Source of the DNA: Elusimicrobiota bacterium
GTDB lineage: Bacteria; Elusimicrobiota; Elusimicrobia; UBA1565; UBA9628
NCBI GenBank assembly: GCA_003151975.1
Contig: PLZD01000008.1
Span: 1 to 64,000, forward strand
Direction of reading: 5' to 3'
Length of the DNA stretch: 64,000 nucleotides
Shown in pieces: positions 1 to 64,000 of this stretch; the stretch's first letter is position 1, and each line of letters opens with the position of its first letter. The position numbers were made by a program, and so were the translations under genes. The notes beneath the pieces were generated by a model. That model worked only from the letters and a program-made list of their open reading frames with translations. It did no database searches and was not told the origin of the DNA.

Positions 1-580
1 CCGAGATGTTCGGCGTGAAGTTGTATACCGCGGCTTTTCGATGTTCGGGAAAGTTGGGATTGTTCATGCTGAAGATGGGATCGTTGGGAGCGCCCACACC
101 GAGGTCCTTCCAGCCGCGCTCGGGATGCTTGGGGTCGTAATCCTTGGGGTCCACGGTGAAATAATTTCCCGTATGGTTGACGACGATGTCCTGGATCACC
201 TTGATGTCGAGCTTGTGCGCTTCGGCCACCAGCGCCTTGTAATCCTCCAGCGTCCCGAAGTGCGGATCGATCTTCGTGAAATCATGCGCCCAGTAGCCGT
301 GGTAGCCGCGCGTGCCGATGTAGGGGTTGATCCACTGGTTGTGCACCGGCGGCGTCAGCCAGATCGCCGAGAAGCCCAGGCGCTTGATGTGCGGCAAGCG
401 GCTGATGATCCCCTTCAGGTCGCCGCCCTGGAAGGAATCATCGTTGGCCGGATCGTACTCGCCTTGGCCGAAATCGTCGTTGGTTTTGTCGGCGTTGCAG
501 AAACGATCGATCAGAATGAAGTAGATGGCGCGGTCGCGCCAGGCGGACAAGCTAGCGCTTGACGAGGACTCTGACGCCAT
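1..580 (-). CDS. GH13 alpha-amylase-family enzyme, 3' end outside window
   Basis: This is the N-terminal part (about 193 residues) of a second GH13 glycoside hydrolase; the gene runs off the left edge. The reading frame shows the start of the GH13 barrel (RAIYFILIDRF), a sugar-binding GGDLKGI segment, the strand motif FSAIWLTPP and conserved region I as IQDIVVNHTG. An ATG at 580 fits; it lies 29 nt inside the 3' end of the upstream amylase gene, and a TTG at 550 is an alternative. No signal peptide is visible. The substrate is probably an alpha-1,4-glucan, as inferred from family and neighbours. The catalytic Asp and Glu would lie outside the window, so activity cannot be judged. Confidence 0.85.
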   Translation of the reverse strand, partial: MASESSSSASLSAWRDRAIYFILIDRFCNADKTNDDFGQGEYDPANDDSFQGGDLKGIISRLPHIKRLGFSAIWLTPPVHNQWINPYIGTRGYHGYWAHDFTKIDPHFGTLEDYKALVAEAHKLDIKVIQDIVVNHTGNYFTVDPKDYDPKHPERGWKDLGVGAPNDPIFSMNNPNFPEHRKAAVYNFTPNIS

Positions 581-2504
581 GAGGCGGGACCGTGACCGTG
601 ACCTTCGAGCCGCCTTCCCTGGGAGCATGAGTTGTGACAGTGTAGCCGGGATCGAGCTCGTCCGCAAGCGCGGTGCCGGCCGTGGTGATCCCGCCGTCGA
701 CCCACATCTCGGCCTCTCTCGGCTCGGAGGCCGTATTCAGGACGACGAGGACTTCCTCGCCCTGATAGATTCGGCTAAAAGCGCTGATCCCCGCGCCGTT
801 GATGTCGTCGGAATAGCGGAAATACTGCTCGCCGCGGCGCAGCGGCGCGTTGGCCTTGCGCACGGCGGCGATTTTCGCGAGCCACTGGAAAGTTTCGGAG
901 GCCGTGTCGAACTTGTCGCCCTCCGAGCTCTGCGACTTGAACAAGCCGCCCTTGAACATGTCCTCGCGGTTGCGCGGGTCGGCGGGCAGCATCGGCCCTT
1001 CTGGATCGAGGCGGTCGATCGCCTGGCGGAAGGCCTGCTCGGTACCGTTGTAAACCATCGGAATGCCGATGGTCGTGAACATGTACGCGATGGCCAGCTT
1101 CAAGATGGAGACCGGCTCGCCGGCTCGCAGGAAACGATACGTGTCCTGGTTGTCGATGAAGCGCAGCAAGTAGCCGGCCTTGGGGCCGAGCGCCTCGATG
1201 GACTTGCGGGTGCTCTCCTCGAGCTGGGATGTGGGCGCTTTGCCGTGCAGGGCGTAATTTTCTCGACGGTATGCAGGATAGTTGTAGGCGGCGTCGCTTC
1301 CCACCGTCGTCATGTAAGGCGCGATTTCGGCGTCGACGCCCGAGGAGTTCTCGGGGATCACGAGAAAGTTCTTTTTGCCGAGCAGACCGGCCTGAGCGCG
1401 AATCTCCGTCACGAGGCGCGGAAAAAGGCCCGGCGCGAAGTGCTTCACGGCGTCCAGGCGCACGCCGTCGATGTCGGTCTCCTTCATCCACCATTTCACG
1501 ATCTGGACGAGCCTGTCCTGCGTCGCGGGGTTGTCGCCGGCGAAGTGGCGGTAGTTCGGCGGGAAGTCGCCCTCGGTGGCCTGCTTGTGATCGTTCCAAT
1601 TGTCGATCACGCCGCGGCGGGTGAAGTTCTCATCGGTCGCGAGCTCCTTCGGATAGAACGGAGCGGTGCGCTCGCCGATCTCCTTGGGTCCGCCGTCGGG
1701 CTTAAATTGGGAGCCGTCTTTATATTCAAAGATCGGTCCGGCGTGGTTGGTGACCCAATCCATGATCACGCGGATGCCGCGCTTGTGCGCCTCGGCGATC
1801 AGCTCCTTGTAGTCCGCCATCGTCCCGAGGTGCGGGTCGATTTGCAGCAGATGGATGGGCGCGTAGCCGTGGTAGGAATCGGGAAGATTCGTGACGACGG
1901 GAGAGAGCAGGATCGTGCTGACGCCGGAAGCCGCGAGGTAATCGAGCTTGGAGGTCACGCCCTTGATGTTGCCGCCGTGGCGCGAGACGCCGTCCTTCTG
2001 ATCTCCGTGCGTCTTGTAGTCGCCTTCGCGCGCGAAGCGGTCGAGAAAGACGAAGTAAACCGACTCGTCGCGCCAATCCTCCGGAGACGCGAAATACGCC
2101 CGCTTCGGATCGATACCGTGATCGAGCTCGGCCAAAGTTTCGGGCGCGAACGCGTGAAGTTCGTCTACCGAACCGACGGCGCCGGCAAAAGTGAGCTGGG
2201 GAGCGGAGAGCTCGGCCTGCGAAGGAGCGACAATCGAGGCGGCGGCTTTCGGCGCGGCGATCAGGCCCGAAGCGTTTTCGGCGGCCGGAGCCTCGGCTTG
2301 GGGAATCGCGACGACGGCCTGGCCGGCATTGATCTGCGCGAAGGGCAGCTGCGGCAGAACGCCGGGGATGTCAAGCGGCTTTGCGGCTCCCGTGACCTCG
2401 ATCGGCCTGACAGAAATCTGGACCGGCTTGACGACGTCGACGGCCAGCGCGGGGCTGGCCGCGATCAGCAGCGCGAGAAGGGAGGCGGAGAGCTTTGAGA
2501 TCAC
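552..2504 (-). CDS. Exported GH13 alpha-amylase-family enzyme
   Basis: A 650-residue GH13 hydrolase, expected to cut alpha-glucans outside the cytoplasm. The GTG start at 2504 shares GTGA with the stop of the upstream gene and opens directly with a signal peptide (residues 1 to about 22, ISKLSASLLALLIAASPALA). A Pro/Ala-rich linker of about 100 residues follows, then the (beta/alpha)8 barrel: GHAP-type region I is read as MDWVTNHAG, the nucleophile is D351 in GVRLDAVKHF, the acid/base is E385 in VIPENSSG, and the third acid is D454 in FIDNQD. A C-terminal beta domain ends the protein. All three catalytic acids are present. Translation is probably coupled to the membrane protein upstream and the second amylase downstream. 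Confidence 0.93.
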   Translation of the reverse strand: MISKLSASLLALLIAASPALAVDVVKPVQISVRPIEVTGAAKPLDIPGVLPQLPFAQINAGQAVVAIPQAEAPAAENASGLIAAPKAAASIVAPSQAELSAPQLTFAGAVGSVDELHAFAPETLAELDHGIDPKRAYFASPEDWRDESVYFVFLDRFAREGDYKTHGDQKDGVSRHGGNIKGVTSKLDYLAASGVSTILLSPVVTNLPDSYHGYAPIHLLQIDPHLGTMADYKELIAEAHKRGIRVIMDWVTNHAGPIFEYKDGSQFKPDGGPKEIGERTAPFYPKELATDENFTRRGVIDNWNDHKQATEGDFPPNYRHFAGDNPATQDRLVQIVKWWMKETDIDGVRLDAVKHFAPGLFPRLVTEIRAQAGLLGKKNFLVIPENSSGVDAEIAPYMTTVGSDAAYNYPAYRRENYALHGKAPTSQLEESTRKSIEALGPKAGYLLRFIDNQDTYRFLRAGEPVSILKLAIAYMFTTIGIPMVYNGTEQAFRQAIDRLDPEGPMLPADPRNREDMFKGGLFKSQSSEGDKFDTASETFQWLAKIAAVRKANAPLRRGEQYFRYSDDINGAGISAFSRIYQGEEVLVVLNTASEPREAEMWVDGGITTAGTALADELDPGYTVTTHAPREGGSKVTVTVPPHGVRVLVKR

Positions 2505-3838
2505 AGTTTCCCCCCGCCCATGTCGGCGCTCTTGTCCTTCAGGAAGAACGAGGCGCCGATGTAGGCCGCCCACGAGAGGAACATGATGATCGTCGTGAGC
2601 ACGGTGAAGAGATGCTGGTAGCCGAAAGTGGCGAGCAGGCCGAGGTGCATCGTGAGCGACGCCAGCTGGTAGAGATTGCTGCTCGCCTTCTCGCTGATGA
2701 CGCCCGCGGCCTTCAGCTTGTTGATGACCGGGACGATCAGCCCGCCGGAGATCATGCCCTGCAGATTATTGAGCAGCAGCAGGCCGATGCCGTGCCAGCT
2801 GTAGACCAGCGGGTTCTCGCCGAGCGGCCCCAACACGAGCCGGTTCATGAACTCCGAGGCCACGAGCTGAACGTAAACGAAAAGCAGGTCGCCGAGTTTC
2901 GCGTTGCCGACGCGCAACATCGGGGTCATGCGGCCGAGGAACTTCATGTAGGTCTGGCCGAACACGGTGAAGACGGAATCCTGGATCTGGTACCAGCCGG
3001 TCGAGAGGATCGCGCGCGCCACGCCGAGCTGGCCGGCGTGCACGCCCTTGAGCGCGAAGGCGGCCCGCACGATGAGGTTGAGGCCCCAGGTCTTGGTGAC
3101 GAGATAGACGAAGTCCTGCTTGTTGGGCTTGGTCTTGGACTCGTTGAAGATCGACTTGATGTCTTTGAGATACTGGACGTTGAACTCGACGAATTTGCGG
3201 CGGGCGGTCTGCTTCGGCTCGGAGCGCGCCAGCGCGGGCTCTGCCTTCATTCCGGAGTTGTCCACGACCGAGACAGGAGAGAGGTCCGCGCCCTGCGACT
3301 TCGCGCGGCGGTCGAAGAAGCGCGTGAAAAGGGAGAAGCGCGAGCCGGAATTGGCTTCGGGCTTGCCGAGTTCGCTCTTCAACACTCCGGTCTGCGTCTC
3401 AAATTTCTGCTCGGCCTTGGGCGCCTGAGCTTCGGGAGCCGTCGCCGCGGGAGAAACCGCCTCGGGCGTCGTCACGAGGCCTTCAGCCTTCGGAGTCTCG
3501 ACCAAGGCGCCGTTGACGCCGATCTGGGCCGTCGGAATTTGCGCCTGGGCTTTGACGGTTTGAAGGTTCCCGCCGATCTCACCGACGACCGGGACTTCGA
3601 CGTTGACGCCTAGATTGGCGGCGCCGTTGACGGGCAAATTTGTGAGCGCCGGAGCCGTCTTCATGCCGGCCGCACCCCCGATGTTCAGCGGCATGGAGAT
3701 CTTCGGGGTCTCGACGACGTCGCCGGCCACCGCTAGAAACGAAAGGCCCTGCTGAAGGATCAGCAGGGCCGCGAGCAGCACGGAGCCGAGGGCTTTTTGC
3801 CGCCGGGGCTCATCGAGTCGTTGGTGCCTGATCACCAT
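2501..3838 (-). CDS. Exported/membrane protein with Pro/Ala-rich linker, unknown function
   Basis: A 445-residue protein that I do not recognise. It has an N-terminal hydrophobic export signal (about residues 18-38), a linker of about 140 residues rich in Pro, Ala, Val and Thr, and a C-terminal half of about 250 residues with several hydrophobic helices (for example GLLLLNNLQGMISGGLIVPV and LTTIIMFLSWAAYIGASFFL). That half looks like an integral membrane domain. The linker style matches those of the neighbouring amylase and the 2857-residue protein. AGGAG lies 3 nt before the ATG and 6 nt before the next codon GTG (3835), so the true start may be GTG 3835. Its stop overlaps the amylase start, suggesting they work together. 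Confidence 0.75.
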   Translation of the reverse strand: MVIRHQRLDEPRRQKALGSVLLAALLILQQGLSFLAVAGDVVETPKISMPLNIGGAAGMKTAPALTNLPVNGAANLGVNVEVPVVGEIGGNLQTVKAQAQIPTAQIGVNGALVETPKAEGLVTTPEAVSPAATAPEAQAPKAEQKFETQTGVLKSELGKPEANSGSRFSLFTRFFDRRAKSQGADLSPVSVVDNSGMKAEPALARSEPKQTARRKFVEFNVQYLKDIKSIFNESKTKPNKQDFVYLVTKTWGLNLIVRAAFALKGVHAGQLGVARAILSTGWYQIQDSVFTVFGQTYMKFLGRMTPMLRVGNAKLGDLLFVYVQLVASEFMNRLVLGPLGENPLVYSWHGIGLLLLNNLQGMISGGLIVPVINKLKAAGVISEKASSNLYQLASLTMHLGLLATFGYQHLFTVLTTIIMFLSWAAYIGASFFLKDKSADMGGGKL

Positions 3839-3881
3839 TTTCTCCTATTGGAATTGTAGCCCCGCAAGACGGGAGGAGGCA

Positions 3882-3921
3882 GGGCCCAGTAGGCACCCGC
3901 AGGTGGGTATTGGGCCTAGTG
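3882..3921. repeat. Intergenic GC-rich motif, copy A
   Basis: This stretch lies upstream of the exported membrane-protein gene. Read on the minus strand it contains TAGGCCCAATACCCACC and then GGGCCCTGC. Related blocks occur at about 15937-15985 and 17448-17487, also between genes for exported proteins. The function is unknown; a regulator site or a small dispersed palindromic repeat are the options. Confidence 0.5.
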
Positions 3922-4012
3922 CGATATAGGCCTTAAGGCTTGGAAAGTGACGGCACGAGTGAGACATTCGCGAATGCGTGGGACCACCAACGGTCGAGGA
4001 GCGTTGGCCTTC

Positions 4013-4357
4013 CTACTGGGTCCGTCTTTCGAAGGTATCGATATTCAGTTCGAAGGTCGCGCCCTGGAATTGGCCGGCCGGCGCTCTTTCGAGCAGCATT
4101 TGAAGCGCTTGAGTTATTCGTGCGATGACCGGCGGATGGATGCGGATGCAGATTATTCCGGGGTGGTTCTTTGGCGGATAACGCGTCAAGTCGAGAAAGT
4201 CTTTGTCGTGCGTGATCAGCACTCGTTTCTCTTCGAGGGCCAGCTTAATGATGTCTCCGTTTCTAGTACCCAGCGGTGCGCGGACGATATCATGGCCCAA
4301 CTTCTGGGCGAAAGCGAGCACGGCGATATGCACGTTTTCATCCAGAAGAAAACGCAT
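4013..4357 (-). CDS. DUF5615 PIN-like toxin
   Basis: A 114-residue protein of the DUF5615 PIN-like family, the presumed RNase toxin of a type II toxin-antitoxin pair. It opens with the family hallmark MRFLLDENVH, where Asp and Glu are the first acidic metal-binding residues, and continues with GHDI and the strand LITHDKDFLDL carrying further Asp residues. The ATG follows the antitoxin stop directly (TAAATG), so translation is coupled. Family role is established only in outline; RNase activity is inferred from the PIN-like fold. Confidence 0.88.
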   Translation of the reverse strand: MRFLLDENVHIAVLAFAQKLGHDIVRAPLGTRNGDIIKLALEEKRVLITHDKDFLDLTRYPPKNHPGIICIRIHPPVIARITQALQMLLERAPAGQFQGATFELNIDTFERRTQ

Positions 4358-4585
4358 TTAATGGGTAGGAGCGAATTTCTCCGAGTCGACAACATCAGCC
4401 GCGTAATGAAGCGCGGCCTTTATGTGCTGGGAAGTAAGCTGCGGGTAACCTTCAAGTATTTCCTTATCGTCCTCTCCCGCCTCAAGAAGTTCCAAGATGA
4501 TCGACACCATGACCCGCGTGCCCTTGAAACAGGGCTTCCCATGGCAAATCTCTGGATCGGCTGAGATGTAGTCTCGAACGTTCAT
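4358..4585 (-). CDS. DUF433 antitoxin
   Basis: A 75-residue DUF433 protein, the usual partner of DUF5615 toxins. It shows the family core PEICHGKPCFKGTRVMV, followed by a helical C-terminal half that would form the winged-helix-like DNA-binding fold. It is the first gene of a two-gene operon with the toxin. A promoter 6 nt upstream of the ATG implies a leaderless transcript. The protein probably neutralises the toxin and represses its own promoter; this is inference from the family. Confidence 0.88.
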   Translation of the reverse strand: MNVRDYISADPEICHGKPCFKGTRVMVSIILELLEAGEDDKEILEGYPQLTSQHIKAALHYAADVVDSEKFAPTH

Positions 4586-4591
4586 AGTTCA

Positions 4592-4620
4592 ATTGTAACA
4601 GCGGCCCTGATTTTTTGCAA
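4592..4620 (-). promoter_or_regulatory. Sigma70-type promoter of the toxin-antitoxin pair
   Basis: TTGCAA (4620-4615) and TACAAT (4597-4592) are separated by 17 nt. The predicted transcription start falls on or next to the ATG at 4585, so the message would be leaderless. Confidence 0.65.
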
Positions 4621-4684
4621 TAGCGATCGTACTTGACTTGTAGGAGTTTCAAGCCCATTTGTTCGTGAGTCCCCCCGCATCACC

Positions 4685-4792
4685 GAAGGGTAGCCCCCCT
4701 TCAGGCAGCAGTCAAGCCCGCCGATTGAATCGATTTTTCACGACACGCCCCGATGGGATCGGGGCCACCCCGGTCACGCCGTGACCGGGGTG
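4685..4792. repeat. Hairpin cluster at the 3' end of the IS element
   Basis: Three stem-loops are seen: GAAGGG/CCCTTC (4685-4702), CCCCGAT/ATCGGGG (4748-4764) and a perfect 12-bp stem CACCCCGGTCAC/GTGACCGGGGTG with a GCC loop (4766-4792). Their place just beyond the transposase stop suits an oriIS-type end. Confidence 0.6.
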
Positions 4793-4811
4793 AACGTCCT
4801 CCAAGCCAGGC

Positions 4812-6260
4812 CTAGTCGTCGGCCGGCTGAGAATCCTTTCCGTCCCAGGCGTCCGTCCCCGGATCCACCTGAGACCCTTCCCCGCCCAACGCCGTGGGCG
4901 GTGCGCGCGCTGGCCGCGTCGTTGGAAGATCCGCCTCGAGCCCGACATGCCTCAGCAGCCGTTCCAGTTCGGCGTCGTCATTGATCGACGCGATCGCCTT
5001 CATCGTTCCGCCGCACCTCGTGCATTTGATAACATCAACCTCGAAGATGCGTCCCAGGCATGATGCCCATCCTCGAACCGCTGAAGCCACTACCTTGCGC
5101 GCAGCTCGCGCCGTCCGGGCCGCCGTCCCGAGCGCGCCGACCAGCGCTAGCCCCTCACGGATTAACTGAAAATTAGCCTTCTCTTGCGCGGCGCGGGTCA
5201 CCGCCTCGCGCAGCGGCGAGCGCGGCCCCAGCGCGCCGTGGTAGCGCACCAAGTGCGCCCGCCTCGGCGGAATCAGCCGGGCGAATTTCGCCATGAAATC
5301 CGCAGGCTTGAACTCGACCACGTCGAGAATTCCATCGTGGCCTTTCTTCGGTAAGTACCGCACAATTCCCTCGCTGGCTTTGTAAGTCAGCCTCTTGACC
5401 GAGATCGCCGGTCGCAAGATGTAGCCTACGAGCCGCGCAAGTCCTTCCCGGTCCTCGGCCTCGATGCGCACCCTGCCGTCCAGGGAGAAGCCGCCCAAGG
5501 GCCTGGCCAGCAATTCCTCGAAAACTTCTTCGGGAATAGCCTTCAGCAATCTCATCCGCAAGAGAATTTTGCGCCGGATGATGCGGCTCAGCTCGGCCAA
5601 GTCCTGCTCGGACAGCGGTTCCGCGGGATGGAACTTCAAGACACCGTCTTGCAGCGTGAAGCTCCCATCCGAGACGACGGCATGCACGTGAACGTGCAGA
5701 TTCACGCGCGAACCAAATCTCTGGATCGCGTGCATTTGCGCCGGAACCGCGCCCTTCGGCGCGTTGCGGGCGTAGTGGCGTGTGAGCGCCCTCGCGAGAA
5801 TGCTCGAAAGCTCGCCAGGCAGACGCTTGTCGCGATGCACGAAGTAGCGCAGACGCTTGGGGATGACTAGCACCCATTGCCGATATGGGACCTCAGGCAG
5901 CAGTTCATCGGTGGCCTTGATGATCCCAAGCGCCGAGCGCTTGCCGTCGCAGGAAGGGCAGGCCAGACGCCTCTTGCAGGAATATGGGACCAGGAGGCTG
6001 TCGCCGCATTTGTCGCAGCGGTGGCGCACGACGCCGAAGCGGTGCACCCCGCAACCCAGGAAGGCGCGCAGTGAATCCTCGGCGCAAGGCTCTGGCCGTT
6101 GTACTGATCCACGCGTCCATCGGCTGTCCCCGAAGGGGACCGGGCTGCCGCGCAGTGCCGCGACCCAGCTTTCGATCTCATCGCTGATGAGCCGGTGGAG
6201 CGGGCTTGCGCGAGCGCGCCGCGGCTGGTAGGCCCGGACCTGACAGGCGTCTGATTCCAC
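4812..6260 (-). CDS. IS91-family transposase
   Basis: A 482-residue single-strand (HUH) transposase. The N-terminal zinc ribbon has Cys pairs at 82/85, 95 and 101/104 (RHRCDKC, SCKRRLACPSC). The metal-binding HUH motif lies at about 189-193 (LHVHVHAVV). The catalytic tyrosine is most likely in the LVGYILRP segment near residue 280, a position typical of IS91 relatives. A second Cys pair (IKCTRCGG) lies near residue 420. The length is slightly above that of typical IS91 proteins and the gene appears intact. The start is GTG at 6260. The C-terminal 60 residues look unstructured. Confidence 0.9.
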   Translation of the reverse strand: MESDACQVRAYQPRRARASPLHRLISDEIESWVAALRGSPVPFGDSRWTRGSVQRPEPCAEDSLRAFLGCGVHRFGVVRHRCDKCGDSLLVPYSCKRRLACPSCDGKRSALGIIKATDELLPEVPYRQWVLVIPKRLRYFVHRDKRLPGELSSILARALTRHYARNAPKGAVPAQMHAIQRFGSRVNLHVHVHAVVSDGSFTLQDGVLKFHPAEPLSEQDLAELSRIIRRKILLRMRLLKAIPEEVFEELLARPLGGFSLDGRVRIEAEDREGLARLVGYILRPAISVKRLTYKASEGIVRYLPKKGHDGILDVVEFKPADFMAKFARLIPPRRAHLVRYHGALGPRSPLREAVTRAAQEKANFQLIREGLALVGALGTAARTARAARKVVASAVRGWASCLGRIFEVDVIKCTRCGGTMKAIASINDDAELERLLRHVGLEADLPTTRPARAPPTALGGEGSQVDPGTDAWDGKDSQPADD

Positions 6261-6267
6261 ATGAGAT

Positions 6268-6335
6268 ATACGATTGAGGGGTCAATAAAGTTCCAACAAA
6301 AAAAAGCGTGAACTTTTTCCGGGGGTCAATCGTAT
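6268..6335. repeat. Nested inverted repeat upstream of the transposase
   Basis: The outer arms are ATACGATTGA (6268-6277) and TCAATCGTAT (6326-6335). The inner arms are AAAGTTC (6287-6293) and GAACTTT (6310-6316). GGGGTCAAT also occurs twice in direct orientation. This could be the other end of the IS element or a transposase regulatory site. Confidence 0.6.
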
Positions 6336-6362
6336 GTAACACAGAGGAATCAAGGAGGGATC

Positions 6363-6692
6363 ATGGGAAGAAACAGAGACGCATACTGGACTAACCGCCG
6401 TTCTTTGCGCGCATATCGGGCGAGCCTTTGGTGCCGGGCTGCCCCCCGCGTCTACGCCTTCGACCGCGAGGCGGTAATTGAAGGCGCGCGAGGGCAAGTC
6501 TGTCTGGAGCAGATACTCACGCCGCCAAAGGACACGCCGCAGGCGGCCTGGCGGGTGATCGCGCGCTGGTCGGGAGACCTACCTCCCGGGCGCGAAATCA
6601 CGGTCGGCGGCCGGCAGCTAATCGTGCTGCGCATGAAACCGGCGGCGGGACGCCGGACGCTCGCCCACATCCTGTGCCGGGACGCGCTGTGA
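6363..6692 (+). CDS. Hypothetical 109-residue protein
   Basis: I do not recognise this protein. It is basic and Arg-rich, with no signal peptide or membrane segment. A strong AGGAGG lies 5 nt before the ATG, the main argument for a real gene. It starts just outside the structured IS end, so it may be a passenger, or a resident gene whose upstream part was displaced. A competing minus-strand frame covers much of the same DNA but lacks a ribosome site. From 6693 to 6966 I see no gene. Confidence 0.4.
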   Translation: MGRNRDAYWTNRRSLRAYRASLWCRAAPRVYAFDREAVIEGARGQVCLEQILTPPKDTPQAAWRVIARWSGDLPPGREITVGGRQLIVLRMKPAAGRRTLAHILCRDAL

Positions 6693-6966
6693 TTCGCACA
6701 CGATGCATGGCTGGCTTCACGAATCATGGCCTCCGCCAAGCCAGGCGGCTCGTTTGGGCCGTGATAGCCATGTGCTGCTCGCGGAGATTTGACCGTCTGC
6801 CGCCGGAGGAACAAGACCGCCATCGAACGGGGGCGCCTCGCGTGAGCCGGCCGCGTGTTGATCTCGGTCAAATCCCTGGATCAACACTTTGCGTTGAGCC
6901 CGCTCCTCTTTAGGCGCGCGGCAAGAGAGCTACCATGATGACAGAGAAAAAGAAAGGAGACGCGCC

Positions 6967-7311
6967 ATGATCACCACGATAGCCTTGACGATAATGATGC
7001 CCACCGCCGCCATTCCGACGAGGCCCGTCCGCTTGCCCTCGCCCGCGATGCCCATCGAGATCAGCCAGCCCATGCGCCTGCCCGGACCCGTGATGCCCGG
7101 CGGCGAACTTCAGCTTCCCAGACCCGTCGATAAGCTCGGGCCCGCCGCGCGCATCAAGCTCGACATCCCGGAGTCGGCCGGCAAGAAAGCGCCTTCGGCC
7201 ATCGACACCCTGCGCAAGCTCGTCAAGGACGACCGCCCCGATTTCGCCAAGAACGCCTTCGACAGCATCAGTCTGCCGGGCGCCGTCGCGCCGGTTTACG
7301 CCGGCCGTTAA
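6967..7311 (+). CDS. Small Pro-rich protein, probably exported
   Basis: A 114-residue protein with a short hydrophobic start (MITTIALTIMMPTAAI) and a Pro-rich body (RLPSPAMPIEISQP, LPGPVMPGG). AAAGGAG lies 8 nt before the ATG. Its composition resembles the Pro-rich linkers of the large exported proteins nearby, such as the N-terminal section of the convergent 2857-residue protein. The two genes share TTAA at their stops (7308-7311). The C-terminal 50 residues are charged and may form helices. Function unknown; the absence of Lys/Arg before the hydrophobic stretch makes export uncertain. Confidence 0.65.
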   Translation: MITTIALTIMMPTAAIPTRPVRLPSPAMPIEISQPMRLPGPVMPGGELQLPRPVDKLGPAARIKLDIPESAGKKAPSAIDTLRKLVKDDRPDFAKNAFDSISLPGAVAPVYAGR

Positions 7312-10300
7312 CGCTTAAAGAGGATTCGCAGGACTTCGGCGACGCTCCACGCCTGCGAGCGCGTGCCGCCGGGATTTTGGTCGGACGCGCGGCCGGCGAA
7401 AAGTCCACCCAAGCCCTTCGGGTCGTCGAGCGAAGCCCGGCTCGCCCGCGCATCCGGCGCGCCGCCGTCGAAGACTTCGGGCAAGGAGCCTTGCTCGTGC
7501 GTGACGAGGAACTCCGCCAGCGGCTCGAGCAAGCCCAGCGCCTCGCCGCGGATGCGGTCGTCGGACCAGCCCATCGTGCGCCGAACGCTGGCCAGCGCGT
7601 CGAGGAACGGCCCGATGAGCCACGGCCAAACCGTGCCCTGGTGGTAGGCTTGATCCTTTTCCAGCGGCGGCTTTGAGGTGTCGTACTTCGCTTGATACTG
7701 GCTGTCGCGCGGCGAGAGCGTGCGCAGGCCGTAGGGCGTCAGCAAATCGCGCGCGGCCGCGAGCACGACCGCCTTCTGGCGCTCCGGCGAGAGCAAATCG
7801 CCGCCGTGGCTGACCGCGAAGATCATGTTGGGGCGGATCGCGCCGCCGTGCGCGTCACCGTCGACGACGTCGAGCAGCGCGCCGCCCTTGCCGCCCCACG
7901 CTTTTCGGTTGTCGTCGGTCTCGAACCAGAATTTTTGATTGAAAGAAATCTTGACCTTGTCCGCCAGAGCGTCGAGGTCATTTCGCGCAGCGCCGTGGCT
8001 GAGACTCGCCACGTAGCGCAATGCCACGTACCACAGCGCGTTGATCTCGACGGCCTTGCCGTCGCGCGGCGTGACGGGCCGGTCGCGCCCATCCGGATCC
8101 GCGTCCATCCAGGTCGCCTGCGCAGGACTCACGATGAGACCGTCCTGGTCCATCGCGATCTTGTTGAAGCGGCCGTAGCGCTCGTAGCCCGTTCCGCTTT
8201 GATAGCGCGCCACGATGCGAGAAAGCGTCGGCGCGAGTTCTTGAGCGAGCGCCGCGTCGCCCGAGGCCTCGCCGTATTTTTGGACCGCCGCGATAAACCA
8301 AAGCGGGCCGTCGACCGTGTTGTACTCGGCCCGGCCGTCGTCGCCTATTTTATTAGGGATCAAGCCGTCCTTCTCGAATTGCGCGAAGCGCCGCAGGACT
8401 TGTTTCGCCTCGCCGAATCGTCCGGTCGAGAGCAGCAGCCCCGGTAAAGAGACGAAAGTGTCGCGGCCCCACTCCTCGAGGAACCAATCTTGGCTCGCGG
8501 CCCAGATCTGCGTGGAGCCGCCCGCGTGCTTGATGAAGCCGTCGGCCGCCTCGGTCAGCACTTTCTTGACGGCGTTCTCATCGCTCCACACGCCGCCGTC
8601 CTTGATGGCCTTCAAGGCTTCCAACTGCGCCCGCGAGTCGCTGCGCGAGCGCGCGGCGTAATTCGCGTCGCTCGGCAAGGGGACGCGGTAGCGCCAGTAC
8701 GAGCGCCCGTCCTTGACGACCTTGATCGGCTCGGGGTCTCCCCACTCATCGCCTAAAGTATACGACACGAAGCGGCCGTTCTTTCCCGAGAAAGAATCTT
8801 TCGAAGCGCCGAAGAGCCGCGGCAGAAAGCCGAGCTGGCGGGGATCGTCGGCCGAGCTGACCTTCTTCCAGTCGCCGTACAAAGTCAGAAAGCCGTGCTT
8901 GACGGCGTCGTCGGCCTTGCCCTCGAAGGCCTCGGCGACCGGCAGAGCCCCGCGCGCGGCGAAGACGGAGCCCAGCGCCTTCACATAATCCTCGCCCGGC
9001 TCGTCGCCGCTGGCCAGCTGTCCGTTGCCGAAGCGGTAGGCGAAGTGCAGCGCGTCGACGCGGCCGCCATCGAAGCCGAAATCAAGCCAATGATTGAACG
9101 GCTCCAGCTGGGCGCGGTAGCCGTCTTCCTTGGTCTTGCTCCAATTCCAAAGCGCGAGGTCGAGCCAATCCTCGTTGACCCATTTGTTCTTGATTCCCGG
9201 GTTGCGCGTCTTGATGTCGGTGAAGAGCTCGGGGCGCTTCCACGCGTCGACGGAGTTCTTACCGCGGAACATCGGAATGTCGAAGAGGACCTTGCCGCCC
9301 GCGGCGTGAATCTCGTCAAGCGCGGCCTTCATTTGCCGGTGCGCGACCCACTGGGCGAATGAGTGAAGTTCCACGGAGAGACCAAAGCGCGGATCATTCT
9401 TGGCTTGAGACACGTCGGCCTCGGTCCAATCGAGCGCGGGCTTTCCGATGATCTTCGAGAGCGCCATGAACTCCGCGTATTCCCCAAGCCATGCGGCGTT
9501 CGCGGTCGTAAACGCGCGGAACGAACGAGCCCGCGCTGTGTCCTTGTCGAGCTCCTCGCTCTGAAATTTTTGATGCGCCGACTGAGCTGCGGAATTCTCT
9601 CTGGCGCGGACCGCCTCGTAGTCGACCGCGGTCGATCCGCCCGTCGTGGTTCCCCAGTCGATGTTGTCCTCGTTCAAGGCGTAAAGGCTCACGGGCGCGT
9701 AGGGGCTTTCGTCGAGGACCGCGAAGTGCGGCAGCAGGAGGATCGTGTCAGCCCCTTCTTTCGCAAGATTGTTTTTAAAGTAAGGCGCGAGGTCGGTGTA
9801 CTTGCCGATGCCGGGATCGTTTTGCGCTCGGCGCAGGGAGAAGATGGGCACGGTCACGGCGGCGTGGGTTTGGCTTGCGTCTTTCCACCACGGCGGCCCG
9901 CGGACCGGGGCCGCCGATTTCGCGACGGTCGTCAATCTCAACGCGGCTTGCTCAGCCAAATCTTCGGCCGCCGCCTGCAGGCCGCGGCGCGGCACGACGG
10001 CCTTGATGGCGCGCGCATACGGGTCCTTCATGCGGTCCCAGAAAGTCAGGCCGTTGAATGACGACGAGTTCGCGCCGTAGCGGCTGCGGGCGGCCGCGAT
10101 GAGTGCTCCCGCGTCGCGGCTGACCTTCGCCGGGTCCTTGAGGCCGTCCTCGAGCAGGACCAGCGCCTTCGCCTCGTCGCCGAACAGGCCGCCGCCCACC
10201 TCGCTGACGGCGTGGGCCGGCATCGCCGAGAGCGTCTGCTTGATGAGGTCGATGAGGTAGAAATAGAAGCCGTCGGGCAAGGCCCCGTTCTTCGCCTTGA

Positions 10301-13300
10301 ACTCGGAAGCCAGCCGTTCAGCCAGAGAGGCCAGCTTGACGGCGCTCTTGCGCGCGGCGGCACCCGTGCCGTAGGCCCGCTGAGCGCCGCCAAGGCTCAG
10401 CGCCGCGTCGGCGGCGGCCTTGGCTAGGCCCGCGATGTCGGCGTCGGCCACAAAATCCGTCCAGGTCACGCCGGGCTCGTCGGCCGTGCCGCGCGCCGAG
10501 TAGAACTGCAGGCCGGTCTTCTCGCCCGCGGCCGCGACCGCGACGGCCAGACCCGAATCGGCGGGCGAGGCGATGGAGTCCGCCGACGGCCCGCCGTTGC
10601 CCGCGGAGACGACGACCTGGACGTTGCCCAGCACGAGCCGGTTGACGAGATGCCCGAGCGGTCCTTTGAGCCGTCGATTGTCTTTGATCTGCGCGGGACC
10701 CGCGAGCTCGAGCAGAACGAGCGACGGAGACTTGAGCGGGTCGGCGCGCGCGACCACGGCCTCGAGCGCGGCCATGACCTTGGCCTCCGAGACGCCCGCG
10801 CTCGCCGTGATGGCGACCAGCGGAGCGTCTCCGTCGGGCAGGCTGGGAGCGGAGACGGCGAGGTCGAGAGTCAGGCCGGGCGCCTTCTCCGACGAGGCGG
10901 AGGTCGTGGCGACATAGGGCCGCGAGAGGCGCGCGGTAAAGCCCAGCCGCCGCATCTCGAGCGAGAACGCGAAGAGCTTGTGCTCGGGAACCTTGATCCA
11001 CAGCGCTTGGGAGACCGGCAGGCTCGCCGCCAGCGTCGCGCCGTAGCGCGCGAGCAGCGCCCCGTCGAGGCCCGCCGCCGCGTTGGGAGCCTGCACGATG
11101 ACGTCGAGCGGGCCCAGCGCGGGATCGACGCCCGGCACGCCGAGGCCGCCCGAGTCCGGAAGCGGAGTGGGAGCGTCCAGCGGAATTCCAAACGCCTTCG
11201 CCAGCACGGAGACGAGCTCGCCCAACGCCCCGGGGCGCTGAACGGAAGCCCGATTCTTGAGCACGAACTCCGTGACGACCGTCTTGACCGGCTCCTGGCG
11301 CATGAGCGCCAACAGCTTGCGGTCCTGCATGGCCGCGGGGAAGAAGCGCGCAATCGTGCGCGTCAGGGCGAGATTCTGCTCTCCGGCGGCGCCGACCAAA
11401 TCGATGATCGCGTCGTCGCTGATCGCGTCGGGCTGCGACTGCGCGACGTTATAAAGGGAAGCGGCGGCCAGATGCCGGATATTGCCTCGCTCGCCGAGGT
11501 CCTTGACCTTGGCCGCCAGCGTCCGGGCCTCGGTTTTCGTCGCCTTGCCGCCCAGCTGGCCGAGCAGCCACACGGCGGTGAAGCGGATGCGTTTGCCCGC
11601 GCCGGGCGCCTTCGCGTCGACGAGCTTGGCGGCGTCCGCGATGCGCCCCATCTCCGAGCCGTCGCCATGGGCGGCCAGCGCGTAAGCGGCGTAGAGCGCG
11701 ACGTCCCAGCGGGGATCCGCCGCGGCCTTTTTGATGTCCGCGTCGACCGCGTGAGAGGGGTTCTTCGCCAAGGAAAGCCAAGCCATTTGGCGCACGCGCG
11801 CGTCGTCGTCCTTGGTCGCGGTCTCGAGCAAGGCCGAAGCGGCTTTCGACGACCGCGCGTTGAGCAGGACGAGCGCGGCTTGGCGGCGCACGAGCCAGAC
11901 CGGGTCCTTGAGCGCGTCGAGCAAGGCGGGCAAGGCCGCCTCGCGCGCCTCGGCGAATTTCTTGACGATCTCCGCGTAGACCTTGTCGCCGATCGCGGGG
12001 CCTTCCTCGGCCGGCGCGTCCTCGCCCTCGACGGGAGGCTGTTCCTCAAAGCGCGCGCGCGCCTCGGTCTTAGCGACCTCGGCGGTGCGCCGGATGCCGT
12101 CGCCGAGCTCGATGACTTTCTTGTAGCGCTCGATCCACGCCCAGGAGTCCGCGCCCGCCGCGGGAGCCAAGGCGCCCAAGCCCGGGACCTTGGACAATCT
12201 GAAACGCAGCGAACCGGCGACGCCGGAGAGGGCCAGTTTGACCGCGGCCCCCGCGTCGACGAAACCCGCGCCCTGAAACCAAACCGGGACCTCCATGTCC
12301 TTGGCCGTGACCATCAGGATCGACTTGACCGACAAAGGCAGGTTCTCGTAGACGAAGTCGCGCACGGAGCGCGCGGCTTTGAGCGCGAGCTTGACGAGCG
12401 CCGCGATGCCCGCGATCATCGGCGAGGCCATCGAAGTGCCTGACATGCCCGTGTGCTTCTTGTCCGCCAGGTCGGAGGGTCCCGCCGGCATGTCCTTGGA
12501 TTTCGCGGAGAAAATCCCGCGCTTATAGACGTTGGGGTCGGCGCCGTCGGTCACGACGTCGCCGCCGAGAGCCGTGATGTCGGGCTTGATCTCGATCCAC
12601 TCGACGGCGGAATCCGCGGGCCGGTCGGGGCCGACCGAGCTGAAGAAGCTGATTTCGGGGACGCCGTCGTCCTCGCTCTTGGAGGCGGCCGCCACCGAGA
12701 TGACATTCTCGCCGGCCGAGGGCTGGCTGATCGTCTCGTCGAAGGGCCCAGAGTTGCCGGCGCTCGCCACGACGATGACGTAATCGCCCTTGCCGTTCTT
12801 TTGGAGGGTCAGACCGGAGAAGAACTTCGCGAGATTGTCCGACGAGTTGCCTTTGCTGCCGAGGCTCAAATTGATGACGTCGACGCCGCGCTGCAAGGCG
12901 ATGGTGCCGGCGCCCATGATGTCGCCGTCGGAGGCGCCGGGCGTGTCGCGGCCGAAGACCTTCGCTCCGATGCTGTTGACCGCCGGCGCCATGCCGAGAA
13001 ACGAGGGATTCGAAGAGGCGACGATGCCGCCGACGTGCGTGCGGTGGCCGATCCAGTCCTCGTGGCCCTCGTGCATCATGTCGACGCCGTCGTCGCGGTC
13101 GGCGTAATCTTCGTGCGTGGTCTTGCCGCCCGTGTCAATCTCCATGACGGTCGCGCCCGCGCCTTGGCCGGACAGCTTCCAGGCTTCAGGCAAGTTCTGC
13201 AGCTTGCCGGAGTCCATGAGCAAGGTCTCAAAATCCGCGCGCGAGCCGCCGATCATCACGGATGAGCCCGCGACGAACTTGCGGATCGCGGCGGCGTTGC

Positions 13301-15881
13301 GGCGCGGTATGGTGACATAGATTTCCTGACGGGACACGTCATTGCCGAAGACGTCGCGGATCTCGACGCCGAGTTCGTCGAGCATCGTGAGATAGTTCCG
13401 CACGCCCGAACGCTCGAGCGCGGTCCGCAGCGAAGACAAGCCGTCGCTCATGGCCTTCAAATCTCCGGCCGAGAGCGACGCTGCCGCCTCGTCGAAGAGC
13501 TTGAGGCTGTCGGCGGACTTGACGGCCTCGACCTCCGCGCGAGCGGCGGAGATCAAGGGAGCGATGGATTGGGCTGAGGCAAGATCGGAAGCCAAGCCGG
13601 CCGAGAAGCCATCGAGCTTGTCCATGTCCGCCTTGAGCGCGGCCGCGTCGCCCGCCTCGGAGGACTTGAGATACGACTTCGAGAGCTCGTCGAACTCCTT
13701 GAGGCCGGGAGCGCCGCGCCGCGCCTCGGCGACGATGCCGGCCTTGAGCCAGATCTCGGCGAAAGCCTTCTTGTCGGCGATCGCGCCGGACTTGGCCGCG
13801 GCGGCGACGGCGGCCCGGGCATCGGAAAGCGCCTGAAGATCGAATAGCCGCTGAGACTCGCGCGCGGCGGCGTCCTGAAGCTTCGCGAACGCGCCGAGCT
13901 GGTTGGAGAAGCCCGCTTTGGCCAGCGCCAGGCGGGCCTTGGCCTGCGCGTCCGCAGTGGCGGAGGCGTCCGGCACGGAGGCGTCCAGCGCGCCGCCGTT
14001 CATGGGCTTGAGCCACAAGCCGACGCGCGCCTCGACCTTGCGCAGGATCATGATGTGCCCGCCGTCCTCGAGATCGACGCGCACCGTGCGGAACTCGCCG
14101 CCATCGGCCGCTTCCCAGTAGCGCAGCAGCCGCTCCCAGACCGCCACGCCCGAGTCCGTCGCGGAGAATGAGAGAAAGGCGACGCCCTTGTCCTGCATGC
14201 CGTCGTAGAGCTTCTCGATGAAGTCCGCGGGGCCCACGCCCTTGAGCCGCGTGGCCGCGATCTGGTGCCAGAAATCCTTGACCATTTGTTCTAGCTTGCG
14301 GACGTCCTTCTTGCTGCCGCCGGAAAGGGTCTTGGCGATGGCGGCGAGCTCGCGGAAGCGGCGCCCGTCGCGGCTGCCCGGCTTGAAGGCCGCCTCGCCC
14401 GAGCTCATGCGCCTTGTCGCGAGAAGGTAAAGGCCGTCGAGCTGCTTGAGCGCGAGGTCGAGCTTCTTGGCGGGCTCGGTGCCGGCCGCCGGGAGCAGGG
14501 AGTCGGGCTTCTCCATAACCACGGCGCGGTAGCGCCGCGCGTTCTTGCTATCGCCCAGGATGTCCTGCGGCGCGGCCGAGGTTATGTTTTCGACCTTGGC
14601 GCGGCCGGAGGAAAGGCTGCGATAAAGCTCGGGGTTTTTGAGCTCGGCGTTCTCGGCGTTGACGACGAGCATGTCGTAGGGCTGGTCCAGATTGAGCGAG
14701 ACTTGAGCCTCGCGCGCGGCCCGCTCCAGGCTGGGGACCTTGGAGTTCTTGAGAGCCTTGGTTCCGTTGAACTCGATGGCCCGCGCGGCGACCTCGGAGA
14801 CGCTCCGCCGCCAAATCCCTCCGAAAAATCCATCCGCCGGGGGCCCGCGCGCCTTGAGCTCGCGGTAATGCTTGAACTCGTGGGCCAGCACGCTCCGGAA
14901 AAGCATCGGCGTCGCGGCGAGCTCCGGGCGCAGCGCGATGGCGCCGGCCGAGTGATAGCCCAGGCCCATGTTCCAAGCGAGCTTCTGCGGCCGGTAGATG
15001 CGGATCAGGCGCGCGATGCCGCCGTCGAGCCGGCCAGCCAACACCTCGCCTTCGACAAAGCGCCGGAAATCGTCGTCGCTGACCTTGCGGCCGCGCCAAG
15101 CGGCATAGCCGTACTGCATGGACTCCCAGGCCGCGCGCGGAAGAAGGACCGCGGCGGGAATCAAGGCGACCGCGGCCGCGGCGAGCAGAACGACGTGCGG
15201 GACGGCCAAAGCGATGGTCGCGCCCGTGCCCATCGCCGTCACGGGCACGAAGAGCGCCGCAGCAGCCTTAAGCCCGGCCGCCGCCGCGCCGAAAGCGCCG
15301 CCGACAAAAGCGGGGAACCAGGGAGAGCGGGCATCGACCTCGGGGCGCGCGACGCGTTCGGCTTTTTTCTTGGCGCCGCGGATTGAAGCCGGGGTCAGAG
15401 TCTGCGGGACCGCGGCCGTCTCGGTTCGAGGCTCGACGGCCTCGACGCCGGACGAGGCGGCGAGCCTCTCGCCGAAGACGTGTTCCGAAAAATCCTGTTG
15501 TCCCGCGCCCTGAGCCGATTCCGCCGGAGCATCGGAAGAGAGATTGCCGACCATTGACGGGGCTTGGAGGCGGGCCATCTCGCCGGAAAAACCAGCCTCC
15601 GCCTTCGGCGCGGTCTCGAGAATCGGCTCGAGCGCAGGGCCAAGCACAGGGATCAGAGGAGCCGTGGGAATTGCCAACTCGGACAGCGGCCGCGGCAGCT
15701 CGAGCGTCGACGGCAGCTGGTTGAGCGAGGTGATCTTTTGGATCTCAGGCAGGGCGACGACAGGGACGGTGGGTGCGGCCTTGACCGAGAACTCGGCGGC
15801 GGCGGCGTTGAGAGCGTCGGGGCCAAACGAAAGAGCGGCGATGAGCGCAGATAGAATGACGGCGGCGAGTCGTTTGGCCAT
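7308..15881 (-). CDS. Giant exported multidomain protein: HExxH, subtilisin, HEAT, GH77-like, GH133-like
   Basis: A 2857-residue exported protein. In order (residues from ATG 15881): signal peptide 1 to about 30; Pro/Ala linker to about 185; two hydrophobic segments at 190-260; HEFKH (334-338), a zinc-peptidase motif; a long helical section; an I9-like segment; and an S8 peptidase with D916, H949, N1043 and S1150 (GTSMASP). HEAT repeats follow at about 1310-1510. A second subtilisin-like segment (about 1660-1780) keeps VVSAGNGGP but shows no Ser motif. A GH77-like domain (about 2000-2420) has D2276 in GGRVDALHF and E2317 in PVAEAFEG. A GH133-like debranching domain ends the protein, with WMDADPDG (D2593) and GKAVEINALWY (E2612). 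Together these could trim and debranch alpha-glucan. A TTG at 15908 is an alternative start. Confidence 0.9.
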   Translation of the reverse strand: MAKRLAAVILSALIAALSFGPDALNAAAAEFSVKAAPTVPVVALPEIQKITSLNQLPSTLELPRPLSELAIPTAPLIPVLGPALEPILETAPKAEAGFSGEMARLQAPSMVGNLSSDAPAESAQGAGQQDFSEHVFGERLAASSGVEAVEPRTETAAVPQTLTPASIRGAKKKAERVARPEVDARSPWFPAFVGGAFGAAAAGLKAAAALFVPVTAMGTGATIALAVPHVVLLAAAAVALIPAAVLLPRAAWESMQYGYAAWRGRKVSDDDFRRFVEGEVLAGRLDGGIARLIRIYRPQKLAWNMGLGYHSAGAIALRPELAATPMLFRSVLAHEFKHYRELKARGPPADGFFGGIWRRSVSEVAARAIEFNGTKALKNSKVPSLERAAREAQVSLNLDQPYDMLVVNAENAELKNPELYRSLSSGRAKVENITSAAPQDILGDSKNARRYRAVVMEKPDSLLPAAGTEPAKKLDLALKQLDGLYLLATRRMSSGEAAFKPGSRDGRRFRELAAIAKTLSGGSKKDVRKLEQMVKDFWHQIAATRLKGVGPADFIEKLYDGMQDKGVAFLSFSATDSGVAVWERLLRYWEAADGGEFRTVRVDLEDGGHIMILRKVEARVGLWLKPMNGGALDASVPDASATADAQAKARLALAKAGFSNQLGAFAKLQDAAARESQRLFDLQALSDARAAVAAAAKSGAIADKKAFAEIWLKAGIVAEARRGAPGLKEFDELSKSYLKSSEAGDAAALKADMDKLDGFSAGLASDLASAQSIAPLISAARAEVEAVKSADSLKLFDEAAASLSAGDLKAMSDGLSSLRTALERSGVRNYLTMLDELGVEIRDVFGNDVSRQEIYVTIPRRNAAAIRKFVAGSSVMIGGSRADFETLLMDSGKLQNLPEAWKLSGQGAGATVMEIDTGGKTTHEDYADRDDGVDMMHEGHEDWIGHRTHVGGIVASSNPSFLGMAPAVNSIGAKVFGRDTPGASDGDIMGAGTIALQRGVDVINLSLGSKGNSSDNLAKFFSGLTLQKNGKGDYVIVVASAGNSGPFDETISQPSAGENVISVAAASKSEDDGVPEISFFSSVGPDRPADSAVEWIEIKPDITALGGDVVTDGADPNVYKRGIFSAKSKDMPAGPSDLADKKHTGMSGTSMASPMIAGIAALVKLALKAARSVRDFVYENLPLSVKSILMVTAKDMEVPVWFQGAGFVDAGAAVKLALSGVAGSLRFRLSKVPGLGALAPAAGADSWAWIERYKKVIELGDGIRRTAEVAKTEARARFEEQPPVEGEDAPAEEGPAIGDKVYAEIVKKFAEAREAALPALLDALKDPVWLVRRQAALVLLNARSSKAASALLETATKDDDARVRQMAWLSLAKNPSHAVDADIKKAAADPRWDVALYAAYALAAHGDGSEMGRIADAAKLVDAKAPGAGKRIRFTAVWLLGQLGGKATKTEARTLAAKVKDLGERGNIRHLAAASLYNVAQSQPDAISDDAIIDLVGAAGEQNLALTRTIARFFPAAMQDRKLLALMRQEPVKTVVTEFVLKNRASVQRPGALGELVSVLAKAFGIPLDAPTPLPDSGGLGVPGVDPALGPLDVIVQAPNAAAGLDGALLARYGATLAASLPVSQALWIKVPEHKLFAFSLEMRRLGFTARLSRPYVATTSASSEKAPGLTLDLAVSAPSLPDGDAPLVAITASAGVSEAKVMAALEAVVARADPLKSPSLVLLELAGPAQIKDNRRLKGPLGHLVNRLVLGNVQVVVSAGNGGPSADSIASPADSGLAVAVAAAGEKTGLQFYSARGTADEPGVTWTDFVADADIAGLAKAAADAALSLGGAQRAYGTGAAARKSAVKLASLAERLASEFKAKNGALPDGFYFYLIDLIKQTLSAMPAHAVSEVGGGLFGDEAKALVLLEDGLKDPAKVSRDAGALIAAARSRYGANSSSFNGLTFWDRMKDPYARAIKAVVPRRGLQAAAEDLAEQAALRLTTVAKSAAPVRGPPWWKDASQTHAAVTVPIFSLRRAQNDPGIGKYTDLAPYFKNNLAKEGADTILLLPHFAVLDESPYAPVSLYALNEDNIDWGTTTGGSTAVDYEAVRARENSAAQSAHQKFQSEELDKDTARARSFRAFTTANAAWLGEYAEFMALSKIIGKPALDWTEADVSQAKNDPRFGLSVELHSFAQWVAHRQMKAALDEIHAAGGKVLFDIPMFRGKNSVDAWKRPELFTDIKTRNPGIKNKWVNEDWLDLALWNWSKTKEDGYRAQLEPFNHWLDFGFDGGRVDALHFAYRFGNGQLASGDEPGEDYVKALGSVFAARGALPVAEAFEGKADDAVKHGFLTLYGDWKKVSSADDPRQLGFLPRLFGASKDSFSGKNGRFVSYTLGDEWGDPEPIKVVKDGRSYWRYRVPLPSDANYAARSRSDSRAQLEALKAIKDGGVWSDENAVKKVLTEAADGFIKHAGGSTQIWAASQDWFLEEWGRDTFVSLPGLLLSTGRFGEAKQVLRRFAQFEKDGLIPNKIGDDGRAEYNTVDGPLWFIAAVQKYGEASGDAALAQELAPTLSRIVARYQSGTGYERYGRFNKIAMDQDGLIVSPAQATWMDADPDGRDRPVTPRDGKAVEINALWYVALRYVASLSHGAARNDLDALADKVKISFNQKFWFETDDNRKAWGGKGGALLDVVDGDAHGGAIRPNMIFAVSHGGDLLSPERQKAVVLAAARDLLTPYGLRTLSPRDSQYQAKYDTSKPPLEKDQAYHQGTVWPWLIGPFLDALASVRRTMGWSDDRIRGEALGLLEPLAEFLVTHEQGSLPEVFDGGAPDARASRASLDDPKGLGGLFAGRASDQNPGGTRSQAWSVAEVLRILFKR

Positions 15882-15936
15882 TCTTGTGTTGCTGCGACAG
15901 TGTAACACGCGCGCCTATTCCTCTATAGTGTCGCAG

Positions 15937-15985
15937 GGCCTAGGGCTGGGAGGGTATTGGACCCAAGACCGTCTAGGCCCAACGA
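15937..15985. repeat. Intergenic GC-rich motif, copy B
   Basis: Read on the minus strand, this gap holds TTGGGTCCAATACCCTCC and CCCTAGGCCCTGC, closely matching copy A (3882-3921). It sits 50 nt upstream of the giant exported protein and 10 nt downstream of the barrel protein gene. Confidence 0.5.
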
Positions 15986-15995
15986 CTTACAGGAT

Positions 15996-17201
15996 TTACT
16001 GAAGGAAAATCAGCTGCGGCGGAGGCGCTTCGTTCTTATCCTGCTTGGCGCCGCCGAAGATCTCTCTATGCTGAGTCGGCGGCACCCAAGGCGGTGGCGC
16101 CGGCGAGTAAGTCGTGGCCTTCTCGGCGCGCGGCGCCTGGGGAGAATAGTCGCCGCTGGTCTCGGTCGTGTCCTGGAACCGCTCGGCCTTCGTCGGCCGC
16201 GCGCGCGCGCTCGAAGCGTAGCCGGCGCCGCTGCCGGAGCCGATGCGGAAGGGCAAGGCGGCTCCGGCTTGCATGATGTAGGTCTTGCCGCTGGCGATGC
16301 CCATGGCCTTGACCTCGGTGTTGAAGAACATGTGGAGCCAGGTGAAATTCGCCTCGGAGCCGAAGATCACGCGCGCCTCGTTCTGTTCGGGGCGCTGGCT
16401 GGCGGACCCATAAATCGGCGCGATGCCGTAGGAGGTGTCGATGGCCTGCAGGCTCGCGCTGACCGAGCCGCTGACGCGGTTGTAGCCGAGACCGAAGAAC
16501 GGCGTCATGTGGTAGAACGTGTCGCTGACCACGGCGTTGATTCCGGCGCTGTTCAGGTTCCATTGCAGCGAGCCGGCGACGGATTCCGTCGCTTGAAAGC
16601 CGTTGGAGTTCAGGTTGAAATTGGTGTTGTAGTGGAAGACGCCGTAAACGTGGTTATAGTTCAGACCGAGGCTCAGCAGAGGCATGTCTCCGCCGAAGAA
16701 ATGCTTGCGCAAGGAGAAGCCAATCGAGTTGGATTGGCCCTTGGCGGGCGTGCCCTGCGAGATCTTATAGCCCGGCGGCGTGGTCATGTCGGCGCCGCGG
16801 ATGGCGAAGTCCATGCGGTAGGGCAGTCCGCCGCGCAAGTGCATGGCGAGGTTAGGGAAGACGATCGCGCTCGGGAAGATGTTCTCCACGCCCAGCTGCT
16901 GGAGCGCGGGAACCCCCAGCGCGGGGAATTGGCTTTTGAGCAGCGGCAGGTTGCCGACGCCCAAGCTCATGTCGGGCTGTATTCTCTTGTCGGTCACCTC
17001 GTGCGGCGGGTCGAACGTCTCGCCCGCGAAAAAGCCCAGGCCCTGCGCCAAGCCGTGGCTGAGCCACTGCATCATGTTTTGGAAGTCGCCCGACATCGTC
17101 GGATTGACTTGCGCGCGGACGGGCGCCGCGAAAAAAGCGAGCGCCGCGGCGAGGCTAAGCCTCTTCGCGGCGCTTCTCGCCTTAGCGGCGACAATTTCCA
17201 T
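15996..17201 (-). CDS. Exported protein, candidate outer-membrane beta-barrel
   Basis: A protein of about 401 residues with a signal peptide ending near PVRAQ (about residue 31). The body from residue 120 on alternates hydrophobic and polar residues and is rich in Gly, Asn, Tyr and Phe (LSLGLNYNHVYGVFHYN, FFGLGYNRVSGSVSASL). This is the pattern of amphipathic strands in an outer-membrane barrel. The C-terminal 80 residues are Pro-rich and likely disordered. I do not recognise a named family. ATG at 17201 is chosen over TTG at 17204. A 63-residue gene precedes it with 4 nt between stop and ATG, so the two form an operon. Confidence 0.75.
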   Translation of the reverse strand: MEIVAAKARSAAKRLSLAAALAFFAAPVRAQVNPTMSGDFQNMMQWLSHGLAQGLGFFAGETFDPPHEVTDKRIQPDMSLGVGNLPLLKSQFPALGVPALQQLGVENIFPSAIVFPNLAMHLRGGLPYRMDFAIRGADMTTPPGYKISQGTPAKGQSNSIGFSLRKHFFGGDMPLLSLGLNYNHVYGVFHYNTNFNLNSNGFQATESVAGSLQWNLNSAGINAVVSDTFYHMTPFFGLGYNRVSGSVSASLQAIDTSYGIAPIYGSASQRPEQNEARVIFGSEANFTWLHMFFNTEVKAMGIASGKTYIMQAGAALPFRIGSGSGAGYASSARARPTKAERFQDTTETSGDYSPQAPRAEKATTYSPAPPPWVPPTQHREIFGGAKQDKNEAPPPQLIFLQ

Positions 17202-17205
17202 CAAT

Positions 17206-17397
17206 TCAATGCTTAATCAGCCTCGAACGGCCCCGGTCGGTGCTCCAGCAATATGTCTGATGGGCGGTCTCGAAAGTGAGGCTGGTCTTGAGGCGCGACG
17301 GCGTCACGGCGGCGGGACGCGCGTCGGTCTCGTTTAGGATGCGCACCCGGGCTTGATTCCCGTGCTTGCGCAGGATGGAGTCGAGGGTCGTTTTCAT
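17206..17397 (-). CDS. Small hypothetical protein (63 aa)
   Basis: I do not recognise this short, basic protein (MKTTLDSILRKHGNQ onward). A good AGGAG lies 9 nt before the ATG, and the stop is just before the start of the barrel-protein gene, which argues for a real gene with coupled translation. No signal peptide or membrane segment is present. Confidence 0.6.
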   Translation of the reverse strand: MKTTLDSILRKHGNQARVRILNETDARPAAVTPSRLKTSLTFETAHQTYCWSTDRGRSRLIKH

Positions 17398-17447
17398 CTG
17401 TCAATAATCTCCTTGACTCAATCATAACACGGGGGTCGAAAGAGGTC

Positions 17448-17487
17448 ATGGGCATTAGGGCCCACACCAAAAACGGCAAAGGGCCTA
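17448..17487. repeat. Intergenic GC-rich motif, copy C
   Basis: On the minus strand this reads TCTAGGCCCTTTGCC and then GGGCCCTAATGCCCA. It shares the GGCCC-AAT-CCC elements of copies A and B but with a different order and spacing. It lies in the AT-richer gap between 17398 and 17580. Confidence 0.4.
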
Positions 17488-17580
17488 GACAAAATCTACT
17501 GGAATTCCCTATACAAATTGATGATAAAAATCACCAATTCGCGGTCTTAGAAATTAAAAACTTAATGCCTGGTACCGGGA

Positions 17581-18384
17581 TTAGGGCTGGGCGGATATCA
17601 ACAGCTTATCCCCAACGCGCTGAAGGCTGAAGGACTTGCCGTCCAGGGTCTGAAAGGATGCTGACTTGCCGCTGGGAACCGAGCCCTCGGGGATCGTGAA
17701 GACGCGCGCGTCGCCCGAGCTGAAGACGAACAGCCGCGACGAGGAATCCATGCCGCCGTTCTTGACCTCGTCGTAGTAGAAGACTTTCAGCGACTGGCCG
17801 CCCGCGGAAAACGAGGCGCCCGCATTGCCCACCGCGCTCAGCAAGTCGCGCAAGGTGATGCGATCCTTGTGATTGTCGGCGAGGTTGATCACGATGATCT
17901 CGCTGGCGAATTGGTCGGTGATGTCGGGGGAGAGCTTGAGCTTGAACTGGCCGGAGCCGATCGTCAAGATCTGAGGACTCGTCAAAAGATCCATGACGCC
18001 GTAGAGGCGCACGCCGGGCTCGCCCTCGACCGACACGGAAACGAACGCGGTCGGATCGACGAAGACATTCTTGCCGCCGTCGAAAGTTCCCCGATCGAAG
18101 ACCCCGGAGAGCCAAACGCTCTTGCCGCCGAGGTTGGCCTGCAGGCCGGCCTTCAGGTTCCGGTTGAGCAGGGACGGAAGGTCGACGGAAACGACGGACT
18201 GGTTGAAGGCGGCCGCCTGAAGCGCGGCTTGAGGCGGAGGAGTGAAGTGGAACGCGCCGGTCAGGCCGAAGGCTGCGCCGAATTGCGCGTCGGCGTTCAT
18301 CGTGAGGGTCTCGGCCGAGGGCGCACCGAAGGCGAGAGCGGGAAGGACGAGCAGTGCGAGAGGAGCGAAAAGGCGATGGGCCAT
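17581..18384 (-). CDS. Secreted hypothetical protein (267 aa)
   Basis: A 267-residue protein with a clear signal peptide (MAHRLFAPLALLVLPALAFG, cleavage near AFGA). The rest is a beta-rich sequence with many alternating hydrophobic residues and few charges, without a family I recognise. Segments such as LFVFSSGDARVFTIPEG suggest a periplasmic beta-sandwich. It is a single gene with its own promoter: TTGCAA, 17 nt, TAGAAT near 18465-18493 on the minus strand. GGAGG lies 6 nt before the ATG. Confidence 0.75.
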   Translation of the reverse strand: MAHRLFAPLALLVLPALAFGAPSAETLTMNADAQFGAAFGLTGAFHFTPPPQAALQAAAFNQSVVSVDLPSLLNRNLKAGLQANLGGKSVWLSGVFDRGTFDGGKNVFVDPTAFVSVSVEGEPGVRLYGVMDLLTSPQILTIGSGQFKLKLSPDITDQFASEIIVINLADNHKDRITLRDLLSAVGNAGASFSAGGQSLKVFYYDEVKNGGMDSSSRLFVFSSGDARVFTIPEGSVPSGKSASFQTLDGKSFSLQRVGDKLLISAQP

Positions 18385-18532
18385 GCGACCTCCGTTGTCT
18401 TAGTGCCAGGCTTTTAGTTGTTAATTTCCGTCAGCCCGGCTCGAATGCAAATCCTTTTTGGATTCTAAACAATGGCCCCGCGGCTTGCAAGCGTAAAATG
18501 CGTCGCGCGCGGCGTTTTTTTAGGGGGTGGCG

Positions 18533-19288
18533 CTACTGGCCGAAAGCGAGCCTGAGCGCCAGGAACTCGGGCAGGCCCGCGTTGCGGATTTTATTTTGCG
18601 TCGCGGTGATGTCGTAGTTGAGGCGGATGATCCGGAAGGTCCCTTTGTCCGAGTCGAACAGCGCGCAGGAGGCGCGCTTGTCCTGGTCGCGCGGCTGGCC
18701 CGCGGAGCCCGGATTGAAAGCCGTGGGCACGATGCCGTAGGGCATGCGCTGGATCTCGACCTGCTGATGATCCTCGAGGATCATCGTCTCGATGCCCAGC
18801 GGCTCGTCCTTGTTGACCCGGAAGCACAGCGGCATGTGGCTGTGACCGACGAACAGAGGCCAGACGTGGACCAGCGGCATGTTGTCCTTGAACTGCGCCG
18901 CGCTCAGCAGATATTCCTCGGGCGGCTTGCGCGGCGTGCCGTGCACCACGGTGAAGTCCGGCCGCTCGATCTTGGCCGTGAGGCTCTGCAGCCAATGCTT
19001 GGTCTCCATCGAGATCGTGTCGCGGCTCCAGAGCGCCGCGGCTTTCGCGTAGGGATTGAACCACTCGACGTCCATGAGGCCCACCACCGCGAGATCGTGG
19101 TTGCCGATGATGCAGTGCAGGTTCTTGAGCTTGCGGATGCGCTGGACGGTTTCCTCCGGCTCCGGGCCGTAGCCGACCATGTCGCCGCAGCAGATGTAGC
19201 CGTCGACCTCGAAGTCCTCGAAGAAATCGAGGACCGCGGTCAGCGCCTCCATGTTTGAGTGAACGTCGGAAAAGACTCCGTAGACCAT
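18533..19288 (-). CDS. Calcineurin-like metallophosphoesterase
   Basis: A 251-residue cytoplasmic phosphoesterase of the YfcE/MJ0936-like group. All metal-binding motifs are present: FSDVHSNMEAL, CCGDMVGYGPEP, IIGNHDL, VVHGTPR and VGHSHMPL, followed by the family's NPGSAGQPRDQD tail. These hold two metal ions for phosphate-ester hydrolysis; the natural substrate is unknown. TTGATT, 17 nt, TACTAT upstream gives a likely promoter, divergent from the YchJ-type gene. Confidence 0.92.
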   Translation of the reverse strand: MVYGVFSDVHSNMEALTAVLDFFEDFEVDGYICCGDMVGYGPEPEETVQRIRKLKNLHCIIGNHDLAVVGLMDVEWFNPYAKAAALWSRDTISMETKHWLQSLTAKIERPDFTVVHGTPRKPPEEYLLSAAQFKDNMPLVHVWPLFVGHSHMPLCFRVNKDEPLGIETMILEDHQQVEIQRMPYGIVPTAFNPGSAGQPRDQDKRASCALFDSDKGTFRIIRLNYDITATQNKIRNAGLPEFLALRLAFGQ

Positions 19289-19333
19289 GCGCTACAGATA
19301 GTACCCTCTGTTCCGCAATAAATCAAGGCATGT

Positions 19334-19339
19334 TATAAT
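19334..19339 (+). promoter_or_regulatory. Extended -10 promoter of the YchJ-type gene
   Basis: A perfect TATAAT preceded by TGT forms an extended -10 element, with no good -35. It ends 7 nt before the ATG at 19347, predicting a leaderless message. Confidence 0.6.
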
Positions 19340-19346
19340 GCTGGCC

Positions 19347-19838
19347 ATGAACAACTGTCCCTGCGGCTCCGGAACCGCGCTCGCCGACTGCTGCGATCGC
19401 TACATCACTGGCAAAGCAGCTCCCCCCACCGCCGAAGCGCTCATGCGCGCGCGCTACACGAGCTACGCCACTCGCCGCGTCGAATTCGTCGAGCGCACGC
19501 ACGCCGCGGAGTCGCGCAAAGATTTCGATCGCGCGGCCGCGGAGAAGTGGGCCAAGGATTCGGAATGGAAAGGTCTGCAAATCGTGAGCGTCACCAAGGG
19601 TGGGCCCGGCGATTCGGAGGGCGTCGTGCGCTTCGTCGCGGTCTTCGGCCAGGGCGGCAAGGACTACCGCCATGAGGAGTTCGCGCAGTTCCGCAAGGAA
19701 GGCGGCGCCTGGATGTTCGTCGACGGAAAAACGCCCAATCACGATCCCTTCGTGAAGTCCGGCCCGGACGTCGGCCGCAACGACCCCTGCCACTGCGGCT
19801 CAGGAAAAAAGTTCAAGAAGTGCCACGGCAAGGCGTGA
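19347..19838 (+). CDS. YchJ-family protein with two SEC-C zinc motifs
   Basis: A 163-residue protein of the YchJ/UPF0225 family. It begins with the SEC-C motif [15 protein letters not shown] and ends with a second copy, [17 protein letters not shown]. Between them is the NTF2-like core, which contains [14 protein letters not shown]. Each SEC-C motif binds zinc through three Cys and a Cys or His. Molecular function is unknown for the family. The ATG at 19347 is preferred to 19338 because the -10 element lies so close. The next gene overlaps by GTGA. Confidence 0.9.
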
Positions 19839-20134
19839 CCTCGCGCTGCCACCGCTGCGGAGCCGAGCTCGAAAAGAACCAGTTCGTCCGCGGCGACCGC
19901 TGCCACTCCTGCGAGGCGGACACGCGCTGCTGCCGCAATTGCGAGTTCGACGACCCCTCATTCGGCACGCAGTGCCGGGAGCCACAGGCCGAGGCGGTGA
20001 GCGACCGGGAGTCCGCGAATTTCTGCGAGTTTTTTGAACCTCGCCGTCGGGAGGGAGGTCCTCGCAAGGCTCCCGAGCCCGGTCCGTCCAAGAACAGAGC
20101 GTCGTTCGACGATCTGTTCAAGAAGAAGGGCTAG
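19835..20134 (+). CDS. Small zinc-ribbon protein
   Basis: A 99-residue protein starting at the GTG that overlaps the stop of the YchJ-type gene. It has CHRCG and CHSCE knuckles, then CCRNCE and a late Cys in NFCEFF: a Cys-rich N-terminal half that should bind zinc. The C-terminal half is basic and disordered, ending in a helix (FDDLFKKKG). It is an uncharacterised type that often appears next to small metal-binding genes. It ends convergently with rsmE, sharing CTAG. Confidence 0.75.
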
Positions 20135-20913
20135 CTCTTAAAGTCGCCCCACTTCAGCTGTACGGCGGAAAGCCCGACCATCACGGCGGTCTCCGCGCGC
20201 AAGATGCGTCCGCCCAAGATCCAAGGATGGACCTTGCCTTCCAGCTTCTTCCTCTCCGCGTCCGAGAAGCCCCCCTCCGGGCCGACGAGGAGAAGGATTT
20301 TCTTCGGCGCCTCGACCACGGGCGGAGCGGCGCCCGCGATGTCGTCGAGACAGAGCGCTAGATCGGCTTGCGCGGCCGGCGAAGCGAGAAAGGCGTCGAA
20401 GGTCGTCGGCGCGAGCAACTCCGGCAGAGAACTGCGCCGGCACTGCTTGGCCGCGCGGATGATCTGCCCCGGCCAGGCATGGGCTTTCTCGTGCTCGAGA
20501 TCGCGCGGCGGTACGGATTTTTCGGTCAGCAGCGGCACGATTGAAGTTGCGCCGAGCTCGGTGGCCTTCTGCGTCACGAAGATCATCCGTTGCCGGCCGA
20601 GCACGGCGCAAGCCAAGACCAGCTCGATGGTCGGCTCCGGCGAGACGGGCATACGCTCGTAAGGCACCGCGGTCCCGCCGTTGGGCCCGATTTCCTTTAG
20701 GCTCGCCCGGAAAAAATTACCGGCGGAATCCTTCACGGTGAAGGCCTCTTTGGGATTGACCTCGCGTCGGAACAGGCGGCGCGCCAGCTGCCCGTCGAAC
20801 TGGAACGTTTCGTTGAGAGTCAGCGTCGGGAACTCCAGCGCCGCGTCGGGCGGCGCGTCGTAGCGCCCCTGCGGCTTGCCCGGCCGCTCCGGCTTCCTAT
20901 ATATAGGCTTCAA
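20131..20913 (-). CDS. rsmE: 16S rRNA (uracil1498-N3)-methyltransferase RsmE
   Basis: A 260-residue SPOUT-class methyltransferase that modifies U1498 of 16S rRNA using S-adenosylmethionine. The PUA-like N-terminal domain is followed by the family motifs KATELGA, LLVGPEGGFSDAE and LGGRILRAETA, the last forming the knotted cofactor site. Length is normal for the family, with about 20 extra N-terminal residues. The start is TTG at 20913, 6 nt after the stop of the 32-residue gene behind smc, so it is probably the third gene of an smc operon. Confidence 0.93.
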   Translation of the reverse strand: MKPIYRKPERPGKPQGRYDAPPDAALEFPTLTLNETFQFDGQLARRLFRREVNPKEAFTVKDSAGNFFRASLKEIGPNGGTAVPYERMPVSPEPTIELVLACAVLGRQRMIFVTQKATELGATSIVPLLTEKSVPPRDLEHEKAHAWPGQIIRAAKQCRRSSLPELLAPTTFDAFLASPAAQADLALCLDDIAGAAPPVVEAPKKILLLVGPEGGFSDAERKKLEGKVHPWILGGRILRAETAVMVGLSAVQLKWGDFKS

Positions 20914-20919
20914 CGCGCG

Positions 20920-21018
20920 CTACTTCGGGAGCTGCGAGACCGTCGCCAGCGCCGCCAGCGCTATCGCGGACACGGCCGAGTAGACCGCGAAGAGCTTGTA
21001 GAGCCCCCGCTGGCTCAT
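20920..21018 (-). CDS. Tiny single-pass membrane protein (32 aa) behind smc
   Basis: A 32-residue frame that starts 1 nt after the smc stop and ends 6 nt before rsmE. It has the layout of a small membrane protein: MSQRGLYKLF, then a hydrophobic stretch of about 18 residues (AVYSAVSAIALAALATV), then SQLPK. Its fit between two genes with almost no spacing argues for a real gene. Function unknown. Confidence 0.6.
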   Translation of the reverse strand: MSQRGLYKLFAVYSAVSAIALAALATVSQLPK

Positions 21019-21019
21019 G

Positions 21020-24000
21020 CTACGCGTTCTCCGAACGCGGATCGGAGGGCGGCGGTTCGTCGGCCGCGGGCTCGGAAGCTTGAGGCTCGACGGACTCGAT
21101 CTTCGCCGACTCGGGCTCAGGGACCGGGGCCGGCGCGGCTTCGACCACGGGCTCGGGCTGAGGCTGTTCCGCGACCGGTTGTTCCGCCGCGGGTTCTTCC
21201 GCCGCGGTCGGTTCGGCGACGATGGACGGCTGCTCGAGGACCGCCGTCGGAATCGACGGAAGCTCCGGCAGAGGCACGCGCTCGAGCTTCTCTTTGGCCG
21301 CGGCCCGAGCCTCGGCGATCGCGCGCTGGAACGGGCCGTGCGTGTCGAGCTTCTTGCCGAACTCTTCTTGCTCGCCGACGGGCTTGTCCTTCTTGCGGAA
21401 GTCGACGGAGACCAGCTGCGAGACGCCGAGCTCTTCCATGGTCACGCCATAAATGACGTCGGCGGCTTCCATCGTGCGCTTGTTGTGGCTGACGATCAGG
21501 AACTGCGTCTTGGCCTGGAACTCGCGCAGGAGCGCTACGAAGCGCTCCACGTTGGCGTCGTCCAAGGCCGCGTCGGCCTCGTCGAGCATGCAGAACGGCG
21601 AGGGCTTGACCAGGAAGAACGCGAAAAGCAGCGCGATCGCGGTCAGGGTCTTCTCGCCGCCGGAGAGCAGCGTGATGCTCTGGAGCTTCTTGCCCGGAGG
21701 CTGGGCCACGATGTCGATGCCGGTCTCGAGAATGTTCTCGGGCTCGGTCATCACGAGGTCGGCTTCGCCGCCCTCAAACAGCACGCCGAAGAGGCGCACG
21801 AAGTGCTCGCGCACCTCGGTGAAGGTCTGGCGGAAGTTCTCGCGCGTCGCCGAGTTGATCTTGGTGATGGCGGCCTTGAGATCTTCCTTGGCCTTGTTCA
21901 AGTCCTCGATCTGGTTGGCGAGGAAGACTTGCTTCTCGGAGAGGGCGAGGTACTCCTCGGGTGCGGCCATGTTGACGTTGCCCAAAGCCACGATGCGCTT
22001 GCGGAGGAACTCGATGCGCTCGGTGTCGACTTCCTGGCCCGCGTACTTCTTCTGCGCGTCCTCGAAAGTCAGCTGCCACTCGTCCCAAAGCTGCTTCTTG
22101 AGCTGGTCCTGGGTGCCGCGCTGCGTGCTGGCTTGGATCTCCAGGTGGTGCAGGCGCTCGGTCAGCGCGTCGGTGTGCTGCTTGAGCTCGCGCAGCGCCG
22201 TCTCTTTTTCGGAGATGCTCTTATCGAGCTCCTGGACCTTCTCGAGAATGCGCTTGGTCTCGTTCTCCATGCCGGCGAGCTCCGCGCCCAAAGCCGCGAG
22301 GGCCTCCTGCGACTGCTTCGTGACGTCCTCGCTTTCCTGCTGGCGTCGCGAAAGCTCCGTGATCTCGGCGGCGCGCTTCTCGATGGTGGCCTGCAGGCCC
22401 TTCTGATCCTGCGCGAGCCGCTCGTACGACGAAGCCAAAAGATTGAGCCGGTCCTCGGCGCCCTTGAGCTTGGTCTTGAGAAGCTCCTCGGTGCCTTGGC
22501 TCTTGACGATGTCTTCCTTGACGACAGCCATGGCCTGCACGCCCTCGGTTTCCCGCGCGCGCATCGCGACTTCAATCTCCTGCGCCTTTTCGATCTCGCC
22601 GCGCAGAGCGATGATCTTTTCCTTGCTCAGCGCCATGTCGGCGAGCAGGCGAGCTGCCTCCGAGGTCGAGAGCTCAGTATTGTCCTCGTAAACCGAAAGC
22701 GCCGAGCGCTTCTCTTCGAGCTGCGCGCGGGCCGCCTGCAAGCGGGCGTTCTGCTCGCCGGCCAGCGTCGAGGCCTGGCGCCAGAGCGCCTCGGCCTGGG
22801 TCAACGTCGCCTCGGCCGCGGACTTGAGCGCGGCGGTCTTCTCGATGCACTCCTTGGCGGCCGAGGCCTTGGCGCGGACCTCGTCGACGTCGGCCAGGCT
22901 CAGCTGGGCGGAAGGCACGCTCGAGGCTCCGCCGGACACCCAATGATCGCCGAACAGCGCCTTGCCCAAAGTGTAGCTCTCGCCGAGCAGGTAGCGCACC
23001 ACTTTCTCGTGGCGCGGCTCGAACTCGATGCAGCGCAGCAGGGGCTTGGCCTCTTCGGGCAGCGAGCGCTCCGTCAACGAACCAGGCAGCGAGCTCAACA
23101 CGAGGAAGCGCGCGCGGCCGCGGTTGGCCGACTCGAGCAGGTCGATGGCGGTGCGCGCCGCGATGGAGTCCTCGCAGACGACCGCGTACAGCCGCTCGCC
23201 GAGCGCGTCCTCGACGAAAGGCTTGTAGGCCTCATCGGTCAATTTGAAAAGCTGGCGCACGGTGCCGACGACGCCGGGGATGCCCGCGTTGAGCACCGCT
23301 TGGGCGCCCGTCCAATAGGGATTCTGTCCCCCTTGGGCCTCGATGGCCTCGACGCGCGCCTTGCTCTGCGCGAGCTCCGAGTGAAGGCGCATGTTCTCGT
23401 CGGCCAGAACGGAAAGCTCCGCGCGCTTGCCGGAGATCGCCGCCTCGGCTGCGTCCGCCTGGGCGCGGGAGTCTGCGGCCGCGGCCTCGACTTCCCGGAG
23501 GGCGTTGGCGGCGGCGTCGATCTCGGCGGACGCGGCGGCGGCGCGGCGCAAATCCTTCTCGAGCTCACGGAGGCTCGAGCGCACCTGGGTCTCCTGGCGC
23601 GACCAAGACGACTCAGCCTCGGCCTGCTGGCGGCGCAGGTTCATGGCGGCCTCGGCGGCGCCGAGCGCCTCGTTCTTGAGAGTGTCGAGCGCGGCTTCCG
23701 CCTCGCCGAGACGATTGATGAGCTCGTCCATCTTAGCGGACCAGCCGTCGGCCTCGGTCTGGGCGCGCTCGCGCTCGGACTCGGCCTGCGCGGTCTCGGC
23801 GCTGGAGCGCTCGAGCTCGGGACCAATGTTTGCCAAACGGTCCGAAGCGGCCGATTTCTCGCCTTCGCAGACGCCCATGCGGGAGGCGGCGTCGGCGATG
23901 GTCTGCTGGGCGGAGCGCACGCGCTCCTCGAGCCGGCCGATCTCGGATTTCACCTCGGCGAGCTTCTGCTGGCTGGCGATCAAATGGTTCTGCTGGTTCG

Positions 24001-24829
24001 CCTTTTCCAGGTTGAGCGCGGCGACGTTCGCGCCTTCGGCGTTCATCGTTGTCTTCTTGACGCCGAGCTCCTCATTGAGCGGCTCGGACTGAGCCGTGAC
24101 GGCCGCGAGCTCCGCGGCGATGACGGTGACCTGCTTGATGATGTGCGCGGCCTCGACGGCGTTGAGTTCTTCCTTGTACTTCTCGTAGAGCTTGGCCTTG
24201 CGGGCGTCGGAATCGAGCTTCTTGACCTGCTCGCTGATCAGCGTCACGGAATCCTGCAGCCGGCCCATGTCCATCTCGACGCGCTCGAGCTTGCGCAGGG
24301 CCTCTTCGCGCTTGGCCTTGTACTTCGCGACGCCCGCCGCTTCTTCAAAGAACGCCCTGCGGTCCTCGGGCTTGGCCGAGATCATCGCGTCGACGCCGCC
24401 CTGGTCGATGATCGCGTAGCCGTCGCCGCCCAAGCCGGTATCGAGGAACATCTCGCGGATGTCGCGCAATCGGCACTGCGTCTTGTTCATGAAGTAGGCC
24501 GACTCGCCTGAGCGGAAAATGCGCCGCGCGACGGTGACCTCGGCGAACTGAACGGGGAGGAGGCTCGAGGAATTGTCGAAGGTCAGCAGGACTTCGCACA
24601 TCGAGAGCGGCTGGCGCTTGGCGGTGCCCGAGAAAATGACCTCGACCATCGAGTCGGCGCGCAGGGACTTCCAAGACATCTCGCCCAAGCACCAGCGGAC
24701 GGACTCCATGATGTTGGATTTGCCGCAGCCGTTGGGGCCTATGATGCCGGTGATGCCGGGCTGGAGGTCGAGGTGGGTCTTGGGCGCGAAGGACTTGTAG
24801 CCGACGATGTCGATCGATTTAAGATACAT
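21020..24829 (-). CDS. smc: Chromosome segregation protein SMC
   Basis: A 1269-residue SMC ATPase, the core of the bacterial condensin that organises and segregates DNA. The N-terminal head has Walker A (GPNGCGKSN, about residues 32-40). Two long coiled coils flank a hinge near residues 510-640. The C-terminal head has the ABC signature LLSGGEK and Walker B FCMLDEADAALDD. After the head is a tail of about 110 residues rich in Pro, Glu and Ala, which most SMC proteins lack. No scpA or scpB is nearby. The gene has no close upstream neighbour and leads a small operon with a 32-residue protein and rsmE. Confidence 0.97.
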   Translation of the reverse strand: MYLKSIDIVGYKSFAPKTHLDLQPGITGIIGPNGCGKSNIMESVRWCLGEMSWKSLRADSMVEVIFSGTAKRQPLSMCEVLLTFDNSSSLLPVQFAEVTVARRIFRSGESAYFMNKTQCRLRDIREMFLDTGLGGDGYAIIDQGGVDAMISAKPEDRRAFFEEAAGVAKYKAKREEALRKLERVEMDMGRLQDSVTLISEQVKKLDSDARKAKLYEKYKEELNAVEAAHIIKQVTVIAAELAAVTAQSEPLNEELGVKKTTMNAEGANVAALNLEKANQQNHLIASQQKLAEVKSEIGRLEERVRSAQQTIADAASRMGVCEGEKSAASDRLANIGPELERSSAETAQAESERERAQTEADGWSAKMDELINRLGEAEAALDTLKNEALGAAEAAMNLRRQQAEAESSWSRQETQVRSSLRELEKDLRRAAAASAEIDAAANALREVEAAAADSRAQADAAEAAISGKRAELSVLADENMRLHSELAQSKARVEAIEAQGGQNPYWTGAQAVLNAGIPGVVGTVRQLFKLTDEAYKPFVEDALGERLYAVVCEDSIAARTAIDLLESANRGRARFLVLSSLPGSLTERSLPEEAKPLLRCIEFEPRHEKVVRYLLGESYTLGKALFGDHWVSGGASSVPSAQLSLADVDEVRAKASAAKECIEKTAALKSAAEATLTQAEALWRQASTLAGEQNARLQAARAQLEEKRSALSVYEDNTELSTSEAARLLADMALSKEKIIALRGEIEKAQEIEVAMRARETEGVQAMAVVKEDIVKSQGTEELLKTKLKGAEDRLNLLASSYERLAQDQKGLQATIEKRAAEITELSRRQQESEDVTKQSQEALAALGAELAGMENETKRILEKVQELDKSISEKETALRELKQHTDALTERLHHLEIQASTQRGTQDQLKKQLWDEWQLTFEDAQKKYAGQEVDTERIEFLRKRIVALGNVNMAAPEEYLALSEKQVFLANQIEDLNKAKEDLKAAITKINSATRENFRQTFTEVREHFVRLFGVLFEGGEADLVMTEPENILETGIDIVAQPPGKKLQSITLLSGGEKTLTAIALLFAFFLVKPSPFCMLDEADAALDDANVERFVALLREFQAKTQFLIVSHNKRTMEAADVIYGVTMEELGVSQLVSVDFRKKDKPVGEQEEFGKKLDTHGPFQRAIAEARAAAKEKLERVPLPELPSIPTAVLEQPSIVAEPTAAEEPAAEQPVAEQPQPEPVVEAAPAPVPEPESAKIESVEPQASEPAADEPPPSDPRSENA

Positions 24830-25013
24830 GGCACCTCAGCGCGGCGTTGAGTCCATCTTTTATCATCTATTAGCTAATACGTGTAGGACTCGGTCATGCA
24901 GTATAGCATTTCCCGTCGAAGAGATCAAGATCGTCGTCGAGAAACGCCCGTGCGGATATTATACCAGTCCGTGACGCGGATGTCCCAGGCCATTCGGCCC
25001 GTCGGCGTCGGCA

Positions 25014-25042
25014 TTGACAGCCCCCGCCGTCGGGCCTATACT
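25014..25042 (+). promoter_or_regulatory. Sigma70-type promoter of the WD40 kinase gene
   Basis: TTGACA (25014-25019), 17 nt, TATACT (25037-25042). The expected transcription start lies about 5 nt before the ATG at 25054, so the leader is too short to hold a ribosome site. Confidence 0.75.
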
Positions 25043-25053
25043 TCCAACGCGCG

Positions 25054-28000
25054 ATGAGCGACAAGAAGAAACCGGACGCCGCCGATCCGGGAAAGACGCT
25101 CGTTCAATCCCCCCAGGCGGCCGAGGCCGCCCGCGATCTCTCCGCGCCCAAGGAAGCCGTCCAGCACCCCGACGCCCCAAGGCTTGCCGGCTACATCCTC
25201 GTTCAGCCCATCGGCCGCGGCGCCTTCGCCGAGGTCTGGCGCGGCTGGCAGGAGCGCACGCGCAAGTGGGTCGCGGTCAAAGTCTTCAAGCAGACCACCG
25301 GCCTCAACTGGGTCCTGCTCCAGCGCGAAGTCGAGCGCCTCGTCCGGCTCGACAAGCATCCCTTCATCGTCTCGCTGCTCGACGCGGACCTCGCGGGCGG
25401 CACGCCGTATTATGTCCTCGACCTGATCGAGGCGGGCTCGCTGGAGCGCCTTCCCGCCGCGCCGGGCGCGGGGCACACGGAGACGATCGCGCGGCTCATG
25501 GAGGAAGTCGCCGAGGCGCTCTCCTACGTGCACGCCAAGGGCATCATCCACTGCGACCTGAAGCCCGCCAACATCCTGATGGACGACCAAGGCCGGCCGC
25601 GCGTGGCCGACTTCGGGCAGTCGCGGGCGTTCTCCGACTCGTCTTCGGCGCTGGGCACGCTCTTCTACATGGCCCCGGAACAGGCCGTGCCGTCCTCATC
25701 GGCGGAGCGCGCGTTTCCGGACGTGCGCTGGGACGTCTACGCGCTGGGCGCGACTTTTATCACCTTGCTCAGCGGGGAAGTTCCGCACGCCGCCGCGGCC
25801 TCCGGTCGCGACGCCGGCGACTCATTGGAGGCAAGGCTCAAAGCCTACCGCGAAGGGGTCCGCGCCGCCGGCGCGCCGCGTGTCGAGGCGTCCAGCGTCG
25901 ACGAAGATCTGGCCGCGATCGTGCGTAAATGCCTCGAGCCGCAGCCCGAGGCCCGCTACGCGACGATGGCCGAAGTTCTGCGCGACCTGCAGGCGCGGCG
26001 CGAGAAGTTCCCGGTCAGCCCCTTGGCCGGCGATCGCCGCTACCGGGCGCGCAAGTTCCTCCAGCGCAATCGCCTGCTCGTCGCGGTCAGCGCCGCCGCC
26101 GCGATCGCGCTGGCCGTGGCGGGCGCGCGGCTGATCCAGGAGCGCGCCAATCTCCGCCGCCAATTGGCCGTCTCTTATCTCGCGCAAAGCCAGCTCGAGT
26201 TCTGGAAAGGCAACCCCTTGAGAGCCGTCACCTACGGCGCGCACTCGAACACGCTCTACCCGTCGCACTTGGCGCGCACGAGCACTCTGCGCTATCTTTC
26301 CGAGATCGCGTCGCCGCTCATGGTCTATCCCGCCGAAGGACCGACCGTGTTCTCCCCCGATGGGCGGCTGGCCGCGGCCTCCGACTATCGCTTCGGCTTC
26401 GAGGTGCGCGAAACCCGCACCGGGCGCCTGGTCGCGGGCCCGATGCGCACGAAAGGCGACGTCCTGACGCTCGCCTTCAGCCCGGACGGAAAGACGGTCG
26501 CCACGAGCACGCGCGACCGGGAAGTCCGCCTGTGGGACTCGGCCACGGGCAAGCCGCGCGCCGACGCGCTGCCCGAGCACGGCATCTCGCAGGCGCTGGC
26601 TTTCAGCCCGGACGGCCAGCGGCTCGCCACCGGCAGTTCCGACGGCGGCGTGCGTCTTTGGGACGCCGCGACCGGAAGGCCGCAAGGCCGGCTCATGAAG
26701 CACGACGACCGCGTGACGGCGGTGCTTTTCAGCCCGGATGGGACCGCGCTTCTGAGCGCAAGCGAGTACGATTTCACGGCGCGTCTGTGGCGCGTTCCGG
26801 GCGGCGAGCCGCTGGCGGTCATGCGCCAGGGCAATCGCGTGCACGGAATCGCGTTCAGCCCGGACGGCAAGCTCGTCGCGACGGCAGGAGGCGACAAGAC
26901 GGCTCGGCTCTGGGACGCCCGCACGGGAAAACCGGTCGGCTCTCCGATGCCCCACGACAGCCATGTGCTGGTCGCGGCCTTCAGCCCGGATTCGCGCCGC
27001 CTGCTGACGGGCGGCTGGGACACCTTCGCCCGCCTTTGGGACGTCGCGACGCAAAAACTCGTCGGCAAGCCGATGAAATCAGGCGCCGACGTCGTCGCGG
27101 CCGCCTTCAGCCCCGACGGCAAGCTCGTCGCCACCGGCAGCGCCGACACGACAGCGCAGGTCTGGGACGCGTCGACGCAAGAGCCTTACGGCTTTCCGCT
27201 GGAGCACCCGACCGCGCTGCGCGGCGTCTCATTCCTTCCCGACGGCAAGGGAGTCCTGACGCAAAGCGTCGGAGGCTCCGCGCGGCTTTGGGCCATCGCG
27301 CCCGCGCCGGTTCTTGACCGCGTCCTCGATCACGGCCAAGGAGTCTGGGACGCGGATTTTTCCCCCGACGGCAGCCTTGTGGTGACCGGAGGCAAGGACG
27401 GAACCGCCAAGATTTGGGACGCGGCCACGGGCACACTCGAGCACACTTTGCCGCACGGAGATCGCGTGCCTTCCGCGCATTTCAGCCCCGACGGCGGCAA
27501 AGTCCTGACCGGCAGCTGGGACGGCCACCTGCGCCTATGGGACGCGGCCGGCGGGACCTTGCTCGTAGACGCGGTCCACGGCAAGGACGTCATGACCGCC
27601 GGCTACAGCAAAGACGGCCGCGTCGTCTTCTCGGCGGGAAAGAACGGCGACGTGCGGCTTTGGGAGGCCGACGGCCTCAAGCCCCGGCCCTTCACGATTT
27701 GGCACACCGGCGCGCTGAAGGCGGCCAACTTGAGCCCCGACGGGCGCTGGGTCGTCACTGCGGGCAAGGACGGCACGGCGCGCTTGTGGGACGCGGCCAC
27801 GGGCAAGGCCGTCGGCCTGCCGATGACTCATGAAGACAGCGTGGAGTGCGCCGTGTTCAGCCCCGACAGCGACCTCGTGCTGACGGGCAGCGCCGACTAC
27901 ACGGCCCGCCTGTGGAGCGTTCCCAGCGGCGAACCCGTCCCCGGCATCCTCCTGCACCACAAGGACGGAGTCAAGACGGCGGCCTTCAGCGCGGACGGGC

Positions 28001-28446
28001 GATTTCTTCTGACGGGAGGCCACGACCAGCGCATGCGGCTTTGGGACGCGCGGACGGGAAAGCCCTTGGCACCGCTCATGTCCCACGCGGGAGAGATCGA
28101 GTCCGTCGCGTTCAGCCCTGACGGCAAGACCTTGCTCTCCTCGGGCGTCGAACACCTCGCGCGGCTCTGGGACGCCGAGACCGGCATCTCGATCCGCGTC
28201 TTCGCGCACAAGGACGCCGTGCTCGTCGCCAAATTCAGCGGAGACGGCCGCCGCGTGCTGACGGCGAGCACCGACGGAACCGCGCACGTCTGGGAGACGC
28301 CCTGGCTCGTGCAGCCCATCGCGCCCCGCGAGCTCAAGCGCCTCTCCGACCGCGCCACGATCCGGGAGATCAGCGGCGACGGCGAAAGCGTCACGATCAG
28401 CCAGGCCGAATGGGAAGACGCCTTCCTCAACCACGCGGGACGATGA
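25054..28446 (+). CDS. Membrane Ser/Thr protein kinase with 16 WD40 repeats
   Basis: A 1130-residue receptor-like Hanks-type kinase. Cytoplasmic kinase domain (about 47-315): glycine loop IGRGAFAEV (53-61), ATP-binding K76, catalytic loop HCDLKPAN with D168, ADFGQS with the metal-binding Asp, and MAPEQ. The Arg of the usual HRD is Cys (C167), so this is a non-RD kinase. One membrane helix follows at about 340-362. The C-terminal part holds about 16 WD40-type repeats, most with FSPDG and RLWD cores, enough for two seven-bladed propellers. By topology the propellers should be outside the membrane. The gene is coupled (ATGA) to a DUF309 gene. Confidence 0.93.
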   Translation: MSDKKKPDAADPGKTLVQSPQAAEAARDLSAPKEAVQHPDAPRLAGYILVQPIGRGAFAEVWRGWQERTRKWVAVKVFKQTTGLNWVLLQREVERLVRLDKHPFIVSLLDADLAGGTPYYVLDLIEAGSLERLPAAPGAGHTETIARLMEEVAEALSYVHAKGIIHCDLKPANILMDDQGRPRVADFGQSRAFSDSSSALGTLFYMAPEQAVPSSSAERAFPDVRWDVYALGATFITLLSGEVPHAAAASGRDAGDSLEARLKAYREGVRAAGAPRVEASSVDEDLAAIVRKCLEPQPEARYATMAEVLRDLQARREKFPVSPLAGDRRYRARKFLQRNRLLVAVSAAAAIALAVAGARLIQERANLRRQLAVSYLAQSQLEFWKGNPLRAVTYGAHSNTLYPSHLARTSTLRYLSEIASPLMVYPAEGPTVFSPDGRLAAASDYRFGFEVRETRTGRLVAGPMRTKGDVLTLAFSPDGKTVATSTRDREVRLWDSATGKPRADALPEHGISQALAFSPDGQRLATGSSDGGVRLWDAATGRPQGRLMKHDDRVTAVLFSPDGTALLSASEYDFTARLWRVPGGEPLAVMRQGNRVHGIAFSPDGKLVATAGGDKTARLWDARTGKPVGSPMPHDSHVLVAAFSPDSRRLLTGGWDTFARLWDVATQKLVGKPMKSGADVVAAAFSPDGKLVATGSADTTAQVWDASTQEPYGFPLEHPTALRGVSFLPDGKGVLTQSVGGSARLWAIAPAPVLDRVLDHGQGVWDADFSPDGSLVVTGGKDGTAKIWDAATGTLEHTLPHGDRVPSAHFSPDGGKVLTGSWDGHLRLWDAAGGTLLVDAVHGKDVMTAGYSKDGRVVFSAGKNGDVRLWEADGLKPRPFTIWHTGALKAANLSPDGRWVVTAGKDGTARLWDAATGKAVGLPMTHEDSVECAVFSPDSDLVLTGSADYTARLWSVPSGEPVPGILLHHKDGVKTAAFSADGRFLLTGGHDQRMRLWDARTGKPLAPLMSHAGEIESVAFSPDGKTLLSSGVEHLARLWDAETGISIRVFAHKDAVLVAKFSGDGRRVLTASTDGTAHVWETPWLVQPIAPRELKRLSDRATIREISGDGESVTISQAEWEDAFLNHAGR
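26338..28310 (+). repeat. Tandem WD40 coding repeats
   Basis: About 16 units of 120-130 bp within the kinase gene. Each unit carries a block close to TTCAGCCCGGACGG and a later block for RLWDA. The DNA-level similarity is high enough to make recombination between units plausible. Confidence 0.8.
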
Positions 28447-28874
28447 GCTATCCGATCGCGCTGCGCGACAAGCTCTACGAGATTTTCCTCCAAGCGCACC
28501 GACTGAAGGACGGCCCCGCGCTCTTCGAGGAACGAATCAAGCCGTTAAAGAGAATTTTTTCGAAAGACCGGCGCTATCTTGAAGACCGCGCGCGGCGCTA
28601 TCTTAAGGTCATCAAGGCGCGCAAGTCTGCGCCGCCGGGCGACGTCGCGGGAGAAGTCGAGCTCGCGCGGCTCTTGTTCAAGAACGGACTCTACTTCGAC
28701 GCGCACGAATATTTGGAAACGGCCTGGAAACGCTCGAGCGGTTCTTTGAAGCTGCGGCTTCAGGGCCTGATTCAGCTCGCCGCCGCGATGCACAAGCGCG
28801 AGCTCGATTCGAAAGCGAGAGCGGGTGTCAGCTACCTCGTCTCGAAAGGATTCGAGAAGCTCTCGGACCTTTAG
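28443..28874 (+). CDS. DUF309 family protein
   Basis: A 143-residue helical protein of the DUF309 family, recognisable by NGLYFDAHEYLETAWK and the following LRLQGLIQLAAAMHK. Family members are small all-helical proteins without a fixed biochemical role. The ATG at 28443 overlaps the kinase stop (ATGA), so it is translated with the kinase. It ends convergently with the amine oxidase gene, overlapping by 4 nt. Confidence 0.88.
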   Translation: MSYPIALRDKLYEIFLQAHRLKDGPALFEERIKPLKRIFSKDRRYLEDRARRYLKVIKARKSAPPGDVAGEVELARLLFKNGLYFDAHEYLETAWKRSSGSLKLRLQGLIQLAAAMHKRELDSKARAGVSYLVSKGFEKLSDL

Positions 28875-30460
28875 TGCCGCGCGACGGAAGCCAGCAGATT
28901 CTTGACGGCGACGTTGCCGGAGTCGACGCCCCCGTTCATGTAGCCCGCGCCGTCGGGACTTGCGTGCTCGCCGGCGAATAAAAGACGCCCCCCGCACTCC
29001 GTCTCGCCGGCGGCGCCGTAGTGCCGCGCGTACTCGCCCGGTGTCGGGCAGATGTAGGAGCCGAGGTTGCGCGGGTTCTTGCTCCAGTTCATGAGGGCTT
29101 TGTTCCCGTCGGACGCCTTCGCGATGCCCGGGAATAGCGTCTCGAGGTCCGCAAGGGAAGTCGAGACATCCGAAAGCGAGCGCGCCGCGCCGACAGCACC
29201 CCCCGTGTAATTGGTCAGGATGCCCCGCGCGCCTTTCTGCAGCCGGCTCGTTTCCCAGAACGATTGGCTCCCCCAATCGGCGAAAATTCCTCCGTTGGCG
29301 GGCCCATGTCCTCCGCGGCGGCGCCAATAGCGCCCGGAAAATCCCAACATGAGCTTCGAGTTGGTGGCGTAGCCCATTTCCTTGATCGACGCCTTCTTGC
29401 GCGGGCTCATGTCGAGGCCCATGACGCCGTCGACCCCGCGCAGCACCGAGAACGGAATCGTGCAGATGACGCGCGAGAAGCTCCGCCGCTTCGCGCCGCC
29501 AAGCGTGGCGAAAGTGAGATCGAGTTTATGTCCCGCGTCCGAGATCTTCACGAGCGCATGGCCCTGCATGTAGCGCGCCGTGCCATGCTCCTTGATTCCG
29601 AGCCGCGCGGCCAGGGCTTCGACGAGACGGCTGTTGCCGCCGGCCACGCGCATGGCCTCGTCGCTCTCGCCGAACAGCTCAAATTCCTTCGCGCCAGGCT
29701 CGATCTTGGTCCCGATGAGCATGAGAAGGTTCAGCGCGGATTGGCGGCCGGCATCGAGGCCGTACTCGGTGACGTAGGCCATCTCGACGGCGCGTCGCAC
29801 CCAGGCGTCGACGCCGGAGAGCGAGTCCAGATATTCGGAAAGGGTCATGCGGTCGAAGCGCGCGGAGTTGGCGGGCTCGCGATAGGTGACCATGCGCCTC
29901 GGCCTTTCGCCGAAGATCTCGAACAAGTCCGCGCGCACGCGAGCGAGCAGAGGCTGGACAGCCTCGACCAGTTGGGAATCCGTGTAGACGGCGCCGCCGA
30001 AAGCGTAAAGGTTGCGCATGGCGTGGGCCTTGCTCTCGCCGAGCGGCTCCAGCGGCACGCCCAGCTCGCTCGCCAGGCCCAAAAGGGCCGAGTGCCCGGT
30101 GTCGACGAGCTCGCCCCCGAGCTCGCAGAACATCCCGTCGGCGTTGAAGTTCCTGCGCGTCAAGATGCGTCCGCCCAGGCGCGTCCCGGCTTCGTACAGA
30201 ATCCACGGCACGCCCGCGCGCTCGAGGCGGTAGGCCGCGGTCAGGCCGGCGATGCCGGCGCCGAGGATGGCGACGGCGCCCTCGCCGGAAGTCTCCGCCG
30301 CGGAGAGCAGTCGGGGGCCCGACAACATCGCGCCGAGCGCGGCGCCGGACCAGGAAAGAAATTCGCGGCGCGACAGCGCGCGGCCGGGAGCTTCTTGAAG
30401 ATTTATTTCGTCGGAAGAGCGAGCGGAGAGACGAAGCGCCCTTTCGAGCGCGCGCAGCAA
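28871..30460 (-). CDS. Tat-exported flavin amine oxidase
   Basis: A 529-residue FAD-dependent amine oxidase/desaturase-like protein. The N-terminus carries a twin-arginine signal (LSRREFLSWSGAALGAML, about residues 29-46), so the folded flavoprotein should be exported. The FAD dinucleotide motif AILGAGIAGLTAAYRLE follows, then EAGTRLGGRI. The C-terminal FAD-binding block LLFAGEHASPDGAGYMNGG is intact. The substrate is unknown; monoamines, polyamines or amino acids are all possible in the family. Unusually, about 28 residues precede the Tat motif, so a later start is possible. Confidence 0.9.
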   Translation of the reverse strand: MLRALERALRLSARSSDEINLQEAPGRALSRREFLSWSGAALGAMLSGPRLLSAAETSGEGAVAILGAGIAGLTAAYRLERAGVPWILYEAGTRLGGRILTRRNFNADGMFCELGGELVDTGHSALLGLASELGVPLEPLGESKAHAMRNLYAFGGAVYTDSQLVEAVQPLLARVRADLFEIFGERPRRMVTYREPANSARFDRMTLSEYLDSLSGVDAWVRRAVEMAYVTEYGLDAGRQSALNLLMLIGTKIEPGAKEFELFGESDEAMRVAGGNSRLVEALAARLGIKEHGTARYMQGHALVKISDAGHKLDLTFATLGGAKRRSFSRVICTIPFSVLRGVDGVMGLDMSPRKKASIKEMGYATNSKLMLGFSGRYWRRRGGHGPANGGIFADWGSQSFWETSRLQKGARGILTNYTGGAVGAARSLSDVSTSLADLETLFPGIAKASDGNKALMNWSKNPRNLGSYICPTPGEYARHYGAAGETECGGRLLFAGEHASPDGAGYMNGGVDSGNVAVKNLLASVARH

Positions 30461-30556
30461 GGGGGTTTTGGCCAGAACACGTACTCCTTCCCGCCGGGAT
30501 GAGAACTCCTCACCCGGACCTGACTATGAAACCAAAGTCGGAAGGGGGCTGTCCAG

Positions 30557-31153
30557 CTAGAGCCGGCGGATGAGGGAGACGACCTTGCCCGAAATTTTTC
30601 CATCGCCGAGCGGGAAGGGCGCGTACTTGGTGTTGTCGGGAACCAGAAGAGCGCCGCTGGGCCGAAACTTCAGCCGCTTGACCGTGACGTCCTCCTCTTC
30701 CATCCGCGCCACGATGATGTCGCCCGTGCGCGCCGTCTGCTGCCAGCGCACGACGACGGTGTCGCGGTCCATCAAGGTCGGCTCCATGCTGTCGCCTTTG
30801 ACGCGCAGGGCGAAGAGCGAGTCGACGTCCTCGCCCTCGGCCTGCACGGGGACGTGTCCTTCCGTGTCGGCGTAAGCGCCCACCGCCGGACCCGCCGGCA
30901 CGCGGCCCAGAATCGGAACCAAGGCGACGCGCCCGTGGCCCGCCACTTGCAGTGAGCGCGACCGGCCGTCGGCGGCCTCGAGATACCCTTTGGCGCGCAG
31001 GTTGTCCAGATGGTACTGCACGGTGTCGGGGCTCTTGAGGCCGGCCAGCTTGCAGAGCTCGCGCACCGTCGGCGCCATGCCGTGGTCGGCCATGTAGCCG
31101 CGCACGAGACCTAGCAGGACCTGCTGTTTGGGCGTCAGTGGGGCGTCGGACAT
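30557..31153 (-). CDS. lexA: SOS repressor LexA
   Basis: A 198-residue LexA. The N-terminal winged helix (MAPTVRELCKLAGL onward) binds SOS operators, and the C-terminal S24 domain cleaves itself when RecA filaments form. The Ala-Gly scissile bond is A87-G88 (VPAGPA), the nucleophile is S122 (GDSMEP) and the general base is K159 (TVKRLKF). ATG 31153 is chosen because it follows GAGGAG and the promoter at 31176-31204. The promoter contains a LexA-box-like sequence, so the gene is probably autoregulated. Confidence 0.95.
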   Translation of the reverse strand: MSDAPLTPKQQVLLGLVRGYMADHGMAPTVRELCKLAGLKSPDTVQYHLDNLRAKGYLEAADGRSRSLQVAGHGRVALVPILGRVPAGPAVGAYADTEGHVPVQAEGEDVDSLFALRVKGDSMEPTLMDRDTVVVRWQQTARTGDIIVARMEEEDVTVKRLKFRPSGALLVPDNTKYAPFPLGDGKISGKVVSLIRRL

Positions 31154-31175
31154 TGGGGCTCCTCTCGGCCCACAG

Positions 31176-31204
31176 AGTATAATCGAACAAGCGTCCGATG
31201 TCAA
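31176..31204 (-). promoter_or_regulatory. lexA promoter with internal LexA operator
   Basis: TTGACA (31204-31199), 17 nt, TATACT (31181-31176). The spacer holds CGAACAAGCGTCCG (31184-31197 on the plus strand), one mismatch from CGAAC-N4-GTTCG, the operator type of Gram-positive and several other phyla. Repressor bound there would block polymerase. Confidence 0.75.
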
Positions 31205-31222
31205 GGGGTGGGGCCTGAGGAC

Positions 31223-32674
31223 TCAGCGCTCGATGACGTAAGCCGCGACCTGAGCATCGAGCCGGTCCTTCACGTCGGCCAAGGCGGCCTTCTTTTTCGC
31301 GAGCGCGGGCGCGGCCCTGGCCTTGGCTCGACGATCCGTCAGCGCGTTGTACGCCGCCTGAGCCTCGTCGTAATCCTGCTGAACTTGAGGCAAGGCGAGC
31401 TTGGCGCGCCCGGGATCGATGGCGAGTTCGTCGAGGCAGGCGGTCTGGAAAGTGCCGCAGCCATCAGAGCAAGCCTGCGGCGGCTTGATTCGCGTGACGA
31501 TTTCGATGTGCCCGGCCGTCGCGTCGTAGCCGCAGGCCCCGGGAGACCAGACGACGACGGTGCCGATGGGCAGCGGCCACGAAGGCTCGGGCAGGCGCAG
31601 CAGCTTGCGCTTCAAGAGGCCCGGGTTCTTCTGCACGAAGCCGTTGAACTGTTCCGCGCGCCTGTGGGCGTTGACTTTGGCGATGTCGTCGCGGTTCACG
31701 ATGCCGGCTTTCTGAAGGGCCGATTTCACGTACGAGTAGCAATAGCCCGTGAAGCCGATCTCGTCGGCCTTGACTACGTGCGCAAGCTTGGTGCCCGCGC
31801 CAAGATCCGCCTTGTTGAGGGGCGGCTCGGTCGTCTTGAGGCCGTCCGCCTGCTTGAACGACTCGCCGGCCGTGTCGGGATTTTTCGGCGCGACGCGCTG
31901 GAATCCGGCGGGAGATTTCACGCCCGTCGAATCCGCGACCGAGCCCACGGGAGATCTTGCGCCGGCCGTCAGCGCGTCCTGGGTCGCCTTGAGCTTTTGG
32001 CCGATCTCGTCCGAGAGTCCCGACGGCAGCTTGGCGCGGGCCGCCGAAATCTCCGCGAGCAGACGCGCGGCGGCGGGGCTTTTATCGGCCGCGGTGCCGC
32101 CGCTGGCGGAGCGCAAGGGATCGAGGTAGACGTCCTCGGCCTTCTGCCTCCCGAGACAGCGCTGATAGAAACCGCGGCGGTCGTAAGCTTGGTTGCGCGC
32201 GATTCCTTGGCATTCCTTGGCGAGAGCTTTTTCGTTGCTGTCGAGAGAGCGGCCCGCGCGCTCGTTGGGCACGAAATTCTCCTCGACGATCGTGCCGACG
32301 CCCAGGTCGTCGGCGGCCTGGTCGACCATGAGCTTGTAGACGTCCGGCGCGACGCCGCCGCGGCCCTGCTGAACCCATTCGGCGCTCGCGATGACGTCCT
32401 CGAGGCGCCGGCGGTTGGCCTTCGCCTTGCCGAGCTCGGGTTCCTTGAGGGTCGCGATGAACGCGTCGAGAGCGGTTGGATCAGGCATGGCCTGGTCTTT
32501 CAAGTAGGATTGGCCGGCCTGCAAAAGGACGAACTCAAAAGTTTGCTGGTAGGCCTGCGCGTCGGCGGCGCTTGTCTTGGGCAAGACCACGGGAGCGCGC
32601 CGGCGTGTGGGCGCCTGCGCCAAGGCGCAGGTCGCGACGAATAGAGATAGGCCGACAAGCAGGGCTCGGGACAT
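31223..32674 (-). CDS. Secreted CHAP/NlpC-like putative cysteine peptidase
   Basis: A 483-residue exported protein with a signal peptide (cleavage near CALAQA, residue 20). The middle is helical and without a recognised family. A compact region at about 300-400 resembles a CHAP or NlpC/P60 amidase: C312 in GYCYSYVKSALQ, the strand TVVVWSP and H389 in AGHIEIV are in the right order for a Cys-His pair. Such enzymes cut peptidoglycan peptides. The C-terminus is a predicted coiled coil. Family assignment is tentative. It has its own promoter and AT-poor surroundings. Confidence 0.65.
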   Translation of the reverse strand: MSRALLVGLSLFVATCALAQAPTRRRAPVVLPKTSAADAQAYQQTFEFVLLQAGQSYLKDQAMPDPTALDAFIATLKEPELGKAKANRRRLEDVIASAEWVQQGRGGVAPDVYKLMVDQAADDLGVGTIVEENFVPNERAGRSLDSNEKALAKECQGIARNQAYDRRGFYQRCLGRQKAEDVYLDPLRSASGGTAADKSPAAARLLAEISAARAKLPSGLSDEIGQKLKATQDALTAGARSPVGSVADSTGVKSPAGFQRVAPKNPDTAGESFKQADGLKTTEPPLNKADLGAGTKLAHVVKADEIGFTGYCYSYVKSALQKAGIVNRDDIAKVNAHRRAEQFNGFVQKNPGLLKRKLLRLPEPSWPLPIGTVVVWSPGACGYDATAGHIEIVTRIKPPQACSDGCGTFQTACLDELAIDPGRAKLALPQVQQDYDEAQAAYNALTDRRAKARAAPALAKKKAALADVKDRLDAQVAAYVIER

Positions 32675-32694
32675 GGGGGTCGCCTGTTATATAA

Positions 32695-32722
32695 GGATAG
32701 CCGGATTCCCCCCACTGTCAAG
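32695..32722 (-). promoter_or_regulatory. Promoter of the CHAP-like gene
   Basis: TTGACA (32722-32717), 16 nt, TATCCT (32700-32695). The transcription start would be about 14 nt before the ATG at 32674. Confidence 0.5.
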
Positions 32723-32743
32723 GGGACTTTTCGAGCCGGCGTT

Positions 32744-33361
32744 TCAGTCGCGCAGAAGCCAGACGCGGCCCGAAGCTATACGCAGAACAGGCGCGCCCGA
32801 CGACCGGTTGCCGAGGCCCCTGCTGCCAGGAGTCAGCCGCTGGTTCTTGAGCGGATAGCGGGCGCCCGTGAGACTAACCTTCGCCCTCGGCCCCGCAGCG
32901 AGAATCGAAAATCTTTTTCCCTTCGGGATGGAGAGCGCGTGGCGCCCCGGCCCCAGGAGCACGCCGGTCCCGCGGTCGGCCAGCACGATCTCGAGTCCCG
33001 CGCGTCCCGCCGCGATGACCGCCAAGTTGACGAGGCAATGATCCAACGCGCCGCCGAGCGCGCAGGCGACGAAGACCCGGCGCAAGCCGAGCTCGGAGCT
33101 CAAGTCCAAGGCCTTGTCGAAGTCGGAGCGGTCCTCGTCGAAATCGCAGGCGAAGATCGTTTTGCGCCAGCGCGGCAGGGGCTTGGGTAGGGAATCCATG
33201 TCGCCGACGACGAATTGAGGCTGAAGCCCCAGGGCCGCGGCGTGGCGGGCGCCGCCGTCGGCGCAGATCACGGCGCGCGCGCCGCGCGCCAGGCGCTTGA
33301 GCGCGGAGCCGTTGGCGAGATCGCCGCCCAGCAGCACGAGGCCGTACGACGCGGCGCTCAC
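32744..33361 (-). CDS. thiN: Thiamine pyrophosphokinase
   Basis: A 205-residue thiamine pyrophosphokinase, which converts thiamine and ATP to thiamine diphosphate in the cytoplasm. The motifs ICADGGARHA, VVGDMDSLP and DRSDFDKAL carry the Asp residues that bind magnesium and ATP; GGALDHCLVNL follows. The C-terminal thiamine-binding beta domain is short but present (FSILAAGPRAKVSLTG). Start is GTG 33361, overlapping the CDF transporter stop by GTGA, so it is the last gene of the cysS operon. No other thiamine gene is near. Confidence 0.92.
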   Translation of the reverse strand: MSAASYGLVLLGGDLANGSALKRLARGARAVICADGGARHAAALGLQPQFVVGDMDSLPKPLPRWRKTIFACDFDEDRSDFDKALDLSSELGLRRVFVACALGGALDHCLVNLAVIAAGRAGLEIVLADRGTGVLLGPGRHALSIPKGKRFSILAAGPRAKVSLTGARYPLKNQRLTPGSRGLGNRSSGAPVLRIASGRVWLLRD

Positions 33362-34227
33362 TTATGCTTCTCGATCTGGAGCGTCACGTGCGAAAGCCCG
33401 AAGCGCTGCTTGAGCAGCTCGCGCCCAAGGTTTAGAACTTCGTCCCGGTCGCGGCCGGGCTCGACGACCAAGTGCCCGCTCATCGACTCGCTGCCCTGCG
33501 TCAGCGACCATAAGTGCAGGTCGTGGACTTCCTTGACGCCGGAAAGCGCCGCGAGCGAAGAGCGGATCTCCTCGATGTCGAGGTGCGAGGGCGCGCCCTC
33601 GAGCAGAATGTGCACGGAATCGCGCAGAAGCCAGAAAGAAGTCAGCACGATGCCGCAGCAGATGGCGACAGAGGCGAAGGCGTCGGCCTGATAGAAGCGC
33701 GTCTTGATGATGATCAGCGCCGCCGCCATGGCCGCGAGCGACCCCAAGGTGTCCGAGACCACGTGCAGGAACGCGCCGCGGATGTTGATGTTGTGCCGGC
33801 TCGAGGCGTAGAGAATCGTGCCCGAGGTCGCGTTGCACGCCAGGGCCAGTCCCGCGATCGCGAGCATCTCGCCGCCCGCGACCGGCAGCGGGAACAGCAC
33901 GCGGGCGTAAGCCTCGCGCAAGATGATCCCGGTGGCGACCCAAAGCGCGACGCCGTTGCCGAGCGCCGCGAGGACCTCGAGCCGTTTATAACCGAAAGTG
34001 CGTTTCGTGTCCGGCGGCCGGCGGCTGGCCACGGCCGCGAACAACGTCATGCCGAGCGCGATGAGATCGATGCCGACGTGCGCGGCGTCGGCGATCAGCG
34101 CGAGGCTCCCGGTCCACCAACCGCCCAAAAGTTCGATGCAGAACAAGCCTGACGTTATGGCAAAGGCCGCGCCCACGGCCTTGACCGAGGAGCGCGAGGT
34201 GTCGGGCGGATCCTCGCAGGCGTTCAC
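33358..34227 (-). CDS. Cation diffusion facilitator (CzcD-type) efflux transporter
   Basis: A 289-residue inner-membrane CDF protein that exports zinc or another divalent metal in exchange for protons. Six membrane helices are visible. The metal site in helix 2 is ALIADAAHVGIDLIAL (D-x3-D variant: DAAH...D) and in helix 5 HVVSDTLGS (H-x3-D). The C-terminal cytoplasmic domain includes VKEVHDLHLWSLT, a family marker. Start is GTG 34227, overlapping the rlmB stop by GTGA; longer upstream frames are less likely. Confidence 0.92.
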   Translation of the reverse strand: MNACEDPPDTSRSSVKAVGAAFAITSGLFCIELLGGWWTGSLALIADAAHVGIDLIALGMTLFAAVASRRPPDTKRTFGYKRLEVLAALGNGVALWVATGIILREAYARVLFPLPVAGGEMLAIAGLALACNATSGTILYASSRHNINIRGAFLHVVSDTLGSLAAMAAALIIIKTRFYQADAFASVAICCGIVLTSFWLLRDSVHILLEGAPSHLDIEEIRSSLAALSGVKEVHDLHLWSLTQGSESMSGHLVVEPGRDRDEVLNLGRELLKQRFGLSHVTLQIEKHK

Positions 34228-34991
34228 GTCGGCAGGGAAGCGGCCTTCTGGCGCGCGATCTCGTAGAGCAGCACCGCGGCCGCGCAGGACGCGTTGAGGC
34301 TCTCCACGCCGCCGGCCGACTGCGGAATGCTGACGAGCTCGTCGCACAGCGTGCGCACGAGCTGGCGGATGCCGTAGCCCTCCGAGCCGATCACCAGGAT
34401 CAGCGGCGTGTTGAGCACGGCCGTCCAGCAGCTGGTCCCTTTGCCGTCGGCGCCGTAAATCCAGAAGCCGGCCTTCTTGGCGCGCTCGAGCGCCTGCGCG
34501 AGGTTGACGACGCGGAAAATCTTCGTCTTCTGGATGGCGCCGGCCGAGGACTGGATCGCGACCGCCGAAATCGGCGAGCTCCTGCGCTCCGGCACGATGA
34601 GCCCGGAGGCGCCGAGATTAACGGCGGAACGCGCGATAGCGCCCAGATTGTGCGGGTCCTGGATCTCGTCGAGAGCGACGAGGACCAAGCCCTTCTTCTC
34701 CTCGTCGGAAAGCGCCGCAAGATACGCGGAAAAGCCCTCGGCGACCTCGGCGGCCTCGCCGACGATCTTGACCGCGATGCCCTGGTGGCGCCCGCCGGCC
34801 ACGGCGCGGTCGAGCTCCTTGCGGGACATGTACTGAACTTTGACGCCGGAGGATTTGGCCCACTTGATGATGCCGCCGAGCGCCGGATGCTTGGCTTCGT
34901 GCTCGATCCACACCTCGCGCACGTCCTGCGGTTTGCCGCGCAGGGTTTCTTCTACGGCGTGTACGCCGCCGATCCAGCGCATGGCGCTCAT
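34224..34991 (-). CDS. rlmB: 23S rRNA 2'-O-ribose methyltransferase RlmB/TrmH family
   Basis: A 255-residue SpoU-family methyltransferase, probably for G2251 of 23S rRNA. The N-terminal substrate-binding domain starts GGVHAVEETL. The knotted catalytic domain has LDEIQDPHNLGAIARSA (motif 1 with Asn and Arg), LVIGSEGYGIRQLV and the final IPQSAGGVESLNASCAAAV. ATG 34991 overlaps the cysS stop (ATGA). RlmB next to cysS is a common arrangement in bacteria. Confidence 0.94.
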   Translation of the reverse strand: MSAMRWIGGVHAVEETLRGKPQDVREVWIEHEAKHPALGGIIKWAKSSGVKVQYMSRKELDRAVAGGRHQGIAVKIVGEAAEVAEGFSAYLAALSDEEKKGLVLVALDEIQDPHNLGAIARSAVNLGASGLIVPERRSSPISAVAIQSSAGAIQKTKIFRVVNLAQALERAKKAGFWIYGADGKGTSCWTAVLNTPLILVIGSEGYGIRQLVRTLCDELVSIPQSAGGVESLNASCAAAVLLYEIARQKAASLPT

Positions 34992-36370
34992 TTCCACCTC
35001 CACTTCTGTCCCTGCTTGCCGTCGTCTACGAGAATGCCCTTAATCTCCAGCTCCATGCGCAGCGAATCGGAAAGCTGGTAGTCCTTGTCGGCGCGCGCCT
35101 TGGCGCGGCGGTCGATGAGCTGCTGCAGCTCGGGAGTCAGCGGCTTTTGCTCCGTCACGGAAAAGAGTCCGAGCCCCAGGACCTCGTCGGCGCTTTCCAA
35201 GAACGCGCGCTTGGCGCCGGCGGGCACAGAGCTCTTCACGCAGTCCCAGACCGCGGCCAAGGCGCCGGGCATGTTGAGATCGTCCTCGAGCGCGTCGCGG
35301 AAGGCCTTCATGTGGTCGGCGCAGGCGGGCTTGAGTTCGGCGGAAGCCACGCCGGCGGCCGCGTCCTTGAGCCTCCGGCGCGACGTTTTGGAGGATTCGA
35401 GCGACTCCCAAGCAAAGTCGAGCTGCTTGCGGTAGTGCGCCGTGAAGCAGTGGTAGCGGTAGTCCAGCGGATCGATTCCTTTTTCCTGCAAATCCATCAC
35501 GCGCACGAAGCCGCCCGAGGATTTGGCCATCTTGGCCTGGTTCATCAGCAAAAACTCGCCGTGCATCCAGACGTTGGCGAAGGGCTTTCCGGTCGCCCCC
35601 TCGCTTTGCGCGATCTCGTTGGTGTGATGGATCGGGATGTGGTCGACGCCGCCGCAGTGGATATCGAAGGTCTCGCCCAGGTACTTCATCGCCATCGCCG
35701 AGCACTCGATGTGCCAGCCGGGAAAGCCCACGCCCCACGGCGACTCCCACTCCATTTGGCGCTTCGTGCCTTTCGGCGAGTATTTCCAGACGGCGAAATC
35801 GGTCGGGTGATGCTTCTCGGGGTTGGCCTCGACGCGCGCGCCGGCCATGAGGCCCTCCAAGTGCTCGGCGCCGACCAAGCGGCCGTAGTGCTTGAACTTC
35901 GCGGTATCGAAGTAGAGGCCGTCCGTGATAAGGTAAATGTAGCCTTTGTTCTCGAGCGTGCGGATCATGGCCTGCTGCTCGAGGATGTGGTCGGTCGCGC
36001 GGCGCAATTTTTCGGGAAGACGGATATTGAGCTCGGCGCAGTCTTTCAGGAAAGCGTTGGTGTAATACTCGGCGATCTGCCACGCGGTCTTGCCCTCGCG
36101 CGCGGCGCCGACTTCCATTTTGTCCTCGCCCTCGTCGGCTTGGCTCGTGAGGTGGCCGACATCGGTGATGTTCATCTCGCGCTGGACTTCGTAGCCAAGC
36201 AGCTCGAGGCTGCGGATCAAGACATCCTCGAAGACATAAGTGCGGTAGTTGCCGACGTGCTGGTAGTTGTAGACCGTCGGGCCGCAAGTGTAGATGCCGA
36301 CGCGACCGGGCGTGATCGGCTTGAACTCATCCTTGCTGCGCGTGAGCGTGTTGAACAATCTCAAAGGCAT
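34988..36370 (-). CDS. cysS: Cysteinyl-tRNA synthetase
   Basis: A 460-residue class I aminoacyl-tRNA synthetase. The HIGH motif is read as HVGNYRTY; zinc ligands include C29 (YTCGPTVYN), C in [10 protein letters not shown] and the [12 protein letters not shown] cluster; the KMSKS loop is KMAKSSG. Conserved [10 protein letters not shown] and GFPGWHIE segments are intact. Length matches the family. It is the first gene of an operon with rlmB, a CDF transporter and thiamine pyrophosphokinase. Only 26 nt separate it from the divergent rhomboid gene, so their promoters must overlap. Confidence 0.97.
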
Positions 36371-36396
36371 TGCGCTATTTTAGGATAATACAGCCC

Positions 36397-37089
36397 ATGT
36401 TTCCCATACGCGACAACGTCCCAGTCAAGCGGTTCCCATTCGTCAATTGGGCGATCATCGCGGCCAACGCCTACGTCTTTTTTCGAGAACTAGCGCTTGG
36501 GGCCGACTTGGAGCCGTTCATCCGGCGCTACGGCCTCGTGCCTTTGCGCTACGCCAAGCACGGCATGCTCGCCAAGGTCGGACTTGTCAGCTACCTGACG
36601 CCGTTTTTCTCGTCGATGTTCCTGCACGCGGGCTGGATACACATCATCTCGAACATGTGGGTGCTCTACATCTTCGGCGACAACATCGAGGACCGGCTCG
36701 GCCATTTCAAATATTTGTTTTTCTACATCGCCTGCGGCTTGGCCGCGGCGGCGGCACAGGTTTGGTTCTCGTGGGGCTCGCCGGTGCCGACCATCGGCGC
36801 TTCGGGCGCGATCGCCGGCGTCATGGGCGCGTTCTTCATTTTGTATCCGTTCGCGCGCGTGGCGACGCTGATTCCCATCTTCATTTTCTTCAAGATCGTG
36901 GAAATCCCAGCCGCGATCTTCCTCGCGCTCTGGCTTTGGATTCAGTTTTATTCAGGCAATGCCGCCTTATCGGGTCACGAGACAAGCGGCGTTGCATGGT
37001 GGGCGCACATCGGCGGATTCTTATCCGGAGTGGTTCTGCTCACCGTATTTCTCGGCTCGCCGCGCGGGACGCGCTCGCGCGCTTATTGA
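36397..37089 (+). CDS. Rhomboid-family intramembrane serine protease
   Basis: A 230-residue inner-membrane protein with six or seven hydrophobic helices. Rhomboid marks: FLHAGWIHIISNMWVLYIFG (loop 1 and helix 2), the catalytic Ser in TIGASGAIAGVMG and the catalytic His in WWAHIGGFLSG. Both catalytic residues are present. Such enzymes cut single-pass membrane proteins within the bilayer; the substrate is unknown. ATG 36397 is chosen over 36370 because the latter overlaps cysS start. The 3' end overlaps the alginate lyase-like gene by 7 nt. Confidence 0.93.
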   Translation: MFPIRDNVPVKRFPFVNWAIIAANAYVFFRELALGADLEPFIRRYGLVPLRYAKHGMLAKVGLVSYLTPFFSSMFLHAGWIHIISNMWVLYIFGDNIEDRLGHFKYLFFYIACGLAAAAAQVWFSWGSPVPTIGASGAIAGVMGAFFILYPFARVATLIPIFIFFKIVEIPAAIFLALWLWIQFYSGNAALSGHETSGVAWWAHIGGFLSGVVLLTVFLGSPRGTRSRAY

Positions 37090-38147
37090 TCGCCGAGCGC
37101 CGCGGCCTCGAGCTTGAGCATCGGATCGTAATACTCGTCGACGGCGCTCTGACTCCACGGCCGGATGCCGGGAAACGCGGCGCGCGCCAGGCGCAGCAGA
37201 GGCCGCGCGTTCTCCGGCTTCCACGGCGCGTTCTGGTACTCGGCCAGGCCCGCCTCCCGGCGCTTGATGTCAAAGGGCACCTTCGAATTTACGAACTCGA
37301 CGTGTCGCTCCTTGCCGGTGAAAAAAGGCTCCAGAAAATCGAGCCCCTTTTCAACCAAAGCCAGGTCCGCGTCCGAGAAAAAGCCCGACGGCATGAAGGC
37401 CGCCATCGTGGCGAAGGCCTGCAGGTCGTAGACGTGATAGTGCAGGGCGTCGCGGCCGTAAAAATCGATCGAGGCGCCGTTGGGCATCAGATTGTGCTGC
37501 AAATGGCCGCGCACCAATTCGCGGCTCGAGGACATCAGCTCCCGGTCGGCCAGGACGACCGAGGTCAGCGACCGGACGCACAACCGCCACGTCCCCCAGT
37601 TGTTGTAAAAGCGTCCGTCGGTGGGCTTCAGGCTGGAGTAGAACTGGTCGCCCGCGGCGATCAGCGTCCGTCCGAACGCTTCCATGACCTTCTCATCATG
37701 CGGAGTCAGCAGCGGCTTCATGATGTCCCACGCCTGGATCAAGGGGATGAGCTCGTTTTCGTTGATCGGGTTGCCGTCCGGCTTGTAGACGCGCGCCCAC
37801 GCGAGCAAGCCTTGCGTCGCAGCGCTTCGACAGGCGGCGCCCCCGGTCAGCCGCGCGCAGACCGCGAGCTTGAGGACCGTCGGGATCTCTTTGGTCGCGG
37901 CGCGCGACTCGGCGACGCCGGGCTCGGTCGCAAGCTTCCCCTCGCTCAATATCCATTCCACGGCGACGAATTTCTTATTGGAGGATTGTTTGGCGCGCTC
38001 GATGACCTGCGCCCGGTATCTCGTCACCGCCGGAGCGGCCGGGCCGGTCGCGAAGAGAGTTCCCCATCGCAGGCCGCTTTGCGCGTTGGCCGCCGCTTGG
38101 GCGACGGTCAAGGCCAGCAGTCCGATGGCGCATCTCGCGAGAGGAAT
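37083..38147 (-). CDS. Exported alginate lyase-like protein, probable ATT start
   Basis: A protein of about 354 residues resembling the alginate-lyase (PL5-type) alpha/alpha toroid. NNWGTWRL and DALHYHVYDLQ contain the Asn, His and Tyr residues expected in that active site. The first conventional start (TTG 38111) falls inside the hydrophobic core of a signal peptide. Extending upstream in frame gives PLARCAIGLLALTVAQA with an ATT at 38147 exactly 6 nt after AGGAG, and a stop just before. ATT is rare, so a sequence error or a one-base deletion is also possible. A polysaccharide substrate containing uronic acids is inferred. Confidence 0.7.
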   Translation of the reverse strand: MPLARCAIGLLALTVAQAAANAQSGLRWGTLFATGPAAPAVTRYRAQVIERAKQSSNKKFVAVEWILSEGKLATEPGVAESRAATKEIPTVLKLAVCARLTGGAACRSAATQGLLAWARVYKPDGNPINENELIPLIQAWDIMKPLLTPHDEKVMEAFGRTLIAAGDQFYSSLKPTDGRFYNNWGTWRLCVRSLTSVVLADRELMSSSRELVRGHLQHNLMPNGASIDFYGRDALHYHVYDLQAFATMAAFMPSGFFSDADLALVEKGLDFLEPFFTGKERHVEFVNSKVPFDIKRREAGLAEYQNAPWKPENARPLLRLARAAFPGIRPWSQSAVDEYYDPMLKLEAAALGDQ

Positions 38148-38167
38148 TGTCGTCTCCTATTCAGGAA

Positions 38168-38719
38168 CTACTGGCACGCAGGGTAGACCTTCTTGCAGGC
38201 GTCGAGCGTGATCATTCCGATGTTCTTGCAGTCGTGCGCCTTGCGGCGCTCGAGGCCGCAGCTCTTGACGCAGCTCGCCAGCGTTCCGCAGAAGCCGGGG
38301 AAGGAATTGCAGACGGCGCATTTGGGATCGGCCGCCTTGCAGGCCGGATCGATCGCCTTGCAGTCTGCCTCGCTGATCTTGCCGGCCCGGAAGCAGTTCT
38401 CGGCCAGCGCGGGCGGCCGGCCGCACTCGCTCACGCATTTGGCGGCGATGCCGCACGACAACGGGAAGGCGTCGCAGCTGTCGCAGGGATCGACGCATTT
38501 ATCGTAGAGCTTGTCGCAATGGGCCTTGGTGATCTTCGCGGCCTGGTAGCACTTCTTGGCCTCGCGGGCGGGCGTCTTACACTCCTTGACGCACGCGTCG
38601 ATGACGCGGCAGGAGGCCGGGAAGGCCTTGCACTTGGAGCAGTCGGGGGCATCATCGGCGGCCGCGGCGGCCATCGACAGCAGCGCGGCGCACAGCGCGA
38701 GGAAAAATAAATTTTTCAT
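38168..38719 (-). CDS. Secreted triple-repeat cysteine-rich protein
   Basis: A 183-residue protein with a signal peptide (MKNLFFLALCAALLSMAAAA) and three tandem repeats of about 48 residues. Each repeat has eight cysteines in the same order: C-x2-C-x2-FP-x2-C, then CV-x2-C, a later Cys, an Ile, and two more Cys ending in YDKC, DPAC or YPAC. The total of 24 cysteines should form disulfides in an oxidising compartment. I do not recognise the repeat. The neighbour downstream is the alginate lyase-like protein, 20 nt away. Confidence 0.85.
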   Translation of the reverse strand: MKNLFFLALCAALLSMAAAAADDAPDCSKCKAFPASCRVIDACVKECKTPAREAKKCYQAAKITKAHCDKLYDKCVDPCDSCDAFPLSCGIAAKCVSECGRPPALAENCFRAGKISEADCKAIDPACKAADPKCAVCNSFPGFCGTLASCVKSCGLERRKAHDCKNIGMITLDACKKVYPACQ

Positions 38720-38766
38720 GCTCCAACGGAATTGTAGCACACGGCTCGACAGAAAGAATCTCCCGC

Positions 38767-40284
38767 CTATTTAAACCGCGCGACGTCGCCCGTCGTCACG
38801 CCTTCCAAGACCGGGGTTTGGTCGCGATTCTGCAGGCTCGCCGCATCTTGTACCTTGGGCTTCAAATAATCATAAAGCCCTTTCACGGTGACCGCGCCGG
38901 AGTCGTCCTGAGCCGCGCCGTCGAGCCCCTTGAGAAAATAGTAAGTGAAAATCCCATGGCCTTGCTCCCGCAGAGTCGCCGTGATCTCTTTCGACGAGGC
39001 GGCGGCGAAGAGCGTCAGCTTTCCGCCAGGCGCCACGGACGCATCGATCTGAGTGACCAGAGGCCGGGCACCCTCCGCCAGCACGGAGCGTCCGCCTGCG
39101 CCCGAGAAGCAGGAGTCCAGCACGACGAGAACCTGCTTGGCTCGCAGCTTGCCCAGGCTCGCGTAGAGCTTCTTGACCGGGTAGCCGGTCTTGTTCAGGA
39201 AATTTGGATCGCCGTCAAAGGGGACGAGATAGGCCTGGTTCGACTGCGGATCAGGCGCGCCGTGGCCTGAGAAATAGAAAATCACGCGGCTGTCCTCCTT
39301 TACGTTGCGCGGCAGCCAGTCCTCAATATAGGCCTCGAGGCTCGACTTTGAGGCGCGCGGTCCGAGCAGGAGCTTGATGTTGCGCGGCGGCGTTCCCAAG
39401 GCGGCCACATGCTCCCTGACGGCGCGCGCGTCGTGCTCGGCGAACTGCGCTTCGGGCAGGTCGTTGGAATACTTTTCGACGCCCACGATGACGGCGAAAT
39501 CGTCGGGATGCTCGGGATGGTGATGCTGCGGAGTGTCAACGTCGGAGCGCGGCTCCGGGCGGCGTCCGCGCGCGGGAACTGGTTCCTCGCCTTCCGCCGC
39601 GCCGCCAGCAGGCGGATTGGCGGGGTTGGCGTTGAATCCGTTCGAAAGGACCCGCATCTGGGCTGCGAGCGCCTGCATTTGCGCTGCGACGGCAGGATTG
39701 GCGCCCGGGCCCGAAACGACCGTCGTGACATTCTGGCCGTTCTGCGCGGCCAATTGATTGAGATATTGAGCGATCGCGGGACGCCCGTAGGCGTTGGCGA
39801 CGTCGGCCGCCGTCCCGCCGTTGTTGTTTCTGGCCGAGAGGTCGGCCCCCTTGTCGAGCAGGAGCTTGACCATCTCCAAGTTTCCCGTGCTTGCCGCGTT
39901 CGCCAGCGGCGTCCCGCCGATGTCGGTCGTTCGGATATTGACCTCGGCACCGTGCTCGAGCAGATACCTGACGACGTCCATATGACCGTAGAAGGTGGCC
40001 TGCATCAAAGGCGTCGCGCGAACCCGGTCCGCGACGTTGACATTGGCGCCGCGCTCGACCAAGAGCCTGACGGTATCGAGATGGCCGAACTGCGCGGCGT
40101 AGAACAAGGGAGGCATCGACCAAGTCGAGTTATCTCCGACGTCGATCCGGGCGCCCTTATCGAGCATCGCTTTGACCTGCTGGTTGTCGCCCTGCGCGGC
40201 GGACAAGCTCAGCGAGGCGCAGCCGGACAGCGCCGGCAGAAGGCATGCTAATGCGATGATGGAGAGCAGTTTCTGGCGAATCAT
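38767..40284 (-). CDS. Lipoprotein with ankyrin repeats and caspase-like peptidase domain
   Basis: A 505-residue predicted lipoprotein: signal peptide with lipobox LSGC (C22), about four ankyrin repeats (40-190, for example TPLMQATFYGHMDVVRYLLE), a Pro/Ala linker, then a C14 caspase/metacaspase-like domain. The catalytic dyad is present as H341 in YFSGHGAPD and C392 in LDSCFSGAGG. Bacterial homologues usually cut after Arg or Lys. Membrane anchoring outside the cytoplasm, with an ankyrin platform, is unusual. The only promoter element seen is TATGAT near 40298. Partner proteins are unknown. Confidence 0.93.
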   Translation of the reverse strand: MIRQKLLSIIALACLLPALSGCASLSLSAAQGDNQQVKAMLDKGARIDVGDNSTWSMPPLFYAAQFGHLDTVRLLVERGANVNVADRVRATPLMQATFYGHMDVVRYLLEHGAEVNIRTTDIGGTPLANAASTGNLEMVKLLLDKGADLSARNNNGGTAADVANAYGRPAIAQYLNQLAAQNGQNVTTVVSGPGANPAVAAQMQALAAQMRVLSNGFNANPANPPAGGAAEGEEPVPARGRRPEPRSDVDTPQHHHPEHPDDFAVIVGVEKYSNDLPEAQFAEHDARAVREHVAALGTPPRNIKLLLGPRASKSSLEAYIEDWLPRNVKEDSRVIFYFSGHGAPDPQSNQAYLVPFDGDPNFLNKTGYPVKKLYASLGKLRAKQVLVVLDSCFSGAGGRSVLAEGARPLVTQIDASVAPGGKLTLFAAASSKEITATLREQGHGIFTYYFLKGLDGAAQDDSGAVTVKGLYDYLKPKVQDAASLQNRDQTPVLEGVTTGDVARFK

Positions 40285-40328
40285 CGGGAGCTTGTGAAAT
40301 CATACCATTCCCCGCGTGAACTTTTGGA

Positions 40329-40358
40329 TTGAACAAACCCGACCAATATCGCTAAACT
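40329..40358 (+). promoter_or_regulatory. Promoter of the SDR gene
   Basis: TTGAAC (40329-40334), 18 nt, TAAACT (40353-40358). It ends 7 nt before the ATG at 40366, predicting a leaderless transcript. Confidence 0.55.
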
Positions 40359-40365
40359 TGGAAAC

Positions 40366-41139
40366 ATGAACCTCTCCAAGAACACGATCCTGATCACGGG
40401 CGGCGCGGCCGGCATCGGCTTCGAGCTCGCGCGCCAACTCTGCCGCCGCGGCAACAAGGTCATCATCACGGGCCGCGACCAGGCCAAGCTCGACTCCGCC
40501 CTGACCCAACTGCCGGACGTCACCATCATCAAGAGCGACGCCGGCGAGATCCGCGACATCGAGACGCTCCATCAACGCATCGTGCGCGACTTCCCCGAGC
40601 TCAACGTCCTCATCAACAACGCGGGCATCATGCGCGACATCAACTTTCATAAAGACGAACGCTCTCTGGAAGATCTCACGCGCGAGATCGAGATCAACCT
40701 CTGCGGCCCGATCCGTCTGACCAAGAAATTCCTGCCTCAGCTCAAAGCCCGGCCCGAAGCCGCCATCGTCAACGTCTCGTCAGGCCTGGCCTTCGTGCCG
40801 CTGCCGATCTCGCCGATTTACTGCGCGACCAAGGCCGCCTTGCATTCCTTCACGCAGTCCCTGCGCGTCCAGCTTAAGAACACGAAAGTCAAAGTCTTCG
40901 AGCTCGCGCCGCCCGCGACCGACACGCCCCTGCTGCGCCATGGCAACCCCAGCGACCTCAAAGGCGTCTCGATCATGAGCGTCGAGGCGATGGTCACGGC
41001 CGCCATGAAAGGCTTCGAGAAAGATAATTTCGAAATCCGCCCGGGCCAAGCCAATCAGCTCAAGTTCATGAGCCGTCTGGCGCCCGAGTTTATCCTCAAG
41101 CAGCTCAGCCGCTCGGTGGACCGGATGCTCGCCTCGTGA
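40366..41139 (+). CDS. Short-chain dehydrogenase/reductase (DltE-like)
   Basis: A 257-residue NAD(P)-dependent oxidoreductase. The Rossmann motif is TGGAAGIG, the structural motif is NNAG (LINNAGIM), and the catalytic set is Ser (NVSSGLAF), Tyr and Lys (YCATK). Length is normal. It resembles the group annotated as DltE-like or general SDR; the substrate cannot be inferred. Its stop overlaps the GTG of the next gene, a small secreted protein. Confidence 0.92.
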   Translation: MNLSKNTILITGGAAGIGFELARQLCRRGNKVIITGRDQAKLDSALTQLPDVTIIKSDAGEIRDIETLHQRIVRDFPELNVLINNAGIMRDINFHKDERSLEDLTREIEINLCGPIRLTKKFLPQLKARPEAAIVNVSSGLAFVPLPISPIYCATKAALHSFTQSLRVQLKNTKVKVFELAPPATDTPLLRHGNPSDLKGVSIMSVEAMVTAAMKGFEKDNFEIRPGQANQLKFMSRLAPEFILKQLSRSVDRMLAS

Positions 41140-41603
41140 GGCTGCTGTTGTTGGCGCTGTTGACGGGTTCCGCGCTCGCCAAAGAGTCGGGCCTGTTCAT
41201 TCTGCGCGACAGCTTCGAGCACTGCAAGAAGATCGCTTATCTCACGCCCAAGGGCGACGAGCGCTTCGAGGGTGAAAAAGACTTCGACGCCGAGCCGATG
41301 GAGTCGGGCCCCACCAACGCCATCGAATTGGACTTCTTCAACGAGAAGCTCGCCAAGATCGTCATGACCTTCAAGCCCGAGTACTCGACGAAGGCCCAGT
41401 GGAAGGCGATGATCGACGCGCGCCGCCGTCTGCACGACAGCCTGGATCTCTGCGACCTGCGCAACAACGAGTGCTACGAGTGGACCGACGGCGACTCGGC
41501 CGAACGGCTGATGTACTACCCCGACAAGCCCGCGATCACGACGATGATCATCGACCGGGCCCCCTACAAAAAAGCCGTCTCCAAGAAGAAAAAGCGCGCC
41601 TAA
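41136..41603 (+). CDS. Small secreted hypothetical protein
   Basis: A 155-residue protein translated from the GTG that overlaps the SDR stop. It has a short signal peptide (RLLLLALLTGSALA) and an acidic, mixed alpha/beta body with three Cys (EHCKK, DLCDLRNNEC) that could form one disulfide. The C-terminus is a Lys-rich tail (KKAVSKKKKRA). No family is recognised. Confidence 0.75.
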   Translation: MRLLLLALLTGSALAKESGLFILRDSFEHCKKIAYLTPKGDERFEGEKDFDAEPMESGPTNAIELDFFNEKLAKIVMTFKPEYSTKAQWKAMIDARRRLHDSLDLCDLRNNECYEWTDGDSAERLMYYPDKPAITTMIIDRAPYKKAVSKKKKRA

Positions 41604-41649
41604 ACTCCGGCGCGCATATGGCATAATCGGGCATCGGAGGATCGATTCC

Positions 41650-42876
41650 ATGAAAACCCTTTTCTTGCTCGCTTTCCTCGTCCGCCCCGCCTGCGCCGTC
41701 GATTTGCAGACGATCTATTTCAGCGCCGGATGGGCCAAAACCACGAATGAGGCGCCACCCGCACCCGCGGCCAAACCCTCTCAGCCGACGCAGAAGCCCG
41801 TCGGCGACCTGCACAATCCCGTCGCGCACATGGACATCACGGTCAAGGCGTATCAAATTTACGCCGCGCGCTTCGGCGGCGGGGAGCTTGCGCAATTCAT
41901 CGGCACCGTCGACGGCGAAAATCCCGCGGCCGAGGACGACGGCAATGTCGTGGCGGGCTCGTACGATGAAGACAAGTCGTTCAAGAATCCCTTCAACGAG
42001 ATGCTTCCGATGGAGCGCCACTTCTGGGACATCCGCGGCGGCCTGCACGCAGGCTGGCAAGGCCACGACAGCTCGGTCAACCGCGCGCACAAGTATTGGT
42101 CGGGCGGCTACGGCGTCGAGGGCGACTTCGACTCGGACTGGGAGAAGAAAGGCGTCAAGGACGAGGGCGTCATCGGCGCGTATAAAAAGGGCGACAAGGC
42201 CAAGGCGTACTGGTACCTCGGGCATGTCGCGCATTTGGTCGAGGATCTTTGTGTGCCCGCCCACGCTCTGCTGTTCACGCATGTGGGCGAGGGCACCGAC
42301 ATGTACGAGACCTACATGAAGCACCATTTCGGCGAGTGGTCGCCGGCCGCGAACTCGCCGGTCGACTCGTATGACTCGCTTTTGGATTTGTTCAGCAAGA
42401 CGGCGGTGGTCACCAACCAATTCGATGCAGGCCACGGCCCGGGCGACGAAGGCGTCGACGGCGAGAAGGACCGCGGCGCGCGCCGCGCCGGTGGATTTAC
42501 GGAAGACCAACTCAAGGAAGAGGGCCGGACCCTGATGCCGCTGGCCTACAACCGCGTCGCTTCGTTGTTCCTGTTCTTCTTCAAGCAGATCGACAAACAG
42601 CCGCCGAAGGTGACGCTGCTGATGCCCGCGTCGCTTGGCAACGAGATCACGCTGGACGCGGCCGCGACCGACACGCAGAGCGGCGTCGACCGGCAGGGCT
42701 TCCGCTTCGAGGTGCTCGAGGCCGGGCGCTGGACGGCGATTTCTTCCGCGCGCTTTGTCGGCGTGCCGGGACGGAGTTACTCGTTCCGGGTCTGGGCGCG
42801 CGACGCCGTCGGCAATACCGCGGTCTCGAAGACTAAGACTTGGCGCGCGGGCTCGCCAGCCGTCGCCAGCCGCTAA
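41650..42876 (+). CDS. Exported phospholipase C/S1-P1 nuclease-like protein
   Basis: A 408-residue exported protein (signal peptide to about VRPACA, residue 16). The central part resembles zinc-dependent phospholipase C and S1/P1 nuclease: AYWYLGHVAHLVEDLCVPAHA spans the helix that supplies His, Asp/Glu and His zinc ligands, with more His upstream (VAHMDITVKAY, RHFWDIRGGLHAGWQ). The C-terminal 90 residues form a separate beta-rich, Ig-like domain ending in DAVGNTAVSKTKTW. Substrate is uncertain: phospholipid or nucleic acid. A Pro-rich linker follows the signal. Confidence 0.75.
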   Translation: MKTLFLLAFLVRPACAVDLQTIYFSAGWAKTTNEAPPAPAAKPSQPTQKPVGDLHNPVAHMDITVKAYQIYAARFGGGELAQFIGTVDGENPAAEDDGNVVAGSYDEDKSFKNPFNEMLPMERHFWDIRGGLHAGWQGHDSSVNRAHKYWSGGYGVEGDFDSDWEKKGVKDEGVIGAYKKGDKAKAYWYLGHVAHLVEDLCVPAHALLFTHVGEGTDMYETYMKHHFGEWSPAANSPVDSYDSLLDLFSKTAVVTNQFDAGHGPGDEGVDGEKDRGARRAGGFTEDQLKEEGRTLMPLAYNRVASLFLFFFKQIDKQPPKVTLLMPASLGNEITLDAAATDTQSGVDRQGFRFEVLEAGRWTAISSARFVGVPGRSYSFRVWARDAVGNTAVSKTKTWRAGSPAVASR

Positions 42877-43197
42877 CGCGGAGAATCTGCTTCAAGCTCG
42901 CCGCTTCCTTTATATTGTGCTCGGCGGGAAGCTTAAATTGATATACGGACCGGCCCGCTGTATATCAAAAACCGGCCGACGCGTTTGCTATTGAAATAAA
43001 TCTTTCGAGGACTTACACTTCTTAAAGATTCGAGCGCGTTGGCGAAATCGCCGGAATCATGATATGCCGCCCCAGCGTGCAGTGTTTGCAGCTTCGGATA
43101 TTGGCGGATTTTTCGTGAAATAGAAGTTGGCGTAAGGGGAATTCGCTAAGCAGTATTTCAGCGGATTCCGTAGTTATGCTGACCAGTATAATCATAA
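42877..43197. other. Non-coding stretch at the start of the cassette region
   Basis: There is no gene here. The base composition drops relative to the flanks. A short inverted repeat (TTGATATAC at 42938-42946 and its complement at 42960-42968) lies just behind the phospholipase-like gene. A promoter-like sequence follows at 42991-43019. No integrase remnant could be read in any frame. Confidence 0.6.
42991..43019 (+). promoter_or_regulatory. Candidate cassette promoter (Pc-like)
   Basis: TTGAAA (42991-42996), 17 nt, TACACT (43014-43019), directed into the cassettes. A promoter at this place would play the role of an integron Pc. Confidence 0.5.
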
Positions 43198-43204
43198 GTT
43201 AGAC
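43198..43204 (+). other. Integron-type core recombination site
   Basis: GTTAGAC fits the core GTTRRRY and marks the 5' boundary of the first cassette. The sequence upstream (CATAAGTTAGAC) resembles the 3' end of attI sites more than a full attC. Confidence 0.6.
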
Positions 43205-43208
43205 TGCC

Positions 43209-43655
43209 GTGAAAACGATGAAAACCGGAATTCAAATTAAGGCCGTCGAACCCGATGCAGATTATTTGGGGATCGAAATTATGGCTTCAAACGGAAGGTT
43301 TGCAGGCTCAACGTTTATCTTTGCAGGACTGAGCGAGCTCAGCACCTTTGCGAAACAAATTGCAGGATTCCCGATAAAAATGGGCGACGAGCGGGAATAT
43401 AAATTCGGACACAGTGGTCACCATGTGGCCGGGGGATATTGCAGCCTTCGGTTTTATTGCGTTGATCTTCAAGGACATGCCATTGTTGAGCTGGTGTTTG
43501 AAGATGACAATCAGCGTTTCACATCGGGAACATGCAATCTCAGCCTCAACGTTGAGGCGGCAGGCATTGATCGATTTTGTGAAGAATTACGAACAATTGA
43601 GCGGGAGAAAGTGGGTGAGGCAATTCTTCCGATGAGCAGTCTAACATCGGCTTGA
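43209..43655 (+). CDS. Integron cassette protein, unknown function (148 aa)
   Basis: A 148-residue cytoplasmic protein of low GC compared with the flanks. It is predicted to be mostly beta with a C-terminal helix (DRFCEELRTIEREK). I do not recognise the family. It fills cassette 1 almost completely; its stop lies inside attC site 1, as is common in cassettes. GTG 43209 and ATG 43218 are both possible starts; neither has a clear ribosome site. Confidence 0.75.
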   Translation: MKTMKTGIQIKAVEPDADYLGIEIMASNGRFAGSTFIFAGLSELSTFAKQIAGFPIKMGDEREYKFGHSGHHVAGGYCSLRFYCVDLQGHAIVELVFEDDNQRFTSGTCNLSLNVEAAGIDRFCEELRTIEREKVGEAILPMSSLTSA

Positions 43656-43712
43656 ACGGACGGCGGCCATGAGGAGTTCCAGTAGCCGCCGCCTTTCAGC
43701 CAGGCGTTATGC
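43639..43712 (+). other. attC recombination site 1
   Basis: A 74-bp site bounded by GTCTAAC (43639-43645) and GTTATGC (43706-43712). The interior has complementary arms: CTTGAACGGACGGCGGCC on the left, and GCCGCCGCCTTTCAGCC on the right, allowing a folded hairpin. This is the standard attC plan. Confidence 0.85.
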
Positions 43713-43733
43713 GCCCAGTGGCGATCGCACGGC

Positions 43734-44012
43734 ATGATTGAAACGAGACTTGTTCTAGGTGTTGCTGCGTACGTACTCGCAAGCTTTCTCCTTTTGATTT
43801 GCGTTGGAGCCACGATCCATACTTTGAGAACAGGACGGTTCAGCTCAGGCGTGCATTTCGTTCCAACGATGGCTGCGTTTGTCGGTAGCACTATCCTTAG
43901 GGGTTCTTGGAAAGCGTTTTTTGTTGTCATAGTTCTCGATTTCGGTAGTTTCTTCATAAAAGGGAGGTGGCGGCCTTCTCCGCCTGAGCAGAGGAATTCA
44001 AACGGCTCATAG
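43734..44012 (+). CDS. Integron cassette membrane protein (92 aa)
   Basis: A 92-residue protein with two or three hydrophobic helices (LVLGVAAYVLASFLLLICVG; FVPTMAAFVGSTIL; AFFVVIVLDFGSFF) and a Pro/Ser-rich tail. The family is not recognised, but small membrane proteins are frequent in cassettes. It lies between the two attC sites; a minus-strand frame across both cassettes is a shadow. Confidence 0.7.
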   Translation: MIETRLVLGVAAYVLASFLLLICVGATIHTLRTGRFSSGVHFVPTMAAFVGSTILRGSWKAFFVVIVLDFGSFFIKGRWRPSPPEQRNSNGS

Positions 44013-44131
44013 GTGGTGAGGGCATTTCGTACACGGATGGTGAAGTTCGAGTTCGAACGTGAAAGTGTCGAAGTCCACATTTTGGGCGTGGCGTTTAACG
44101 GCGGGCGGGGCTACACTTGGAACTGAATGGC

Positions 44132-44206
44132 GCATAACATCGGCTTGAACGGACGGCGACCAGTGAGGACATCCAGTAGCTGCCGCCGTTCAGCCACTCG
44201 TTAGCA
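44132..44206 (+). other. attC recombination site 2
   Basis: A 75-bp site from GCATAAC (44132-44138) to GTTAGCA (44200-44206). It is closely similar to attC site 1, sharing ATCGGCTTGAACGGACGGCG and the right arm GCCGCC-TTCAGCCA, which suggests the cassettes were captured from the same integron lineage. Confidence 0.85.
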
Positions 44207-44208
44207 CC

Positions 44209-44281
44209 AGCCGAACGAATCAAAATCGATTTTGATTCTTTAGGACGGACAAATTGAAAACCGATTTTCATTCGTTCGGCT
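44209..44281. repeat. Long inverted repeat with a 22-bp internal palindrome
   Basis: The arms 44209-44233 and 44257-44281 match over 25 bp with two mismatches; the outer 12 bp (AGCCGAACGAAT) are perfect. The left arm overlaps a perfect 22-bp palindrome at 44217-44238. It begins 3 nt after attC site 2. There is no gene between 44013 and 44443. Confidence 0.75.
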
Positions 44282-44324
44282 GATCAATAATCCCGTCAGC
44301 CGTCTCGCCACTGGGCAGGTCTTC

Positions 44325-44414
44325 CTGGTTCGTTGCTTTAAAGCAACAGCGCCCGAAATAGATTTGTTTATTTGCGCCGAATTGGCCTGGTGTTGCTCTA
44401 GAGCAACGAACCAG
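44325..44414. repeat. Inverted repeat made of two 16-bp palindromes
   Basis: The arms 44325-44347 and 44392-44414 match over 23 bp except for two positions. Each arm contains its own perfect palindrome: GTTGCTTTAAAGCAAC (44332-44347) and GTTGCTCTAGAGCAAC (44392-44407). The T-to-C change is matched by A-to-G, so pairing is kept. Confidence 0.8.
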
Positions 44415-44443
44415 AAAAGATATTCAAACCCGGCCCGAACTTT

Positions 44444-46645
44444 TTAGGCCGAAGGCCAGGGCGCGTCTTTGCCGACGACGGCGGACAGCCACGGCATGCC
44501 CGAAAAAGATTCCGCCGGATGACCCGTGCAGAGGATGATGTTCGTGTAGCCGCGCTCGGAGAGCGTCTTCGCGTACTCTTCTCCTTTAATACCGTCGGCC
44601 AGATTCGAGTCGATGTATATCGTCGTATCTTTATCCAGCTCCTTGGCGCCGCGCTCGAACTCGGCGGGGCTAGAAAAAGCCTTGATCTTCTTGCCGCTCG
44701 CCTTGGACGCGGCCTTCCACACCGCGTGGACGAGCGCGTCATCGTCGATGAGCACGGCGTCGAACTCGCGCCGCTTGGCGCGCAGGGCGACGCGGATGGG
44801 CACGAATCCCGCCATGCCCTTGGGAATCATGCGAATCCCTAAGCGCACACAGTCGTCCAGAATATTCTTCTCCTCGAAGCGGCTCGTGACTAAAATCGCG
44901 CGCTCGGAAAGCCCTAGCTCCGCGATCAGGCTCAAGCCCGTCTCGGAGTAGCCGAGCAGCTCGTAGTCGACCAAATACAAAGCCTTGGCCGCCGCTTCGG
45001 GCTCGTCCATGACCCAGGCGCGGAATTCCTTGGGCGTGGAGAAATGCACCGTCTCGACGCCGTTGTCCTTGACGCGCTGTGAGTCGAAGCGGCCCTGCCA
45101 AACTTGGTGGATGCTGTTGTCGTCGTCGACGACGACGATGACATCTCCCTTTTGCACGCCGAGCTCGGAGACAAACCACGCCGGCGCCGGCGACTGCGGC
45201 ACGCGCAGAGTGACGATCGTGCCGTGATCCACCTTCGACTCGATCGAGAGCGTGCCGCCCCACGATTCGACGCTCGTGCGCGCGTAGAAAAGGCCGAGGC
45301 CCGTGCCCTCGGATTTCCCGTGCGTCATGCCGCGGTGGCCCAGACGCGGCAATATGTCGGGCGCGATGCCCTTGCCGTCGTCGCGCACGCGCAGAACGAC
45401 GGACTCCCCCTCGCGGCCGAGCTCGACGACGACCTTGCCCTTCTCGCCGCTGGCCTCGACGGCGTTGTTGACCAGATTTGAGAGCGCGCGCTTGAAGGCC
45501 ACGGGCTGGATCTTCGCGAATAAGCCGTACGACGAGGGCTCCAAGCGGCTGTCGATGTCGATGCCCATGCGCGAACGGAACTGCAGGCGCTTTTCCGAGA
45601 TCAGCGCGTCGACGTGGCTCGACACCAGCTGAACGGACGCTTCTTCCGTAGCGGCGCGGATGATGTCGGAGATCGAGAGCCCCTGGGCCGCGGCGTCGCG
45701 GTTCTTCTCGATGAGGTCGTTGGCGATGTCGCGGATGCGGGACACCGCGCTGCGTATGATCGACCGCCGGTCCTCTGAAAGATCGGACAGGTCGCGCATG
45801 ACGGAATCCAGGGCCGCCAACGGAGACCGGATATCATGCGCGACTTGGCGCGCGAGGTCCTGAAGCGCCAGCTGCCGCTCGGACTCCTGGCGGCGCGCGG
45901 CTTCCAGCTGCACCGCCTCGAAGAGCTCCTCGAAGGCGGATTTGAGGTCGTCGATCTCGCGCAGGCGGCCGCGATTGCCGCTGACGGTCAGCGGCGCCAA
46001 GGGCTTGGCCTTGCGGTCGAGCACCCAGGCGCGCAGGTCCTCGAGCGGAACCACGAAGAGGCTCGTAAAATAGCTGCGTGCCGACCACGCCAAGGCGAGC
46101 AGGCCCAGCAAAAGCGCGCTCAAAATCCAGGCGAACTGCTTGATTGAGAAGGCGCCCGAGCCGCCGTCCAACAGGACGAGGCTCAAGCCGATCCGGTCCT
46201 TGCCGCCCGAGAGGCCCGACTTGACGCCTTCGATCTCCGAGCAAAACAGCTTGCGCCCGCCGGTAAGCGTTTGGGCGGTGACGTCGGCGCAGGTCGGATG
46301 CGAGAGCTTGGTCAGGCCCAACGGCTCAAAAAGGGCCGCGCGGCCGTAGTCGCCGAGCAGAAGATCTCCGTCGTCGGTCAGGATGGCGGGCACCACGCCG
46401 CGCTCGCGCGAGATGAGGCTCAGCATGCGCTGCGTGTCGGAATAATCGGAGAGCTCCAGCGAGTGCTTCACGAGGTCGGACAGCACTTGGGATAGGCCCG
46501 TGTAGTAGGTCGCCTCGTTGCGCCGCAGCACGCTCGTGGAGAGCACGACGACCACGCACAACGAGACGCCGGCAATCACAATGATCGAGGCCAGGTAAAA
46601 GCGCTGCAGGTGCGAGCGGATGGACTGGAGAGGCTTGACCGTCAT
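44444..46645 (-). CDS. Hybrid sensor histidine kinase with two receiver-like domains
   Basis: A 733-residue membrane kinase. Two membrane helices (about 15-40 and 175-200) enclose an extracytoplasmic sensor. HisKA has the phospho-acceptor H270 in QVAHDIRSPLAAL; HATPase_c has LSNLVNNAVEA, DDGKGI and GTGLGLF. Two receiver-like domains follow, with VIVVVDDDNSI and D560 (LYLVDYELLG), then AVLIDDDALV and D679 (IYIDSNLADG). ATG 46645 overlaps the binding-protein stop (ATGA), so the binding protein is probably its periplasmic ligand sensor. No output regulator is adjacent. Confidence 0.92.
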   Translation of the reverse strand: MTVKPLQSIRSHLQRFYLASIIVIAGVSLCVVVVLSTSVLRRNEATYYTGLSQVLSDLVKHSLELSDYSDTQRMLSLISRERGVVPAILTDDGDLLLGDYGRAALFEPLGLTKLSHPTCADVTAQTLTGGRKLFCSEIEGVKSGLSGGKDRIGLSLVLLDGGSGAFSIKQFAWILSALLLGLLALAWSARSYFTSLFVVPLEDLRAWVLDRKAKPLAPLTVSGNRGRLREIDDLKSAFEELFEAVQLEAARRQESERQLALQDLARQVAHDIRSPLAALDSVMRDLSDLSEDRRSIIRSAVSRIRDIANDLIEKNRDAAAQGLSISDIIRAATEEASVQLVSSHVDALISEKRLQFRSRMGIDIDSRLEPSSYGLFAKIQPVAFKRALSNLVNNAVEASGEKGKVVVELGREGESVVLRVRDDGKGIAPDILPRLGHRGMTHGKSEGTGLGLFYARTSVESWGGTLSIESKVDHGTIVTLRVPQSPAPAWFVSELGVQKGDVIVVVDDDNSIHQVWQGRFDSQRVKDNGVETVHFSTPKEFRAWVMDEPEAAAKALYLVDYELLGYSETGLSLIAELGLSERAILVTSRFEEKNILDDCVRLGIRMIPKGMAGFVPIRVALRAKRREFDAVLIDDDALVHAVWKAASKASGKKIKAFSSPAEFERGAKELDKDTTIYIDSNLADGIKGEEYAKTLSERGYTNIILCTGHPAESFSGMPWLSAVVGKDAPWPSA

Positions 46646-48069
46646 CTCACCAAGGAGAAGTCGTACTCGTTGAGCGGGCCTTCGCCCAGGCCGGGCGTCG
46701 CGAGCTCCTTGCGGATCATGACCGCGCGCGTCGTCTTGGTCATGAGCGGCAGGACCAGGCACTCGTCGGCGATGGTCGCGGCGACCGAACGATAGCTTTG
46801 CGCGCGCTGGGTGGGATCGTTGAGCTGCTGGGTCGCGTTGATGCGTTTCTTGAGCGCCGCGCTTTGATAGCCGGTGATGTCGGCGTACGGCTCGCAAAAG
46901 GTCGCGAGGAACTCGTAGCCGTCGAGGTCGTTGGCCCGCAAGCCGATGACCGCGCCGTCGGCTCCCGACGAGAGGAACTCCAAGCCGTAGCGCGAGACGT
47001 CGTGGATCAAGGAGGTCTTGACGGGGCCCACGACCGCCGAGACGGCTTTCTCGTAGAGCCCGCGCTTCTCCTTGGGCACCGAGAGCTCGAGGAAGGCCAG
47101 GCGAAACGGCCGTCCCAGAGGCGCTGGGCCGGTGAGCGCGCGCTCGGGCCAATCGGGCGCGTAGCCGAGGATGCCGCGTGGAAAGAAGCTCTTGGGCACC
47201 TCGGCGCCGGAGCCGTAGCCCGCGACGATCGCGCTCCGGTCGATCGCGTTGAGAACCCTGCAGCGGTTCTCCTTCTTGTGCCAGGCCGGGAGCTTCGTGT
47301 TGAGCCCCAAGTAATATTGCTTGGGATCGAAAATGACGACCTCGCGGTACTTGCCCGCGTCCTCGGTCCTGAGCGCCTCGCCGTAGGGCGCGTCGAGCAC
47401 GTCGAAGCTCGCAAGCTTGGCCGGGTCGAGCGAGAAGGTCGCGGCCAGATGGAACACGAGGGGGCGGCCGTCGGCCACGGGGTCGAGCTCGATGAGCCCG
47501 CCGGCGCGGTCCCATTTGCCGACGCGGTACTTGCCGCAGCCCACCGGATTGTTCCAGAGCTCGGGATTGGCCTTGGCCTTCTCGATGAAGTCGCGCGGCA
47601 TCAGCGCGTAGTTGGGCGCGCCGAGGAATTTCAGAAAAGACGGAACGGAGGCGTGCAGGTGGAAAACGACCGTCCGCGAGTCCACCGCCTCGACGCGGTC
47701 GATCCAAGCGAAGACATAGCGCAAAACTAGACGCGAGGACTTGAGCAGCTCGAAGGTCGCCACGACGTCGTCGGCGGTCACGGGTCTTCCGTCGGTGAAC
47801 TTGACGCCGGGCTTGAGCGTCATCTGAAGCAAGGTCGGGCTCACGAAACGGATTTCGTCGGCGGCCTCTGGCGTGGAATCGCGCCCGCTCATGCGCAGAA
47901 GCTGGCAGTGCAGCTGGCGCGCCACCGTCAGCGACTGAGTGTCTTGGACGGCGGTTGGGTCCAAGGTGATCTGTGTGGCCGCGAGCGGAATGTTGATCGG
48001 CGCGCCCGCCGCACGCGCGCCGGGAGAGAGCAAAAGAGCCAGCGCCGCGGATTTTAGAACCTTCGCCAT
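46642..48069 (-). CDS. Extracytoplasmic solute-binding protein, family 5
   Basis: A 475-residue exported peptide/nickel-type binding protein (SBP_bac_5). Signal peptide MAKVLKSAALALLLSPGARA; the family pattern continues with VTADDVVATFELLK and YLGLNTK. No ABC permease or ATPase gene is adjacent, which is unusual and supports a sensing role with the coupled histidine kinase. ATG 48069 lies 16 nt inside the acyltransferase gene. Confidence 0.88.
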   Translation of the reverse strand: MAKVLKSAALALLLSPGARAAGAPINIPLAATQITLDPTAVQDTQSLTVARQLHCQLLRMSGRDSTPEAADEIRFVSPTLLQMTLKPGVKFTDGRPVTADDVVATFELLKSSRLVLRYVFAWIDRVEAVDSRTVVFHLHASVPSFLKFLGAPNYALMPRDFIEKAKANPELWNNPVGCGKYRVGKWDRAGGLIELDPVADGRPLVFHLAATFSLDPAKLASFDVLDAPYGEALRTEDAGKYREVVIFDPKQYYLGLNTKLPAWHKKENRCRVLNAIDRSAIVAGYGSGAEVPKSFFPRGILGYAPDWPERALTGPAPLGRPFRLAFLELSVPKEKRGLYEKAVSAVVGPVKTSLIHDVSRYGLEFLSSGADGAVIGLRANDLDGYEFLATFCEPYADITGYQSAALKKRINATQQLNDPTQRAQSYRSVAATIADECLVLPLMTKTTRAVMIRKELATPGLGEGPLNEYDFSLVR

Positions 48070-48833
48070 GTGACTCCCTTGCGGATGATCTTGGCCGGAT
48101 TGCCCGCCGCGGCGCAAAACGGCGGAATGTCGGAGCTCACCACGGCGCCCGCGCCGATGATGGCGCCCCGGCCGATCGTCACGCCCTTGAGTATGATGGA
48201 ACGGAATCCCAGCCAGACGTTATCTTCAATTTTGATGGGGGCCTTGCTGCCGCCGAACGTGTCGCCCAGAGGCCGGCCGTCGGGACGCATGACCGGATGT
48301 CCGTCGTAGTCCATGATCGAGACTTGCTGGCCGATCAGCACGCCCGCGCCGATATCGATGCTGGCCATGCAGTTGACCGTGCAACCGTGGCCGATGTACG
48401 ACGAGACGCCAAGGCGTACCGCGGCGTTGCGCGCGACCGTCAGATACGCGCCGGGACCGATGAAGGAGTTTTGCCCGAGCGTGAGGCGCGCGCCGTCGTG
48501 CAAAAGCACGCGCGTCGGAGAGAAATGCGGCGGGTTCTGCATGCGCCAATGCGGCATCAAGCCGATCGAGGCGAACAGCGGAGCGTCGAAGTGAAAGACG
48601 TCTTCCTTTTGAATGGGCCCGCGCGCGGGCTCGGACAGGATCGCGGCCGCCCCCACGACGCTGAGCTCGACATTCTTGCCGATCAGCAAGGACGGGCCGG
48701 CTTTAAATTTGGCGCCCGCGATTTTCGCGCGCGCGACGGCTTTATGATAGCGCCGCGCCAAAGTGCGCTCGTCGGCGTTGCGCGGGATGGACCAAACAGG
48801 GACCTCGCCGACGATCTTTCCCGCGTCTTTCAT
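48054..48833 (-). CDS. Left-handed beta-helix (hexapeptide) acyltransferase
   Basis: A 259-residue acyltransferase with hexapeptide repeats forming a left-handed beta helix (FIGPGAYLTVARNAAVRLG, SYIGHGCTVNCMASIDIGAG, then VWLGFRSIILKGVTIGRGAI). The family transfers acetyl or acyl groups from CoA, typically to sugars; the active His is probably in SYIGHGC. The domain layout resembles WbbJ/LpxA-like sugar acetyltransferases. ATG 48833 overlaps the MATE stop (ATGA). The substrate is unknown. Confidence 0.9.
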   Translation of the reverse strand: MKDAGKIVGEVPVWSIPRNADERTLARRYHKAVARAKIAGAKFKAGPSLLIGKNVELSVVGAAAILSEPARGPIQKEDVFHFDAPLFASIGLMPHWRMQNPPHFSPTRVLLHDGARLTLGQNSFIGPGAYLTVARNAAVRLGVSSYIGHGCTVNCMASIDIGAGVLIGQQVSIMDYDGHPVMRPDGRPLGDTFGGSKAPIKIEDNVWLGFRSIILKGVTIGRGAIIGAGAVVSSDIPPFCAAAGNPAKIIRKGVTWRRF

Positions 48834-50194
48834 GCGAGAGCCGGTTCGCGGCGGCCGGGCCCGAGACGCGCCGCCGCGGCGTAGTTGAGACCCAGATAAA
48901 CCGCGCAATAGAGGAAGACGATGCAGCCCAGAACCAGCGGCGTGCCGATGCCGGCAAAGACCGCGGCGCCCGTGGCCAGCACCATGACGCCGATCTCCGC
49001 GATGAAGAAATTGTTCATCGCGACCGAGTTCTTCTTGGCCGCGCGCAGCACGACGAGATAGACGTTGCCGAGCTGGCCGACCGCGCAGGCGAGAAAGTAA
49101 ACGGCCAGGAACGCGAAGTGCTCGGGCGGCGGCGCGTAGCCGTAGAGCAGGCGCATGAAGAGCGGCGCGAAGATCGCGCCCGCCACCAGCAGCACCTGCG
49201 TCGGCGCGAGGCTGACCGCGAAAAACCACGCGAACCAATCGGTCTCGAGCAGTCCCTTGCCGGATTCGGCCGAATGCTCTTGCGACGCGTCGCGGATGGC
49301 GATCTGGCCGCCGGCCAGCTGGGGCAAGGTCAGGATGTAGGCCAGGTGCAGGGCCAGCTGATAGGTGATGAGCAGGCTGGGCCCGCCCGGCGACTGCGCC
49401 AGGATCAAGGTATAAAGGAACGGGGAGGTCGAGCGCACCGCGGCGGTGCCCATCTCGTGCTGCCAGACCTCGCGCATCTCGGCAAAATGAAAGGCGCCAT
49501 GGTCCGAGGCACGGGCTGCGACCTGATACCAGGCGACGACCGCTAACGCCACGATCGCCACCGAGCCGCCGGCCGCGATGATGAGCATCGCATGCGGCAG
49601 CGGCAGGCCGCGGGTGAAAAAGAGATGCACCGCCGTAAAACCCGCAGCCGTCTTGACCGCGATCAGAAGTCCGACGTTGATGAGGCTCTTCACGCGCTGG
49701 TCCGAGGCGATCAGCAAAGCGTTGAGCGGCGCGTAGACCGCGGCCAGCGTGAGATTGAGCAGGCCGACGCGCAGATAGACGCGCGCGGCGTCCACATAAT
49801 CGGGCGCGACGCCGTACTTGCGCACGAGCAGGTCGATGAACGGAAAGGCCGCCAGCGCGACCAACACGGTCACGACGGCCACCGCCGCGACATGGATCTT
49901 CAGGATCGACCGCTGGCGCTCGGCGCAGCCCTTGCGCCGCCAAAAGATCAGGGCGCTGGTCGCCGCCGCTAGGCCGACGGCTTGAGCCACGAGGAAAAAA
50001 TTGTAGTTGACGCTGTGGATCAGCAGGGCGCCGGTGCCGAGCTTAGTGATGAAGCGGTTGTCGATGACGTGCTCCATCCTCTGCAAAAGCTGGGTCGCCC
50101 CCAGCGGCAGCAGCACGAGGAAATGCTCCTTGACCAGGCCGAGGTTGATTCGGCCCAGGAACGAGGCTATTTTTTTTGACGGATCGGTTCTCAT
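48830..50194 (-). CDS. MATE-family multidrug/lipid-type transporter
   Basis: A 454-residue inner-membrane protein with about 12 helices in two halves, as in MATE/MOP flippases. The N-terminal half has LLPLGATQLLQRMEHVIDNRF, close to the family start. Members move drugs or metabolites by Na+ or H+ exchange. Coupling to an acyltransferase suggests it may export the acylated product, as inference only. ATG 50194 overlaps the preceding small gene. Confidence 0.85.
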   Translation of the reverse strand: MRTDPSKKIASFLGRINLGLVKEHFLVLLPLGATQLLQRMEHVIDNRFITKLGTGALLIHSVNYNFFLVAQAVGLAAATSALIFWRRKGCAERQRSILKIHVAAVAVVTVLVALAAFPFIDLLVRKYGVAPDYVDAARVYLRVGLLNLTLAAVYAPLNALLIASDQRVKSLINVGLLIAVKTAAGFTAVHLFFTRGLPLPHAMLIIAAGGSVAIVALAVVAWYQVAARASDHGAFHFAEMREVWQHEMGTAAVRSTSPFLYTLILAQSPGGPSLLITYQLALHLAYILTLPQLAGGQIAIRDASQEHSAESGKGLLETDWFAWFFAVSLAPTQVLLVAGAIFAPLFMRLLYGYAPPPEHFAFLAVYFLACAVGQLGNVYLVVLRAAKKNSVAMNNFFIAEIGVMVLATGAAVFAGIGTPLVLGCIVFLYCAVYLGLNYAAAARLGPGRREPALA

Positions 50195-50457
50195 GAAGCG
50201 AGGCTAATTAAGTAGCACGGCACCGAGCGCCGGTTGGCGCCCGGTACCATGCCGACCTCAAAGATCTCGGTCGTTAGTGTGAGACGGGGGTACCCTTCGT
50301 CGGAGTTCCCCAGGCCATCTTCGCTGCTTTCATCATTTTTTAGTCCTCCGAATATCATCGGAGCATTTTTTATGCCAGCGGAAATACCCGCTTTAATCGC
50401 CTCTTTTGACTGAAAATGGCCTTTTTTATTTTCGAATGAGAACATTATTTGTTTCAA
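50191..50457 (-). CDS. Small AT-richer protein ahead of the MATE gene
   Basis: An 88-residue protein of unknown function. It is Lys, Gly and Asn rich, with an acidic middle (NDESSEDGLGNSDEGYP) and no membrane segment. Its stop overlaps the MATE start (ATGA), which supports translation. Start is TTG 50457 or ATG 50445; no clear ribosome site. Its low GC differs from neighbouring genes. Confidence 0.5.
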   Translation of the reverse strand: MKQIMFSFENKKGHFQSKEAIKAGISAGIKNAPMIFGGLKNDESSEDGLGNSDEGYPRLTLTTEIFEVGMVPGANRRSVPCYLISLAS

Positions 50458-50466
50458 ATGAGAATT

Positions 50467-50895
50467 TTAAGCGCCCCGCGTCAGGCGCATCCAGCGGTTC
50501 TTGCGCGTGTCGGTCTTGAAGCCGAAGCGGCGATATAGGCCGTGAGCGTCGCGGGTCTTGAGGTACCAACCGCGCACGCTCTTAAGCTCGCGCGATTTCA
50601 TGACGCACGACGTGAGCCACTTGCCGAGGCCGTTGGACTGCAAGTCAGGCCGAACATAAACGTCGCAGAGATACGCGTAAGTCGTCCGGTCGGTGATCAC
50701 GCGCGCCAGGCCGACCTGCTCGCGGCCGCGGTAGAGCCCGAAGCACAGCGAGTTTTGCATCGCTTTTTTTATCCGCGCGAAGGGACGGCCTTTGCCCCAG
50801 TACGAAACCGACAGGTAGGCGTGCGCGGCCTTGAAATCCAGGCGCTTGGGGTCCGTCGAGACGACGAAGCCGCCCCGAGCGAACCGCTCGATCAC
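50467..50895 (-). CDS. GNAT-family N-acetyltransferase
   Basis: A 142-residue GNAT acetyltransferase (acetyl-CoA dependent). VGLARVITDRTTYAYLCDVY and VRPDLQSNGLGKWL form the acetyl-CoA pyrophosphate loop (Q/R-x-x-G-x-G/A, here QSNGLG). AHGLYRRFGF is the usual C-terminal strand. GTG 50895 overlaps the ispDF stop by GTGA. Substrate unknown. Confidence 0.9.
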   Translation of the reverse strand: MIERFARGGFVVSTDPKRLDFKAAHAYLSVSYWGKGRPFARIKKAMQNSLCFGLYRGREQVGLARVITDRTTYAYLCDVYVRPDLQSNGLGKWLTSCVMKSRELKSVRGWYLKTRDAHGLYRRFGFKTDTRKNRWMRLTRGA

Positions 50896-52049
50896 GCCGG
50901 CAGCAGCAAGGTCGCCACCGCGTAGCAGGCGATGGCCTCGCCGCGGCCGATCGAGTCGACGCCCTCGTGGCTTTTGGCCTTGAGGTTGACGCGCTCGACA
51001 GGAACGCTCAGCAGCGCCGAGAGCGATTTGCGAAACGCCTCGTAATGCGGCTTGAGCTTGGGCTCCTCGGCGACCAAAGTGACGTCGACGTGAGAGATGA
51101 CGCCGCCGGCGGTGATGAGCTTTGCGAGGACCGCGGCCATGATGTCCTTGCTCTGGATGTTCTTGATCTTGGGATTATCGGGCGGGAACATAATGCCGAT
51201 CTCGCCCGCGCCCAAGGCGCCGAGCAGCGCGTCGCCGATCGCGTGAAGGACCGCGTCGCCGTCGGAGTGGCCGAGCAGGCCTTTGCTGTGCTCGAGCTTG
51301 AGCCCGGCGAGCCAGAGCTCGCGGCCCTCCACGAGGCGGTGGATGTCGAAGCCGAAACCCACCGAGGTCCGGCGTCTTCCGCCTCGGCGTTCCTCTAATA
51401 GCGCCTCGGCCATGACGAGGTCCTCCGGCGTCGTGATCTTTATGTTCTCATAGCTCGATTCCACGATTTTCACCTTGTGCCCGGATTTCTCGACGATCTG
51501 GCTTTCGTCGGTCGCGTCCACCTCGTCGATGAAATTGGCCAGAGCTTCTTCCAAGATCTCGCGGCGGTAGCATTGCGGCGTCTGCGCCGCCCAGTAAGAC
51601 GAGCGCACGGGCGTCGAGGAAATCCAAAGCGCCTTGCTCGAGACTTTCTTCAATGTGTCCTTCACCGGGACGGCGGGAAGCGCGGCGCCCGATTCGTAGG
51701 CTTCCTCAAGCGTGGCGCGGATAATCTGCGCCGTCACGAGAGGCCTGGCGCCGTCGTGCACGGCCACGACGTCGGCGTCCTCGGGGACTTCCTTGAAGCC
51801 GTTGCGCACCGAGATCATGCGCGTGGCTCCCCCCTCGACGACCTTGACGCGCTCGGAGGATAGGCGCGCGCCGTGTTCTTTGACGTTCTCGGGCGTCATG
51901 ACGAGCACGATCTTCTCGACTTCGGGAATGTCGAGAAAGGCCTGCAGCGACCACTCGACGACGGTCTTGTCGTGCAGCGGCAGGAACTGCTTGGGCTTGC
52001 CCATGCGCGAGCCCGAGCCCGCCGCGACGATGATGGCCGCGCTTTTCAT
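50892..52049 (-). CDS. ispDF: Bifunctional IspD-IspF isoprenoid enzyme
   Basis: A 385-residue fusion for the MEP pathway. The N-terminal IspD (about 1-220) is the CDP-ME synthase, with AAGSGSRMGKPKQFLPL, VHDGARPLV and VPVKDTLK. The C-terminal IspF (about 228-385) is the MECDP synthase, with GFGFDIHRL, LLGHSDGDAVLHAIGDALLG and the metal-binding Asp and His. Both halves look complete. Such fusions occur in epsilon- and alphaproteobacteria and other groups. ispE is not in the window. Confidence 0.95.
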   Translation of the reverse strand: MKSAAIIVAAGSGSRMGKPKQFLPLHDKTVVEWSLQAFLDIPEVEKIVLVMTPENVKEHGARLSSERVKVVEGGATRMISVRNGFKEVPEDADVVAVHDGARPLVTAQIIRATLEEAYESGAALPAVPVKDTLKKVSSKALWISSTPVRSSYWAAQTPQCYRREILEEALANFIDEVDATDESQIVEKSGHKVKIVESSYENIKITTPEDLVMAEALLEERRGGRRRTSVGFGFDIHRLVEGRELWLAGLKLEHSKGLLGHSDGDAVLHAIGDALLGALGAGEIGIMFPPDNPKIKNIQSKDIMAAVLAKLITAGGVISHVDVTLVAEEPKLKPHYEAFRKSLSALLSVPVERVNLKAKSHEGVDSIGRGEAIACYAVATLLLPA

Positions 52050-52053
52050 CGGA

Positions 52054-53043
52054 TCAGGCCGGCTTCTCTCCGCGAGCTTTACCGAAGACCATGCGGCCCG
52101 CCGAGGTCTGCAGGATCGAGGTCACGCCGAGCTCGACGCGCTTGCCGATCCAGCGGCGGCCGTCCTCGATGACGACCATCGTGCCGTCGTCGAGATAGCC
52201 CACGCCCTGCTCGCGCTCCTTGCCTTCCTTCATGACGAAAAGCGCCATCGTCTCGCCGGGCAGCACGACGGGCTTGAGCGCGGTGCCGAGGTCGTTGACG
52301 TTGAGGCAGGCCACGCCCTCGAGCGCCGCGATCTTGTTGAGATTGAAGTCGGTCGTGATGACCTTGGCGCCCAGGTCCTTAGCCAAGCGCACGACCTTGC
52401 CGTCGACTTCCGTCACATCGACCGGATCCTTATCGAGAATCTTGACCGGAATGTCGGGGTTCTCCTGCAGGCGCGCGAGTATGTCGAGTCCGCGCCGTCC
52501 GCGCGCGCGCTTTAGGGGATCCGGGGAATCGGCCAGGTGATGGAGCTCCTGGAGCACGAAGCGCGGCACGATGAGCGTGCCGGACAAGAACTTGGTCTCG
52601 CTGATGTCGATGACGCGGCCGTCCACGATGGCCGACGTGTCGAGCACCTTCATGTCGGCGCCGCGTCTTTTCCCCATCTTGAGTATGTCTTTGTCGAGGT
52701 CGTCGAGCTCGGGCGATTTTCTGACGGCGATGATCATGCCCAGCACGCCGAAAGCGAAGTAGCGCAGGGCCGCGTAGCGGTCCCACGCGGCGTAAAGCGC
52801 GACGTTGCCCGTCTGCAGGACGGTGTAGTCGACGAGCTTGGCGACGATGATGCCGCCCGAGGTCCCCAGCACGCCGGAGATCATGGTCAGCAGGTTGACT
52901 TCCTCGATCATCATCTCGATGATGACGATGGCGGCTCCGACGACGGCGCCCAAGGCGACGCCTTTGCCGGTATTGGTGATCTGGAAGTAGACGATGGCGG
53001 GACAGCTCAGCAGTACGAACACGCGAAACAGCCAGATGGTCAT
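52054..53043 (-). CDS. PIN/TRAM-domain membrane protein (YacL type)
   Basis: A 329-residue protein: three or four membrane helices (1-110), a PIN domain with metal-binding Asp residues (KVLDTSAIVDGRVID, ITTDFNL), and a C-terminal TRAM domain (PGETMALFVMKEGKEREQGVGYLDDG). YacL-like proteins are putative membrane-bound nucleases. The order radA, yacL, ispD is conserved in Gram-positives and several other phyla and supports this call. Only 4 nt separate it from ispDF. Confidence 0.9.
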   Translation of the reverse strand: MTIWLFRVFVLLSCPAIVYFQITNTGKGVALGAVVGAAIVIIEMMIEEVNLLTMISGVLGTSGGIIVAKLVDYTVLQTGNVALYAAWDRYAALRYFAFGVLGMIIAVRKSPELDDLDKDILKMGKRRGADMKVLDTSAIVDGRVIDISETKFLSGTLIVPRFVLQELHHLADSPDPLKRARGRRGLDILARLQENPDIPVKILDKDPVDVTEVDGKVVRLAKDLGAKVITTDFNLNKIAALEGVACLNVNDLGTALKPVVLPGETMALFVMKEGKEREQGVGYLDDGTMVVIEDGRRWIGKRVELGVTSILQTSAGRMVFGKARGEKPA

Positions 53044-53105
53044 GAGACCCCCCTTCTGCGTCTTAGAATGAACTTATAATGACGGCGCGAACGAACTTAT
53101 GACGT

Positions 53106-54497
53106 CTACAATAAATGACCGGCAAAAACCTTTTGAGCCGCTTCCTCGATGTCGGACACCCCGATGAGCTCGAGACCCGGCTTTGAAATCTCTTTGACGG
53201 ACTTGGCGGGGACGAGCGCCTTCTTAAAGCCCGCCTTGGCGGCCTCGCGCAGGCGGCTCTCGAGGAACGGCACGCGGCTGACCTCGCCGAGCAAGCCGAC
53301 CTCGCCGACCATGACCAGATCGCCGGGAAGCGCCTTGTCGCGGGCCGAACCGCAAACGGCCAGACACGCCGCGAGATCGAGCGCCGGATCCTTGAGGCGC
53401 ACGCCGCCGGCGAGGCTGACGAACACGTCGCGGTCCTCGAGGCGCAGGCCCAGGTGCTTCTCCATCGCGGCGAGCAGCACCAGTACGCGGTTCAAATCGA
53501 GCCCGGTCGCCATGCGCCGGGGCAGAGGGTACTTGGTCGAGACGACCAGAGCCTGGGTCTCGACGAGCATCGGCCGCGAGCCTTCGAGCGTCACCGAGAC
53601 GGCCGAGCCCGCGCGCGCCCCGTGGCCGCGGTCGGCGACGAAGTAGCTCGCGGGGTCTTTGACTTCCCTGAGGCCCGCCTCGCCCATTTCGAAGATGCCG
53701 GCCTCATCCGTGGGGCCGAAGCGGTTCTTGTGCGCGCGCAGCACGCGCAGAAGGTCGTGGTGCTCCGTGTCGAAATAAAGGACGGTGTCGACGATGTGCT
53801 CGAGGACCTTGGGGCCCGCCAACGAGCCTTCCTTCGTAACATGGCCCAGGAGGAAGACGACGCAGTCGTTGGCCTTCGCGTAGCGCAGAAGCTCGGAGGC
53901 GCACTCGCGCACCTGCGCGACCGAGCCGGGACCGGAGCTAAGCTCCGGATGATACGCCGTCTGAATCGAGTCGAGCACAATGGCGCCGGGCTTGACCTTG
54001 TTCAACGCGGCCAGCGTCTTCAACAAATCAGTCTCCGAGAGAAGATAAAGCTGTTCGCCGCTGACGCCGAGCCTTTTGGCCCGGCCCGAGACCTGCTTCA
54101 AGCTTTCCTCGCCGGAGACGTAAAGGACCTTCAACGATTTCGAAAGCTTGACCGCGGCCTGAAGCATCAAAGTCGACTTGCCGATGCCAGGAGGCCCCGC
54201 GAGAAGAACCACTTGGCCCGGAACGACGCCGCCGCCGAGCAGGCGGTCGAGCTCGGGCATGCCGCTCGGAAACCGCGGCTCGTTTTCCGTCGAGACCTCG
54301 CGCAGGGCCGTGACCTCGGAGCTGAACTCGGTCAGAGAACGCCCGCCGCGAGAAGCGCCCGCCGCGGCCAAGGAGCGCGTCTCGACGACTTCCTCGATCA
54401 TGGAGTTCCACGCCTTGCAGTCGGGGCACTGTCCCATGGGCTTGGCGGCGCTGTAGCCGCAGTCCGAGCAGCGGTAGACCGACTTGAGCCTGCTCAT
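53106..54497 (-). CDS. radA: DNA repair protein RadA
   Basis: A 463-residue RadA (Sms), a hexameric helicase that assists recombination by branch migration. N-terminal zinc finger YRCSDCGYSAAKPMGQCPDC; RecA-like core with Walker A GPPGIGKST; the RadA motif KNRFG; C-terminal Lon-like domain (VFVSLAGGVRLKDPALDLAA, LGEVSRVPFLESRL). Start ATG directly follows the mlaD stop (TAAATG). Confidence 0.96.
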   Translation of the reverse strand: MSRLKSVYRCSDCGYSAAKPMGQCPDCKAWNSMIEEVVETRSLAAAGASRGGRSLTEFSSEVTALREVSTENEPRFPSGMPELDRLLGGGVVPGQVVLLAGPPGIGKSTLMLQAAVKLSKSLKVLYVSGEESLKQVSGRAKRLGVSGEQLYLLSETDLLKTLAALNKVKPGAIVLDSIQTAYHPELSSGPGSVAQVRECASELLRYAKANDCVVFLLGHVTKEGSLAGPKVLEHIVDTVLYFDTEHHDLLRVLRAHKNRFGPTDEAGIFEMGEAGLREVKDPASYFVADRGHGARAGSAVSVTLEGSRPMLVETQALVVSTKYPLPRRMATGLDLNRVLVLLAAMEKHLGLRLEDRDVFVSLAGGVRLKDPALDLAACLAVCGSARDKALPGDLVMVGEVGLLGEVSRVPFLESRLREAAKAGFKKALVPAKSVKEISKPGLELIGVSDIEEAAQKVFAGHLL

Positions 54498-55841
54498 TTA
54501 AGGACTCGAGGACTTGCTCGATGAGCGGCCCTTCGTGCCGGCGGCGCCGAAAGTCGCCATGCCGAAGAGATACGCGACGTCCTGGTCCTCGAAAGTCACG
54601 TTGCCCCAAGCCATGACGCGCTTGGTCTCCTGAAGGTCTTCGACGCGGGCGCCGACGCCGAACCACTTGTTGATGCGCGCCATGACGCCGACGTCCTCGG
54701 CGGGGTGATTCATGATCTTGCTGTTGACCGTCCGGTTGCGGCCGAAGTCGTAAGCCTGCGCCGTGATGCTGAAGCGCTTGCCGAACGGGTCCTTGTAGAA
54801 GGGGGTGACGGTCACGCGCGCGCCGCCCGCCGAACGGATGGCGCCGACCGCGACGTCGAAGGGGCCCTTCTCCCAACCGATGAGCCCGTCGACGCGGTTG
54901 GGCTGGGTGTAGTCGCTGCCGTGCTTGTTGGCGTCGGAAATGTTGGCGGCGTTGGAGATGCCGCCGTAATAATAGCGGCCGTCGCGCGGATAGATCTTGA
55001 GGCCGGCGTCGGAGTGCGAGCCGCGGATGAGGCCGTCGTAGCGCCAGTCGTAGTTCCAGTAGACGCGGAACTGCGTGATGCGCCCGAAGACGTCCTTGGC
55101 CGTCGAGGCGGCCTCCTTGACCGAGGCGATGGTCTCCTTGACGTCGCTCTTGACCTTCTCGTCGTGCAACAGCGCGCCGATGGCGCCCTTGTCGGTCGAG
55201 AGGCCCGTCATCATTTGGTTGCTCTGGGCCAAAAGCTTGTCGAGCTTGTCGGTGATCGCGTCGGCGCGGGCCATGGCCTTTTCCATGTTCGGCTTGGTCG
55301 ACTCGATCAAGTCGTTGAGATTGGCCGTCATCTCGCGCATGTTGGCGACCGTCTCCTTGAGGTTGCCGGTCAGCGAACCTCGCGGCCCTTCGGAGTTGAG
55401 ATCGTTCATGATGTTCTGCAAGCTGTTGAGGGCCTTGGTGATGGCCTTCTCGATCGACAGCGGATCGGTGCCCGTGACTGTCTCGCCGTCGCTGACGGTG
55501 CCGGCGGCGGGATGGCCCTGGTCGATCTGCAGATACTTCGAGCCGATGATGCCCGTCGAGCCGATCTGGAAGTCGGCGTCCTTGTAGATGTCGACGCCTT
55601 TGCGGATCGCTAAATTTACCTTGGCCAGCCCGTCCTTGAGCTCGATGTCCTTGACCTGCCCGATCTCGACGCCCGAGAGCTTGACCGGCGAGTTTTTGTT
55701 GAGGTTGGCGACGTCGTGAAAGGTGGCGTAAACGGTGTAGCGCTTCTCGAGCGTGTAGTCGCCCAACAGGAAGATGGCCACGCCCATGAGCGCCAGGCCC
55801 GTGACGACGAAAGCGCCGACCTTGGCTTCGAGCGACAGCAT
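54498..55841 (-). CDS. mlaD: MlaD/MCE-family protein with extra C-terminal beta domain
   Basis: A 447-residue MCE protein of a phospholipid-transport ABC system. One N-terminal membrane helix (VGAFVVTGLALMGVAIFLLG), then the MCE domain (about 35-120; PVKLSGVEIGQVKDIELKDG). A helical section follows (about 130-250). The C-terminal 190 residues alternate hydrophobic and polar strands rich in Tyr, Gly and Asn (VYWNYDWRYDG, GRYYYGGISN, FSITAQAYDFGRN). This looks like a barrel or beta-sheet domain absent in E. coli MlaD. ATG overlaps mlaF by 1 nt (TGATG). Confidence 0.9.
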   Translation of the reverse strand: MLSLEAKVGAFVVTGLALMGVAIFLLGDYTLEKRYTVYATFHDVANLNKNSPVKLSGVEIGQVKDIELKDGLAKVNLAIRKGVDIYKDADFQIGSTGIIGSKYLQIDQGHPAAGTVSDGETVTGTDPLSIEKAITKALNSLQNIMNDLNSEGPRGSLTGNLKETVANMREMTANLNDLIESTKPNMEKAMARADAITDKLDKLLAQSNQMMTGLSTDKGAIGALLHDEKVKSDVKETIASVKEAASTAKDVFGRITQFRVYWNYDWRYDGLIRGSHSDAGLKIYPRDGRYYYGGISNAANISDANKHGSDYTQPNRVDGLIGWEKGPFDVAVGAIRSAGGARVTVTPFYKDPFGKRFSITAQAYDFGRNRTVNSKIMNHPAEDVGVMARINKWFGVGARVEDLQETKRVMAWGNVTFEDQDVAYLFGMATFGAAGTKGRSSSKSSSP

Positions 55842-56641
55842 CAGGCCCTCGCGCCTTCCTTGGCCGCGACGGGCTCGGCCTCGAATTCCTTGAGCTTCAT
55901 CTTGATGGGGCCGTGGCTGAGGCCGTCGACGAACTGGCGGATGTAGGGATTGGTGCTGATGCGGATGACTTCGGGATGAGCCACGCCCAGCACCCGCCCC
56001 TCGTGCAGCATCGCGATGCGGCTGCCCACTTTATAGGCTGATTTCATGTCGTGAGTGACCACGATCGAAGTGATCTTCAGCTGCTTTTGAAGATCCATGA
56101 TCAGGTCGTTGATGACGTCCGACATGATCGGATCGAGGCCGGTCGTGGGCTCATCATACAAAATATACGATGGCTCGGCCGCGATAGCCCTTGCCAGAGC
56201 TACTCTTTTCTTCATTCCGCCCGAGAGCTCCGAGGGCTTGAAGTCCTCGACGTCCTTCAAGCCGACGAGCGCGAGCTTGTCCTTGGCGACCTGGCGAAAT
56301 TTGGCGGGCGGGATGTCGGTGAGATAGCGCAAGCCGAAGCACACGTTTTCCCAGACCGTCAGCGAGTCGAAGAGCGCCGCTTCCTGGAATAGGTAGCCGA
56401 AGCGCCGCCGGTACTGCGCGATGTCGGCCTCGTGGGTCAGCTTGGTGATGTCCATGCCGTCGACCATGATGCTGCCCTCATCGGGGTGAGCCAAGCCGAT
56501 GACGCATTTGAGGAAAGTGCTCTTGCCGCAGCCCGAGCCCCCGATGATGACAAGCGTCTCGCCGTTCTCGACGACGATGTCGACGCCGCGCAGAATCTGG
56601 CGGCTGCCGTAGCGCTTCTTGACGCCGATCGCGTCGATCAT
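55841..56641 (-). CDS. mlaF: Phospholipid transport ABC ATPase MlaF
   Basis: A 266-residue ABC ATPase of the Mla lipid transporter. Walker A GGSGCGKST, Q-loop YLFQEAALF, signature LSGGMKKRV, Walker B ILYDEPTTGLDP and H-loop THD are all present. The enzyme powers movement of phospholipids between the inner and outer membranes. ATG overlaps the mlaE stop by 1 nt (TAATG); downstream lies mlaD. No mlaC, mlaB or mlaA is in the window. Confidence 0.95.
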   Translation of the reverse strand: MIDAIGVKKRYGSRQILRGVDIVVENGETLVIIGGSGCGKSTFLKCVIGLAHPDEGSIMVDGMDITKLTHEADIAQYRRRFGYLFQEAALFDSLTVWENVCFGLRYLTDIPPAKFRQVAKDKLALVGLKDVEDFKPSELSGGMKKRVALARAIAAEPSYILYDEPTTGLDPIMSDVINDLIMDLQKQLKITSIVVTHDMKSAYKVGSRIAMLHEGRVLGVAHPEVIRISTNPYIRQFVDGLSHGPIKMKLKEFEAEPVAAKEGARA

Positions 56642-57432
56642 TAGGTGATTCCCAGCGCGACTAAGACGGCAGTGACGAAGTAGTCCAGGATCAGCACCGA
56701 CACCATGCTCAGCACGACAGCCTGAGTGGTGGCCTTGCCCACGCCCTCGGCGCCGCCGCGCGTGGTCACGCCCTTGTAGCAGCAAATGAAGGAGATGGCC
56801 AAGGCGAAAACGTAGTTCTTCAGGTAGCCGTGGAAGAAGTGCTTGAGCTCCATGTTGTCGATGATATCGTGCCAGTAGACGTTGGCCGGGATGTGGTGCT
56901 TGATGGAGGCCACGACGTACCCGCCCCAAATCCCGGTGAAGTCCGAGACCACCGCTAGAAAGGGAAGCACGAAGATGAACGCCAGCACGCGCGGGATCAC
57001 GAGATAGCGGTTAGGGTCGGTGCCTAGGGTATAAAGGGCGTCCACCTGCTCGGTGACCTTCATCGTGCCGAGCTCGGCCGCGATCGCAGCACCCGCCCGG
57101 CCCGAGACGACCAGCGAAGTCATGACGGGCCCGAGCTCCATGACCATCGCGAAGCTCACGACGGTGCCGACGAAGAGCGGCTCGTTGAAGAAGTGCTTGG
57201 AGGAGGCTCCTGATTGAAGCGCGAGCACCATGCCCGTGAAGAACGAGGTCATCGCCGAGACCGGAAGGGACTCGACGCCGATTCGCATCATCTGGATGGT
57301 CACCTGGTCCCATTCGATCGGAGCGCGCACCGCCCACATCGTGGTCGAGCGCACCATGAAGGCGAAATGGCCGGCCGACTCGAAGACTTCGAGCAGCCAT
57401 TTGCCGATCCAGCCGAAAGTTTTCTCCATCAT
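56641..57432 (-). CDS. mlaE: Phospholipid transport permease MlaE
   Basis: A 263-residue permease of the MlaE family with five or six membrane helices. Typical segments: SFFTGMVLALQSG, ELGPVMTSLVVSGRAGAAIAAELGTM, EQVDALYTLGTDP and YKGVTTRGGAEGVGKATTQA. MlaE pairs with MlaF and MlaD, encoded next. ATG 57432 overlaps the alr stop (ATGA), so the group follows alr in the same transcript. Confidence 0.95.
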   Translation of the reverse strand: MMEKTFGWIGKWLLEVFESAGHFAFMVRSTTMWAVRAPIEWDQVTIQMMRIGVESLPVSAMTSFFTGMVLALQSGASSKHFFNEPLFVGTVVSFAMVMELGPVMTSLVVSGRAGAAIAAELGTMKVTEQVDALYTLGTDPNRYLVIPRVLAFIFVLPFLAVVSDFTGIWGGYVVASIKHHIPANVYWHDIIDNMELKHFFHGYLKNYVFALAISFICCYKGVTTRGGAEGVGKATTQAVVLSMVSVLILDYFVTAVLVALGIT

Positions 57433-58538
57433 GAGAGATAAACCCTGGGCACGCGGCTGGAGATCGAGGCCGTCACCTCGTATGGTATCGTGCCGAGGGT
57501 CTTCGCGATTTCGCAGGCGCTGATGGTCTCGCGTCCCTGGCTTCCGATGAGAACCGCGTCGTCTCCGACGCGGGCTGAACCGACGTCGGTCGCGTCGAGC
57601 ATCGTCATGTCCATCGTCACCGCGCCGACGATGGGGCAGCGGCGTCCGCCGAGCAGAGCCCAGCCTTTGTTGGACAGCCCGCGCGAAATTCCGTCGGCGT
57701 AGCCCACGGGCAAGGTCGCGATGCGCGACGGGCGCTTGGCGCGCCAAGAGGCTCCGTAGCTGATCGGCGTCCCTCTTGGGACGGATTTAAGGAACACGAC
57801 CTTCGTTTTGAGGCTCAGGATCGGATCGAAGCCTTTGTAATTGCCGTAAATGGCCAAGCCCGGCCGCACCATGTCGAAGCGGCTGGCGGAATATTTCAGC
57901 GCGCCCGCCGAGTTGGCGGCATGGCGCAGCGGGACCTTGCCGATCGCGCGCAGGGCCTCTTTTAGCAGCGCTAACTGGTGTTTCGTAAAATCAGCATCGC
58001 TTTCGGCGCAGGCTAAGTGCGTGTAAACGCCCTGCAGGCGCACGAGCTTGTGTCCCGACAAATATTCGACGACTCCCGCGGCGGCCGCGGGACGGATGCC
58101 GATGCGCCCCATCCCCGTCTCTATCTTCAAATGGCAGTCGACCTTACGACCGAGCCGCTCGGCCACGGCGGCCAGCCGCCGAGCCGACTCGAGGCTCGCG
58201 ATCGTCGGCGTTAGGCCGAATTCGACGGCGGCCAGGAAGCTCTCGAACGGATAAAGCGAGCCGAGGACGAGGATGGGAAGCCGAAGCCCCGCTTGGCGCA
58301 GGCCGACGCCCTCTTCGACCGAGGAGACGCCGAGCCAATCGGCCAGGCGGGAACTTGCGGCCGCCTTGGCGCAGTCGGCCGCGCCATGACCGTAGGCGTT
58401 GGCCTTGACGACGAAGAGAAGCTTGACGCCGGAGGGCATCTTGGCGCGGAAGCGCCGCAGATTTTGCTTGAGCAACGACAAGTCCACCTCGGCCCACGTC
58501 GGCCTGAAAAACCGGCGATGCGGTGGTTGTCTTCCCAT
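57429..58538 (-). CDS. alr: Alanine racemase
   Basis: A 369-residue PLP enzyme that interconverts L- and D-alanine for peptidoglycan. The PLP-binding Lys is in VVKANAYGHGAA, the base Tyr in ISYGASWRA, and GIRPAA and HLACAESD match the barrel. The complete sequence indicates an active enzyme. It is 33 nt downstream of dnaB and translationally coupled to mlaE. Confidence 0.95.
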   Translation of the reverse strand: MGRQPPHRRFFRPTWAEVDLSLLKQNLRRFRAKMPSGVKLLFVVKANAYGHGAADCAKAAASSRLADWLGVSSVEEGVGLRQAGLRLPILVLGSLYPFESFLAAVEFGLTPTIASLESARRLAAVAERLGRKVDCHLKIETGMGRIGIRPAAAAGVVEYLSGHKLVRLQGVYTHLACAESDADFTKHQLALLKEALRAIGKVPLRHAANSAGALKYSASRFDMVRPGLAIYGNYKGFDPILSLKTKVVFLKSVPRGTPISYGASWRAKRPSRIATLPVGYADGISRGLSNKGWALLGGRRCPIVGAVTMDMTMLDATDVGSARVGDDAVLIGSQGRETISACEIAKTLGTIPYEVTASISSRVPRVYLS

Positions 58539-58571
58539 ATCCTTAGGAGGCCAACCATTCCCTATCGGTCA

Positions 58572-59990
58572 TCACGGGAAAGTGGTCTGAGTCTCCTGCA
58601 TCTCCGCGGGAGGCGGACCCTCCTCGGCTTCTCCCGTCGGGTCCGCGTCGACGAAACGCGTGAACTGATGGTAGAACTTGACCTCGCACACGCCGACCGG
58701 GCCTTGGCGCTGCTTGGCGATGATGATCTCGGCCTTGTCCTGAACGGTGGGGTCGTTGCGCTTGTAATAGCCTTCGCGGTAAATGAAGGCGACAAGATCG
58801 GCGTCCTGCTCCAGCGCGCCTGAGTCGCGCAGGTCGGAGAGCTGAGGCCGCCCGTCGGCACGGCCCTTTTCCTCGGGGCGGCGCGAGAGCTGCGAGAGCG
58901 CGATGACGGGAACGTCGAGGTCGCGCGCGAGGCCCTTGAGGCCGCGCGAGATCTCCGAGACTTCCTGCTGGCGCGATTCGGACCGGTTGGAAGAACCGCG
59001 CATGAGCTGGAGGTAGTCGATGACGATCAGGCCCAGGCTCTTTCCCTTGCGCTTAAGATCCGAGGCGAGCTGGCGCGCCAGCGAGCGCACGGACATGACG
59101 GTCATGTTCGAGCGGTCGACGACGAAGAGCGGCGCCTCGGAGAGGCGCGCGGCCGCGTTGGTCAGATCGGTCCATTTGTCGCGCGGGAAAAAGCCCGTGC
59201 GCACCGACTGGAGGTTGACGCGCGCCTGCGAGGCGATGAAGCGTTCCATGATGGCGTGCTTGCTCATTTCCATCGAGAAGACCAAAACGGGGACGGGCTT
59301 GTCGGAGAGGACGACGTTCGAGGCGATGTTGAGCGCCAGCGCGGTCTTTCCTTGGCTGGGTCGAGCGGCGATCAGAATGAGGTCGGACTTCTGGAAGCCC
59401 GTGGTCATCCGGTCGAAATCCTTGAGGCCCGAGGGCACTCCGGTAACGGCTTGCTTGCGCTGGTGCGCCTGCTCAATCTTCTCGATGACCTCGTGCGCGA
59501 GGTCCTTGGCCTCGATGACGCCCTGCATCGTCTGGCGCTCGGAGACCTTGAGGATGCTGGCCTGGGCCTCGTCGAGAATCTCGGTGGGCTCCTTGGCCTC
59601 GTTGTAACAGGCCGAAACCACGTTGGTCGCGGTCGTGATGAGCTCGCGCAAGATCGACTTTTCCTTGACGAGCCGCGCGTAGTAGTCGACGTGGGCGGCG
59701 GTGGCGACCTTGTTGACAAGCTCGGTCAGCGCGGACATGCCGCCGAGATCATCGAGCATCTTGAGGCGCTTGAGCTCCTCTCCGGCGGTGACGACGTCGA
59801 CGCCGTCTCCGCGCTCGGCGATGGACTTGAAGGCCGAAAACATCCGGCGGTGGGCGTCGACGTAGAAATCCTTCTCGGAAAGCGCGTCGAGGGCCTTCTC
59901 GACCGCGTCGCGCTCGATGAGCATCGAGCCGAGCACGGCCATCTCGGCTTCCAGCGCCTGAGGAGGAAGCTGCCCGGAATTATTGGCCAT
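58572..59990 (-). CDS. dnaB: Replicative DNA helicase DnaB
   Basis: A 472-residue DnaB, the hexameric helicase that unwinds DNA at the fork. The N-terminal domain has PPQALEAEMAVLGSML; Walker A is ARPSQGKTALALNIA; Walker B is LIVIDYLQLM; ALSQLSRRPEEKGRADGRP follows. No intein is present. It follows rplI closely, the classic arrangement rpsF-ssb-rpsR-rplI-dnaB. Confidence 0.97.
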   Translation of the reverse strand: MANNSGQLPPQALEAEMAVLGSMLIERDAVEKALDALSEKDFYVDAHRRMFSAFKSIAERGDGVDVVTAGEELKRLKMLDDLGGMSALTELVNKVATAAHVDYYARLVKEKSILRELITTATNVVSACYNEAKEPTEILDEAQASILKVSERQTMQGVIEAKDLAHEVIEKIEQAHQRKQAVTGVPSGLKDFDRMTTGFQKSDLILIAARPSQGKTALALNIASNVVLSDKPVPVLVFSMEMSKHAIMERFIASQARVNLQSVRTGFFPRDKWTDLTNAAARLSEAPLFVVDRSNMTVMSVRSLARQLASDLKRKGKSLGLIVIDYLQLMRGSSNRSESRQQEVSEISRGLKGLARDLDVPVIALSQLSRRPEEKGRADGRPQLSDLRDSGALEQDADLVAFIYREGYYKRNDPTVQDKAEIIIAKQRQGPVGVCEVKFYHQFTRFVDADPTGEAEEGPPPAEMQETQTTFP

Positions 59991-60020
59991 TAAAGACGCC
60001 GATACGGCGAACGGCCCCGG

Positions 60021-60467
60021 TTATTCCCGGGCGACGACGGTGACTTTGATCTTGGCGGAGACGTCGGGCAACAGCTTGAGCTCCACTTCGTGCTCGCCGG
60101 TCTGCTTGATCGACGATTCAAGCGCGACGACGCCCTTGTCGACGGTATAGCCGCAACTCTTGAGGGACTTCACGATGTCGCTCTTGCCGACCGAGCCGAA
60201 GAGCTTGCCCTCGGCGCCGGCGGGCCGGCTGAACGAGAGGCTCACGGTCGCGAGCTTGGCGGCGAGCTCCTTGGTCGTGGCGGTCTTGGCGTCGTTGATC
60301 TTGGCGCGCTTGTCCTTGGCCTTCTCCCAGCCCTTGAGGTTGGCGGTAGTGGCGGTGAGCGCGAGCCTCTTCGGGAGCAGGAAGTTGCGGCCGAAGCCGT
60401 CCTTGACTTCCTTGACGTCGCCGGCACGGCCCAGATTGAGAACGTCGGAGCGCAGGATGACCTTCAT
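60021..60467 (-). CDS. rplI: Ribosomal protein L9
   Basis: A 148-residue bL9. The N-terminal domain starts MKVILRSDVLNLGRAGDVKE and continues with GFGRNFLLPKRLA, both diagnostic. The C-terminal domain after a long helix has LFGSVGKSDIVKSL. It binds 23S rRNA at the base of the L1 stalk. The order and length are ordinary. Confidence 0.97.
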   Translation of the reverse strand: MKVILRSDVLNLGRAGDVKEVKDGFGRNFLLPKRLALTATTANLKGWEKAKDKRAKINDAKTATTKELAAKLATVSLSFSRPAGAEGKLFGSVGKSDIVKSLKSCGYTVDKGVVALESSIKQTGEHEVELKLLPDVSAKIKVTVVARE

Positions 60468-60480
60468 TGGAGAACCTCGG

Positions 60481-60822
60481 TTATTTCACGACGTACGGCA
60501 GCAAGGCGAGATTGCGCGCGCGTTTGATGGCGCGGGACAACTGCCTCTGGTGGCCGGCGCAGTTTCCGGTCACGCGGCTCGACAGGATCTTGCCCCCGTC
60601 GGCGACGAACGTGCGCAGAACCTGGATCTGCTTGTAATCGATGTCCCGCACCTTCTCGGCGCAGAAGCGGCAGACTTTGCGGCGCACGGGAAACGGCGCG
60701 CGGCGGCGGCCCAACTCGGGGCGCTTTCCGGCGGAAGGAGCTCCGGCGGAGGGCCGGGGCGCTTCGGTGGTGGTCCCTGCCGATACAGCGGCAGGGGCGG
60801 GAGTCTCGGGATCAGGGCACAT
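60481..60822 (-). CDS. rpsR: Ribosomal protein S18
   Basis: A 113-residue bS18 with an N-terminal Pro/Ala-rich extension of about 40 residues before the conserved core. The core has [18 protein letters not shown] (two Cys, zinc-binding type), [11 protein letters not shown] and [16 protein letters not shown] directly follows the ssb stop (TAAATG). It binds the small subunit platform with S6. Confidence 0.95.
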
Positions 60823-61260
60823 TTAGAACGGAACCTCCTCGATGGATTCGGACTCCGCCTCGGCGGCTTCCGACTTGGGACTCGACGGCGCGGGAGCGGA
60901 ACCCTCGCCGGCGGCGCTGAGATACTGGATGCGGTTGGCCATGATCTCGAAAGCCTCGCGCTTCTGGCCGCTCTTCTTGTCCTCGTACTCGCGGCAGGTG
61001 AGCCGCCCTTCGACGATCACCGGCACGCCCTTCTTGGCCTTGTCCTTGGAGCGGTCGGCGAGCTCCTTCCAGGCCACGACGTTGACGTAGAAGACGTCGT
61101 CCTTCCACTCGCCGGTCTTGGAGTCTTTGACCCGCTTGTTCACGGCAATGCGCATCGTGCACTTGCCGGTCCCCGAGGGCGTGAAGAACATCTCCGCGTC
61201 GCGCGTGACGCGGCCCGCCATGAGAACGAAGTTAATCTCGGGAAGTCGGACGCCAGCCAT
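60823..61260 (-). CDS. ssb: Single-stranded DNA-binding protein
   Basis: A 145-residue SSB: OB fold (about 1-110; INFVLMAGRVTRDAEM, VYVNVVAWKELAD, GRLTCREYEDK), then an acidic, disordered tail ending in EEVPF, a variant of the DDIPF partner-binding tip. It protects ssDNA and recruits repair enzymes. The gene sits between rpsF and rpsR, as in many bacteria. Confidence 0.96.
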   Translation of the reverse strand: MAGVRLPEINFVLMAGRVTRDAEMFFTPSGTGKCTMRIAVNKRVKDSKTGEWKDDVFYVNVVAWKELADRSKDKAKKGVPVIVEGRLTCREYEDKKSGQKREAFEIMANRIQYLSAAGEGSAPAPSSPKSEAAEAESESIEEVPF

Positions 61261-61263
61261 GGC

Positions 61264-61632
61264 CTACTCCTGCGCCCCGGTTCCCGCGGCGACGACGGCG
61301 GCGGCGGGAGCCTTCTTTGTCTTGGCCTTCTTCTCGCGCATCTTGCGGTCCTGCGCGACGACGGTCATGTTGCGCATGACGTTGTCGGAGATGGCGAAGT
61401 TGTGGTTGAGCTTCTTCAGGAGGCCGGAGGCCGCTTTGTACTTGAAGAAAACGTAAACGCCTTCGCGCGCCTTGCCGATCATGTGCGTGAGCTTGCGTCG
61501 GCCCCAAATCTCGTGGCCGACGATCTCGCCGCCGTCTCCGGTGATGGTCAGCTTGGTCTTCTCCGCGTATTCGGCCACTTCGGGGTCCGACATGACGGGT
61601 TTAAGAATGAGAACGGTTTCGTAAATTTCCAT
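61264..61632 (-). CDS. rpsF: Ribosomal protein S6
   Basis: A 122-residue bS6. It starts MEIYETVLILKP, has GRRKLTHMIGKAREGVYVFF, and ends with an Ala/Lys-rich tail. The ATG at 61632 is chosen because the sequence matches the S6 N-terminus exactly; a longer upstream frame exists. It leads the rpsF-ssb-rpsR-rplI-dnaB operon. Confidence 0.95.
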   Translation of the reverse strand: MEIYETVLILKPVMSDPEVAEYAEKTKLTITGDGGEIVGHEIWGRRKLTHMIGKAREGVYVFFKYKAASGLLKKLNHNFAISDNVMRNMTVVAQDRKMREKKAKTKKAPAAAVVAAGTGAQE

Positions 61633-61691
61633 AGAGGGATATATTAACAAATCCCCCGCCCGGGGGCAAGGATAAATTTCGATCGCCGGTA

Positions 61692-61721
61692 TTGACGGCG
61701 CGCGCGCGGTCCTGTTATTCT
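61692..61721 (+). promoter_or_regulatory. Promoter of the TPR gene
   Basis: TTGACG (61692-61697), 18 nt, TATTCT (61716-61721). The start would fall about 8 nt before the ATG. Confidence 0.45.
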
Positions 61722-61735
61722 TCCTATGATATACC

Positions 61736-62602
61736 ATGAAAGCAGCCTTCGCGATCGTGATCCTCGCGCTCTCCGCTGCGGCCCCGGCCGCGCGGGCGGA
61801 GTCTTTCGCATCGTGGTCGTCCAAGGCGCAGAAGGCCGAGAAAAGAGGCGACGCGGCGGAAGCCGTCGAGGACTACAACAACGCCTTGCGGATGTGGAAG
61901 TCCGCGGAGGGCAAGAAAGCCAAGGCCAAGGTCCTGACGGCCCGCGGCTGGCTCTACGCCGCGACGGGCTCCACGGATAAGGCGCTCGAGGACTTCTCCG
62001 CGTCGGCCAAGCTCGACGCGAACAACTCGCTGACCTTCTTCAGAAAAGGCCGCGTCCAGTTCGACCAGGGACGCTATTCCGACGCGATCAGCAACTTCTA
62101 TAAGGCCACCAAGCTCAACCTCAACTACCGCGAGGCCTATTTCTACCGCGGCTATGCCTACGAGAAACAGGGCGACGCGCAGTTCGCGCGCGAGGACTAC
62201 AAGACGGCCTGCCGCTTGGGGCTCAAAGCGGCGTGCTCGGAGGCGGCGCGAGCCAAGGCGCAGGCGGCGCTGGCCGCCGGCAAGTCCGATGCGTTTGAAG
62301 CCGCCCCGGCGGAGCCAGAGAAGCAGCGCGCCGTCGTTGAAGTCAAGAAGGCCCGCAAGAAGCCTCGCTATCAGTTGGACTGGCCGGCCTGCCTCTCATC
62401 GCTCAACGCCTGCGTCGACGCGGGCGGCGCCTTCGGCGACTGCGTCAAGCAGGCCAAGCTCTGCGAGTCCGCGCCTGAAAACGGCTGCTGCCCGAAGGAC
62501 TGCGTGAGGCGCTACAACGAAAGCGTCGATCAGAGCGGCATGAGCGAGGCCGAGGCCTTTCGCACGGTTTTCGTCGAAAAACCCTCCTGCACGACGCCCT
62601 GA
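61736..62602 (+). CDS. Exported TPR protein with cysteine-rich C-terminus
   Basis: A 288-residue exported protein: signal peptide (to about AARAES), then four TPR-like helical pairs (for example AKVLTARGWLYAATGSTDKA and YREAYFYRGYAYEKQGDA), an Ala-rich linker, and a C-terminal domain with nine or so Cys (CLSSLNACVD, GDCVKQAKLCE, GCCPKDCVRRYNE). TPRs bind partner peptides; the Cys domain should be disulfide-bonded outside the cytoplasm. Function unknown. Confidence 0.85.
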   Translation: MKAAFAIVILALSAAAPAARAESFASWSSKAQKAEKRGDAAEAVEDYNNALRMWKSAEGKKAKAKVLTARGWLYAATGSTDKALEDFSASAKLDANNSLTFFRKGRVQFDQGRYSDAISNFYKATKLNLNYREAYFYRGYAYEKQGDAQFAREDYKTACRLGLKAACSEAARAKAQAALAAGKSDAFEAAPAEPEKQRAVVEVKKARKKPRYQLDWPACLSSLNACVDAGGAFGDCVKQAKLCESAPENGCCPKDCVRRYNESVDQSGMSEAEAFRTVFVEKPSCTTP

Positions 62603-62628
62603 GTCTCAGGGACCGAAAATTCTAAATC

Positions 62629-62657
62629 TTGACAAAACATGACACATGACATACACT
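62629..62657 (+). promoter_or_regulatory. Promoter with tandem heptamers ahead of the HTH gene
   Basis: TTGACA (62629-62634), 17 nt, TACACT (62652-62657). The spacer contains two adjacent ACATGAC copies (62637-62650), likely an operator. Confidence 0.6.
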
Positions 62658-62714
62658 ACTATTGTAATAGAAGATAGAAATAGCGACTAAACAACTGTCC
62701 GCGCCCTTTTTCCC

Positions 62715-62972
62715 ATGAAACGAAGACGCAAAGCCGCCCACAAGGCTTTCACTGGAAATGTCCCTGAAGTGATGGACATCAAGGCCCTGGCCCAATACCT
62801 CGGGATGGGGCGTTCGAAGATTTACGGGCTCATCCGCCAGAAGAAAGTCCCCGCCTCCCGCATCGGCCGCCAGTACCGCTTCTCCAAGGTCCTGGTCGAC
62901 GCGTGGCTCAAGGAGCGCCTCATCATGAAGCCCGAAGAGCCGCAGCTGTCGTTCCTGAAGCCGCAAAAGTAG
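62715..62972 (+). CDS. Excisionase-like DNA-binding protein
   Basis: An 85-residue winged-helix protein of the excisionase/MerR type: VMDIKALAQYLGMGRSKIYG, then IGRQYRFSKVLVDAWLKE. The first helix-turn-helix reads DNA; the tail is basic. The tandem heptamers within its promoter suggest autoregulation. No integrase or phage gene is near, so a host regulator is more likely than a phage Xis. Confidence 0.85.
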   Translation: MKRRRKAAHKAFTGNVPEVMDIKALAQYLGMGRSKIYGLIRQKKVPASRIGRQYRFSKVLVDAWLKERLIMKPEEPQLSFLKPQK

Positions 62973-63044
62973 ACGTCGCTCCTTCCGAATCCTAAGGAAT
63001 CGCGACGCTCCCTTCGGTCGTCTCCGACGGTCGACGGAAAACTC

Positions 63045-63073
63045 TTGCTTTCTCGTCGGGGAGTTTGTATATT
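63045..63073 (+). promoter_or_regulatory. Promoter of the duplicated-motif gene
   Basis: TTGCTT (63045-63050), 17 nt, TATATT (63068-63073). A leader of about 50 nt follows, with GGAGG before the ATG at 63131. Confidence 0.6.
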
Positions 63074-63130
63074 TTTTCCATAAGGGAAGCGACTCATGTT
63101 CCCTACAGTCTCACGGAGGATAACACCAAC

Positions 63131-63352
63131 ATGGCTGAGAAAGTTCAGAAGGTCGGCGTCGAGCGCGCAACTGGTTTCCTGTATTACATCGACAAGCAAG
63201 GCGACGTTTCCCGCGCCAAGATGGCCCGCGGCGGCAAGAAGGGCGGCAAGCCGGAGAAGGTCCAGAAGGCCGGCGTCAAGAAGGAGAAGGGCTACCTGTA
63301 CTTCCTCGACAAGAAGGGCGACATCTCCCGCGCGAAGATGGTCAATGCCTAA
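63131..63352 (+). CDS. Small basic protein with a duplicated motif
   Basis: A 73-residue basic protein made of two near-identical halves: EKVQKVGVERATGFLYYIDK, followed by QGDVSRAKMA, and then EKVQKAGVKKEKGYLYFLDK, followed by KGDISRAKMV, joined by a Gly/Lys linker (RGGKKGGKP). Such small beta-type units may bind nucleic acid, but this is inference. GGAGG precedes the ATG by 12 nt, and the gene has its own promoter and strong terminator, suggesting abundant expression. Confidence 0.85.
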   Translation: MAEKVQKVGVERATGFLYYIDKQGDVSRAKMARGGKKGGKPEKVQKAGVKKEKGYLYFLDKKGDISRAKMVNA

Positions 63353-63390
63353 CTGACCGCGGGACCTTCGGGCCCCGCAGTCTCCGTGAT

Positions 63391-63428
63391 AAACGCCCCG
63401 CCGGATTTCCGGCGGGGCGTTTCTTTTT
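63391..63428 (+). terminator. Rho-independent terminator
   Basis: A 14-bp stem (63391-63404 with 63409-63422), ATTT loop and a T-rich tail, 38 nt after the stop of the duplicated-motif gene. Confidence 0.9.
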
Positions 63429-63442
63429 GCTACAGTCTGCCC

Positions 63443-64000
63443 ATGATACTCGTAGTCGGGCCCGGCGCGGTCGGCGGAGTGCTCGCCGCCCGCTGGGCGG
63501 CCGCCGGACGCGAGGTCCTGCTTCTCGGCCGGTCGAAAGCCGAAGAAGCGCGGCTCACCCGCCGCGGGCTTTCCTACGCCGACGCCTCCGGCCGGCGCCA
63601 CGGCGTCCCCCGGCGCCTGCGCTCGGCGCGCGGCGCGGGGCGCCTACCCTGCGAGGCCGCCTTCTTCTGCGTCAAATCCCACGACACCCGCGCGGCCGCG
63701 CGGGCCGCGCGGCCCTGGATCGGGCCCGAGACTGCCGTCGTCGGCTTGCAAAATGGCGTAGGCCACCAACGAATTCTCCGCTGGGCGTTCGGAAATGCCC
63801 GAGTGGTCATCGGCTCCTGCTACTTCGCGGCCGACCGGCCCGAGCCCTATCACCTGACGCACACCTGGGGCAACGACGTCCTGCTGGCCGCGGGCCCCCG
63901 CAACGGCGCGGCGCTCGCCATCGCCCAAAGCCTGCTGATGGAGGGCGGCTGGAACGTTCACCTCAAGAATTCCGAAGACCGCATGCTATGGACCAAGCTT
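63443..64000 (+). CDS. panE: 2-dehydropantoate 2-reductase, 3' end outside window
   Basis: The first 186 residues of a ketopantoate reductase (ApbA/PanE), which reduces ketopantoate with NADPH for pantothenate and CoA. The NADPH fold starts ILVVGPGAVGGVLAARWA (GxGxxG); VKSHD and GLQNGVGHQ are family motifs; the sequence ends in the region leading to the catalytic Lys (NSEDRMLWTKL). The gene continues off the right edge. It starts 14 nt after the terminator, within which its promoter must lie. Confidence 0.9.
   Translation, partial: MILVVGPGAVGGVLAARWAAAGREVLLLGRSKAEEARLTRRGLSYADASGRRHGVPRRLRSARGAGRLPCEAAFFCVKSHDTRAAARAARPWIGPETAVVGLQNGVGHQRILRWAFGNARVVIGSCYFAADRPEPYHLTHTWGNDVLLAAGPRNGAALAIAQSLLMEGGWNVHLKNSEDRMLWTKL

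Follow-up and report, generated by a model that had tools for sequence, protein, structure and literature searches.

Why would one bacterial gene encode, in a single chain, protease domains together with two enzymes acting on α-glucans, and is such a protein real? The question is raised by the window, i.e., the whole stretch of DNA analyzed here (64,000 nucleotides from an Elusimicrobiota bacterium), where a single uninterrupted minus-strand frame runs from an ATG at 15881 to a stop at 7308 and encodes 2857 amino acids. From the N- to the C-terminus, this giant protein contains a signal peptide, a hydrophobic and HExxH-bearing segment, a subtilase, HEAT repeats, a degenerate second subtilase, a GH77 domain, and a GH133 domain (Table 1). 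In the ORF listing, the frame spans 7308-15908, with a GTG start and 2866 amino acids (P0001); P0001 numbers equal ATG numbers plus 9, and are used throughout unless ATG numbering is stated. With a probability of about 0.7, we read the product as a predicted exported bifunctional α-glucan debranching enzyme built on an order-specific protease platform. Its anatomy and genomic context are well supported, and its biochemistry is predicted.

Table 1. Features of the giant protein and of its neighbors in the window, with the basis for each assignment.
Feature	Positions	Strand	Basis
Whole protein	7308..15881	-	One open frame; same architecture in one frame in host-order genomes and named MAG loci (counts in text)
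Signal peptide, residues 10-38	15795..15881	-	KR n-region, hydrophobic core, AAAA end; hydropathy scan; signal-like starts in relatives
Hydrophobic, possibly membrane-hairpin segment, residues 205-261	15126..15296	-	Hydropathy scan; long helices in model
Zincin-like segment, HEFKH 343-347 and conserved E372	13869..15101	-	HExxH in nearly all relatives; no Pfam match
Helical insert of ~150 residues, window protein only, residues ~678-828	13425..13877	-	Relatives align 677 straight to ~828; low-confidence model helices
First subtilase (S8), D925/H955/N1052/S1159	12267..13157	-	PF00082, E=7.3e-39; triad conservation; fold match
HEAT repeats, residues 1326-~1470	11499..11933	-	PF13646 (HEAT_2), E=1.6e-12, three stretches
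Second, degenerate subtilase-like domain, residues ~1611-1945	10074..11078	-	f2 relatives have an intact second S8; catalytic Asp, His, and Ser missing in the window protein
GH77 4-α-glucanotransferase domain, D2285, E2326, D2387	8589..9851	-	PF02446, E=3.2e-30; alignment of 14; fold match; model
GH133 amylo-α-1,6-glucosidase domain, D2602, E2811	7311..8567	-	PF06202, E=8.4e-96; GDE alignment; fold match
Exported putative outer-membrane β-barrel, just upstream	15999..17204	-	Upstream of core in at least 14 relatives; weak DUF6588 match, E=0.005
Exported GH13 amylase-family enzyme	558..2573	-	PF00128, E=7.6e-41; signal-like start
Second GH13 amylase, 5' part	2..667	-	PF00128, E=4.1e-32; continues on contig C57

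The frame and its recurrence

A sequence-only reading of this DNA had described one frame with this series of domains, and the Pfam matches for S8, HEAT_2, GH77, and GDE_C agree with it; when the profile search it had proposed for the GH77 and GH133 segments was run, both matched Pfam above the cut-off. That reading had also considered a sequencing join between different genes. A join made in sequencing or assembly might be favored by the origin of the window in a single draft assembly and by a contig start only 7 kb from the gene, but the same fusion is present in many independent genomes, among them MAGs from different projects. We therefore rejected the join, whose probability is negligible, and conclude that the giant protein is no artefact. 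The core and GH77 were found in one frame in 10 of the 56 genomes of the host order (G000, G007, G039, G040, G043, G045, G049, and G051, plus G019 and G048, whose frames are cut by the contig end). The fused state occurs in three genera, and it was also found in eight named Elusimicrobia MAG loci from several projects (L050, L054, L055, L057-L060, and L069). The constituent domain families are known; a literature search found no paper on such a protease/GH77-GH133 fusion, which is no proof of absence, and the combination was not found described there.

Glucan enzymes and protease core

The Glyco_hydro_77 profile matched residues 2020-2285 with 105.9 bits against a cut-off of 25, and GDE_C (GH133) matched residues 2468-2821 with 321.5 bits against a cut-off of 21. 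The GH77 match reached only position 279 of the 465 in the profile, and the idea of a truncated domain that came from it was rejected by fold comparison. In the AlphaFold model of residues 1668-2866 (mean pLDDT 83.8, with the GH77 and GH133 domains mostly above 90), the GH77 domain had the complete (β/α)8 amylomaltase fold, and Foldseek aligned full-length amylomaltases (targets of ~500 residues) with it end to end, with TM-scores on the target of 0.61-0.67. The GH133 domain matched yeast and human glycogen debranching enzyme (GDE). The roles of the domains and residues are those of the established chemistry of both families. The three GH77 residues listed in Table 1 were invariant among 14 proteins from two phyla, and their roles as nucleophile Asp (RxD), acid/base Glu, and stabilizer Asp were assigned by motif; in the giant protein, Gly replaces the His that usually precedes the last Asp. 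In GH133, the acid D2602 of the TWMD motif aligned with D1241 of Candida glabrata GDE, and E2811 was invariant within SLPEVFDGG, where it probably pairs with the base Glu of the yeast enzyme. Pfam, folds, and conserved catalytic residues thus agree with the GH77-like and GH133-like domains proposed from the letters. The giant protein carries the only GH133 of the host genome, and a separate, conventional cytosolic MalQ is encoded on another contig beside a GlgB-like gene. The NCBIfam matches to gde_arch, MalQ, and the mycosin type all fell below their cut-offs, indicating that the GH77, GH133, and S8 domains are divergent members of their families.

At the other end, the protein start resembles a signal peptide: MAKRLAAVILSALIAALSFGPDALNAAAA. 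The HExxH noted earlier by eye is HEFKH; among the 23 relatives with the segment, 21 retain an HExxH, and the downstream Glu is also conserved. This HExxH and Glu pair suggests a gluzincin metallopeptidase, of the M48 type or another. The segment had neither a Pfam match nor a PDB sequence match, and no zincin was among the 50 fold matches listed, which were dominated by subtilases. The N-terminal core segment is restricted to the host order, being found in 28 of the 295 genomes of the phylum Elusimicrobiota.

The first subtilase matched Peptidase_S8 over residues 918-1214, and its fold matched pro-Tk-SP and subtilisins with E values down to 1.7e-14; the Asp, His, and Ser triad and the oxyanion Asn of Peptidase S8 are present in the subtilase fold. 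Among the S8 residues picked out by the sequence-only reading, D916, N1043, and S1150 (ATG numbering) stood, and H949 did not; it is the second His of the motif GHRTHVGG, and the catalytic residue is the first, H946 (P0001 H955), which we take to be the counterpart of subtilisin His64 by homology. In subtilases, the residue following the catalytic His is nearly always Gly (HGTH), whereas the window protein has Arg (HRTH); a relative such as L054 has the canonical HGTH. The Arg makes the activity of the domain uncertain, and its placement in the S8 family stands. The catalytic residues of the first S8 were retained in most members and were all present in the fused relatives examined. In the fold search, the pro-subtilisin matches extended beyond the catalytic domain, in agreement with an inferred propeptide immediately ahead of residue 905. 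The zincin and propeptide assignments draw on motif, segment order, and a model of medium confidence (pLDDT 76).

The HEAT repeats and the second, degenerate subtilisin-like segment had likewise been recognized from the letters. The repeats matched HEAT_2, and relatives of family f2 had at the same place as the degenerate segment a complete second S8 with D, H, N, and S all present. In family f1, to which the window protein belongs, this domain is without the Asp/His part and the Ser; in the window protein, a deletion has removed the Asp and His part, and GTGAAAR stands in place of GTSMAAP.

Relatives, neighboring genes, and function

Relatives showed several arrangements of the two halves. 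A GH77-GH133 gene with its own signal peptide follows the core gene in G011, L051, L052, and L065, and lies elsewhere than the core, again with its own signal peptide, in G023, G025, and G031. Only the core was found in G008, G014, and G041, showing that it is of use without the glucan enzymes. In G024/L049, the halves lie in different frames and overlap each other, which may be an error of that assembly. The reading of G011 as one fusion of 3837 amino acids was rejected, since its two genes are separated by stops and by other genes. A 2973-amino-acid frame of G038 was left out of the fused count, as two genes are seen in L065, which is probably the same locus. In G010, G016, G002, G003, and G017, a GH13-like domain takes the place of GH77-GH133 at the C-terminus of the core (established by Pfam scan in G016 and by sequence likeness in G010), and the core C-terminus of G011 resembles, by eye, a degenerate GH13-like domain. 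The occurrence of fused, side-by-side, and distant arrangements points to a real, recurring design.

A tree of the GH77-GH133 part, with Omnitrophota and one Elusimicrobia MAG as the outgroup, showed at least three changes between the fused and unfused states, and two close sister loci differ in state, L030 being fused and L065 having tandem genes, with a separate signal peptide for GH77-GH133. Such repeated switching is expected of halves that function as separate bodies, or for which being in one place is enough. It could also be the trace of neutral fusion, in which neighboring genes were joined through loss of a stop codon and a signal peptide and the linkage has no functional meaning; the genes are indeed adjacent in the tandem relatives, and the fused state toggles. 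However, three genera have retained the fused state, and a different α-glucan domain, GH13-like, occupies the same position in five further genomes. Since two kinds of α-glucan enzyme occur on one protease core, we consider neutral drift improbable.

The changes on the tree and the differing sister loci would also be in line with a self-processing polyprotein, whose subtilase cuts C-terminal to itself and frees GH77-GH133, giving products like those of the two-gene relatives, and so would the finding that no first-S8 catalytic residue is missing from the fused relatives examined. Against it, the window subtilase has the unusual Arg beside its catalytic His, and the S8 Asp is gone (IDTG changed to IGTG or VGTG) from the GH13-tailed relatives G010, G016, and G003, which still have the GH domain in cis. 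Self-release is thus no general requirement, and we hold this explanation to be rather unlikely. By locus, the three relatives with the lost Asp are L039, L040, and L048, and L048 is also without HExxH.

The pair of glucan domains was observed in giant Omnitrophota frames of up to more than 6600 amino acids as well (L076:3-14630, L067:2603-22690, L063, L086, and L089). Several of these GH77-GH133 giants have signal-like starts, and the other domains of the giants are GH116, GH13, GT5, GT35 phosphorylase, and a sigma-70 region 4-like HTH or DSP phosphatase. The shared pair offers a handle on the role of such giant proteins.

Around the giant gene, the barrel-like gene is conserved ahead of the core gene in nearly all genomes, and in relatives it often touches or overlaps the core gene. 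The barrel-like protein and its homologues (e.g., L029:14336-15442) have a Pro-rich tail, mostly with an LIFIQ- or LIFIR-like end. Contig C3 begins (window 1-311) with ~311 bases that it shares with the end of contig C57, and both the locus and the amylase gene at the edge therefore continue on C57. In G025, the genes next to the separate GH77-GH133 gene encode a sugar-binding protein, two permeases, an ATPase of the MalK/UgpC type, and an amylase of family GH13, and the GH13-tailed core is followed by ABC sugar importers in G002 and G003 and by two amylases in G017. In the host genome, no MalK near the maltose type was found; the best match, with 292 bits, lies in a cluster of polyamine-type appearance. 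Other observations concern an IS91-type transposase downstream of the giant gene (4815-6260, minus strand; Y2_Tnp E=7.6e-24, Zn_Tnp_IS91) and a small minus-strand gene pair at ~4013-4590 that, by eye, is like a DUF433 antitoxin and a DUF5615 PIN-like toxin. The exported proteins L033:6274-9477, L035:6441-9575, and L037:3523-6255 have in common a stretch rich in Ala, Pro, and Val that follows the signal peptide and ends in an FFDGG- or FFDAG-like motif. An N-terminal motif common to exported proteins of these genomes had only six matches in 187 genes and was dropped.

The exported GH13 neighbors and the ABC sugar importers of relatives make an exported starch- or glycogen-debranching role well supported as a prediction from sequence and gene context; together with the signal peptide, they also sustain the export and α-glucan role first proposed for the protein. 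A further possibility, somewhat short of an even chance, is an uncut surface or periplasmic platform, in which the protease parts would serve mainly as scaffold (anchor and barrel docking) and the linkage would co-localize the glucan enzymes. The degenerate second S8 throughout family f1, the first-S8 Asp lost in three GH13-bearing relatives, and the conserved barrel-like partner upstream argue for it, but a purely scaffolding role leaves unexplained why most members conserve HExxH and the first-S8 catalytic residues. Only tentatively do we put forward an exported polyprotein whose double-protease platform, anchored in the membrane, both matures and deploys interchangeable α-glucan enzymes (GH77-GH133 or GH13), the link having been switched in evolution between a covalent and a two-gene form.

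For the favored exported debranching enzyme, the signal, hydrophobic hairpin, and HExxH part would form a membrane anchor. The subtilase would be a zymogen cutting between itself and the N-terminal part, and might also mature neighboring exported proteins; the HEAT repeats and pseudo-subtilase would be a spacer or docking scaffold that holds the debranching enzyme with its partners. Outside the cytoplasmic membrane, GH13 amylases would shorten the chains of starch or glycogen, GH77 would move the maltosyl or maltotriosyl stubs at branch points to other chains, GH133 would hydrolyze the remaining single α-1,6-linked glucose, and the products would then be imported.

Comparison with known systems

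Fusion of a bacterial debranching enzyme with GH77 is also found in the bifunctional GlgX/MalQ protein (PRK14510), but its debranching partner is a GH13 enzyme, and the giant protein matched this model with only 21.6 bits. With Tk-SP and pro-Tk-subtilisin, which are propeptide subtilases, the giant protein shares the catalytic fold and a preceding pro-like segment; unlike them, its S8 domain is joined to an HExxH segment, HEAT repeats, a second S8, and glucan enzymes. An order-specific protease core with two alternative glucan tails is a testable case of how uncultured bacteria link protease platforms to the use of polysaccharides.

GH77 amylomaltases or D-enzymes (MalQ; Thermus 1cwy and 5jiw) have the whole catalytic fold and the D/E/D residues at matching motifs in common with the giant protein, whose GH77, however, is only ~18-20% identical to them in the fold alignment and is predicted to be exported. 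The archaeal and bacterial GH133 family (gde_arch, TIGR01561) shares the GH133 domain, with 218 bits against an NCBIfam cut-off of 364, but has its own N-terminal domain where the giant protein has GH77. Known archaeal GH133 enzymes act in glycogen catabolism, and the debranching logic has been reviewed as transferase first and glucosidase second (PMC11046441).

The eukaryotic GDE/AGL (GH13_25 and GH133; Candida glabrata 5d06 and human 8zeq) likewise has, in one chain, a 4-α-glucanotransferase followed by a GH133 glucosidase, the latter being homologous and sharing the TWMD acid. Its transferase is GH13_25, whereas that of the giant protein is GH77, with predicted export and a protease platform in addition, and the Pfam scan of the giant protein gave no hDGE_amylase (GH13_25) match. 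By analogy, the giant protein would work like a GDE and is not a GDE itself. It would represent a second solution to the one-chain transferase and glucosidase debrancher of eukaryotes, with GH77 for GH13 and a predicted extracytoplasmic location.
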